A stretch of 38,937 nucleotides of DNA from positions 1-38,937 of the forward strand of contig JAISVT010000033.1 in NCBI GenBank assembly GCA_031271405.1, read 5' to 3'. The position numbers were made by a program, and so were the translations under genes. The DNA comes from Candidatus Endomicrobium macrotermitis (GTDB lineage: Bacteria > Elusimicrobiota > Endomicrobiia > Endomicrobiales > Endomicrobiaceae). Shown here piece by piece: positions 1 through 38,937 of this stretch; the stretch's first letter is position 1, and the number at the start of each line of letters is the position of its first letter. The notes beneath the pieces were generated by a model that was given only the letters and a program-made list of their open reading frames with translations, was not told the DNA's origin and did no database searches.

Positions 1-116
1 TAACGATGGACATAGAGCTGATAATGCCTGTAGCGATGGAGAAGCAGCTGAGATTTGCGATAAGAGAAGGCGGAAGAACGGTAGGTTCCGGAGTAGTTAC
101 CGAAATCGTCGAATAA
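1..116 (+). CDS. tuf: Elongation factor Tu, C-terminal fragment (partial)
   Basis: This is the last part of EF-Tu, the GTPase that delivers aminoacyl-tRNA to the ribosome. The reading frame starts at base 3 and reads [20 protein letters not shown], followed by the very conserved [12 protein letters not shown] and a TAA at 114-116. This is the end of the third beta-barrel domain. The rest of the gene lies upstream of the window. It sits directly before rpsJ, the common str-S10 arrangement. The following gap (117-238) holds a small hairpin around CGCGCTTAAAAGCGC and no gene. Confidence 0.95.
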
Positions 117-238
117 TAAAGAAATTTTGCGGTTATGCTTACCTCTGGCGGGGGTCGTCGCGCTTAAAAGCGCATAGTCTGGCGACAAAGCGTAATTTCG
201 AAGTCATATAAAAAAGTAAAACAAACAGGATTGAAAAC

Positions 239-565
239 ATGTCAAATGAAAAAGCAGTTCCGGCACAGAGATTGAGAATTAAGTTGCGCGCTTACGACCA
301 TAAAATGTTGGACGATTCTCTTGCAAAAATCGTAGAGACTGCAAGGCGTACGGGAGCAGCCATAACGGGTCCCGTTCTTTTGCCTACGCATATAAAAAAG
401 TACACGGTCAACAGATCCGTTCACTCCGACAAAAAGTCTCGCGAGCAGTTTGAAATGAGAATACACAAAAGATTGGTCGACATACGCGAACCTTCGTCCA
501 AAACGGTGGAAGAGTTGATGAAACTCGACCTTCCGGCGGGCGTTGACATCGAAATAAAAATGTAG
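239..565 (+). CDS. rpsJ: 30S ribosomal protein S10 (NusE)
   Basis: S10 is a head protein of the small subunit and, as NusE, joins the transcription antitermination complex. The 108-residue product has the family core ([17 protein letters not shown], then [17 protein letters not shown] and HKRLVDI near the end). It carries a few extra residues at the N-terminus and its C-terminus is DIEIKM. The ATG follows an AGGA at about 228. It opens the S10 operon after tuf; the downstream gap to rplC is filled by a palindromic element. Confidence 0.97.
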
Positions 566-573
566 TTTGAAAG

Positions 574-699
574 ATAAAGTGAAGATTTAAAAGTGAAAAG
601 CGAAAATGATGTATTTTCGCATAGCGGAAATCGGTAAATGGGTTTTGCTTTCGGCAAAACGCGTTATTTTAACTTTAAACTTTGCGCTTTTCGCTTTAT
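574..699 (+). repeat. Palindromic element, family B (heptamer type)
   Basis: The left arm (about 574-604) is purine-rich with units such as AAGTGAAAAGCGAAA. The right arm (about 669-699) reads TTTGCGCTTTTCGCTTT and similar, so the two form an imperfect inverted repeat. A shorter internal hairpin (TTTTGCTTTCGGCAAAA, 643-659) lies in the loop. It fills nearly the whole gap between rpsJ and rplC. It has no terminal T tract, so it is not a plain terminator. It belongs with the elements at 14462, 14985 and 35678. Confidence 0.75.
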
Positions 700-716
700 A
701 TTAAAAGAGAGAAAAT

Positions 717-1394
717 ATGTTAAAATCAATAATCGGAAAAAAAATAGGAATGACTCAGGTTTTTGACGATAAGGGTAACCTTATACCCGTAACTGTCGTC
801 GAAGCCGGGCCTTGCGTTGTCACGGGCATACGCACGGCTGAAAAAGACGGATACAGCGCGGTTCAGCTGGGTTTCGGAGACGCTGAAGAGAAAAAGCTCA
901 TAAAGCCCCGCATGGGATTTTTTAAGAAAAACAATCTTTCTCCAAAAAAAATCTTAAGAGAGTTCAGAGTAGCGGACGCTGCTTCCTTTTCCGTAGGACA
1001 GGAAATAAAAGCCGATACTTTTAAGGCCGGCGATTATGTCGACGTTTCGGCGCTGACAAAGGGAAAAGGTTATGCGGGCGTAATCAAAAGACATAATTTC
1101 GGAATGCAGCCCAGAACCCATGGACAGTCGGACAGAATGCGCGCCAGAGGTTCAAGCGGCGGACAGGGACCCCAAAAGCTTTTTAAAGGTATGAGAATGT
1201 CTGGACATTTGGGCGTTGAATATGTTACAATACAAAAATTGCTCGTTGTAAACGTTGATGCGGAAAAGAATCTTATGCTTATAAAAGGAGCCGTACCCGC
1301 CGTTAAAACCGGAACGCTTCTTATCAGCAATACGCTTAAGAAAATTCCCGTCGTAAAAGAAATCAAAACGGACAAAAAAGCAAAGAAGAAATAA
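717..1394 (+). CDS. rplC: 50S ribosomal protein L3
   Basis: L3 is an early assembly protein of the large subunit near the peptidyl-transferase centre. The 225-residue product begins IIGKKIGMTQVFDDKGNLIP and carries the central loop motif around residues 120-160 (GKGYAGVIKRHNF, RTHGQSDRMRARGSSG, KGMRMSGHLG), all characteristic. A lysine-rich tail (KTDKKAKKK) ends the protein and makes it slightly longer than typical. The ATG is preceded by AGAGAGAAAAT. It is the second gene of the S10 operon, with palindromic elements on both sides. Confidence 0.97.
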   Translation: MLKSIIGKKIGMTQVFDDKGNLIPVTVVEAGPCVVTGIRTAEKDGYSAVQLGFGDAEEKKLIKPRMGFFKKNNLSPKKILREFRVADAASFSVGQEIKADTFKAGDYVDVSALTKGKGYAGVIKRHNFGMQPRTHGQSDRMRARGSSGGQGPQKLFKGMRMSGHLGVEYVTIQKLLVVNVDAEKNLMLIKGAVPAVKTGTLLISNTLKKIPVVKEIKTDKKAKKK

Positions 1395-1397
1395 TTG

Positions 1398-1480
1398 GGA
1401 AGATTAGAAGTTTGGATGTTTAGAAGTTTGGCAGCGGCAGTTGCCGGACTTTCGGGCTTCCAGGCTCTCCGAGCTTCCAT
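1398..1480 (+). repeat. Palindromic element, family A (octamer type)
   Basis: The left arm consists of 8-base units (GAAGATTA, GAAGTTTG, GATGTTTA, GAAGTTTG) followed by GCAGC. The right arm is TTGCC followed by GGACTTTC, GGGCTTCC, AGGCTCTC and CGAGCTTC. The two arms pair imperfectly. It begins four bases after the rplC stop codon and ends about 20 bases before the rplD start, leaving just room for a Shine-Dalgarno site. Confidence 0.8.
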
Positions 1481-1498
1481 ATGAGAGAGAAAAGTAAA

Positions 1499-2116
1499 AT
1501 GGAAACGATAGTTTATAACGCTAAAGGTCAGGAAAAAGGAAAGATGGAGCTTCCCGCTTTTTTTAACACGGAAGTTTCCGACGTCCTTTTGCATGAAATA
1601 ACAACAGCCTATTTAAACAACCAAAGATCAGGCACGCATAAAACGAAAACCAGAGGCGAAGTGTCTTTTTCGGGCGCCAAACCCTGGAAGCAGAAAGGCA
1701 CCGGAAATGCCCGCGCGGGACAGAAAAATTCTCCTTTGTGGAGAAAAGGCGGAGTGATTTTCGGACCGGAGCCGAGAGATTACTACACGAAACTTTCAAA
1801 GCAGAAAAAGAAACTTTCTCTCAGCATGGCTTTCTCGGCGCAGCTTCAAAACGGGAACGTTATGGTCGTGGATTCTGTCAAAGTAAGCGAAGTCAAAACG
1901 AAAAAAGTGGCCGAACTCGTCAAAAATCTCAAGGTTGAAGGCAAAAAAGTCGTTTTTGCCGTTAACAACGACGCGGATTTTAAACTTGCGGCCAGAAACG
2001 TAGAAAATGTCGTTGTGGAAAACGTAAAAAATATCAATGCGTACCAGGTTCTTTGGGCGGATAAGCTTGTTATTACGCCCGAAGCCATAGAAATTCTTAA
2101 AGAAAGGCAAGCCTAA
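1499..2116 (+). CDS. rplD: 50S ribosomal protein L4
   Basis: L4 lines the peptide exit tunnel and in some bacteria autoregulates the S10 operon. The product (205 residues from METIVYNAKGQEKG) carries the long loop GEVSFSGAKPWKQKGTGNAR, AGQKNSPLWRKGGVIFGP and the usual C-terminal domain ending VITPEAIEILKERQA. An in-frame ATG at 1481 would add six residues, but it abuts the palindromic element. The ATG at 1499 sits behind GAGAGAGAAAAG, so I prefer 1499. Confidence 0.96.
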   Translation: METIVYNAKGQEKGKMELPAFFNTEVSDVLLHEITTAYLNNQRSGTHKTKTRGEVSFSGAKPWKQKGTGNARAGQKNSPLWRKGGVIFGPEPRDYYTKLSKQKKKLSLSMAFSAQLQNGNVMVVDSVKVSEVKTKKVAELVKNLKVEGKKVVFAVNNDADFKLAARNVENVVVENVKNINAYQVLWADKLVITPEAIEILKERQA

Positions 2117-2155
2117 AACTTAAGGCTTGTCTTTATTAATTGTACAGGGACTAAA

Positions 2156-2443
2156 ATGGATATCAGAAACATAATAAAAAGACCGATAGTAACCGAAAAA
2201 GCTTCAATCATGAAAGAAAAAGACAATAAATATACTTTTATGGTTGATAAAGACGCAAACAAACACCAGATAAAAATGGCTGTTGAAAATTTGTTCAACG
2301 TTAAAGTTGAAAGCGTGCATACCTCGAACTATGCAGGAAAAGCAAAAAGAATGGGCGCGCACTCCGGATACAGAAGCGATTGGAAAAAAGCTATAGTAAA
2401 ACTTGGCAAAGGCCAAGAAATTCAAATGGTCGATGAAGCCTAA
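2156..2443 (+). CDS. rplW: 50S ribosomal protein L23
   Basis: L23 sits at the tunnel exit and is the docking point for trigger factor and SRP. The 95-residue product has the standard opening (DIRNIIKRPIVTEKA) and the KYTFMVDKDANKHQIKMAVE helix region, then VESVHTSNYAGKAKR, with a typical C-terminus for the family. The ATG lies about 40 bases after rplD with a short purine stretch (AGGGACTAAA) as ribosome-binding site. Confidence 0.97.
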   Translation: MDIRNIIKRPIVTEKASIMKEKDNKYTFMVDKDANKHQIKMAVENLFNVKVESVHTSNYAGKAKRMGAHSGYRSDWKKAIVKLGKGQEIQMVDEA

Positions 2444-2521
2444 GCATTTTAGGGTTTCATAAGCATATAACGAGTTTAGCCTTTTAGCATACATCTTAAT
2501 ACGGACAGTTTGCGCAATAGC

Positions 2522-2554
2522 GCGAAGAGCGAAGTGTGAAGAGTGGAGTTAAGG
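2522..2554 (+). repeat. Half element, family B arm
   Basis: The purine-rich string GCGAAGAGCGAAGTGTGAAG continues as AGTGGAGTTAAGG. It consists of the same degenerate 7-base units as the left arms at 14985 and 35678, but I see no matching right arm in this gap. It lies in the 181-base gap between rplW and rplB. A separate small hairpin, GGAGCG-loop-CGCTCC at 2586-2606, sits closer to rplB. Confidence 0.5.
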
Positions 2555-2624
2555 AAAAAGGACGTTATTAGCAAGAAGCAAATATGGAGCGGCTGCAAAG
2601 CGCTCCGATAAACAGGAAAAAGCA

Positions 2625-3461
2625 ATGCCGATTAAAACATTCAAACCCTACACGCAGTCCAGAAGACAGATGTCTATTTCCGATTTCTCGGATATAACCA
2701 AAACAGAACCTGAAAAATCGTTGACAAGAATCATCAAAAAAACCGGCGGACGCAACAATACCGGACAGGTAATGGTGCGTTTCAAAGGCGGCGGTCACAA
2801 AAGGTTTTACAGAATCATTGATTTCAAAAGGGATAAACTCAATATTCCCGCCGAAGTCATAGCGGTCGAGTACGATCCTAACCGTTCGAGCAGAATAGCT
2901 CTTATTCAGTACAAAGACGGCGAAAAAAGATATATAATTCAGCCCGCGGGAGTTGGCGTGGGAGATTCCCTTATGTCCGGTCCGGATGCCGAGATAAAAG
3001 CAGGAAATTCTCTTCCGCTTTCCAATATCCCCGTAGGTACGTTTATACATAACCTGGAACTGGTCCCCGGTAAAGGCGGACAGCTTGTCCGTTCAGCCGG
3101 AGCCGCAGCTCAGCTGCTTGCCAAAGAAGGCGATTACGCTCACGTAAGAATGCCTTCCGGCGAGATAAGACTGGTTCGCGTAAACTGTTATGCTACGATT
3201 GGTCAGGTAGGAAATCTGGACCATGAAAACATTACGATAGGCTCTGCAGGAAGAAGCCGCCATCTCGGAAGAAAACCCCATGTGCGCGGAACTGCAATGA
3301 ACTCTGTTGACCATCCTCACGGAGGAGGCAGAGGAAGAAGCAAAGGAAACAATCAGCCCAGAAGCCCCTGGAACCAGCCTGCGAAAGGTTTCAAGACAAG
3401 ACCCAGAAAAGTTTGGGATTGGGTGATAGTAAGCCATCGTAATAAAGCCAAGAAGAGATAG
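2625..3461 (+). CDS. rplB: 50S ribosomal protein L2
   Basis: L2 binds domain IV of 23S rRNA and is needed for subunit joining and peptidyl transfer. The 278-residue product matches the usual length. It shows [17 protein letters not shown] at the start, [20 protein letters not shown], the SH3-like domain, and the essential C-terminal region ([20 protein letters not shown], with the conserved histidine of the DHPHGGG loop). The ATG follows AGGAAAAAGCA. Confidence 0.98.
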
Positions 3462-3522
3462 TTAAAAAGACAGTCAGGAGCCGGAAGTTCGGGCTTCGTA
3501 CTGCCGTTCAAAGAGGAAATAA

Positions 3523-3807
3523 ATGAGCCGTTCAACTAAAAAAGGCCCTTATGTAGACGCGAAGCTTTTGAAAAAAATGCAAAAGCTTAACGATGCCGGC
3601 GAAAAGAAAGTGATTAAAACGTGGGCGAGAGCATCCGTTATAACTCCAGAATTTGTCGGTCACACAATCGCTATACATAACGGCAAAAAGTTTTTGCCGA
3701 TTTTCATATCGGAACAGATGGTAGGTCACAGGCTGGGCGAATTCGCTCCGACCAGAACTTTTAAAGGTCACGGCGGAATGACCAAGCAGGAAACGTCGTT
3801 AACATAA
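3523..3807 (+). CDS. rpsS: 30S ribosomal protein S19
   Basis: S19 pairs with S13 in the head of the small subunit and contacts tRNA and the bridge to the large subunit. The 94-residue product reads [19 protein letters not shown], then [20 protein letters not shown]-like sequence (here [17 protein letters not shown]) and the terminal [14 protein letters not shown]. The start codon is preceded by AGAGGAAATAA. A degenerate hairpin (3471-3503, CAGT..GAAG / CTTC..ACTG) lies in the gap before it. Confidence 0.97.
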
Positions 3808-3811
3808 AGAC

Positions 3812-3902
3812 AGAAGTTTAGACGGGTTTGAAGTTTAGAAGCTTGGCGCAGAGGGATAAAGTCGTTGCCGGACTTCCGGGCATCCAAGCTCTCCAAACTT
3901 CC
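3812..3902 (+). repeat. Palindromic element, family A
   Basis: The best-paired part is GAAGTTTAGAAGCTTGG at 3830-3846 against CCAAGCTCTCCAAACTTC at 3884-3901. Further outer units are degenerate, and an inner TTGCCGGACTTCC matches other family A right arms. The element fills the gap between rpsS and rplV. An open reading frame happens to run through it into rplV, which could mislead start prediction. Confidence 0.82.
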
Positions 3903-3920
3903 GATCCAAAGGATATAGAG

Positions 3921-4343
3921 ATGCAAGCACAAGCTACAGCAAAATTTGTAAGATATACGCCAAGAAAAGTGAATCAGGTTTTGGCTCTCATAAGAAACAA
4001 AAGAGTCTCCAAGGCTTTTGAAATTCTTTCTTTTCTTCCTAAATCGGCGGGAACGCTTGTCGAAAAAGTTTTGAAAAGCGCGACCGCAAATTCGGGGAAA
4101 CTTAAAGATTTTTCAAATCTTAAAGTTAAGGAAGCGTGGGTAGGAAACGGGCCTATTCTCAAAAGAATGAGACCGGGACCCATGGGAAGAGGGATGCCGG
4201 TAAAAAAGAGAACGTCGCACCTTACGATAGTGGTCACCGACGCGGGCATCGCTCCGGAAAGAAGAAAGAAAAATGCGTCAAAGAACGTAGCCGCCGCAGT
4301 TCCGGCGGAGAAGAAGGACGTTTTGGGCGCGGCAAAAAAATAG
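3921..4343 (+). CDS. rplV: 50S ribosomal protein L22
   Basis: L22 contacts all domains of 23S rRNA and its hairpin loop reaches into the exit tunnel. The product (140 residues from MQAQATAKFVRYTPRKVNQV) has the family core and the tunnel hairpin (GPILKRMRPGPMGRGMPVKK, then RTSHLTIVV). A tail rich in Ala and Lys makes it longer than the common length of about 110. The frame is open upstream to 3828, but that part is palindromic-element sequence. The ATG at 3921 behind AAAGGATATAGAG fits the family start. Confidence 0.95.
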   Translation: MQAQATAKFVRYTPRKVNQVLALIRNKRVSKAFEILSFLPKSAGTLVEKVLKSATANSGKLKDFSNLKVKEAWVGNGPILKRMRPGPMGRGMPVKKRTSHLTIVVTDAGIAPERRKKNASKNVAAAVPAEKKDVLGAAKK

Positions 4344-4358
4344 GAAAAGGTAAGAAAA

Positions 4359-5090
4359 ATGGGTCATAAAGTACATCCTAAAAGCGTAAGACTCGGGTAT
4401 ATCAAAGATTGGGACTCCAAATGGTTCAACCTTAAAGAGATGCCTGATTTTATAGAAGAAGACCGCCGTATAAGAGCTTATCTGAAAAACAAGCTGAAAA
4501 TGGCTTCGGTTTCGAAGATAGGCATAGAAAGAGCGGGAAAATACCTGAGGGTAAACATTTATACCGCGCGTCCCGGCATTGTCATAGGCAAAGGCGGGCA
4601 GGGTATTGAAAATTTAAGAAAAGAAGTAGAATCTATGACCGCGAGAAAAACTTTTGTCAACGTTATGGAAATAAAAAGGCCTGAAACCGACGCACAGCTT
4701 GCCGCTGAAGGCATAGCGTTTCAGCTTGAAAAGCAAATAGCTTTCAGAAGGGCGATGAAAAAAACCATCGAAAAGGCTATGGCGGCCGGAGCGCAGGGCA
4801 TAAAAGTTATGGTTTCGGGAAGAATCGGCGGAGCGGAAATCGCGAGAACCGAGTGGCTTAAAGAAGGAAGAGTTCCTCTTCAGACTTTCAGAGCCGATAT
4901 AGATTACGGTTTTACCGAAGCCTACACGACAATGGGCCAAATAGGCGTAAAAGTCTGGATATTCAAAAAGGAGCATTTCAAGAAAACTACGAAAGATCTC
5001 CTTGAAGAAGCCAAACTTGTTGACGCGGAAGCTTTGTCGTCAAACGCGCCTGCGGGACAGCAGCAGACGACTCATGAAGAGCCTAAATAA
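4359..5090 (+). CDS. rpsC: 30S ribosomal protein S3
   Basis: S3 forms part of the mRNA entry channel and helicase activity of the ribosome. The 243-residue product begins MGHKVHPKSVRLGYIKDWDS. It contains a KH type 2 domain with the GKGGQGIENLR signature (around residues 79-90) and the C-terminal domain with VSGRIGGAEIARTEW and RADIDYGF. It ends in a polar tail (AGQQQTTHEEPK). It starts 16 bases after rplV with AGGTAAGAAA upstream. Confidence 0.97.
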   Translation: MGHKVHPKSVRLGYIKDWDSKWFNLKEMPDFIEEDRRIRAYLKNKLKMASVSKIGIERAGKYLRVNIYTARPGIVIGKGGQGIENLRKEVESMTARKTFVNVMEIKRPETDAQLAAEGIAFQLEKQIAFRRAMKKTIEKAMAAGAQGIKVMVSGRIGGAEIARTEWLKEGRVPLQTFRADIDYGFTEAYTTMGQIGVKVWIFKKEHFKKTTKDLLEEAKLVDAEALSSNAPAGQQQTTHEEPK

Positions 5091-5117
5091 ATCAGATAAA
5101 AGTCAGAGGACATAATT

Positions 5118-5531
5118 ATGTTGATGCCAAAAAGAGTAAAATATAGAAAAACGCACAGAGGCAGAATGAAGGGCAAAGCCAAAGGCGGAACGTATTTGGC
5201 TTTCGGAAAATACGGCCTTCAGGCGCTTGAACCTGTCTGGATTAACAGCAACCAGATAGAAGCTGCCCGTATAACCCTTGCAAGGTTTATAAAGAAAGGC
5301 GGAAAGGTCTGGATCAGAATATTCCCTGATAAACCGGTAACCAAAAAGCCTGCCGAAACCAGAATGGGTAAAGGCAAGGGCGATCCGCAGTTTTGGGTTG
5401 CCGTAGTAAAGCCGGGAAGAGTGATGTTCGAAATGGAAGGACTTCCCGAAGCCGAAGCGAAAAAAGCTTTGACGCTGGCTTCAAACAAACTTCCGATAAA
5501 CACAAAGATACTGGTCAGAGCAGAAATTTAA
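5118..5531 (+). CDS. rplP: 50S ribosomal protein L16
   Basis: L16 organises the A site and contacts tRNA. The 137-residue product has the near-invariant N-terminus [19 protein letters not shown] and later [20 protein letters not shown], then [13 protein letters not shown], all diagnostic. AGAGGA lies seven bases before the ATG. The next gap (5532-5582) holds short AATTC-rich units that look like debris of another small repeat. Confidence 0.97.
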
Positions 5532-5582
5532 TTCGCGGAATTTTTAATTCGTAGAATTTAATTCCCAAAATGGAACGGTAAG

Positions 5583-5786
5583 ATGAAAAGCAAAAATTGG
5601 CAGGAAATGAAAAATATGACGGACTCGGAGCTTTCCGTAAAACTCAACGACGCGCAGGATAGGCTGTTTAAGTTGAAATTCCGCCACTCGGCGGCTCCTG
5701 TGAAAAATCCTCTTGAGATAAGAAGCTTGAGAAGAGACATTGCAAGAATCAAGACGTTGCTTGCTCAAAAGAAAGAGTCTAAATAA
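5583..5786 (+). CDS. rpmC: 50S ribosomal protein L29
   Basis: L29 is a two-helix protein at the tunnel exit next to L23. The 67-residue product MKSKNWQEMKNMTDSELSVK contains the usual central helix region (LFKLKFRHSAAPVKNPLEIR) and ends with RRDIARIKTLLAQKKESK. It lies between rplP and rpsQ as in most S10 operons. Confidence 0.95.
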   Translation: MKSKNWQEMKNMTDSELSVKLNDAQDRLFKLKFRHSAAPVKNPLEIRSLRRDIARIKTLLAQKKESK

Positions 5787-5809
5787 GACGACAAAAATAG
5801 GAAGGAAAA

Positions 5810-6073
5810 ATGGCTGAACGTGGAAAACGTACATTTCGTACAGGCGTAGTAGTAAACGATAAAAGCGATAAAACAAGAATGGTTTTGGTTTCGAGAACGT
5901 ACCGCCATTCCTTGTATGACCGTGTGCTCCGCAGCAAAAGAAAATATGCGGTTCACGATGAGAAAAATGTTTCCCGCATGGGCGATACGGTTAAAATAAT
6001 GGAGTCAAGGCCGATTTCGAAAACAAAGAAATGGGTTTTGGTTGAAGTGGTAAACAAAGCGCAGGCCGAATAA
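5810..6073 (+). CDS. rpsQ: 30S ribosomal protein S17
   Basis: S17 is a primary 16S rRNA binder with an OB fold. The 87-residue product has GVVVNDKSDKTRMVLVSRTY, the RSKRKYAVHDE loop and GDTVKIMESRPISKTKKW, the family signature. A strong AGGAAGGAAAA precedes the ATG, 23 bases after rpmC. Confidence 0.97.
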   Translation: MAERGKRTFRTGVVVNDKSDKTRMVLVSRTYRHSLYDRVLRSKRKYAVHDEKNVSRMGDTVKIMESRPISKTKKWVLVEVVNKAQAE

Positions 6074-6123
6074 AACTCGTAGAAGTTTTCGGCGGGCATG
6101 ACAAAAGCTAAAAGGACAGTAAA

Positions 6124-6492
6124 ATGATTCAGGAAAGATCTATTTTGAATGTTGCCGATAATTCCGGCGCGAAAAAAATACGCTGCTTCAGGGTTACGAA
6201 GGGCTTGAAACGCCGTTACGCAGGCATCGGCGACGTAATTCACGCGTCCGTTCAGGACGCTTTGCCGCATGCGGCAATAAAAAAAGGCGACGTAGTAAAA
6301 GCGGTTATAGTACGCACCGTAAAAGAAATGCGCCGCAATGACGGAACGTACATAAAGTTTGACGATAACGCGGCAGTCATAATCAACGACGAAGGCGAAC
6401 CGAAAGGTACTCGTATTTTCGGGCCGGTCGCAAGAGAACTCAGAGAGAACAATTATCTCAAAATAATCTCTTTGGCTCCCGAGGTTATATAG
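6124..6492 (+). CDS. rplN: 50S ribosomal protein L14
   Basis: L14 lies at the subunit interface. The 122-residue product, the exact usual length, has [20 protein letters not shown], the [20 protein letters not shown] segment and [20 protein letters not shown] at the C-terminus. AAAGGACAGTAAA precedes the start. It opens the spc-type gene order. Confidence 0.98.
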
Positions 6493-6574
6493 TACGGACG
6501 GCGGTTTGACACGTCTGCGCAGCGCGGCTGCTATGACGCGGCTTGCAATTGTTAAAAATTAAAGGATGCAAGAA

Positions 6575-6898
6575 ATGCTTAATATTAAAAAGAAAGACAA
6601 AGTGGTTGTTTTATCCGGAAAAGACAAAGGCAAAAGAGGCGAAATTCTCGACGTGTTTCCGGATGAAGGCAAAGTTATAGTCGCGAAAGTCAATTTCGTA
6701 AAAAGGCACACGAAGCCCACTCAGAGAGATACGGGCGGAATCCGCGAAAAAGAAGCGCCTATTTCGGCAAGCAAAGTTATGCTCGTATGCCCGAAATGCG
6801 ATCAGGCTTCAAGGCCTAAGTTCGACTCTCTTTCCGACGGAAAAAAGGTCAGAATTTGCCGTAAATGCGGCGAAATGATAATAAACGACAAAAAATAA
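6575..6898 (+). CDS. rplX: 50S ribosomal protein L24, zinc-ribbon type
   Basis: L24 initiates large-subunit assembly. The product (107 residues from MLNIKKKDKVVVLSGKDKGK) has the KOW motif (GKDKGKRGEILDVFPDEGKV) and a C-terminal four-cysteine ribbon (VCPKCDQASRP then ICRKCGE) as seen in many non-proteobacterial L24 proteins. An upstream in-frame ATG at 6566 touches the AAAGG Shine-Dalgarno itself. The ATG at 6575 has nine bases of spacing, so I choose it. Confidence 0.94.
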   Translation: MLNIKKKDKVVVLSGKDKGKRGEILDVFPDEGKVIVAKVNFVKRHTKPTQRDTGGIREKEAPISASKVMLVCPKCDQASRPKFDSLSDGKKVRICRKCGEMIINDKK

Positions 6899-6925
6899 GC
6901 AAATTGATTGTATAAGGGAAAAATA

Positions 6926-7474
6926 ATGAATCAACCTCGTTTAAAAGAATTTTATCAGAAAAGCGTAGCAGGCGAGCTTTCAAAACAGTTCAGTTTCAAG
7001 AACTTTCATCAGGTTCCTAAAATCGAGAAAGTCGTAATCAATATCGGGCTTAGCGAAGCGAAAGAAAATATAAAAGTTTTGGATATCGCTTTAGCCGAAC
7101 TTTCGGCTATTACGGGGCAAAAGCCTCTCATTTGCCGCGCAAAGAAATCTGTTTCAAACTTTAAAATCCGCGAAGGTATGCCTATCGGGATTAAAGTAAC
7201 TTTAAGAAACGCGATTATGTACGAATTTTTGGACAGGCTTATCAATGTAGCCATTCCGCGCATAAGAGATTTCAGGGGAATAGAGCCTAACGGTTTCGAC
7301 GGAAGGGGCAATTATAATTTAGGCCTTACCGAACAATACATATTTCCGGAAATAAGCGTTGAAAAGTCGGATAAAGCCAGAGGAATGAATATAACGATCG
7401 TGACAACGGCGGAAAAAGACGAACACGCAAGGGCTCTTCTCGAAGCGCTCGGCATGCCGTTTAAGAAAAGATAA
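6926..7474 (+). CDS. rplE: 50S ribosomal protein L5
   Basis: L5 binds 5S rRNA and contacts the P-site tRNA. The product (182 residues from [20 protein letters not shown]) shows [39 protein letters not shown] and [15 protein letters not shown], all conserved. The frame is open to an ATG at 6908, but AAGGGAAAAATA places the start at 6926. Confidence 0.96.
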
Positions 7475-7545
7475 AAAATAAAGACAATTACGAATGTCGA
7501 ATTGCGAATTAAAAATCAACGGAGACATTTAAAAAAGGATTTAGA

Positions 7546-7731
7546 ATGGCTACAACTTCAGCAGAAGCAAAGATGCGTAAACCCCAGAAATTTGCAACAC
7601 GGTACAGGAACAGATGTCGCCTGTGTGGAAGACCGCGCGGCTATTACAGGGACTTCGGGCTTTGCAGAATATGTTTGCGCAAACTTGCGCATAACGGCGA
7701 AATACCGGGCGTTACAAAATCAAGCTGGTAA
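7546..7731 (+). CDS. rpsZ: 30S ribosomal protein S14, zinc-binding type Z
   Basis: S14 acts in the head of the small subunit. At 61 residues this is the short zinc form: [20 protein letters not shown] supplies the two CxxC pairs and [18 protein letters not shown] is the standard end. The upstream gap (7475-7545) holds AT-rich 7-base units (AATTACG, AATTGCG), a possible fourth repeat type. The ATG follows AAAAAAGGATTTAGA. Confidence 0.96.
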
Positions 7732-7755
7732 TAATTTTTAAAAGAGGTCGGTCGA

Positions 7756-8151
7756 ATGATTACAGATCCAATATCAGATATGTTTGCGCGCGTTCGCAAT
7801 GCGAATGCCAAGCTTCATGAGAAAGTAGATGTTCCGTCTTCAAAATTGAAAGTAGAGATTGCCAAAATTTTGAAAGACGAAGGGTATATTGCAAACTTTA
7901 AAAGCATTGAAGACCACAAACAGGGCGTTTTGAGAGTTTATCTTAAATACACGGCGGAAGGCAAAGCCGTTCTTCAGGGCATAAAAAGAGTTTCGAAGTC
8001 AAGTTTGAGAATATACAAAGGTTACGAAGAAATGCCCAAAACGGTCGGCGGTCTCGGAGTAACCATAGTATCCACGTCCAAAGGCTTAATGACCGACAGA
8101 CAGGCCAGAAAAGACAAAGTCGGCGGAGAAATCATAGGATACGTCTGGTAA
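7756..8151 (+). CDS. rpsH: 30S ribosomal protein S8
   Basis: S8 binds the central domain of 16S rRNA and represses the spc operon in enterobacteria. The 131-residue product begins MITDPISDMFARVRNANAKL and ends with GVTIVSTSKGLMTDRQARKD and GGEIIGYVW, the family signature. It starts 24 bases after rpsZ behind AAAGAGGTCGG. Confidence 0.97.
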   Translation: MITDPISDMFARVRNANAKLHEKVDVPSSKLKVEIAKILKDEGYIANFKSIEDHKQGVLRVYLKYTAEGKAVLQGIKRVSKSSLRIYKGYEEMPKTVGGLGVTIVSTSKGLMTDRQARKDKVGGEIIGYVW

Positions 8152-8196
8152 GGCAATTTGGAGTTTTAAGAGTGGAGATACGGCAATGTCCGGATC

Positions 8197-8228
8197 TGTC
8201 GTTCCCGGGAGTTTCAGCCGGGAATCCA
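8197..8228. repeat. REP-like hairpin (TTCCCGG / CCGGGAA)
   Basis: TGTCGTTCCCGGGAGTTTCA followed by GCCGGGAATCCA forms a hairpin with 7-base arms TTCCCGG and CCGGGAA. Nearly the same string, flanked by similar sequence, occurs at 9427-9456. It resembles the widespread GTCATTCCCG...CGGGAATCCA class of bacterial repeats. It lies in the gap between rpsH and rplF. Confidence 0.7.
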
Positions 8229-8307
8229 TTTTAACTAAATAAAAGGCTTTTTCAACTGCGCGCGGGCGCGTTGTTTGAGACAAAGTTAAAAAGTTGAGGA
8301 ATAAACA

Positions 8308-8916
8308 ATGAGTCGCTTAGGTAAAAAACCGGTTCAGCTTCCGGAAAAAGTAAAAGCAGAATTTAAAAACGGCGTCCTTGAAATAACGGGACCCGGAGGC
8401 AAACTTTTGCAGCCGATAGATAAAAGAATCGGAATAAAAATAGAGAAAGACAGTTTGCTTATCGAAGCTCTCGGAAATTCGCGCGAACACAATATGATGC
8501 ACGGCCTGCACAGAGGTCTTGTAGTCAATATGATAGAAGGCGTTACGAAAGGGTATAAAAAAGAATTGAAATCCGTAGGTCTCGGATATAAAGCCAGCAT
8601 AGAGGGCGGTAAAAAGCTGGTTTTGTCCGTCGGATATTCTCATTTGGTCAATCTCGATATTCCGCCGACCGTAAAAGTTACGGCGGTTCTTGACTCCGAT
8701 AAAAATACGATTATAACGGTTACCGGCATAGATAAAAGCGAAGTCGGCGCTTTTGCCGCGAAAGTAAAAGCTGTTAAGCCCCCGGAACCTTACAAAGGCT
8801 TCGGAATAAGATATACTAATGCCGTTCAGTCCGCTGACGGAAAAAATGTCGTTTATGTGGACGAACACATAATCAGAAAAGCCGGTAAAGCGGCCGCAGG
8901 AGCAGGAAAGAAATAA
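8308..8916 (+). CDS. rplF: 50S ribosomal protein L6
   Basis: L6 sits near the factor-binding site. The 202-residue product starts MSRLGKKPVQLPEKVKAEFK and contains two tandem copies of the L6 fold. The second copy ends with the family signature KPPEPYKGFGIRY and HIIRKAGKAA. A longer spacer after GIRYTNAVQSADG and an Ala/Gly/Lys-rich tail make it about 20 residues longer than typical. TTGAGGAATAAACA precedes the ATG. Confidence 0.97.
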   Translation: MSRLGKKPVQLPEKVKAEFKNGVLEITGPGGKLLQPIDKRIGIKIEKDSLLIEALGNSREHNMMHGLHRGLVVNMIEGVTKGYKKELKSVGLGYKASIEGGKKLVLSVGYSHLVNLDIPPTVKVTAVLDSDKNTIITVTGIDKSEVGAFAAKVKAVKPPEPYKGFGIRYTNAVQSADGKNVVYVDEHIIRKAGKAAAGAGKK

Positions 8917-8923
8917 TTAACCG

Positions 8924-9003
8924 TGAAGTTTAGAAGTTTGGAAGTTGAGAAGCTTGGCAAAACAGAAGCTGAACTTCCAGGCCCTCTAAGCTCTCCAAGC
9001 TTC
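8924..9003 (+). repeat. Palindromic element, family A
   Basis: This is the clearest example of the octamer structure. The left arm reads GAAGTTTA, GAAGTTTG, GAAGTTGA, GAAGCTTG, followed by GCA. The right arm has GAACTTCC, AGGCCCTC, TAAGCTCT, CCAAGCTTC. It fills the gap from eight bases after rplF to about 18 bases before rplR. Confidence 0.85.
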
Positions 9004-9020
9004 AATAATAGAGGATTTAG

Positions 9021-9380
9021 ATGAAAGGTTCAAACAAAAGATTCGATTATCGTGTAAAAAGAGTAAGAAGCAAAATCGAAGGCACGCAGGACAGGCCGCG
9101 TTTAAGCGTACACCGCGGGCATAAGCATATTTACGCGCAGATCATAGACGACAGCAAGGGGACGACTCTTGTTTCGGCATCGACTCTTTCGCCGGAGCTT
9201 AAAGGCAAACTTAAAGTTACCGATACCGTTTCGGCGGCAAAATCGGTAGGCGATTTGATTGCTAAAAAAGCGTCGGAAAAAGGCGTAAAAAAGGTAGTGT
9301 TCGACCGCAGAGGCTACGAATATACCGGCAAAGTAAAAGCATTGGCCGACGCAGCCAGAGAAAGCGGTTTAGAGTTCTAA
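9021..9380 (+). CDS. rplR: 50S ribosomal protein L18
   Basis: L18 binds 5S rRNA with L5. The 119-residue product has [20 protein letters not shown] and [20 protein letters not shown], and closes with [20 protein letters not shown] and [10 protein letters not shown], the typical C-terminus. AGAGGATTTAG lies before the ATG. Confidence 0.97.
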
Positions 9381-9426
9381 AAAAAGAGTGAAGTTCGCAG
9401 AGCGCAGATGCGGCAAAATCCGTGTC

Positions 9427-9456
9427 TGTCATTCCCGAAAGTTGCAGCCGGGAATT
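9427..9456. repeat. REP-like hairpin (ATTCCCG / CGGGAAT)
   Basis: TGTCATTCCCGAAAGTTGCA followed by GCCGGGAATT forms a hairpin almost identical to that at 8197-8228. Both copies are preceded by a short GAGTG/GAAG arm-like stretch and followed by TTACTGAAAT or TTAACTAAAT, so the repeated unit is longer than the hairpin. A second hairpin, TTGCGGC-AAA-GCCGCGCAA, follows at about 9470-9490. Confidence 0.7.
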
Positions 9457-9534
9457 CAATGTTACTGAAATTGCGGCAAAGCCGCGCAATAATTATAAAA
9501 TCGTGATTTGTAATTGTAGTCTAGGGAGGACAAG

Positions 9535-10041
9535 TTGGCAGAACAATCAGGAAGACATCAACAAAATGATAGCGGTTTAAAAGAGACTGTCGTTGCCGTT
9601 AACAGAGTGGCGAAAGTCGTTAAAGGCGGAAAAAGATTTTCTTTTAACGCTTTGGTAGTGGTCGGAGACGGAGCCGGAAAAGTCGGCTGCGGACTCGGAA
9701 AGGCAAACGAAGTTCAGGCTGCCATACAGAAAGGCAGCACGCACGCCGCAAAACACATGGTGCCGGTACAGCTTAAAGGAAACACCATACCTCATGAGAT
9801 TACCGGAATTTCGGGCTCGGGAAAAGTTTTGCTTAAACCCGCGGCGCCGGGAACCGGAGTTATAGCGGGCGGAGCGGTAAGAGCCGTTTTGGAAGCCGTA
9901 GGAATAAAAGACATTCTTACGAAATCCATGCGTTCTTCGAATCCTTTTAACGTCGTTTACGCGACGATAGAAGCGCTTAAGGAACTTCGCACGAAAGAAG
10001 ACGTTGCCAAAATCAGAAATAAAGAGGTCGCGGAAATATGA
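9535..10041 (+). CDS. rpsE: 30S ribosomal protein S5
   Basis: S5 acts in decoding accuracy and mRNA helicase activity. The 168-residue product starts at a TTG codon four to five bases after GGGAGGA (9524-9530). It contains [20 protein letters not shown] (double-stranded RNA-binding domain), [20 protein letters not shown] and the C-terminal fold with [20 protein letters not shown] and [12 protein letters not shown]. The stop overlaps rplO by four bases (ATGA). There is no rpmD between them. Confidence 0.96.
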
Positions 10042-10484
10042 TAGGTTTGAATAACTTAAAGCCCGCAGAAGGCTCAAAACATAGAAAGAAAATCGTAGGC
10101 CGCGGACTCGGTTCGGGGCACGGCCGCACGGCTACGCGCGGTTCCAAAGGCCAGAAGTCGCGTTCCGGCGACGGAACCAAAAAGACGGGGTTTGAGGGCG
10201 GTCAGATGCCTATGATGAGAAGAATCCCGAAAAGAGGATTCAATAATCAGTTCCGCAAAGAATATGCTATTGTAAATGTTGAAAGTTTGAATAAATTTGA
10301 AGCGGGCGTAGAAATTACTCCCGAAAAATTGAAAGAAGCCGGACTTGTTTCGCAGTCGAACCTTGTAAAGATTTTGGGCGTGGGCGATTTGAAAAAATCC
10401 CTTACGGTCAAAGCAGCGGCTTTTTCAAAGTCTGCCGCCGATAAAATAAAAGCCGCAGGCGGAAAAGCGGAAATAGTAAAATAA
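10038..10484 (+). CDS. rplO: 50S ribosomal protein L15
   Basis: L15 is a late assembly protein of the large subunit. The 148-residue product has the glycine-rich N-terminus ([39 protein letters not shown]) and [15 protein letters not shown], all diagnostic. It starts inside the rpsE stop codon, so translation is probably coupled. The gene usually found between these two, rpmD, is absent. Confidence 0.97.
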
Positions 10485-10572
10485 GAAGTTCAGAAGATTG
10501 GAAGTTTAGAAGCGAGTCTTGCGGCAGCAGAGCTTCTCTAAACTTTTAAGCTTCCAAGTTCTCTAAACTTCC
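10485..10572 (+). repeat. Palindromic element, family A
   Basis: The element begins at the first base after the rplO stop codon. The left arm is GAAGTTCA, GAAGATTG, GAAGTTTA, GAAGC. The right arm includes GCTTCTCTAAACTTT, AAGCTTCC, AAGTTCTC and TAAACTTCC. AAGTTTAGAAGC pairs with GCTTCTCTAAACTT with a two-base bulge. It ends about 25 bases before secY. Confidence 0.83.
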
Positions 10573-10597
10573 ATAAATAAAATAACGGGAAAGAAAA

Positions 10598-11941
10598 ATG
10601 CTAAAGACTTTTACAGACATATTCAGAGTGCCTGAGCTTCAGAAAAGGGTTCTTTTTACGCTTGCCATAATAATAGCTTACAGAATAGGAGCCGCGGTTC
10701 CTATTCCGGGTATTAATGCCGAAGCGGTTAAATCTTTGTTTGAAGCCCAAAGCAACGGTTTGTTGGGTTTTTTAGATATGTTTTCTGGCGGCGCTCTCAA
10801 CAGGATGTCGGTTTTTTCTATGGGTATCATGCCGTATATCAACGCATCCATTATCATGAGTTTAATGCAGGGGGCGCATGTCATCCCTTATTTGGACAGG
10901 CTTGCCAAAGAAGGCGAACAGGGAAGAAAAAAGCTTACCCAGATCACAAGGTACGGGACTTTGATCCTCGGTACGATACAGTCTTTCGGTTTGACTATGG
11001 CTATAAGCAGAATGCCTACTCCTTCCGGAATGCCTATAGTAGTAGATCCGTCGATTTCGTGGATCGTTATGACAGTTATGACGCTTGTTACGGGAACCGT
11101 TCTTATAATGTGGCTCGGAGAACAGGTGAGCGAAAGAGGCATCGGAAACGGTATTTCTTTGATAATCTTTGCCGGTATAGTAGAAAGACTGCCTCATGCT
11201 GTCTTGAGCGTTATAAAGCTTATACAGATGGACGAACTTTCTCTTATCTATGCTTTGTTTATTACCGCGATTGTAATAGCGGTTCTTATTTTAGTCGTTT
11301 GGGTTGAAACCGCCCAGAGAAGAATTCCGATACATTATGCAAAAAGAATGGTAGGCAGGAAAATGTACGGCGGGCAGACTTCTTTCCTTCCGATAAAAGT
11401 CGATCAGTCGGGCGTTATAGCCGTTATCTTTTCGATATCCATACTTTCCGCGCCGCTGACCATAGCACAGTTTGCGCCGGAATGGACTGTTTTCGGGATT
11501 CCGGTTTCAAAACATATACTCACATGGTTTAACCAAGGTTCGTGGATATACGATTTGGCGTACGCGGCTCTCGTAATTTTCTTCTGTTATTTTTATAATT
11601 CGATATCTTTTAATCCTAAAGATTTGGCTGAAAATATGAAAAAATCGGGCGGCTTTGTGCCGGGAATAAGGCCGGGAGAGCCTACCGCCCAATACATACA
11701 GAAAGTTTTGGAAAGGATTACTCTTACCGGAGCTTTGTTTGTCGCGGCGATAGCGGTGCTGCCTGATGTTGCAAGAGCAAGGCTCAGCGTGCCGTTCTTT
11801 TTCGGCGGAACGTCTCTGCTTATCGTAGTCGGCGTATCACTTGACACCATAGGACAGATAGAGTCGCACCTTATTATGCGCCATTATGAAGGATTTATGA
11901 AAGAAGGCCGCATAAAAGGAAGATGGTTTAACGTAAGATAA
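10598..11941 (+). CDS. secY: Protein translocase subunit SecY
   Basis: SecY is the channel of the Sec translocon in the inner membrane. The 447-residue product has ten predicted hydrophobic segments, the plug region after TM1 (GAAVPIPGINAEAV, FSGGALNRMSVFSMGIMPYI), WLGEQVSERGIGNGISLIIF before TM5 and the cytoplasmic loop YAKRMVGRKMYGGQTSFLP. It also has SFNPKDLAENMKKSGGFVPG and the end MRHYEGFMKEGRIKGRW. It lies in the usual place between rplO and adk. Confidence 0.98.
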   Translation: MLKTFTDIFRVPELQKRVLFTLAIIIAYRIGAAVPIPGINAEAVKSLFEAQSNGLLGFLDMFSGGALNRMSVFSMGIMPYINASIIMSLMQGAHVIPYLDRLAKEGEQGRKKLTQITRYGTLILGTIQSFGLTMAISRMPTPSGMPIVVDPSISWIVMTVMTLVTGTVLIMWLGEQVSERGIGNGISLIIFAGIVERLPHAVLSVIKLIQMDELSLIYALFITAIVIAVLILVVWVETAQRRIPIHYAKRMVGRKMYGGQTSFLPIKVDQSGVIAVIFSISILSAPLTIAQFAPEWTVFGIPVSKHILTWFNQGSWIYDLAYAALVIFFCYFYNSISFNPKDLAENMKKSGGFVPGIRPGEPTAQYIQKVLERITLTGALFVAAIAVLPDVARARLSVPFFFGGTSLLIVVGVSLDTIGQIESHLIMRHYEGFMKEGRIKGRWFNVR

Positions 11942-11955
11942 GATTTGCCGTCATA

Positions 11956-11984
11956 TTGTAAAGTTGCAAATTTTTTGATAAACT
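11956..11984 (+). promoter_or_regulatory. Possible sigma-70 type promoter before adk
   Basis: TTGTAA, 17 bases and TAAACT match the -35/-10 pattern at four of six positions each. It sits in the 156-base gap between secY and adk, one of the few larger gaps here without a palindromic element. The match is weak and the region is AT-rich, so it may be chance. Confidence 0.3.
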
Positions 11985-12097
11985 GACGCTTCGAATTGCG
12001 TATAAGAATGAATGTAAAACGCGCGCGTGTTGATTCGTGATATACCTCAATACGTTCCGCGTTTATTGTCTTTAATATAAATTTTCAGGGGTTTTTT

Positions 12098-12733
12098 ATG
12101 AACTATATATTGTTCGGGCCTCCCGGAGCGGGAAAAGGCACTCAGGCGAAAAGAATCGTAGAGAAATACGGGATCGTTCATTTATCTACGGGAGATATGT
12201 TCAGGGAAGCAAAAAAAAGCGACGAAAAAATAAGCGCTTTGATGGCTTCCGGGCAGCTTATACCGGATGAAACGGTCGTTGAAATGGTACAAAAGCGCCT
12301 CCAAAAAGACGATGTAAAAAAAGGTTTTCTTTTGGACGGGTTCCCGAGAACGCTGAATCAGGCGGCTGCTCTTGACGAAATGCTTAAAAAAGAAAATATA
12401 AAAATAGACGCGGTTTTCTCGATACAAATAGACAACGAAGAAGCCGTAAGAAGAATTTCCGGAAGAAGGGTCTGCGCCTGCGGTGAAAGTTATCATCTGC
12501 ATTTTTTGCCTCCGGCGAAAGAAAATACATGCAATGCCTGCGGCGGAACGCTTATCCAGCGCGAAGACGATAAAGAAAATGTCGTAAGAGACAGGCTGGA
12601 TGTTTATGAAAAACAGACGAAACCTTTGATAGACTATTACAAAAAAGCCGGAATACTGGCAGAAATAGACGGGCAGCAAAATGAAAAAGAAGTGTTCAGG
12701 CAAATAGAAACGATGATAAAGGCAGAAGTTTAG
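12098..12733 (+). CDS. adk: Adenylate kinase, zinc-LID type
   Basis: Adenylate kinase interconverts ATP+AMP and 2 ADP. The 211-residue product has the P-loop [10 protein letters not shown] (residues 7-16), the AMP site [10 protein letters not shown] and a long LID domain with the zinc ligands CACG and CNACGG in place of the polar network of E. coli. The last codons and the TAG stop (12731-12733) coincide with the first GAAGTTTA unit of a family A palindrome, so the present C-terminus (IKAEV) was probably set by that element. Start: ATG after CAGGGG. Confidence 0.97.
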
Positions 12734-12817
12734 AAGTTTGGCAGCTCGGAAGCTTGGCAGCTCGACAAATACAAAGGCTGTTGCCGGACTTCCGAACCTC
12801 TGATCTTTGCGGGCTTC
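12724..12817 (+). repeat. Palindromic element, family A, overlapping the adk stop
   Basis: The left arm is GAAGTTTA, GAAGTTTG, GCAGCTCG, GAAGCTTG, GCAGCTCG. The right arm is TTGCC, GGACTTCC, GAACCTCT, GATCTTTG, CGGGCTTC. The first unit contains the adk stop codon (GAA GTT TAG). Pairing is weaker than in the other copies, but the TTGGCAG/TTGCCGGACTTCC core is shared. Confidence 0.75.
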
Positions 12818-12836
12818 TGAATCCGAAGGATTCAAA

Positions 12837-13625
12837 TTGTTTTTTAAAAAAAGAAGCATTGAATTAAAAACGCGCCAAGAAATAGAAAAAATGAAGACTG
12901 CGGGACGGGCCGTAGGCGAGATTTTGGAAAAGCTCACCGATATTATAAAGCCCGGAGTAACTACTAAAGACATAGACGTTTTTACGGAAAAATATATACG
13001 TTCATTGAAAATGTTGCCGGCGTTTCTCGGGGTTAAAGGGATGAGTTATCCTTTTCCCGCATGCGCCTGCGTGTCGGTAAACGACGAGGTTGTGCACGGG
13101 ATTCCGAATGCTTCCCGCGTGCTTAAATCCGGCGACATAGTTTCTGTTGATATAGGAGTAATTTACGAAGGTTATTACGGCGACGCGGCAAAAACCTACG
13201 CAGTCGGCAGTATCTCCGACACCGCCTCGAAACTTCTCAAAATTACGGAAGAATCATTACAGAAAGGCATAGAGCAGGCGTTGCCCGGAAAAAGGCTCGG
13301 CGATATTTCCTTTGCGGTCCAGCAGACCGTGGAGAACGCGGGTTTTTCCGTGGTAAGGGACTTTGTGGGACACGGAATAGGAAGGGCTTTGCATGAAGAG
13401 CCGCCGATTCCGAATTTCGGCAAAGCGGGTACGGGAGTCAGGCTTGTTCCCGGAATGGTTTTGGCGATAGAACCCATGGTAAACGCGGGCGGTTATGAAG
13501 TCGCCATGTTGGAAGACGATTGGACTGTTGCGACAAAAGATTTCAGTCTGAGCGCCCATTTCGAACATACGGTGGCTATAACCGAAGACGGAAATGAAAT
13601 TTTAACGAAGGTAAAAAATGGCTAA
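12837..13625 (+). CDS. map: Methionine aminopeptidase, type I
   Basis: Removes the initiator methionine from new proteins. The product (262 residues from the TTG at 12837) has the pita-bread fold metal ligands: [16 protein letters not shown] (both aspartates), [17 protein letters not shown] (His), [10 protein letters not shown] (Glu) and the terminal [16 protein letters not shown] (Glu). CGAAGGA lies six bases before the TTG. The frame is also open to a TTG at 12807 inside the palindromic element, which I reject. The stop overlaps infA by eight bases. Confidence 0.94.
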
Positions 13626-13836
13626 AGAAGAAAAAATACAGGTTGAAGGTAAAATTCTGGAATCTTTGCCCAATGCGATGTTTAAAGTTGAAATAGAGGG
13701 CGGGCATGTGATTCTTGCCCATATATGCGGTAAAATGAGAATGCACTATATCAAAATTCTGCCCGGAGATAAAGTAAAACTGGAATTGTCTCCTTATGAC
13801 TTGACAAGAGGCAGGATAACGTACAGAGAGAAATAA
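13618..13836 (+). CDS. infA: Translation initiation factor IF-1
   Basis: IF-1 occupies the ribosomal A site during initiation. The 72-residue product, the exact usual length, reads [20 protein letters not shown] and contains [40 protein letters not shown] and [10 protein letters not shown], the whole family signature. It overlaps the end of map by eight bases, which indicates coupled translation. Confidence 0.98.
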
Positions 13837-13867
13837 TTTAAGCAGTAAGAATATTAGGAGTATACAG

Positions 13868-13981
13868 ATGAAAGTCAGAGCGTCGGTAAAACCAATTTGT
13901 CAGAAATGCAAAGTAGTGAAACGCAAAGGCGTAGTAAGAGTTACGTGCTCGGATCCGAGACACAAACAGAGACAGGGCTGA
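13868..13981 (+). CDS. rpmJ: 50S ribosomal protein L36, zinc-binding type
   Basis: L36 is the smallest protein of the large subunit. The 37-codon frame reads [20 protein letters not shown], then [17 protein letters not shown]. The zinc ligands are Cys11, Cys14, Cys27 and His32. TTAGGAGTATACAG precedes the ATG. It lies in the usual place between infA and rpsM. Confidence 0.97.
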
Positions 13982-13990
13982 AATTGCGGA

Positions 13991-14019
13991 GTTAAGAGTT
14001 GAGAGTGAAGAGTGAAAAT
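13991..14019 (+). repeat. Half element, family B arm
   Basis: Four heptamers in register (GTTAAGA, GTTGAGA, GTGAAGA, GTGAAAA) make a left arm like that at 14985. No right arm is visible before rpsM. It lies in the 81-base gap between rpmJ and rpsM. Confidence 0.6.
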
Positions 14020-14062
14020 AAAATCGGTTTAAGTGCGTAAGTAAAAAATCGGAGGAAAAAGA

Positions 14063-14452
14063 ATGGCTCGCGTTGCAGGAGTAGATTTACCAAAAAGCAA
14101 AAGGCTTGATATAGCGTTGAGATATATTTACGGAATCGGACCCGCGATATCAAACGAAATTATTGCGGAGCTCGAATTAGACCCCGCAAAAAGAGTTAAA
14201 GATTTAACGGAAGCGGAAGTCAATAAAATAAACAATCTTATAACAAAAAACCTTAAAGTCGAAGGCGACTTGAGAAGAGAAGTTCAGGCGAACATAAAAA
14301 GGCTTATAGAAATAGGAAGCTACAGAGGTTCGCGTCACAGAAGAAATCTTCCTACCAGAGGACAAAGGTCAAAAACAAATGCCCGCACAAGGCGCGGCAA
14401 GAGAAAAACCGTAGGCGCGGGTAAAGCTCCGGCTCCGGGAAAGAAAGGCTAA
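14063..14452 (+). CDS. rpsM: 30S ribosomal protein S13
   Basis: S13 forms bridges from the small-subunit head to the large subunit. The 129-residue product has [40 protein letters not shown] (helix-hairpin-helix) and the basic tail [20 protein letters not shown] and [29 protein letters not shown] precedes the ATG. It opens the alpha operon. Confidence 0.97.
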
Positions 14453-14461
14453 AAAGGCAAA

Positions 14462-14520
14462 GCGAAGAGTTGAGGAGTGAAAATAAAAATAAATGAAAGT
14501 TGTATCTCTGCTCTTCAATC
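14462..14520 (+). repeat. Short palindromic element, family B
   Basis: The left arm, GCGAAGAGTTGAGGAGTGAAAA, faces a right arm, TCTCTGCTCTTCAATC. GAAGAG pairs with CTCTTC, with further partial pairing. It is shorter than the other family B copies and lies in the gap between rpsM and rpsK. Confidence 0.6.
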
Positions 14521-14578
14521 CTAAAGTAATTGCAGATTGTCAAACAAAAAAGTTGATATAAAAAAGTATGGAGGAAGT

Positions 14579-14980
14579 ATGGCGGAAGAGAAGAAGTCTG
14601 GCGGCGCGGGAGCGTCGAAAAAGAAAAAATATACCGGCGGAGTGGCCAGAGCTTATATATTATCGACGTTTAACAATACGATAGTAAACGTTACCGACGA
14701 AAGAGGAAACACTTTGGCTTGGGCGTCCGCGGGCGGTTCGGGTTTTAAGGGCACAAAAAAGGGAACGCCTTTTGCGGCTCAGATGACTGCCGCCGCCGTA
14801 GGCAAAAAAGCGTCCGATATGGGCGTTAAGCAGGTTGCGGTTTTTGTAAACGGCCCCGGGCCGGGAAGAGAAACGGCAATAAGAGGTTTGCAGAGTTCGG
14901 GACTCGGAATTACGGCTATAAAAGACATTACGCCTGTTCCTCATGACGGGTGCCGCCCTCCGAAACCGAGAAGAGTTTAA
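14579..14980 (+). CDS. rpsK: 30S ribosomal protein S11
   Basis: S11 lines the mRNA exit channel on the platform. The product (133 residues from [17 protein letters not shown]) contains [20 protein letters not shown], the [20 protein letters not shown] segment and the end [17 protein letters not shown], all diagnostic. The frame is open to 14537, but TATGGAGGAAGT places the ribosome-binding site six to seven bases before 14579. Confidence 0.96.
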
Positions 14981-14984
14981 ACGG

Positions 14985-15070
14985 CAAAGTGAAAAGTTAA
15001 GAGTGAAAAGTGAAGATAAAAGCAAACTGAAGCCGTATTTTAACTCTCCGCTCTTCAATCTTCACTTTTA
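14985..15070 (+). repeat. Palindromic element, family B
   Basis: The left arm consists of heptamers AGTGAAA, AGTTAAG, AGTGAAA, AGTGAAG. The right arm has TTAACTC, TCCGCTC, TTCAATC, TTCACTT. The outer units AAAGTGAA and TTCACTTT are complementary. It occupies the first half of the 184-base gap between rpsK and rpsD. The second half holds no recognised feature. Confidence 0.82.
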
Positions 15071-15164
15071 GTTTGGATTAAAACAGGCAATAAAGTATCA
15101 CAACAACACGGCTGCTGTTATGATATTTTTGAATAAGACTAAAGAAAGCAGAGGAGTTTAATAG

Positions 15165-15791
15165 ATGTCACGTTATTTAGGGTCAGTATGTAAGTTGTGC
15201 CGTCGTGAAAAAGAAAAACTTTTCCTTAAGGGCGAAAGATGCACGACCAATTGCACTCTTGACAGAAAAAGAGGCAAAAACGGTCCCGGACAGCACGGTA
15301 TGGCTAAAGGAAAAATGTCCGATTACGCGAAGCATTTGCGCGAAAAGCAGAAAGCAAGAAGAGTTTACGGTTTAACGGAAGAGCAGTTCAGCCATTATTA
15401 TACGGTGGCCGAAAAGATGAAAGGCTCTACCGGCGATAACCTGCTTAAGCTTCTTGAACTCAGGCTCGACAACGTAGTTTACCGCCTGGGGCTTGCTTCT
15501 TCGAAAAAACAGGCAAGACAGGTCGTAAATCACGGGAATATTTTGGTCAACGATAAAAAAATCGACGTTCCGCGCTATCAGGTAAAAGCGGGCGACGTTA
15601 TTACGGTTCCCGAAAAATACAAAGAAAACAGCGTCATAAAAAAACTTGTCGAAAAAACGGCCTCGAACGTTCCCGCATGGCTCAGTTTTGACAAAGCCAA
15701 AGTCGCGGGCACGGTAGTAAGCGAGCCGCTTCCGGGCGAAACGTCTCACCCGATAGACAGTCAGCTCATAGTAGAATATTATTCAAAATAA
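15165..15791 (+). CDS. rpsD: 30S ribosomal protein S4, zinc-type
   Basis: S4 nucleates assembly of the 30S body and binds 16S rRNA. The 208-residue product has an N-terminal cysteine cluster (CKLCRREKEKLFLKGERC followed by TTNC) expected to bind zinc, the GPGQHGMAKGKMSDYAKHLR segment, and the S4 RNA-binding domain (LELRLDNVVYRLGLASSKKQ, ARQVVNHGNILVNDKKIDVP). Its C-terminus is the usual PIDSQLIVEYYSK. GCAGAGGAGTTTAATAG precedes the ATG. Confidence 0.97.
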   Translation: MSRYLGSVCKLCRREKEKLFLKGERCTTNCTLDRKRGKNGPGQHGMAKGKMSDYAKHLREKQKARRVYGLTEEQFSHYYTVAEKMKGSTGDNLLKLLELRLDNVVYRLGLASSKKQARQVVNHGNILVNDKKIDVPRYQVKAGDVITVPEKYKENSVIKKLVEKTASNVPAWLSFDKAKVAGTVVSEPLPGETSHPIDSQLIVEYYSK

Positions 15792-15845
15792 ACTAACAGC
15801 CGGAGGTTTTTAAAACCAAAGGTTTGTTGAGTGAGGTTATATAGA

Positions 15846-16808
15846 ATGAAAAATCCGGATTTAGAAAAATTACGCAGACTTACGTTAGACGAAAAGACGG
15901 CGACAGATTTTTACGGCCGTTTTACAGCCGAACCTTTTGAACGCGGATACGGACATACGATAGGAAATTCTCTCCGCAGGATACTTTTGTCAAGCCTTCA
16001 GGGCGCGGCGATAACTTCGGTTAAAATAACCGGAGCTCTCCATGAATTTGCCGTATTGAAAGGCGTTAAAGAAGACGTCGCGCAGATAGTTTTAAACCTT
16101 AAAAAAGTAAGGGTAAAACTGCATACCGACTCTTCCGAAAAACTTTTCCTTAAAGTTAAAAAAGCGGGCAAAGTTACTGCCGCGAACATTGAAAAGAACG
16201 CAAACGTCGAGATATTGAATCCCGAACAGGAAATCGCAAATATCGACAACGGCACGGTTCTTGAAATGGAACTTGAAGTGTCTTCCGGCAAAGGATACGT
16301 GCTTGCCGAAGAATTCAAATCCAACAAATACGCCGTCGGAACGATAGTTTTGGATTCTTTGTTTTCTCCTATAACGAAAGTCAATTACGAAGTCGAAAAT
16401 ACGCGCGTAGAGCAGACTTTGAACTACGACAGGCTCGTTATGGAAATATGGACAGACGGTTCGGTAACTCCTAAAGACGCTTTAGTGGAAGCCGCGAAAA
16501 TTTTAAGAAACAGCCTTACGATATTTACGGGCGTTATAGAAGACGAAGGAGCGGTTGCGGAAGAGCCCGTAAAAGAGGAAGAAAAAGGCTCGGATTTGCT
16601 TGAGCAGTCTTTAAGCATAATGGATCTTTCTACGAGATCGTCAAACAGTTTAAAGAATGCCGGCATAGAGACGATCGGGGACCTCGTTCAGATTACGGAA
16701 GAAGAGATGATGAATTTCGATAATTTCGGAAAGCGTTCTCTTGAAGAAATAAAAGAGAAACTTGCCGAAATCGGATTGTCGCTCGGAATGAAGGGAGCAA
16801 AAAAATGA
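15846..16808 (+). CDS. rpoA: DNA-directed RNA polymerase subunit alpha
   Basis: The alpha dimer scaffolds RNA polymerase assembly. The product (320 residues from MKNPDLEKLRRLTLDEKTAT) has the N-terminal domain signature FERGYGHTIGNSLRRILLSS and GVKEDVAQIVLNLKKV. A charged linker (about residues 235-250) leads to the C-terminal domain with its helix-hairpin-helix (RSSNSLKNAGIETIGDLVQI, NFGKRSLEEIKEKL). GAGG lies nine bases before 15846. The frame is also open to a GTG at 15831. The stop overlaps rplQ (ATGA). Confidence 0.97.
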   Translation: MKNPDLEKLRRLTLDEKTATDFYGRFTAEPFERGYGHTIGNSLRRILLSSLQGAAITSVKITGALHEFAVLKGVKEDVAQIVLNLKKVRVKLHTDSSEKLFLKVKKAGKVTAANIEKNANVEILNPEQEIANIDNGTVLEMELEVSSGKGYVLAEEFKSNKYAVGTIVLDSLFSPITKVNYEVENTRVEQTLNYDRLVMEIWTDGSVTPKDALVEAAKILRNSLTIFTGVIEDEGAVAEEPVKEEEKGSDLLEQSLSIMDLSTRSSNSLKNAGIETIGDLVQITEEEMMNFDNFGKRSLEEIKEKLAEIGLSLGMKGAKK

Positions 16809-17158
16809 TAAAAAACCATAACGGAAGCAAACTCGGAGTTACGAGTTCGCATAAAAAAGCCATGCTCAGAAGCCTGGCTGCCGAGTTGTTTCTCCATGAA
16901 AAAATAACCACTACTTTGCCTAAGGCGAAAGAACTTATCAGCTACGCCGAAAAACTTGTCACAAAAGCGAAAAAAGCGGATTTAAGCGCGATAAGGGCTG
17001 TTCACGGCGAAATAAACAATAAAGAAGTCGTAAAGAAAATGTTTGACGTTTTGGCGCCCAGATACAAAGAGAGAAAAGGCGGCTACGCGCAGATTTTGAA
17101 AATCGGCCCGAGACGCGGCGACAGCGCGGAAATGGCAATTGTAAAATTAGTCATATAA
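16805..17158 (+). CDS. rplQ: 50S ribosomal protein L17
   Basis: L17 lies near the tunnel exit. The 117-residue product has KLGVTSSHKKAMLRSLAAEL, FLHEKITTTLPKAKELISYA and the C-terminal half with RYKERKGGYAQILKIGPRRG and AIVKLV. It starts within the stop region of rpoA and closes the ribosomal protein cluster. Confidence 0.97.
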   Translation: MIKNHNGSKLGVTSSHKKAMLRSLAAELFLHEKITTTLPKAKELISYAEKLVTKAKKADLSAIRAVHGEINNKEVVKKMFDVLAPRYKERKGGYAQILKIGPRRGDSAEMAIVKLVI

Positions 17159-17162
17159 AACC

Positions 17163-17248
17163 GGAAGTTAGGAAGATAAGATGATAGGAAGATAAGCAAA
17201 AACAAAGGCATTGCCTAACTTCTTACCTTCTTAACCTCTTATCATCTG
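17163..17248 (+). repeat. Palindromic element, family C
   Basis: The left arm is GGAAGTTA, GGAAGATA, AGATGATA, GGAAGATA. The right arm is TAACTTCT, TACCTTCT, TAACCTCT, TATCATCT. This is the same octamer theme as at 34684-34771 and on the flanks of the IVP pseudogene at 37591-37866. It fills the gap between rplQ and mreB. Confidence 0.83.
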
Positions 17249-17264
17249 AATTTTGGAGTTAAAC

Positions 17265-18293
17265 GTGTTTAACTATCTTTTCAGCTTATTTTCAAACGAT
17301 ATGGGAATAGATTTGGGAACTGCCTCTGTTTTGGTTTACATTAAGGGGCAGGGCATTGTTTTGAGGGAACCGTCCGTCGTGGCTATGGACAGAAATACGA
17401 AAAATGTCCTCGCGATCGGCGTTGAAGCCAAAAGAATGCTCGGTAAAACTCCCGCCAATATTGTAGCGGTACGCCCTTTAAGAAACGGAGTTATCGCGGA
17501 TTTTGACGCCACCGAAAGGATGATAAGGCATTTCATAAAAAAAGTTCATAACCGCAGAGCTCTTCTTCATCCCAGAGTCGTTATCGGAGTTCCTTCGGGA
17601 ATAACCGAAGTTGAAAGGAGAGCGGTAAGAGAATCCGCCGAACAAGCCGGCGCGAGGGAAGTTTTTCTGATAGACGAGCCTATGGCCGCGGCTATCGGAG
17701 CGGGGATTCCGATACAGGAGCCCGTAGGAAGCATGATAGTAGATATCGGCGGCGGAACCACTGAAGTGGCCGTCATATCGCTCGGCGGTATGGTGGTCGC
17801 GAAATCTTTGGACGTAGCCGGCGATAAAATGGACGAAGCGGTAGTCCAGTATTTCAGAAAAAAATATAACCTTTCCATAGGCGAAAGCACGGCCGAAGAA
17901 GTAAAAATGAAAATCGGTTCCGTTTTCCCTTTGCCGAAAGAAGTGGAAATGGACGTGAAAGGCAGAGATTTGCTCACAGGCCTTCCAAAAACCATTAAAA
18001 TCACTTCCGAAGAAATACGCATAGCTTTGGCCGAACCGATAAAACAGATAGTTCAGGTAGTGAAAGATATTCTCGAAGAAACGCCCGCCGAACTTTCCGC
18101 GGATCTTGTCGACCGCGGAATTATTTTAAGCGGGGGCGGTTCTCTTGTCGGAGGCCTTCCGGAACTTCTTTCGAACGAAACGGAACTTCCCGTGAACCTG
18201 GCGGACGATCCCGTCACATGCGTTGCAAGAGGTACCGGAATGTATTTGGAAGAACTGGATAATCTCAAAGGTATGAGAAAGTCGGAATTTTAA
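17265..18293 (+). CDS. mreB: Rod shape-determining protein MreB
   Basis: MreB is the bacterial actin that organises side-wall peptidoglycan synthesis under the inner membrane. The product (342 residues from a GTG start, [20 protein letters not shown]) has the phosphate-1 loop [27 protein letters not shown] (phosphate 2) and [16 protein letters not shown] (adenosine motif). The amphipathic N-terminus FNYLFSLF would bind membrane. An earlier TTG at 17253 would add MELN, but the GGAG at about 17256 fits the GTG. A clear terminator follows. Confidence 0.96.
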
Positions 18294-18315
18294 CACCGGA
18301 CAAATTTACATAAGC

Positions 18316-18351
18316 ATGCGCGGCTTTCTAAAAAGCCGCGCATTTTTTATT
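18316..18351 (+). terminator. Rho-independent terminator after mreB
   Basis: ATGCGCGGCTT, a loop of about six bases and AAGCCGCGCAT form an 11-base stem followed by TTTTTTATT. It is the strongest terminator in the window and closes the upstream operon. A GC-rich palindrome (CGCCGGC-CGC-GCCGGCG, 18364-18380) of unknown role follows. Confidence 0.92.
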
Positions 18352-18463
18352 GCATATGAAAGTCGCCGGCCGCGCCGGCGATTACGTTTTAAAATACCGG
18401 GATATACCAAAATCCCTCAAAATTTGGTTAAATTACTGTAAATATGAGTTTTTCGGAGGATTT

Positions 18464-18667
18464 ATGTTTGGACTTGGGTTTCAGGAATTAATACTGATTT
18501 TGCTTTTGGCTTTGGTTCTTTTCGGCGCAAGAAGGCTGCCCGAAATAGCAAGGTCGCTGGGAAGATCGATAAATGAATTTAAAGACGGAATGAACGACAA
18601 GACAAAAAAAACCGAAGAAAAAGAAGAAAATAAAACCGATTCATCCGATACAAATACCGCAAAATGA
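18464..18667 (+). CDS. tatA: Twin-arginine translocase subunit TatA
   Basis: TatA forms the pore-like oligomer of the Tat system for folded proteins. The product (67 residues from [20 protein letters not shown]) has one N-terminal membrane segment, the hinge [20 protein letters not shown] and an acidic/lysine tail. The frame is open upstream to 18350, but CGGAGGATTT places the start at 18464. The stop overlaps tatC by four bases (ATGA). Confidence 0.95.
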
Positions 18668-19407
18668 AAATGAGCATTGCCGGTCATCTTGAAGAATTGA
18701 GGTGGCTGCTTATACGGTGCGCGGCGTATATTGCCGCGGCTTCCGTTATAGCTTTGTTTTTTACCGATGAAATACTTTATATTTTAAAACTTCCTTCGCA
18801 GGGATTGATAGAAGATTTTATGATATTAAAGCCTGCGGAAGCCGTAACGATTTATATTAAGACCGCGTTTTTCGCAGGTCTTACGGCCGCGTTCTTTCCC
18901 GTTTTGTGGGAATTTTTTAATTTTGTAAAGCCGGCGATTGACCAAAGCCGCGGCAGTTCCGTACTTAAGCGGGTTTTAACGTCATTTTTACTGTTTGCCT
19001 GCGGAATTGCGTTTGTTTATTTTGCGGTTTTGACTCCGGCGATATCGTTTTTAATGAGACTTTCGCAAGGGCTTACGCAGTCTCACGTTCAGCTGACTTT
19101 ATCGTCGTACGTGTCTTTTACGTGCGCTTTGCTTTTTTGCGGCGGAATGATATTTCAGATTCCTCTGCTTGCTTTTATGCTTACGAAAATCGGCGCCGTA
19201 ACGCCGTCTTTTTTATCGTCCAAACGCAGGGAAGCGTATTTTTCGATGTGCGTTTTTGCCGCAATAATTACGCCTACCACGGATGTTTTCAGCCTTTCCC
19301 TTTTTATGGTTCCCATGGCGGTTCTTTATGAAACGGGAATAGTTTTTTCCAAAATGGTTTACAAAAACAAACTTTTGCCCGGAGGAGAAGTTTATGAACA
19401 GACCTGA
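18664..19407 (+). CDS. tatC: Twin-arginine translocase subunit TatC
   Basis: TatC recognises Tat signal peptides. The 247-residue product has the N-terminal signature [16 protein letters not shown], six hydrophobic segments, the first periplasmic loop with [15 protein letters not shown] and the [12 protein letters not shown] region. The cytoplasmic loop [20 protein letters not shown] with [13 protein letters not shown] is also typical. It overlaps tatA upstream and the DUF362 gene downstream by 14 bases, so the three form one operon. Confidence 0.97.
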
Positions 19408-20416
19408 AACGAATCTCGAAGCGAAAGTTCGGCATGCAATTTCAAAGGCAAAAGAAATTTTGTCTCTTGATATTACCAGAAAAAGCTTTTTAAAAGCGCT
19501 TGCCGCGGGCGGAGCTTTTTTGGCGTTTTCGTCAAACAGGGCAAAAAAGGCTTTTGCGCAAAGCACAAAGCCTATGGCTCCCAGAGTAAAAAGGAGCGTA
19601 ATTACAAACTGCGATTTAGCCGCGGTCACGGGCGAAGATATTGAAAAGATAACCAGAAAAAGCGTAGAGCTTCTGGGCGGTATGGGGAAGTTCGTAAAGT
19701 CCGGCGACATCGTGGTCGTGAAACCGAATATGAGCTGGAACAGAACTCCGGAATACGCGGCTACCGTAAACCCCGCGGTTGCGGCAACGGTAGTAAAAAT
19801 GTGTTTTGAAAGCGGAGCCAAAACCGTGAAAGTTTTTGACAATACCTGCAACGATAAAAAGCTCTGCTATGAAAATTCCGGCGTTATGAAGGCAGCAAAA
19901 GGCGCGGGCGCGACCGTGCTTTATATGGACGACTGGAAATTCGCTCCGGCGAAAATGGCTAAACCCGGAGCTTTGATGAACGAATGGCCTGTTTACAAAG
20001 ACGCCGTAGAATGCGACGCCTTTATAAATGTGCCCATAGCAAAAACGCACGGACTCGGTACTTTAACGCTGTCCATTAAAAATCTTATGGGCGTTTGCGG
20101 CGGCTCCAGATCGCAAATGCATTGGGAACTGGAAAAGAAACTTGCCGAAGTTTACGATTTCGTAAAACCCGATTTAAACATTATAGACGCTTACAATATT
20201 TTAACGGCAAACGGACCGCGCGGCGGAAATCTTTCGGACGTAGTTAAAAAAGCTACCGTTATTGCTTCCGCGGATCCCGTGCTTGCGGATTGTTACGCGG
20301 CCAAAACTTTGTTTAACGTTGACGGAATGAAAATTCCGCATATAAAATTTGCCGCGGGATACAGCATAGGGAAAGGCGACATAGCAAAAGCAAACATAAA
20401 AACGGAAAAAATATAA
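19394..20416 (+). CDS. DUF362 family protein with Tat-like signal
   Basis: The function of DUF362 proteins is not settled; many are associated with iron-sulfur proteins. The 340-residue product has an N-terminal signal-like region TRKSFLKALAAGGAFLAF (residues 28-45) with Arg-Lys in place of the usual Arg-Arg, ending near KKAFA. The body has DIVVVKPNMSWNRTPEYAAT and NPAVAATVVKMCFESGAKTV, then VPIAKTHGLGTLTLSIKNLM, the DUF362 core. I see no CxxC cluster, so it probably has no 4Fe-4S centre of its own. The gene overlaps tatC, which supports export by Tat. The partner polyferredoxin follows 37 bases later. Confidence 0.85.
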   Translation: MNRPETNLEAKVRHAISKAKEILSLDITRKSFLKALAAGGAFLAFSSNRAKKAFAQSTKPMAPRVKRSVITNCDLAAVTGEDIEKITRKSVELLGGMGKFVKSGDIVVVKPNMSWNRTPEYAATVNPAVAATVVKMCFESGAKTVKVFDNTCNDKKLCYENSGVMKAAKGAGATVLYMDDWKFAPAKMAKPGALMNEWPVYKDAVECDAFINVPIAKTHGLGTLTLSIKNLMGVCGGSRSQMHWELEKKLAEVYDFVKPDLNIIDAYNILTANGPRGGNLSDVVKKATVIASADPVLADCYAAKTLFNVDGMKIPHIKFAAGYSIGKGDIAKANIKTEKI

Positions 20417-20453
20417 AGATAATTACGGCAAGTTCCGTAAAATTAGGATTGAA

Positions 20454-21947
20454 ATGTCCGGCAAATTAAAAATCGCAAGAATCATAACCCAGACAGCGGC
20501 TTTTCTGTTTATAGCCGTTGCGTTTTTTCTTTTAAGCTACCCTTCGAAATTCGTAAACACAAGAGACTTCTTTTTAAGTTCTCCGGCTCTTGTTGCGCTT
20601 GCGGCTATATCGGCGCAATATGCCATACCTTTATTTCTTACGGTTTTAATTTTTGCCGCCGCGGCTTTACTGTTTGGAAGAGTTTTTTGCGGCTGGGTTT
20701 GCCCTTACGGCGCGGTCATGGATTTCTTCGCTTTTATTGCAGGCCCTTTTAAAAAATGGAACGAAAGCGCCCCGTCAAAAGCTCTTATGAGCAAATACGT
20801 TTTGCTTTTGTTCTTTTTAATTCTTGCGGTTTTGGGTTTTCAATTCGTATGGTTTTTTGAGCCGCTGACCGTTTTTGGCAGATTTTTTAATTTAGCTTTG
20901 TATCCTTTTATAAATCTTGCCGTTGATAAAGGCTTTCAGTACGCGATTATGAATTACGGTTTCGGCGAAGGCGCATACTATTTTTTGCGCGGCAACGTTT
21001 TTGACGCGCGGCAGATTTCATTTGCTTATTCTTTTTCGTTTTTTGCTCTTTTTATAATACCCGTTTTGCTTGTGCTTTATAAAAGGCGTTTTTGGTGCAG
21101 GTATATTTGCCCGCTCGGCGCGTCTTTAGGGATTTTATCGGCAAATCCGGTTTTTAAACTGAATTTGCCGGAATGCAAACTGCATTGCGGAAAATGCGAA
21201 AATATGTGCCGCGCAAATGCCATAAAACGCGAAGGGACCTATATACCGGGCGAATGCGTTATGTGTATGGAGTGTACGGCCCTGGAGTGCAGACAGCCTG
21301 AAGGTCAGTCAGGAGTCAGGAATGAGAAGTTAGGAGTTAACGGCAAAGGCATTACAAGAAAACAATTTTTGTTTTGGGGAAGCGGGATTTTTGCGGCTTT
21401 GTATATGGCGGGAAGAAAAGTTTACGCGTCCGGACATTATAAACTTTCGCAGGTTATCCGCCCTCCGGGAGCGATTGCCGAAAGAGAATTTAAACAGGCT
21501 TGCGTCAGATGCGGAAACTGTATGAAAGTCTGCGTTACAAACGGGCTTCAGCCCGCGATGACGGAAAGCGGGATAGACGGAATATGGACTCCGAAAATGG
21601 ATAATTATATAGGTTATTGCGAATATAACTGTAATGCCTGCGGGCTGGTTTGCCCTACTCAGGCTATAGAATCGCTTTCTATGGAAGAAAAAATGAAGCG
21701 TTCTATCGGCAGAGCCGAAATAATAAAAGACGTATGTCTGCCGTGGAAAGACGGTACAAGCTGCCTTGTATGCGAAGAGCATTGTCCGGTGCCGGATAAA
21801 GCTATAAAATTTGTGCCGGAAACAATCAACGGCAAAAGCGTTGAAGTTCCGGTCATAAATCTCGATATATGCGTGGGCTGCGGCGTTTGCCAAAACAAAT
21901 GCCCTGTCGAAGGCAAAAATAGGGGCGTAACGGTTCATCCGTTATGA
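20454..21947 (+). CDS. Membrane-bound polyferredoxin (NapH-like + Tat-like + NapG-like fusion)
   Basis: This is a 497-residue membrane electron-transfer protein. Residues 1 to about 225 hold several membrane segments with the NapH/NosR-type motifs FCGWVCPYGAVMDF and FWCRYICPLGASLG. Two 4Fe-4S-type cysteine groups follow (CKLHCGKCENMC, CVMCMECTALEC). Then comes a linker, a second Tat-like motif GITRKQFLFWGSG (R302-K303) with a hydrophobic stretch, and a ferredoxin part with CVRCGNCMKVC, CNACGLVCP, CLVCEEHCPVPDKA and CVGCGVCQNKCP. The linker DNA (21304-21342) looks like an inserted repeat arm. It probably works with the DUF362 protein; substrate unknown. Confidence 0.85.
   Translation: MSGKLKIARIITQTAAFLFIAVAFFLLSYPSKFVNTRDFFLSSPALVALAAISAQYAIPLFLTVLIFAAAALLFGRVFCGWVCPYGAVMDFFAFIAGPFKKWNESAPSKALMSKYVLLLFFLILAVLGFQFVWFFEPLTVFGRFFNLALYPFINLAVDKGFQYAIMNYGFGEGAYYFLRGNVFDARQISFAYSFSFFALFIIPVLLVLYKRRFWCRYICPLGASLGILSANPVFKLNLPECKLHCGKCENMCRANAIKREGTYIPGECVMCMECTALECRQPEGQSGVRNEKLGVNGKGITRKQFLFWGSGIFAALYMAGRKVYASGHYKLSQVIRPPGAIAEREFKQACVRCGNCMKVCVTNGLQPAMTESGIDGIWTPKMDNYIGYCEYNCNACGLVCPTQAIESLSMEEKMKRSIGRAEIIKDVCLPWKDGTSCLVCEEHCPVPDKAIKFVPETINGKSVEVPVINLDICVGCGVCQNKCPVEGKNRGVTVHPL
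21304..21342 (+). repeat. Repeat-arm-like sequence inside the polyferredoxin gene
   Basis: The stretch is made of GTCAGTCAGGAGTCAGGAAT and GAGAAGTTAGGAGTTAACGG, i.e. degenerate 7-8 base purine units like the left arms of the intergenic elements. Translated in frame it gives the low-complexity linker QSGVRNEKLGVNGKG between the NapH-like part and the Tat-like motif. No right arm is seen. The resemblance is by eye. Confidence 0.5.
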
Positions 21948-21956
21948 TTATGGGCT

Positions 21957-22014
21957 GTTATTCCCGAAATTCGCAGGAGTTTTTGCAAAACTCCGTTTTT
22001 GGCGGTACGGGAAT
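21957..22014. repeat. REP-like hairpin (ATTCCCG / CGGGAAT)
   Basis: The arms TGTTATTCCCG and CGGGAATCTG enclose an internal hairpin GGAGTTTTTGCAAAACTCC (21976-21994). The outer arms match those at 8197 and 9427. It lies in the gap between the polyferredoxin and argJ genes, next to a second REP-like hairpin at 22031. Confidence 0.65.
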
Positions 22015-22030
22015 CTGCGTTAAATAAAAA

Positions 22031-22063
22031 ATGGATCTCCGGCCGGGACGCCCGGGGATGACA
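22031..22063. repeat. REP-like hairpin (GGATCTCCGG / CCGGGGATGACA)
   Basis: ATGGATCTCCGGCCGGGACG continues as CCCGGGGATGACA. Read on the other strand it gives TGTCATCCCCGGGCG...GGAGATCCAT, the typical layout of a widespread REP-type repeat class. It lies about 40 bases before argJ. Confidence 0.65.
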
Positions 22064-22101
22064 GAAGCGCTGAATTAAAATGTTTTTAGGAGAAAAACAA
22101 A

Positions 22102-23298
22102 ATGTTTCCAAAAGGGTTTAGAGTCGGCGGGGTGCGCAGCGGGATACATAAAAAAGAAGGGAAAAAAGATCTGGCTTTGTTTGTTTCGGACGTTCCGGCA
22201 AATGCCGCCGGGATGTTTACGAAAAGCGTCGTAAAAGCCGCTCCGGTTTTAGTCGATATCGAAAGGATGAAAAACGGCGGCAAAATTTCGGCAATTATAG
22301 CAAACTCGGGCTGCGCTAACGCGTGTACCGGAGCAAAAGGCATAAAAGACGCAAAAACAATGTGCGTCGAAACGGAAAAAGCTTTTAATTTAAAGGCGGG
22401 ATCCGCCCTTTGCGCTTCTACGGGAGTTATAGGGCAATACATAAATATGCCTAAGTTTGCAAACGGCATTGAACTTTTAAAAAGCGCCGTCGGCATTTCA
22501 TCTAAAAATGAAAACGACGCGGTTTCCGCAATAATGACTACTGATACGTTCTTAAAGAAAACCTCGAAGAGGTTCAAAGTCAAAAACGGCGAAATTACCG
22601 TATGGGGCTGCGTTAAAGGCGCGGGGATGATTCATCCGGATATGCGCGGCTTACACGCCACGATGCTTTCTTTTATTTTGACGGACGCGCAAATCGAAAA
22701 TAAAACTTTGCAGAAAATTTTGGAAAACGCGGCGGACGATTCTTTTCACTGCGTAAGCGTTGACGGCGACACTTCTACAAACGACACGGTAATAGTTTTG
22801 GCAAACGGGCAAAGCAAAACAGGCGGGCTTTCTCCTGCGGACACGAAAAAGTTTGCCGAAGCTTTGAATGAAGTAACATTGTCGCTTGCGAAAATGATCG
22901 CCAAAGACGGTGAAGGCGCGACAAAGTTTGTAGAAATCGAAATTAAAAACGCGAAAACCAAAGAAGACGCGAGAAAAATCGGCGCAACAATAGCTACGTC
23001 TCCTTTATTTAAGACAGCGCTTTTCGGCGCGGACGCCAACTGGGGCAGAGCGCTTGCCGCGGCAGGCAGGGCCGGCGTAAATTTCAACCCCGAAAAAGTC
23101 GATATTTATATGGGCGGAATATGTGTATTTAAAAACGGCACGGCTTTAAATTTTTCGGAAAAATCCGCGAAAAAAGCGCTCTTAAAAAAAGAGGTTAAAG
23201 CGGTGCTGGATTTAAAAAACGGCAAAGCCTCTTTAAAATATTACACATGCGATTTTTCGTACGATTATGTTAAGATAAACGGAGATTACAGAAGTTAA
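22102..23298 (+). CDS. argJ: Arginine biosynthesis protein ArgJ (glutamate N-acetyltransferase)
   Basis: ArgJ transfers acetyl from N-acetylornithine to glutamate and sometimes also uses acetyl-CoA. The 398-residue precursor normally cleaves itself before the threonine of an ATML motif. It has ANSGCANACTGAKG, ASTGVIGQ, KGAGMIHPDM then ATMLSF, DGDTSTNDT and FGADANWGRALAAAGRAGV. The catalytic Thr would be residue 187. Four residues (RGLH) sit between HPDM and ATML, where most family members read HPxMATML. TTTTAGGAGAAAAACAAA precedes the ATG. Confidence 0.94.
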   Translation: MFPKGFRVGGVRSGIHKKEGKKDLALFVSDVPANAAGMFTKSVVKAAPVLVDIERMKNGGKISAIIANSGCANACTGAKGIKDAKTMCVETEKAFNLKAGSALCASTGVIGQYINMPKFANGIELLKSAVGISSKNENDAVSAIMTTDTFLKKTSKRFKVKNGEITVWGCVKGAGMIHPDMRGLHATMLSFILTDAQIENKTLQKILENAADDSFHCVSVDGDTSTNDTVIVLANGQSKTGGLSPADTKKFAEALNEVTLSLAKMIAKDGEGATKFVEIEIKNAKTKEDARKIGATIATSPLFKTALFGADANWGRALAAAGRAGVNFNPEKVDIYMGGICVFKNGTALNFSEKSAKKALLKKEVKAVLDLKNGKASLKYYTCDFSYDYVKINGDYRS

Positions 23299-23320
23299 GT
23301 ATTGTGACTGTTTGTATATT

Positions 23321-25708
23321 TTACAATGACGGTTTGCTGCCGATCAGCATATTGTTTAATTCTTTGTTTCTCTTTTTCTGATAAAATTTTATTTTCAAAC
23401 CTTCTATCCTATGATTGATATCTTTGTCGGAAAAATTTATTGCTATTTCTTTTACATCCCCGCCTAAAAGGTATGCGGGGCTTACATCAAGAGGAACCAG
23501 GGAAGTTTCTTTGTTCCTTGAGGCGCTTAAAATAAAACTGTTGTTTACACGTACGGAATAGTCGGCATTAAACTTGCCGTCGATTAAGATAAAATCCAAA
23601 ATTTTTGCAGATAAAGGCTTATCAAAAACTATGATGAGTTTGTTGCCGTCATGCGTAATTTGAGAGGCGGGGTAAAGTTCATCAAGCCTGTTTTTAAGTG
23701 TGTTAAACGACATCCCCCATGAGTCAGGCATGTAGCGTAAATTTTTGGTTCCTAAAACGGTATCCAACATTTCAATATCGGTTTTTGAAAGGAAAGCATT
23801 GCCGTTTTTTACAAGAAAAACTTGTTCATTATGCCCGAAAAGATTATATTTCCCGCTTAAAATAAGAGTCCTGTAAATTGCATTTGTTTTTACCGAAGGG
23901 CGAAAGTGGTCAAAAAGGAAGTATTTTGAATGTATTAACACGTAATCGGGTAAATTTGTAAATATTTTTTTTGCATACTGAAAATCCGTTTCCGGATCTA
24001 TTATATTATTGAAAGTCCAGAACGGAAACGGCGGTTTTTTATTAAAATGGTAATAAAATATCGTATTGTTGGTGAAATCGAAAAAAGATTTATCATCAAA
24101 TCCGGTATCATATAAAAACTCGCGTATCGACAATATTTCTTTAAAATCGGATTCTATAAATCTTGAATACCCCTGCCTGAACACGTCGTTTTCCTCAAGC
24201 GTCCGGTTTTTTACGAAAAACCTGTTTTTTAACGCGTTCACATTGAAGCTAAAAGTCGGTTCTTGTAAATAATTATGGATGTAATCGGCTTCTTTGTATT
24301 TGAATTTGAATGCTGTCTGAAAAAAAAGAAGCAGAAGTATAAATAAGATATAAAAGTTTAAAAGTTTTTTATATTGCTCTCTGTTGAAATACAAAAAGGC
24401 TGGAAATAAAAGATATACGAAACACATTGCAAGTTTATGAGCTCTGAGCATATCTTCAAAATCAAATCTTACAAGAGCGTAATTTATCGAGATAATTAAA
24501 AAAATCAGCATGGCGGAAAGGAAAAATGCAGCCTGCATTTTTTTTCTTTTCAACTCTTTGAAAAAGAGCAGGATAAAAACAGGAAACAAAAAATATACGG
24601 GAGATTTATAAGCAAGATTAAAAATAAAGTGAATTTTTGAATATATCGGGCTCCCGAAATCTCTATATCCGGGCTGTCCGAAAGCAACGATGTTGTATTT
24701 TGCAAAAGTAAAAAGAACTTCAAAACTATGTATAAAGTACTCCCTGAAAATTATAAAAAATATCGCTGCAACAGCCGTTATCAGTCCTATTGATAAACAA
24801 AAATTTCTATAATTTGAACCTTTATAATAGACATAAAGACCGTAAATACAAAGAGGAAACAGCGATAACGCAAAGGGTACTCCGGCCGTAGGCTCAAGGC
24901 AATAAAGCGATACGGAAAACAAACAGTAAAAAGACAGCCACTTCGGATAACTTTTGAAAACGGAATCGTCTTTAAAGAGAATTATCATTGCGATATACGG
25001 CAAAGCCGTGATAAAACGTAAAGGCAGCAGTATTATTAACGACATAGCAAAAGGAAAAATAATTAAAATTGCCGAAGAGGCTGTTATAAGACACAGGTTA
25101 TAAAATAAAATATTTCCTATAATTGCGCCTGAAGTATGGTTGTCGCCCAGCAGATTTCCGATAAAGCCGGGGATTATATCTTTATAATTATGAATTGGAT
25201 AAAAAGTTTCGTATATCCGCGACCCCGGGTCGCTTGCCAGCCACCAGCCCAATAATTTCTCGCCGAAATGCAGGTGATCCGCCGGTATTGTCGAATAGTC
25301 GTATTCTGCGGCAGAGAAAAAATACACTATAAAAATTCCGGCAAATATAAGCGCCGTTTTTCCCGGCAGAGTAAGCCGGCCGCTTTTGTAAAGAATGAAA
25401 TCCGAAAATTTGTTTGTTACGCGTTCTATGAAGTTTCCTTCTGGCAGCGGAGAAAGAGGAAGTTTTTGAATGTATCCGCGTATGCAAAAATATATGATGA
25501 AGAAAATTCCGGTATAGATAAACGGTATGAGCAAATCATGGATTTTATTTGTGTTAAACCATATTGTATAACCTGAAATGAAGTCCGGAAGATTGCTGTA
25601 ACCGTCGATGATTTTCGTAAGAAAAAGATATGCGAAAGCCGTCAGTAAAAGCGACAATAGCGAAATCGCGGAAAAGAATGTTATTTTGTTTGATACTATA
25701 TTTCTCAT
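23321..25708 (-). CDS. Large multi-pass membrane protein, unknown (possible GT-C-like)
   Basis: I do not recognise this 795-residue protein. It begins with a membrane segment (KITFFSAISLLSLLLTAFAY) and has about ten or more further hydrophobic segments up to about residue 460, then a soluble C-terminal third (from about residue 470) that is hydrophilic with a beta-rich end. This topology (many segments plus soluble tail) is that of GT-C type glycosyltransferases or O-antigen assembly proteins, and the neighbours fit that, but I see no decisive motif. It overlaps the methyltransferase upstream by four bases, so the two are co-translated. Confidence 0.7.
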   Translation of the reverse strand: MRNIVSNKITFFSAISLLSLLLTAFAYLFLTKIIDGYSNLPDFISGYTIWFNTNKIHDLLIPFIYTGIFFIIYFCIRGYIQKLPLSPLPEGNFIERVTNKFSDFILYKSGRLTLPGKTALIFAGIFIVYFFSAAEYDYSTIPADHLHFGEKLLGWWLASDPGSRIYETFYPIHNYKDIIPGFIGNLLGDNHTSGAIIGNILFYNLCLITASSAILIIFPFAMSLIILLPLRFITALPYIAMIILFKDDSVFKSYPKWLSFYCLFSVSLYCLEPTAGVPFALSLFPLCIYGLYVYYKGSNYRNFCLSIGLITAVAAIFFIIFREYFIHSFEVLFTFAKYNIVAFGQPGYRDFGSPIYSKIHFIFNLAYKSPVYFLFPVFILLFFKELKRKKMQAAFFLSAMLIFLIISINYALVRFDFEDMLRAHKLAMCFVYLLFPAFLYFNREQYKKLLNFYILFILLLLFFQTAFKFKYKEADYIHNYLQEPTFSFNVNALKNRFFVKNRTLEENDVFRQGYSRFIESDFKEILSIREFLYDTGFDDKSFFDFTNNTIFYYHFNKKPPFPFWTFNNIIDPETDFQYAKKIFTNLPDYVLIHSKYFLFDHFRPSVKTNAIYRTLILSGKYNLFGHNEQVFLVKNGNAFLSKTDIEMLDTVLGTKNLRYMPDSWGMSFNTLKNRLDELYPASQITHDGNKLIIVFDKPLSAKILDFILIDGKFNADYSVRVNNSFILSASRNKETSLVPLDVSPAYLLGGDVKEIAINFSDKDINHRIEGLKIKFYQKKRNKELNNMLIGSKPSL

Positions 25709-26571
25709 AATTTTTTTCTTGCGATAACGGCGGTTTGCCCTATTCTTACGGGTATCGGATAATTCAGCGTAAATTTGGGGAATAAATTTATCAATTTCAA
25801 CAATAGTTTGTCCAACGGTGTCGTTCTTGCTTCAAACCAGCATTTCGTATATTGCATTGTGAGATATTTTGTCTGCGGCTTTACCGAGATTATGTCAAAA
25901 GAGTGTTTTTTAAGGAGTTCGCATATATTGCGGTTTGAATAAGAAAATAAATGTTCGGAAATAAAATGCGGCCAATGTTTGCCGAGTATTTTGCATGATA
26001 AAGACGACGTATCCGGAAAAGCTATAATAATGTAGCCGCCGGCATTCAGCAGTTCGGAGATAAGATCAAGCATTATTCCGGGATTTTGAAGATGTTCGAA
26101 CAAATCGCTCATAACAATAACGTCAAACTTATTTTCAATCGGATATTTTTGTTTAAAGGTATTATCAAAATAACAGTTGAATATTTTGTCTTTCCCGAAT
26201 TTTTCCTTAATGATGTCCGCTCCATACAGAGCGGCTTCTATGCCGAAAACGTCAAATCCCCGATATCTTGCGGTTTCCATCATAAGCCCCGTAGCCGCTC
26301 CTATGTCAAGAAAGCGTTTGTTTTGAACGTTTTTAAACGGCAGCATATCTAGCAAACGGTTAAAGATTTTCTTCTTCATTTCTGAAAAAAACGCTTCAGA
26401 GGGTCCCCAATTTTCATAATATGCGCCGTTATATATGCCGTCAAGATATTTGGCTGACGGCTGAGGATAGATTCTTATAAGACCGCATTTGCGGCATTGC
26501 TGATACGTATAGTTGTCTTTTTTAAATAAATTTTTTATATCGCTGCTTGAACAAATCTCACATTTTGCCAT
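25705..26571 (-). CDS. SAM-dependent methyltransferase with N-terminal zinc ribbon
   Basis: The 288-residue protein has a four-cysteine ribbon at the start (CEICSSSDIKNL, CRKCGLIRIYPQP), then a class I methyltransferase domain: KRFLDIGAATGLMMETARYR (SAM motif I), FDVIVMSDLFEHLQNPGIML and LNAGGYIIIAFPDTSSL. Proteins of this design commonly modify sugars or lipids in surface-polysaccharide clusters. It is the middle gene of a three-gene reverse-strand operon, overlapping both neighbours by one to four bases. The substrate is unknown. Confidence 0.85.
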   Translation of the reverse strand: MAKCEICSSSDIKNLFKKDNYTYQQCRKCGLIRIYPQPSAKYLDGIYNGAYYENWGPSEAFFSEMKKKIFNRLLDMLPFKNVQNKRFLDIGAATGLMMETARYRGFDVFGIEAALYGADIIKEKFGKDKIFNCYFDNTFKQKYPIENKFDVIVMSDLFEHLQNPGIMLDLISELLNAGGYIIIAFPDTSSLSCKILGKHWPHFISEHLFSYSNRNICELLKKHSFDIISVKPQTKYLTMQYTKCWFEARTTPLDKLLLKLINLFPKFTLNYPIPVRIGQTAVIARKKL

Positions 26572-27851
26572 TAGGATTTCCTTATCAAAGTGCCCATAAC
26601 ATAACCGTTATTTTCTCCGGCAATAATGCCTTTTAAGGGAAATGCTGCATGGGATGATTTTTTATCGGTTTTCAATACATTTTCTACGGTATCGATAACT
26701 TCCGGAGGCGTTATATTGTTTATGCAGACCGACAAATTTCCGCATGGGGGCGTATCAAAAATATGAACGCACGGACTGCAATATGTTTTTTTGTAAATAG
26801 CGGCATTTACGCCGTTGTCTATGTGAACGAATTGCGGAATGCTTGCACCGTAAATTGATACTGTTTTAGTTTCTTGGGCGTATCCGAGATTCATAAGTCC
26901 GGAATCATTCGTTAAAAAAATGTCGCATAAACGCAGTACTGCCAAAACTTCCTTTAAGGAGAAATAGCCGGCCGCGTTGTAAATCCTACATGTTATTTCC
27001 TTGCCTGCCGTAATAAAATCATAAATTGTATTTATATATTCTTTCTCATCCTGCGAACCAAGCAGTAAAATGTTGTATCCTTTCTCTGCAAAATGTAATG
27101 CGGTTTTTGCGAAATTTTCAAGTCTCCAGCGTCTCGTGTATGATAAATCCGAAGCATTAACGTTTATACAAAAAAGTTTTGACGCATCATTCGCAAATAT
27201 TTTGCCGATTTTTTCTCTTGCGGATGCATATATAGTCTCATCAAGGTTGAAAGGTTCAAGGTCAATCGAAGCGGCGGTATCTGTTTTTGCCAAATGGGAA
27301 AGCTGCATGTAAGACATGCGTAAAGGCATATTAAAGTTAAAGTACATTAAATGCGTACATAACCATATTTTAAAACCGGTTGATTTTGCCCAGAAAAAAC
27401 CGAACCTGTTTCTTGCCAGGGAAAATACGGACATCATAGTTCCGTAAGAAGAAAATACTTCAAGATCAAAAAATAAATCAATTCTTTTGCGCTGTAATTT
27501 AAAAAGAACCTTTAAACTTGAAATAAATAATTTTACAAAACCGGAATCGTTAATATAGAGAGTTTCGTCTATGTACGGTATTAAAGGAAGGAGTTCCTTG
27601 TTATTCACTCTTGTTATAAATATCAGTTTTGCGCTGGGATATTTTCTTTTTAAGGCTTTTAGCATAGGAACAGAGTGCGTAATGCTTCCGATTCCGAAAT
27701 ATTTTGCGACCGCTATATTCTTAACGTTATTGTTGTTTATGCTGTGATCTATCCTTAAAATTTTACCGGAGCAATAAACTATAGGGACAAGGGTAAAACA
27801 GAATATTTGCCCAAAAAATCTGTCGATAAATAGTTTTGTTTTTATGTTCAT
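26571..27851 (-). CDS. Glycosyltransferase family 9 (heptosyltransferase-like)
   Basis: The product (426 residues from MNIKTKLFIDRFFGQ) resembles ADP-heptose:LPS heptosyltransferases: an N-terminal Rossmann-like part with KYFGIGSITHSVPMLKALKR and KYPSAKLIFITRV, FCINVNASDLSYTRRWRLEN, YNILLLGSQDEKEY and the family-typical LTNDSGLMNLGYAQETKTVS with ASIPQ. This suggests action on lipopolysaccharide core or a related glycan. The frame is open to 27929, giving an extra hydrophobic stretch, but the internal Met at 27851 fits family starts better. The DNA is AT-rich compared with the flanks. Confidence 0.85.
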   Translation of the reverse strand: MNIKTKLFIDRFFGQIFCFTLVPIVYCSGKILRIDHSINNNNVKNIAVAKYFGIGSITHSVPMLKALKRKYPSAKLIFITRVNNKELLPLIPYIDETLYINDSGFVKLFISSLKVLFKLQRKRIDLFFDLEVFSSYGTMMSVFSLARNRFGFFWAKSTGFKIWLCTHLMYFNFNMPLRMSYMQLSHLAKTDTAASIDLEPFNLDETIYASAREKIGKIFANDASKLFCINVNASDLSYTRRWRLENFAKTALHFAEKGYNILLLGSQDEKEYINTIYDFITAGKEITCRIYNAAGYFSLKEVLAVLRLCDIFLTNDSGLMNLGYAQETKTVSIYGASIPQFVHIDNGVNAAIYKKTYCSPCVHIFDTPPCGNLSVCINNITPPEVIDTVENVLKTDKKSSHAAFPLKGIIAGENNGYVMGTLIRKS

Positions 27852-27897
27852 TTGATGTTTTAGATAATACAAAAAAAATAATAAGAAATACAGAATT

Positions 27898-27926
27898 TTG
27901 ATATGCAATTGTATATATGATAAAAT
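27898..27926 (+). promoter_or_regulatory. Sigma-70 type promoter for sua5
   Basis: TTGATA, 17 bases and TAAAAT match the consensus -35/-10 pattern well, in an AT-rich divergent region. A start point about seven bases downstream would fall at roughly 27933, only a few bases before the ATG at 27936, so the transcript would be leaderless or nearly so. Confidence 0.65.
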
Positions 27927-27935
27927 CAAATAATA

Positions 27936-28550
27936 ATGAAAAAAACGATAAAAATTTCACATAAAAAGAAAAACGCATACAAGCAGGCTGCGGAAATAAT
28001 CAAAAAAGGCGGGGTTGCGGTGGTGCCTACCGAAACGGTTTACGGTTTTGCCGCGGACGCTTTTAATCCCGAAGCGCGGAAAACCATATACGAAATAAAA
28101 GGCAGAAGTTTTAAAAAGCCGCTTGTGATAATGACGGCTGACATTGAAAGCGTGAAAATTTTGGTTGATATTTCTGAAAAAGCCTTGAAAATAGCAAAAA
28201 AGTTTTGGCCGGGGCAGCTTACTTTGATATTTCCGACTACCGCGCTCGGTAAAATTTTGTCGGGCGGCAGGGACAATATCGGCGTAAGAATACCTGACAA
28301 TGCTTTTATGCTGAAACTTTTAAAAGAGACCGGAAAACCGCTGTGGACTACGTCGGTAAATTCGTCCGGCGAAAAAAGCGCGAAGGCATTTGAAGAGACT
28401 TTGCGGTTCGAAAATCTCGTTGATGTGATGGTTGACGGAGGAAAATGCGAATTTTCTTTTGAATCAACGGTTATAGATATGGTAAAATTTCCCTATGTCG
28501 TTATACGCAAAGGGTGTCTTGATACGAATGAAATATTGGAATGCATATAA
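27936..28550 (+). CDS. tsaC: Threonylcarbamoyl-AMP synthase (Sua5/YciO/YrdC)
   Basis: Makes threonylcarbamoyl-AMP from threonine, bicarbonate and ATP for the t6A modification of ANN-decoding tRNAs. The 204-residue product has the YrdC core: GGVAVVPTETVYGFAADAFN, IYEIKGRSFKKPLVIM, WPGQLTLIFPTT, VGVRIPDN-like GVRIPDNAFM, TTSVNSSGEKSA and FESTVIDM. It lacks the C-terminal Sua5 domain, so it is the short TsaC-like form. No Shine-Dalgarno is visible and the promoter lies just upstream. It is divergent from the glycan genes. Confidence 0.92.
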   Translation: MKKTIKISHKKKNAYKQAAEIIKKGGVAVVPTETVYGFAADAFNPEARKTIYEIKGRSFKKPLVIMTADIESVKILVDISEKALKIAKKFWPGQLTLIFPTTALGKILSGGRDNIGVRIPDNAFMLKLLKETGKPLWTTSVNSSGEKSAKAFEETLRFENLVDVMVDGGKCEFSFESTVIDMVKFPYVVIRKGCLDTNEILECI

Positions 28551-28554
28551 AAAA

Positions 28555-28655
28555 GAAGAGTGGAAGTTGAGAGGTTTGGAAGTTTGAGTAACGGCAAGAA
28601 AAGCGAAAAGTCATTGTCTTTATTCAGCTTCCCGGCTTCGCATCATCTTAACTTC
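28555..28655 (+). repeat. Palindromic element, mixed family A/B
   Basis: The left arm is GAAGAGTGGAAGTTGAGAGG and TTTGGAAGTTTGAG. The right arm is TTCAGCTTCCCGGCTTCGCA and TCATCTTAACTTC. The outer units look like family B and the inner ones like family A. It fills most of the gap between the tsaC and glyA genes. Confidence 0.68.
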
Positions 28656-28672
28656 TGTTATGGGAGACGGGA

Positions 28673-29923
28673 ATGGAAAACGTAAAGAGAGTTGACGGCG
28701 AAATTTATGACGTTCTTACAAAAGAACTTAAAAGGCAGAGAGAAACCATAGAGCTTATAGCGTCCGAAAATATTGCGTCGCAGGCTGTTATGGAAGCCCA
28801 GGGGTCATGCCTTACGAATAAATATGCGGAAGGCTATCCGGGAAAAAGATATTACGGCGGATGCGAGTTTGTAGATATTGCCGAAAGCCTTGCCATAGAA
28901 AGAGCAAAAAAACTTTTTAACGTTAAATTCGCAAACGTTCAGCCGCATTCCGGAGCGCAGGCTAATTTTGCGGTTCTTTTGGCGCTGGCAAAACCCGGCG
29001 ACACGATTATGGGTTTGAACTTATCGCACGGCGGCCATTTGACGCACGGCAATCCTTTTAACGTTTCGGGAAAATGGTTTAACGTCGTTTCTTATAACGT
29101 TGACGAAAAAACGGGTTATGTGAACTACGAAGAAATGGAAAAGCTCGCAAACGAACATAAGCCTAAAATAATAATAAGCGGCGCAAGCGCGTATTCCAGA
29201 ATTTGGGATTGGAAAAGAATAGGAGAAATCGCAAAAAGCGCAGGCGCGTATCATATGTGCGATATGGCGCATTACGCGGGGCTTATTGCTGCCGGAGTTT
29301 ATCCTTCTCCCGTAGAACACGCCGACATTACCACCACCACCACGCACAAAACTTTGCGTGGACCGCGCGGCGGATTGATTCTTACAAACAGCGAAGAACT
29401 TGCGAAAAAAATCAATTCCGCGGTTTTTCCCGGAGAACAGGGCGGCCCTTTAATGCACATTATAGCCGCTAAAGCCGTTGCTTTCGGGGAAGCGTTGCTT
29501 CCGTCATTTAAAGAATATCAGAAACAGGTTTTGATTAATGCCAAAGTTTTGGCGGAAACTCTTGAAAAAGGCGGTTTAAAAATAGTTTCGGGCGGCACGG
29601 ATTCGCATGTGTTTTTGGTGGATTTAAGGCCGTTGAACGTCAAAGGAAAAGACGCTCAGGAAATTTTGGAAAAAGCGGGAATCACTTTAAATAAAAACGG
29701 TATTCCCTACGATCCTGAAAAACCGACGGTCACTTCGGGAATAAGAATAGGTTCTCCGGCCGTAACCACAAGGGGAATGAAAGAAGCTGAAATGGTAAAA
29801 ATCGCCGAAGCGGTAGTAAAAGTTTTGAAAAATATAAGCGATGAAAAAGTTATATCCGAAGTCAGATCGGAAATGTCGGATTTGTGCCGGAGTTTTCCGA
29901 TTTATAACGGTTTAGAGTACTAA
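28673..29923 (+). CDS. glyA: Serine hydroxymethyltransferase
   Basis: Converts serine and tetrahydrofolate to glycine and methylene-THF with PLP. The 416-residue product has [50 protein letters not shown], the PLP lysine motif [17 protein letters not shown] (Lys about 226) and [19 protein letters not shown], all characteristic. GGGAGACGGGA precedes the ATG. It is followed after 16 bases by an exported unknown protein. Confidence 0.98.
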
Positions 29924-29939
29924 ACATTAAGGTGTAAAA

Positions 29940-31514
29940 ATGAAAAAAATACTGACTCTTTTATTTGTATTGCTGTTTTCGGGCGTATCTTTTGCGGCAG
30001 GCGAAAGATACATAGTGTTTTTTGCGGAAACCGCCGATATTTCGCAAACCGTTATAGACAAAATATTGTCTTCAAAAAGATTTTGCATATCCGTTCCGGT
30101 AAATCCGTCGGAAAAACTGCCCGAACATCTTGAAGAGCTCGTTTTCTGGGGTAAGGCCGAGCCGTCTTTGGCTTTTGATCCGGAACCGGTTTTTCCCGTT
30201 CTTGCCACCGTTTACAGCGGCGGGACTTCGAAATCCGGAAAAAATGCCGCTTTCGGAGATTACGTTTCGGCAAATCTCGGCAGTTTTGAGGAAAATATAA
30301 ATAAAGAGCGGTTCGGCATTTTCCTGAAATCCGGGCTGGTTTCTCATAACGTGCTTTATTATTTCTCGGGTTTGCGGCTTGCGTGGATCAACGTAGGCAA
30401 TGCCGAAGAAAAATTTAACGGCATACGCAATATCGACGGGATAAACGCCTTTTCTTTATACAGGGATTTCCCCAATGACAAAAATAAAGTTATGAAATGG
30501 CTCGGAACAAAAACGGAATCCGTGATACCGGTATTATTGACCAAAAGGCAGCTGAATAACTATGAGCTTATGTCTTATCTGGCGGACACTTTCGACAAAA
30601 GCAAATTTATAAAACCGGCCGTTCCTCTTTACATCGCCGGCTTGAAAAGCGATTTGATAGCCGCGGACGATTCCGCTTCTTTCGGGCAGGTTTCGGTCAA
30701 AAGCGGGATAATGTCAAAACTTTACGCGGCGGCCGCCATGATAAACGATTACAAAGATTCCAAAGATTTCATAGAAGATTTTTATAAGAGCGCGCAAAGC
30801 GAACTTGTCTATCTGTGCAGCGCCGATTTGCTGAGAGGCCTGTCGCAGAATAAAATTATGAGCGTAAGAATGTTTGACGCGGCCTACGCCAATATTCCGC
30901 GCCTTTTAGGCACGCAGTTTTCCGAAGAGAAAGAAAAAGACCAGGTTCAGCCCGGCGAAAAGGGCGATTTGCTTCCTTCCGCCGAAGAAGTTTCCCGCAC
31001 CGATGTAAAAGAAATCCCCGGGGGTATAGTCATAACGAGCAGCGGCGTTTTGACGGAAGCCGGCGTTATTTCAAAAGACAATTTTGTGCGGGTCGGCATG
31101 GTTTTTGAAGGAGAGGAAGGCGTTTGGAACGATAAAGCGGAATATGTCGATATGTATATAGACATGAACGGTCTTGACGGAGCGGGTTCCACTTCTATGA
31201 TCCCCGAAACAAAAGGCTTTTTGACTCCCGATTCCGGCTGGGAATACGCGGTAAGAATTTTTCCCGATAAAGCGCTCCTGTACAGGAACACGAATGAAGG
31301 CCCGTCTTTAATTACGGAAGTTCCGGTAAGCGGAGGGGCTTTTTCGATCCCTCAAAAATACGTAAGGGGAAATCCGGTAAACTGGGGATTTCAGTTTATA
31401 GCGGTATCGGAATCTAAAGAAATAATAGATTTTTTAAACCAGAGCTTGCAGTCCGACGGAAGCATTCTTGCGGTTAAGCCTTTTCAGATTCCTGCAGTGA
31501 GAATAAAAAAGTAA
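29940..31514 (+). CDS. Exported protein of unknown function, possible C-terminal glucodextranase-like domain
   Basis: This 524-residue protein starts with a clear Sec signal peptide (MKKILTLLFVLLFSGVSFAA, cleavage near AFAAG-type SFAAG). The central part is not recognised. The last 140 residues or so (from VRVGMVFEGEEGVWNDKAEY) include MYIDMNGLDGAGSTSMIPET and GFLTPDSGWEYAVRIFPD, which resemble the beta-sandwich module found at the C-terminus of glucodextranases and related secreted proteins. This match is by eye. It is 16 bases downstream of glyA but need not be functionally linked. It is convergent with the M23 peptidase gene. Confidence 0.75.
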   Translation: MKKILTLLFVLLFSGVSFAAGERYIVFFAETADISQTVIDKILSSKRFCISVPVNPSEKLPEHLEELVFWGKAEPSLAFDPEPVFPVLATVYSGGTSKSGKNAAFGDYVSANLGSFEENINKERFGIFLKSGLVSHNVLYYFSGLRLAWINVGNAEEKFNGIRNIDGINAFSLYRDFPNDKNKVMKWLGTKTESVIPVLLTKRQLNNYELMSYLADTFDKSKFIKPAVPLYIAGLKSDLIAADDSASFGQVSVKSGIMSKLYAAAAMINDYKDSKDFIEDFYKSAQSELVYLCSADLLRGLSQNKIMSVRMFDAAYANIPRLLGTQFSEEKEKDQVQPGEKGDLLPSAEEVSRTDVKEIPGGIVITSSGVLTEAGVISKDNFVRVGMVFEGEEGVWNDKAEYVDMYIDMNGLDGAGSTSMIPETKGFLTPDSGWEYAVRIFPDKALLYRNTNEGPSLITEVPVSGGAFSIPQKYVRGNPVNWGFQFIAVSESKEIIDFLNQSLQSDGSILAVKPFQIPAVRIKK

Positions 31515-31544
31515 GAAAGCTCATTATTGCCTGACATGCATTTT

Positions 31545-31573
31545 GTCACCCTGCGGCTATCGCGCAGGATGAC
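31545..31573. repeat. REP-like hairpin between convergent genes
   Basis: GTCACCCTGCG, a short loop and CGCAGGATGAC form an inverted repeat (GTCA-x-CCTGCG / CGCAGG-x-TGAC). It lies between the stop codons of two convergent genes and could act as a transcript end, although it has no U tract on either strand. Confidence 0.6.
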
Positions 31574-31579
31574 GCGCGT

Positions 31580-32773
31580 TTACCATCCGTTTTCGTATTC
31601 TTGGATCTGCGCTTTGAATTCTTTTTTATCGTTTGCCGAAAGGGTTGTTACCGGCGGCTGCTTCATGGTAAGATAGTTAAAAAACTTCCCGTTTTTCTTT
31701 ATTCTGAAATCCAAATGCGGCCCCGTAGAAACGCCCGTAGAACCGACATATCCTATAATTTGCCCCTGCCTTACCCTTGCGCCTCTTCTTATGCCTCTGC
31801 CGTATTTTGACAAATGCCCGTAACAGGACGCGTAACCGTTTGAATGTTTTATTTCGACATAATGCCCGAAACCGCCGTTTCTCTGCGATTTTACAACTGT
31901 CCCGTCGCCGATCGATGAAATTGGCGTTCCCGACGGAGCGGCATAGTCTATGCCTAAATGCGCTCTTACGTATTTTAATACGGGATGAAATCTTCTTGTC
32001 GTAAAATGCGAACTGATCCTTCGAAACTGCAGGGGGGCTTTAAGAAACGCGCTTTTTACGGATTTTCCGTCTTTGTCGAAATATCCGTCTTTTGCCTTGT
32101 AGTAAAAAGCGTCGTAAGTTTTTGACGCGGTTTTATATTCGGCGGCTAAAATTTGCGCTTCCGTCCTTACGTTTGTTTTAACCAAAGTGCCGATTCTATA
32201 GACAATTTTGAATTCGTCGCCTTTTCTTGTGTCAGTTAAAAAATCCATCTGCCAGGCGAAAATATCGGCAAAATCTACTATTATGGCAGCGGGAACGCCC
32301 GCCGCGGACATCGATTCCCAAAGCGACGATTCTATCGTTCCGGACGATTTTATCGTTTGGAACGAAGAAGGAAGAGTTTTTTTGCCCGAAACTATGCTTC
32401 CGTCGGGAAATCTTTTCAATGAATAAAAATCCGAGCTTTTGCTGGGGTAATGCCAAAAGTGCGTCCACTCTCCGGCGGTGGAATAAACCACTTCGTAAAA
32501 ATCTCCGGGGATAACTCTTCCTATATTCATATGTTTTTTAAGTTCCGCAGATATTTCTACCGCGTGTTCTTTGGAAAGTTTTGTTTTCTCAAGCGTTAAA
32601 ACAAAAACGTCGCCTTCGGATATCGTTACTTTTTCAATGTCGATGTCGTATTCGGCAGGTATCGGGACATATTCCAGCTTTGAAATTTTCCAATATACAA
32701 AACCGAAAACCAGCGCGGAAAGCAGAATGGATAAGGCGGCAAAAAAAATGGTTTTTCTCAGGATTTTTTTCAT
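31580..32773 (-). CDS. M23 family peptidase (LytM-like)
   Basis: A membrane-anchored murein endopeptidase candidate. The 397-residue product has a single N-terminal membrane segment (residues 9-30), an N-terminal domain like those that precede M23 domains in MepM/Csd3 proteins, and an M23 domain from about residue 250: RFHPVLKYVRAHLGIDYAAP (His272, Asp276 as metal ligands), GFGHYVEIKHSNGYASCYGH and STGVSTGPHLDFRIKKNG. The last motif reads HLD where the usual form is HLH, so one ligand (residue 355) is Asp. The enzyme may still bind metal. The gene is on the reverse strand, convergent with 29940-31514. Confidence 0.9.
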   Translation of the reverse strand: MKKILRKTIFFAALSILLSALVFGFVYWKISKLEYVPIPAEYDIDIEKVTISEGDVFVLTLEKTKLSKEHAVEISAELKKHMNIGRVIPGDFYEVVYSTAGEWTHFWHYPSKSSDFYSLKRFPDGSIVSGKKTLPSSFQTIKSSGTIESSLWESMSAAGVPAAIIVDFADIFAWQMDFLTDTRKGDEFKIVYRIGTLVKTNVRTEAQILAAEYKTASKTYDAFYYKAKDGYFDKDGKSVKSAFLKAPLQFRRISSHFTTRRFHPVLKYVRAHLGIDYAAPSGTPISSIGDGTVVKSQRNGGFGHYVEIKHSNGYASCYGHLSKYGRGIRRGARVRQGQIIGYVGSTGVSTGPHLDFRIKKNGKFFNYLTMKQPPVTTLSANDKKEFKAQIQEYENGW

Positions 32774-32806
32774 AAATATTGCTTATTTTACAAGATTTTC
32801 GGCGTT

Positions 32807-32836
32807 TTGACAACGTCGGAACATTTATGGTAGAAT
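32807..32836 (+). promoter_or_regulatory. Sigma-70 type promoter for the DUF1015 gene
   Basis: TTGACA (perfect -35), 18 bases and TAGAAT (five of six) lie in the divergent gap between the M23 peptidase and DUF1015 genes. A start point near 32843 would leave about 80 bases of leader before the ATG at 32922. Confidence 0.72.
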
Positions 32837-32921
32837 CATTCGGTATTTTCAATATGTTTTTTGCCGAGTTTGCCGCGTTGGGCGGCATGCAAAGCAACTA
32901 ATTTTCCGGAGGATTTTTATC

Positions 32922-34139
32922 ATGGCAGAAGTAAAACCGTTTAGCGCAGTAAGATATTCTAAGGAGAACATTTCAAACCTGATATGCCCTCCTTACGACG
33001 TTATAAACGACGCGGAAAAAAAGAGGCTTCAAAAACTTTCTCCTTATAACATAGTAAACATTGAACTTTCAGACCCGAAAGGCAAAAAAAACAAGTACGC
33101 CAACGCGGCGGACATTTTTAAAACGTGGCTTGCCGGAGGCGTTTTAAAGCAGGATGACAAGCCGGCGTATTATTTCTACGAGCAGGTTTTTAAAGATCAG
33201 GGCAAAAAAATGACAAGAAGAGGTTTTTTTGCCGCTTTGAAACTTGTAGACCCGCATTCGGGAAAAGGCGCCGTAAAGCCGCACGAAAAAACTTTGGCAA
33301 AACCGAAAGCCGACAGGCTCAGCCTTTTGAAAGCCGTAAAAGCCAATATCAGCCCCATATTCGGTTTGTTTGACGATGAAAAACGCGTTATGGTGGAGCT
33401 TTGCAAAAAAGCCGCGAAAAAAGTTCCTTCCGCGTCCGCAAAAGACAAAGAAGGCGTTTTTCACAAGCTTTGGGTTGTGACTGACGAAAAAATATTAAAA
33501 ACCGTTGAAAAATATTTGGCGGCGAAAAAAATGTTTATCGCGGACGGTCATCACAGATACGAAACCGCCTGGAATTACAGCCAAGAGCAAAAAGCGAAAG
33601 ATAAAAAATATTCGGCGGATAAAGCGTACAATTACGTTTTGACGTATCTGTGCCCCATGGAAGACCCGGGCATTTCAATTTGGCCTACGCACAGGGTTAT
33701 CGGCGAACCTAAAGATCTGGAAGCGGACATAGAGAAATATTTTGACGTTCATCCGGCAAAAGATTTTCAGAAACTCTCGAAAAAAGAAATTCAGCCGCTT
33801 ATGATTTTTAAAGGCGGAAAATCAAGAGTTTTGACCGTAAAAAGCGAAAGCATTCTTAAAAAAGCCATGCCGGACAAAGGCAAAGCGTACAGAAATCTTG
33901 CCGTAAGCGCTTTGCACTACGTGCTTATACCGGATATCGAAGCGGCGGAATTCACTTATGTGAAAAACGATAAAGAGGCTTTGGCTTTGGCGCGCAAAAC
34001 CGGAAAAATCGCGATTATAGTTCCGGCGACTCCGGTGGAATCTTTAAAAGCAATAAGTTTAAACAATGAAATGATGCCGCAAAAATCAACGTATTTTTAC
34101 CCGAAACTGGCAAGCGGAATCGTTATAAAAAACGTATAG
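32922..34139 (+). CDS. DUF1015 family protein
   Basis: A 405-residue soluble protein of the DUF1015 family, function not established. Characteristic are the start VKPFSAVRYSKENISNLICP with PPYDVIN, SPYNIVNIEL, YYFYEQVFKDQGKKMTRRGF, VKPHEKTLAKPKADRLSLLK and the segment MFIADGHHRYETAWNYSQE, where the DGHHRYE motif is the family hallmark. It has no signal peptide or membrane segment. TTTTCCGGAGGATTTTTATC precedes the ATG. In many bacteria this gene lies near amino-acid or one-carbon genes, compatible with glyA nearby. Confidence 0.93.
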   Translation: MAEVKPFSAVRYSKENISNLICPPYDVINDAEKKRLQKLSPYNIVNIELSDPKGKKNKYANAADIFKTWLAGGVLKQDDKPAYYFYEQVFKDQGKKMTRRGFFAALKLVDPHSGKGAVKPHEKTLAKPKADRLSLLKAVKANISPIFGLFDDEKRVMVELCKKAAKKVPSASAKDKEGVFHKLWVVTDEKILKTVEKYLAAKKMFIADGHHRYETAWNYSQEQKAKDKKYSADKAYNYVLTYLCPMEDPGISIWPTHRVIGEPKDLEADIEKYFDVHPAKDFQKLSKKEIQPLMIFKGGKSRVLTVKSESILKKAMPDKGKAYRNLAVSALHYVLIPDIEAAEFTYVKNDKEALALARKTGKIAIIVPATPVESLKAISLNNEMMPQKSTYFYPKLASGIVIKNV

Positions 34140-34150
34140 AAGACCGGATG

Positions 34151-34209
34151 CTTGGAAGTTTAGAAGTTTGGCAAAAGTCCTTAAACTTCTAAGCTCTCCG
34201 AACTTCAAG
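34151..34209 (+). repeat. Palindromic element, family A, at the 5-prime side of cvpA
   Basis: CTTG, GAAGTTTA, GAAGTTTG, GCA are followed by AAACTTCT, AAGCTCTC, CGAACTTC, AAG. The core GGAAGTTTAGAAGTTTGG pairs with CCTTAAACTTCTAAGCTCTC and the following CGAACTTC imperfectly. The element ends seven bases before the cvpA ATG, so its right arm overlaps the ribosome-binding region (CAAGG). Confidence 0.85.
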
Positions 34210-34215
34210 GCATTT

Positions 34216-34710
34216 ATGGCCATATTGATAGACATATTTTTAATCGCAAGCATTTTTATAATCGGGTACCTCGGCTGGTCGGCGGGGCTTACCAGAAGTT
34301 TTTTTGCCGTTTTTGCCGGGTTTTTGTCGATATTTGCCGCAAGCAAGTACCCGTATCAGGAAGGCATAAATTTCTGGCTGATTTTTGTAATTACCGTTTT
34401 GGCGGTCATGCTTGTGAGCGGATTTGTTTTAAGGCTTGTAAATTTTTTCTATATGAATATAGCCGATAAAACCGGCGGCGCGGTGTTAAGCGCGCTTGTC
34501 TGGATTGTCGTTGCCGTTAACGTTTTAGTGCCTACGCTTACGCACGGCACGCACGCGCTGGACGGCTCGGCGCGCAATACTGTATATAAAACCATTTCAA
34601 ATAAGATGCATAAACACATTTCGATATTTAAAGATTATGTGCCCCCGGCGCTCGAACGCAAAGCGCTGGAAAGGCAGCGTGAGGCAGAAGATAAGAAGAT
34701 AGGAGGATAA
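34216..34710 (+). CDS. CvpA family membrane protein
   Basis: CvpA-type proteins are small inner-membrane proteins with a link to envelope stress and colicin V export; the mechanism is unclear. The product (164 residues from MAILIDIFLIASIFIIGYLG) has four hydrophobic segments, the WSAGLTRSFFAVFAGFLSIF region and LVSGFVLRLVNFFY, matching the family. The frame is open to a TTG at 34168, but that part is palindromic element. The C-terminal EAEDKKIGG and stop are encoded by the next element (34684-34771), so both ends of the gene abut elements. Confidence 0.85.
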   Translation: MAILIDIFLIASIFIIGYLGWSAGLTRSFFAVFAGFLSIFAASKYPYQEGINFWLIFVITVLAVMLVSGFVLRLVNFFYMNIADKTGGAVLSALVWIVVAVNVLVPTLTHGTHALDGSARNTVYKTISNKMHKHISIFKDYVPPALERKALERQREAEDKKIGG

Positions 34711-34771
34711 GAAGATAAGAGAAGCCAAAAGCCCTGATTATCTTCTTCGCCTATTACCCTCTTATCATCTT
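34684..34771 (+). repeat. Palindromic element, family C, encoding the cvpA end
   Basis: The left arm is AGAAGATA, AGAAGATA, GGAGGATA, AGAAGATA. The right arm is TATCTTCT, TCGCCTAT, TACCCTCT, TATCATCT. The first three left units are read in frame as EDKKIGG-stop, the tail of CvpA. The element ends about 12 bases before the hisG Shine-Dalgarno AAAGGAGA. Confidence 0.85.
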
Positions 34772-34799
34772 TTGTTAAAATTAAAGGAGAAATAAAATA

Positions 34800-35672
34800 A
34801 TGAAAAAATTAAGATTGGGTTTTCCTAAAGGCAGCCTTCAGGATTCGACTGTAGAACTTTTTAAAAGAGCGGGAATAAAAATAAACGTTTCGTCGCGCTC
34901 GTATTTTCCTTCAAGCGACGATGACGAGCTTGAAATAATGCTTGTGCGTTCGCAGGAAATGGCAAGATACGTGCAGGAAGGTTTTTTTGACGCGGGACTT
35001 ACCGGCTACGACTGGATCTGCGAAAGCGGCGCGAAAGTAAAAGAAATTTGCGAACTCAATTACGCAAAGTCCGGTTTCAGGCCTGTCAGATGGGTTTTGT
35101 GCGTGCCGGAAGCGTCAAAAGTCAAATCCGTTAAAGATTTGCAGGGCAAAAGAGTCGCTACCGAACTTATAAATTACACGAAAAAATATTTCGCGAAAAA
35201 TAAAGTTAAAGCAGACATTGAGTTTTCCTGGGGCGCGACCGAAGCAAAAGCGGGCGCTTTGGTTGACGCTATCGTGGAACTTACCGAAACGGGCTCGTCT
35301 TTGAGAGCCAATAAGCTGAGAATAGTGGATGAAGTCCTTACTTCGACCACAAGATTTATCGCTAACGACAAAGCGTTAAACGACAAATGGAAAAGAGAAA
35401 AAATCGAAAATATGGCGATGCTTTTAAAAGGCGCATTGGCGGCAGAAGGCATGGTCGGTTTAAAAATGAACGTTTCGTGCAAATCTCTGGACAAAGTCAT
35501 TTCCGTTTTGCCTGCCCTTAAAAAACCCACGATTTCGCAGTTAAGCGACGAAAACTGGGTGGCGCTGGAAGTAATAATCGAAGAAAAAACCGTGAAACAA
35601 ATTATCCCCGCGCTCAAAAGAGCGGGAGCCGAAGGGATAATCGAGTATCCGCTGAATAAAATTATTTATTAA
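34800..35672 (+). CDS. hisG: ATP phosphoribosyltransferase, long form
   Basis: First enzyme of histidine synthesis (ATP + PRPP). At 290 residues it is the long, self-sufficient form with a C-terminal regulatory domain. Motifs: [20 protein letters not shown], the phosphate-binding [20 protein letters not shown] with [30 protein letters not shown], and the ACT-like C-terminal part ([20 protein letters not shown]). ATG at 34800, after AAAGGAGAAATAAA. No other his gene is in the window, so the pathway is scattered. Confidence 0.97.
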
Positions 35673-35677
35673 TTAAA

Positions 35678-35772
35678 AAAGTGAAAAGTGAAGAGTGGAG
35701 ATATTGAATTTCGGCGAAGCCGAAAACGAAAACACGTTATCTTCACTCTTCGCTCCCGGCTCTTCACTTTTT
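35678..35772 (+). repeat. Palindromic element, family B
   Basis: The left arm is AAAAGTGAAAAGTGAAGAGT followed by GGAGATATTG. The right arm is TTATCTTCACTCTTCGCTCC followed by CGGCTCTTCACTTTTT. The outer AAAAGTGAA and TTCACTTTT are perfect complements, and an inner hairpin TTTCGGC-GAA-GCCGAAA forms the loop. It fills the gap from hisG to about ten bases before gltX. Confidence 0.87.
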
Positions 35773-35785
35773 GAGGAACTTTAAT

Positions 35786-37267
35786 ATGTCTAATGAAATA
35801 AGAGTAAGATTTGCGCCTTCCCCGACGGGCGATTTGCATATCGGCGGGGTGCGTACCGCTTTGTTTAACTGGCTTTTTGCGAGAAATAAAGGCGGAAAGT
35901 TTATTTTGAGGATTGAAGATACCGACGAAGCGCGTTCTACCGAAGAGTCGGTGAAAGTCATTTTAGACGCTATGAAATGGCTTGAACTCAACTGGGACGA
36001 AGGCCCCGGCAATGAAGTTGCCGAATACGCCCCGTATTATCAAATGAAACGCAAAGATGACGGAGTATATCAAAAATATTCCGGCGAACTTGTCGAAAAA
36101 GGCCTTGCCTATCCGTGCTATTGCACTCCCGAAGAAGTCGAAGAAATGCGCAAAACCGCCCAAGCCGGTAAACTTCCTCCGAAATACGACGGCAGGTGCA
36201 GGCATTTAACGCTTGAGCAGAGAAAACAAAAAGAAGCCGAGGGAAGAAAAGCGGTCATAAGGTTTAAAACGCCGGACGCCGGAAACATAGTTTTGGAAGA
36301 TCTTATAAGAGGCCGCGTAGAGTTTGACAATTCGCTTTTGGACGATTTTGTGATAATGAAAACTTCGGGCGTTCCGACTTATAATTTTGCCTGCGTTATA
36401 GACGATCATCTCATGGAAATGACGCACGTTTTAAGAGGCGACGACCATATTTCGAATACTCCGCGGCAGATGCACATATACAATGCTTTCGGCTGGAAGA
36501 TGCCTTTTTTTGCGCATATGGCGATGATTTTGGGGCCTGACGGCGCAAGGCTTTCAAAAAGGCACGGACATACTTCCGTTTTAGAGTACAGAAAAGAAGG
36601 GTATTTGCAGGAAGCCGTATTGAATTATCTTGCTTTGCTCGGCTGGTCAACCGAAGACAGCCAGCAGATTTTTACGATAGACGAACTTAAAGAAAAATTC
36701 TCGGTTGAAAGATGCGGCACAAGCCCTTCGACTTTTGACCCCGTTAAACTTCTTTGGCTTAACGGCGAAAAAATACGCTCGAAAATGCCCGAACAGCTTT
36801 TCACTCTTTTTACGGATTGGCTTAAATATACGGATAATGAAAAGTTAATCGAAGGCTGGGATATAGAATTATTAAAAAAAGCTATGGTTTTGGAACACGA
36901 TAAAATAAAACTTTTAAAAGATATTCCGTCTCTTGTGGATTTCTTTTTTGTAAAAGACGTTGCGTTTGACGAAGAAGCGGTAAAAAAAGTTTTTGAAAAA
37001 TCCAAAGATACTGCGGGGGCAGTGCTAAAAGAAAGCGCGCAGAGGCTTCCGGGTCAAACCGATTTTTCAGCCGAAGCTTTGGAAAAATACGCAAGAGATT
37101 TGGCCGCAGAAAAAGGTTTAGGCACCGGAAAAGTTTTCCACCCCATAAGAGTAGCAATATCCGGCAGAACCCAGGGCCCCAGCCTTTTTCATATGATGGA
37201 AGTGATGGGAAGGGATGAAGTTGTAAGAAGAATAAAAATCGCGGTGACGCGTTTTTTTGACGCATAG
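35786..37267 (+). CDS. gltX: Glutamyl-tRNA synthetase
   Basis: Class I synthetase charging tRNA-Glu. The product (493 residues from [20 protein letters not shown]) has the HIGH-type motif ([14 protein letters not shown]), [20 protein letters not shown] with [10 protein letters not shown], and the KMSKS-type motif [16 protein letters not shown]. It also has a C-terminal anticodon-binding region ([20 protein letters not shown]). The frame opens at 35771 (a GTG/TTG-type codon), but GAGGAACTTTAAT before 35786 and family starts support the ATG. The only tRNA in view is tRNA-Gln, so whether this enzyme also makes Glu-tRNA-Gln is open. Confidence 0.97.
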
Positions 37268-37293
37268 ACGCATCATTATTTTCCGGAGGAAAA

Positions 37294-37614
37294 ATGTCAG
37301 AAGAAAAATTAGATTTTAACCCTTATTTTTTTAACCTCGTAACAATGTTTGCTTCCGCGGCTTGGCAGCAGTTGGGGAAAATACAAAGCCAGGTTGACGG
37401 CAAAGTGCACAGGGATTTGCAAAGCGCGCAGATAACCATAGATATGCTTTTGATGATACGCGATAAAATGAAAGGAAATTTGAATAAAAAAGAAGAAGAG
37501 CTTCTTGCCTCCACCATTTCAAACCTGCAGTTAAACTATGCCGACGAAGCGGCGAAACCCGAAGAAAAGCAGAGTGAAGAGTTGAAAACGGCGGAAGATA
37601 AGAAGATAGGCTGA
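37294..37614 (+). CDS. DUF1844 family protein
   Basis: A small 106-residue protein of the DUF1844 family, function unknown. Characteristic are FNPYFFNLVTMFASAAWQQL (hydrophobic helix), LQSAQITIDMLLMIRDKMKG and NLNKKEEELLASTISNLQLN. The last residues, SEELKTAEDKKIG, correspond to family C palindrome sequence (AGAAGATAGGC TGA), so the stop codon is provided by the element that follows. Its tail EDKKIG is the same as that of CvpA. CGGAGGAAAA precedes the ATG. Confidence 0.9.
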   Translation: MSEEKLDFNPYFFNLVTMFASAAWQQLGKIQSQVDGKVHRDLQSAQITIDMLLMIRDKMKGNLNKKEEELLASTISNLQLNYADEAAKPEEKQSEELKTAEDKKIG

Positions 37615-37866
37615 TAGGAAAGTCGGTAAATGTATAAAAAATTAGAGATATGGAATGAAGCATTATCTTTGATAAAAGAAGTTTATAAAATAGCCGGCGG
37701 ATTTCCCAAATCGGAAGAATTTAATCTTAAGTTGCAGGTCAAGCGCGCTAAGGATAGAAGTTTTATCAAAAAGAATAAATGCTTTAAGGAAGAATTTGTT
37801 GCAATAAGAGGGCTGTGTCTTTTAAGAAGTTTCTTGCCCTCTTATCGTCTTATCTTCCTATGCTTC
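37591..37866 (+). mobile_element. Long family C element carrying an IVP-type gene remnant
   Basis: The left arm (37593-37622) is GGAAGATA, AGAAGATA, GGCTGATA, GGAAAG. The right arm (37837-37866) is CCCTCTTATCGTCTTATCTT followed by CCTATGCTTC. The two are complementary over most of their length. Between them lies a degraded coding region of the S23/IVP four-helix-bundle family. The arms match those of the short family C elements at 17163 and 34684, which lack any gene. I infer that the short copies are deletion forms of this layout. Confidence 0.7.
37630..37807 (+). pseudogene. Four-helix-bundle protein (23S rRNA intervening-sequence protein family), decayed
   Basis: The first 40 residues, MYKKLEIWNEALSLIKEVYK with IAGGFPKSEEFNLKLQVKRA, match the conserved start of S23/IVP proteins (WxxAxxLxxxIYxxTxxFPxxExFxLxxQxRRA). 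The hallmark SIPSNIAEG that should follow is missing. Immediately after, in the next frame (37751-37807), the DNA reads RIEVLSKRINALRKNLLQ-stop, which looks like the C-terminal helix of the same family. So the middle (about 60 residues) is deleted, with a frame change. In the original frame the reading runs on to 37944 through the right arm and into the next gene. Confidence 0.78.
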
Positions 37867-37882
37867 AACAAAGGAGTATTAA

Positions 37883-38416
37883 ATGAAAATTTTAACCGTT
37901 ATCGGCAGTATTTCCAAAAACTCCATAAACAAAAACCTTTTTGAACTCATCAAACCGCTTGCTCCATCCGATTTTGAATTTTCGACGTTCGATATTTCAC
38001 AAATTCCTTATTTTTCGCAGGATTCGGAAGTCAATCCGCCCGAAGCGGTAGTAAATTTCAGAAAACAAATAGCCGGAAGCGACGCTGTTTTGTTTATTAC
38101 TCCCGAATATAACCGTTTTATTCCGGGAGTTTTGAAAAATGCCATAGACTGGGCTTCAAGGCCTTACGGCAAGGGCGCTTGGGTAGGCAAACCCGCGGCA
38201 GTGCTCGGCGCAAGCCCGGGGCCTATAGGCGCGTTCGGAGCGCAAATGCAGTTGAAGGAACTGCTCTCGTTTTTAAATATGAAAGTAATGTGGCAGCCGG
38301 AAATATGTTTTAATTATTCAGCATACGTCAAAGACGGCGTTTTAGAAGAATCTTCAGGGAAGTATTTTGCGAAGTATTTTAATTCGTTCAAAGAACACAT
38401 TGAAAAGAATAAGTAA
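37883..38416 (+). CDS. NADPH-dependent FMN reductase family protein
   Basis: A flavodoxin-fold oxidoreductase of 177 residues. It shows the N-terminal phosphate-binding loop VIGSISKNSINKNLFE, the hallmark LFITPEYNRFIPGVLKNAID and WASRPYGKGAWVGKPAAVLG with ASPGPIGAFGAQMQLKELL. Such enzymes reduce FMN, quinones or azo dyes; the real substrate cannot be told. AAAGGAGTATTAA precedes the ATG, lying just after the right arm of the IVP element. A promoter for the tRNA begins inside its last codons. Confidence 0.94.
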   Translation: MKILTVIGSISKNSINKNLFELIKPLAPSDFEFSTFDISQIPYFSQDSEVNPPEAVVNFRKQIAGSDAVLFITPEYNRFIPGVLKNAIDWASRPYGKGAWVGKPAAVLGASPGPIGAFGAQMQLKELLSFLNMKVMWQPEICFNYSAYVKDGVLEESSGKYFAKYFNSFKEHIEKNK

Positions 38417-38429
38417 ATTTTGTTATAAT
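38400..38429 (+). promoter_or_regulatory. Sigma-70 type promoter for tRNA-Gln
   Basis: TTGAAA, 18 bases and a perfect TATAAT lie 46 bases before the tRNA gene. The -35 box overlaps the last codons of the FMN reductase gene. Confidence 0.75.
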
Positions 38430-38474
38430 GTCGTCCGTTGTTTCACTTGTCTTTACGCATCCATGCGTCCGAAA

Positions 38475-38547
38475 TGCCCGATGGTGTAATTGGTAACACG
38501 TCTGCCTCTGGAGCAGAAGTCTCCTGGTTCGAGTCCAGGTCGGGCAG
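38475..38547 (+). tRNA. tRNA-Gln (anticodon CUG)
   Basis: The cloverleaf is complete: acceptor TGCCCGA/TCGGGCA, D stem GTGT/ACAC with AATTGGTA loop, anticodon stem TCTGC/GCAGA with loop CTCTGGA giving anticodon CUG at 38508-38510, T stem CCTGG/CCAGG with TTCGAGT, and discriminator G. The U1-A72 pair and G73 are typical of tRNA-Gln. CCA is not encoded. It reads CAG codons. Confidence 0.95.
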
Positions 38548-38615
38548 TTTTCCTTGTAAACTCTCAAAATTCACAAATTTATCGAACGGTTTCTTATACA
38601 AAAATGAAGCATTTT

Positions 38616-38696
38616 GGTTTTGTAAAATAGACTGTGTAAAGCTCCTTTGCCTTTTATTTTATCAAAGGAACTTTACACAGTCTATTTTACAAAACC
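38616..38696. mobile_element. Near-perfect 34-bp inverted repeat, MITE-like, resembling IS256-type ends
   Basis: The left arm (38616-38649, GGTTTTGTAAAATAGACTGT... to CTCCTTTG) and the right arm (38663-38696) are complementary at 33 of 34 positions, with a 13-base spacer. The AGACTGTGTAAAG core resembles terminal repeats of IS256-family elements. There is no transposase, so this is either a tiny non-autonomous element or two abutting IS ends. It could act as a terminator for the tRNA transcript, but no clear T tract follows. Confidence 0.7.
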
Positions 38697-38937
38697 CCCC
38701 CTGACCAAAAATCGACCGAACAATAAACAACGATAAAATCGTTCCTGTGCAGCATTTCAAACCCTTTATGGGTTTTGGGATGATGCCCATAGCCGCTTAA
38801 CGCGGCTTCGTTTTACCCGAGATACTCGCTATCGGGATAAAACGTCAATGAGCGGGTTAGTTTTAAGCGGCTTGTGCCGTCGGTTTAAAATGAAATCAAA
38901 ACGGCGCTGGTTTATAACGTAATCCCGTCCGGTGACG
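38697..38937. other. Unassigned hairpin-rich region at the window end
   Basis: No gene is recognisable on either strand in these last 241 bases. Several stems stand out: CGAT-AAA-ATCG (38731-38741), AAACCC-TTTAT-GGGTTT (38759-38775), AGCCGC/GCGGCT (38791-38807) and a long one, CGTTTTACCCGA against TCGGGATAAAACG (38809-38844). The density of stems suggests a structured RNA or the edge of a mobile element, but I cannot name a family. It may continue beyond the window. Confidence 0.5.

Follow-up and report, generated by a model that had tools for sequence, protein, structure and literature searches.

The palindromic feature at positions 37593-37858 of the window, i.e., the whole 38,937-nt contig analysed here, is probably what remains, after decay, of an "IVP hairpin element", in which an IVP protein (S23/IVP family, PF05635) acting with its own repeat array would promote the copying of the hairpin into intergenic sites with the help of host enzymes. 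More generally, IVP genes and their cognate inverted arrays are best read as a family of hairpin elements devoid of a recognisable transposase, which looks like a widespread kind of bacterial element. This reading is built on the layout of the elements, its generality, the link between repeat unit length and protein lineage, the tendency of gene-less arms to match IVP arms from their own genome, the paucity of arrays in genomes lacking IVP, the turnover of occupied sites and purifying selection on IVP.

The IVP gene remnant and its arms

A profile search matched PF05635 (23S_rRNA_IVP) to the ORF 37630-37944 at profile positions 1-38 only (E 1.5e-7), with a score a little below the curated cut-off, while the intact IVP copy of the genome scores above it. 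The remnant is enclosed by two arms of 38 nts each on the + strand (37593-37630 and 37821-37858), which are 190 nts apart and 71% complementary. Both consist of the 8-nt repeat GAAGATAA, the 3′ arm being an inverted copy of the octamer array of the 5′ arm (GGAAGATAAGAAGATAGG...). When the arm core GGAAGATAAGAAGATA was compared with GGAAGATAAGACGATA, the score was equalled or exceeded in only 1 of 2000 dinucleotide shuffles. Between the arms, the N-terminal part of the gene (MYKKLEIWNEALSLIKEVYKIAGGFPKSEEFNLKLQVKRA...) is read on the + strand from 37630 to 37755, and a second frame located ahead of the 3′ arm (37760-37807, + strand) encodes VLSKRINALRKNLLQ followed by a stop at 37807, corresponding to the C-terminus of intact relatives. 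Because this C-terminus is found in another frame before the 3′ arm, the gene has been internally deleted and frameshifted, so that about 41 N-terminal codons and the frameshifted C-terminus are retained and the middle is missing. The preliminary description had recognised an IVP gene remnant between arms, which stands, but more than the N-terminus is preserved. Its structure places the remnant half-way on the path from a hairpin with a gene to one without.

Family searches identified a DUF1844 gene upstream of the remnant and an NADPH-dependent FMN reductase gene downstream, and the feature is thus not in a 23S rRNA gene, the defining location of 23S rRNA intervening sequences. The 5′ arm overlaps the 3′ end of the DUF1844 gene and lengthens its coding frame.

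Gene-less palindromes in the window

The proposal that the arms around the IVP gene share their type with the short gene-less palindromes was borne out, since palindromes of the GAAGATAA octamer family without a gene occur at 34686-34770 and 17175-17243. The former is absent from the same site in the sister genome G001, and its 5′ arm (34686-34720) provides the upstream gene with its C-terminus (...EAEDKKIGG) and stop codon. Allowing at most one mismatch, AAGATAAGAAGATA is matched 15 times in the genome, whereas the same pattern reversed, used as a control, is matched 5 times. A gene-less copy of the GAAGTTTR octamer family, the arm type of the intact IVP gene of this genome, is located at 34146-34206 and is also absent from the G001 site, and a probable gene-less copy of the GAAGTTTA octamer family lies at 10493-10557. 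In addition, three gene-less palindromes are made of heptamers (AGTGAAA): 14986-15070, where the corresponding site of G001 is occupied by an octamer palindrome, 35676-35772, and 590-697, which is absent from the G001 site. No Rfam family was found at the window palindromes.

Two other kinds of repeat were encountered. At 38616-38696 of the window, 3′ of a tRNA gene, a non-periodic 34-bp inverted repeat with 97% complementarity and a 13-nt loop represents a different kind of element. In the related genome G002 (L079, around 960-1100), other dispersed palindromes of the GTCATTGCGAGG... and GTCATTCCCGAG... types form a separate repeat class.

Intact IVP genes in the genome and its relatives

Besides the remnant, the genome holds a single PF05635 gene (L001), which is intact, maps to another locus within a 2-oxoacid:ferredoxin oxidoreductase operon (named from sequence, not by family search) and is enclosed by octamer arms of a second local family. 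These arms are of the GAAGYTYG type and are too divergent for the automatic flank test. No intact IVP gene of this genome lies outside arms, in agreement with the preliminary description. It had also proposed the window copy as the parent of the short elements, which did not hold: the copy is broken, hence not an active parent, and no intact IVP gene with GAAGATAA arms was found.

In the genus and the family, nearly all IVP genes are located between inverted periodic arms, the sequences of which differ. The few exceptions are two intact genes without arms (L037 and L044) and an intact gene of G003 (L024, 1180-1500, reverse strand), which adjoins a heptamer palindrome instead of lying inside it; that palindrome comes after the apparent 3′ end of a tmRNA gene. 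In full elements the IVP gene is the sole ORF. In G001, the IVP element and both gene-less GATGCAT hairpins start, just inside the 5′ arm, with approximately GG[TC]AAA[GA]ACAA. The IVP gene is under purifying selection, with a median dN/dS of 0.165 across IVP pairs. In 99 of 103 co-directional contexts it has the same orientation as both neighbours, which is what expression from host read-through would predict.

Generality of the inverted arms

A scan of named genomes for the type-2 subfamily, defined by the RSGTSIGAN motif, yielded 80 loci from many phyla. Flanking inverted repeats exceeded the 95% null at 62 of these loci, and 39 of the 43 loci above the 99% null had their best self-match at a lag of 7 or 14. 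The arms of IVP loci are tandem arrays of 7- or 8-nt units, and the median arm has 5.0 units. With Elusimicrobiota added, 158 of 194 IVP loci were above the 95% level of a mismatched-flank null and 112 above the 99% level. In a direct control on the genome-collection loci, 59 of 80 IVP genes passed the flank test, but of 230 ORFs adjoining them on these contigs only 4 did; arms of period 7 or 8 were found for 50 IVP genes and one neighbouring ORF.

The same layout was found at all 17 plasmid loci examined, in several cyanobacterial genera, Treponema, Bernardetia, Monoglobus, Riemerella and Gemmatirosa. The baits for the two plasmid searches were hand-completed approximations of L142 and L190 and served for finding matches only; the matches are real records, most of which carry the annotation "four helix bundle" or "S23 protein".

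Repeat unit length and protein lineage

The preliminary description suggested testing whether arm family tracks protein subfamily, and across the 194 loci the unit length does follow the IVP lineage. The tree, built from 113 IVPs whose arms are periodic, comprised 88 heptamer, 20 octamer, 3 nonamer and 2 decamer cases. The unit-length label changed 14 times on this tree against 23.7 times after shuffling, and none of 200 shuffles was as low; because this tree is short and poorly resolved in places, the result concerns clustering only and not deep branching. All 66 members of the type-2 clade spanning more than 10 phyla are associated with heptamers, and all 5 members of the MYKNLEIW clade, which includes the IVP of the window, with octamers. 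The type-2 units have a common core, A[AG]T[TG]NNN, with an information of 4.53 compared to 3.54±0.08 for the null.

Two solved homologues, 2gsc and 2rld, have five chains each; 2gsc is XCC0516 from Xanthomonas campestris (PMC4990558). A pentamer of this kind would bind one unit per subunit.

Gene-less arrays and the presence of IVP

Gene-less hairpins of period 7 or 8 numbered 28 in 642 kb of genomes carrying IVP and 2 in 487 kb of genomes without it, and they were present in 9 of 11 and 1 of 10 genomes, respectively (Fisher p 0.002). The array of the single IVP-free exception (G067) matches the IVP arm (L032) of its genus-mate G071. Tandem arrays detected with TRF were about five times denser in IVP-carrying genomes for both periods (129 versus 25 per Mb for period 7/14 and 47 versus 8 per Mb for period 8/16), whereas other periods were equal (137 versus 140 per Mb); the contrast between genomes with and without IVP follows in part phylogeny and genome type, several of the genomes without IVP being those of reduced symbionts. 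The best match of 15 of the 28 gene-less hairpins was an IVP arm of the same genome, for an expectation of 1.0, and about half had their best-matching arm in a relative. In 78 kb sampled from G003, which has four IVPs, no clear gene-less periodic hairpin was found.

Turnover of sites

The window is syntenic with contig 9 of G001 at about 82% identity. At about a dozen orthologous intergenic sites, classified by eye, the species of the window and G001 differ in hairpin family or one of the two is empty. Matches to the GATGCAT octamer number 85 in G001, 10 in G000, 1 in G002 and 0 in G003, and between Planktothrix strains one arm varies by whole 7-nt units. These three comparisons document change and expansion, none of them having captured an insertion itself. 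Neither a target-site duplication nor a clean empty site was seen at the orthologous sites, the nearest relatives being only about 82% identical, and a search for empty sites in near-identical plasmids of Planktothrix and Monoglobus returned element-bearing copies only. A joint replacement of both arms at the syntenic DUF1844-FMN reductase site (L018 compared to the window) was not retained as a claim, since each IVP may have inserted there separately. The mobile hairpin with spreading derivatives envisaged in the preliminary description fits this turnover, the copy families and the distribution among genomes, from which we infer that IVP elements are mobile.

Proposed mechanism and alternatives

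In the proposed mechanism, the element would consist of a small gene, coding for an IVP that folds as a four-helix bundle and forms pentamers, and of two inverted arrays on either side of it, in each of which a 7- or 8-nt unit is repeated about 4 to 6 times. The protein most likely recognises the array of its own element, because unit length and, in one clade, the core motif go with the protein lineage. Together with host replication or repair enzymes, it would allow hairpins bounded by such arms to be copied into intergenic sites. Loss of the internal part, a process caught half-way in the window copy, would then generate gene-less hairpins depending on IVP supplied in trans. We know of no catalytic activity of IVP.

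The suggestion that the protein acts on the arms as RNA found no support. Arm mismatches show no excess of G-U over A-C (142 versus 118, p=0.15), so that RNA-level selection on the arms was rejected, as was the insertion of RNA copies, the loops of gene-less copies being oriented 13 versus 6, which is not significant and relies on a noisy orientation motif. Reverse transcriptase (PF00078) is absent from all four genomes of the genus, and Y1 transposase is absent from G002 and G003, both of which carry IVP elements, with one each in G000 and G001. Taken together, the lack of G-U excess, of significant orientation bias and of reverse transcriptase, and the absence of Y1 transposase from two genomes make copying at the DNA level, assisted by IVP and enzymes of the host, more likely than a route through RNA.

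These data also bear on who moves the hairpins. A Y1/RAYT transposase or a reverse transcriptase acting in trans, with IVP as an accessory, would agree with the single Y1 transposase of G000 and of G001 and with the resemblance of IVP to Avd, the accessory protein of diversity-generating retroelements, but neither enzyme can be the general mover given their distribution in the genus, and this scenario is improbable. It is unlikely, if somewhat less so, that IVP is a TRAP-like RNA-binding pentamer autoregulating through the units in its own mRNA, the gene-less hairpins being dispersed operators or mRNA-stability elements and not transposition intermediates. The roughly five units per arm, the five-chain homologues, the position within operons and the co-directionality of the gene (99 of 103) would be expected of such a regulator; it leaves unexplained the spread of copies and their turnover between sister species, and would sit poorly with arm mismatches lacking a G-U excess and gene-less copies lacking a significant orientation bias. 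Finally, IVP genes could preferentially insert into existing hairpins or heptamer microsatellites born by slippage, the protein having no causal role in the arrays. Slippage by whole units does occur between Planktothrix strains, but this very improbable option conflicts with the association of protein lineage and unit length, with the depletion of arrays of period 7 and 8, and of no other period, in genomes without IVP, and with the finding that gene-less arms match IVP arms from their own genome.

Comparison with known systems

The intervening sequences of 23S rRNA, e.g., in Coxiella, similarly contain a PF05635-family ORF flanked by terminal inverted repeats, which pair into a stem, and older proposals that this ORF helps mobility are on record (PMC4990558). 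The elements described here differ in lying between protein genes, in having arms made of 7- or 8-nt tandem arrays and in having gene-less relatives dispersed throughout the genome. None of 40 IVP loci tested was in rRNA, and the 23S pieces recovered from the genome of the window carry no insert.

In many prokaryotes, heptamers are the most abundant tandem DNA repeats between genes, and the study reporting this had no clear clue as to what the periodicity does (PMC6344855); in Xanthomonas, 70-75 heptamers (GGGAATC) occur as convergent inverted pairs (PMC4692102). Intergenic heptamers and the cyanobacterial STRR resemble the arms in being tandem 7-nt units that are intergenic and form genome-specific families, the window copy itself being an octamer, but they are not tied to IVP genes in those reports. 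No link between IVP and heptamer arrays was found in open-access text, and an earlier description may exist elsewhere.

In REP/RAYT systems (REPINs), gene-bearing and gene-less palindromes have common ends and non-autonomous copies are dispersed. IVP elements share both properties but encode a PF05635 protein instead of a Y1 transposase, and their arms are arrays of tandem units, not a single conserved palindrome. They also differ from MITEs and other IS derivatives, as full-length IVP elements have no transposase and the IVP as their sole ORF. The Avd protein of diversity-generating retroelements is a four-helix-bundle pentamer related to IVP; in contrast to these retroelements, the genomes of the genus lack reverse transcriptase (PF00078), and no template/variable repeat pair was identified.

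On balance, we lean slightly towards the broader view that IVPs define a bacterium-wide class of transposase-less mobile hairpins reading a tandem unit of fixed length, from which the so far unexplained heptamer and octamer repeats of bacterial intergenic regions would chiefly derive and of which the 23S rRNA intervening sequences would be a special case. Such a class would join three questions, namely the role of IVP/S23 proteins, the origin of 23S rRNA intervening sequences and the dominance of heptamers among intergenic tandem repeats, and it predicts, concretely, that the protein recognises a period of 7 or 8 nts.

Other genomic contexts

In plasmids of Picosynechococcus (L319) and Pseudanabaena (L320), IVP elements lie within CRISPR operons, between cas10/cmr2 and a Cmr3-family gene and between cas6 and cas4, respectively. 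Such insertions may explain why the 23S rRNA IVP domain was listed among CRISPR-linked genes (PMC10910872). Other defence operons are also occupied, with elements between drmD and pglX in Planktothrix (L312) and between hsdS and hsdR in Monoglobus (L313). Where IVP genes occur in operons for CRISPR, DISARM or restriction, they may have hitchhiked there and not be components of these systems. Elsewhere, IVP elements were observed between tRNA genes (L184 and L188), and in two Elusimicrobiota genomes a group I intron (RF00028) adjoins the IVP gene (L222 and L223).
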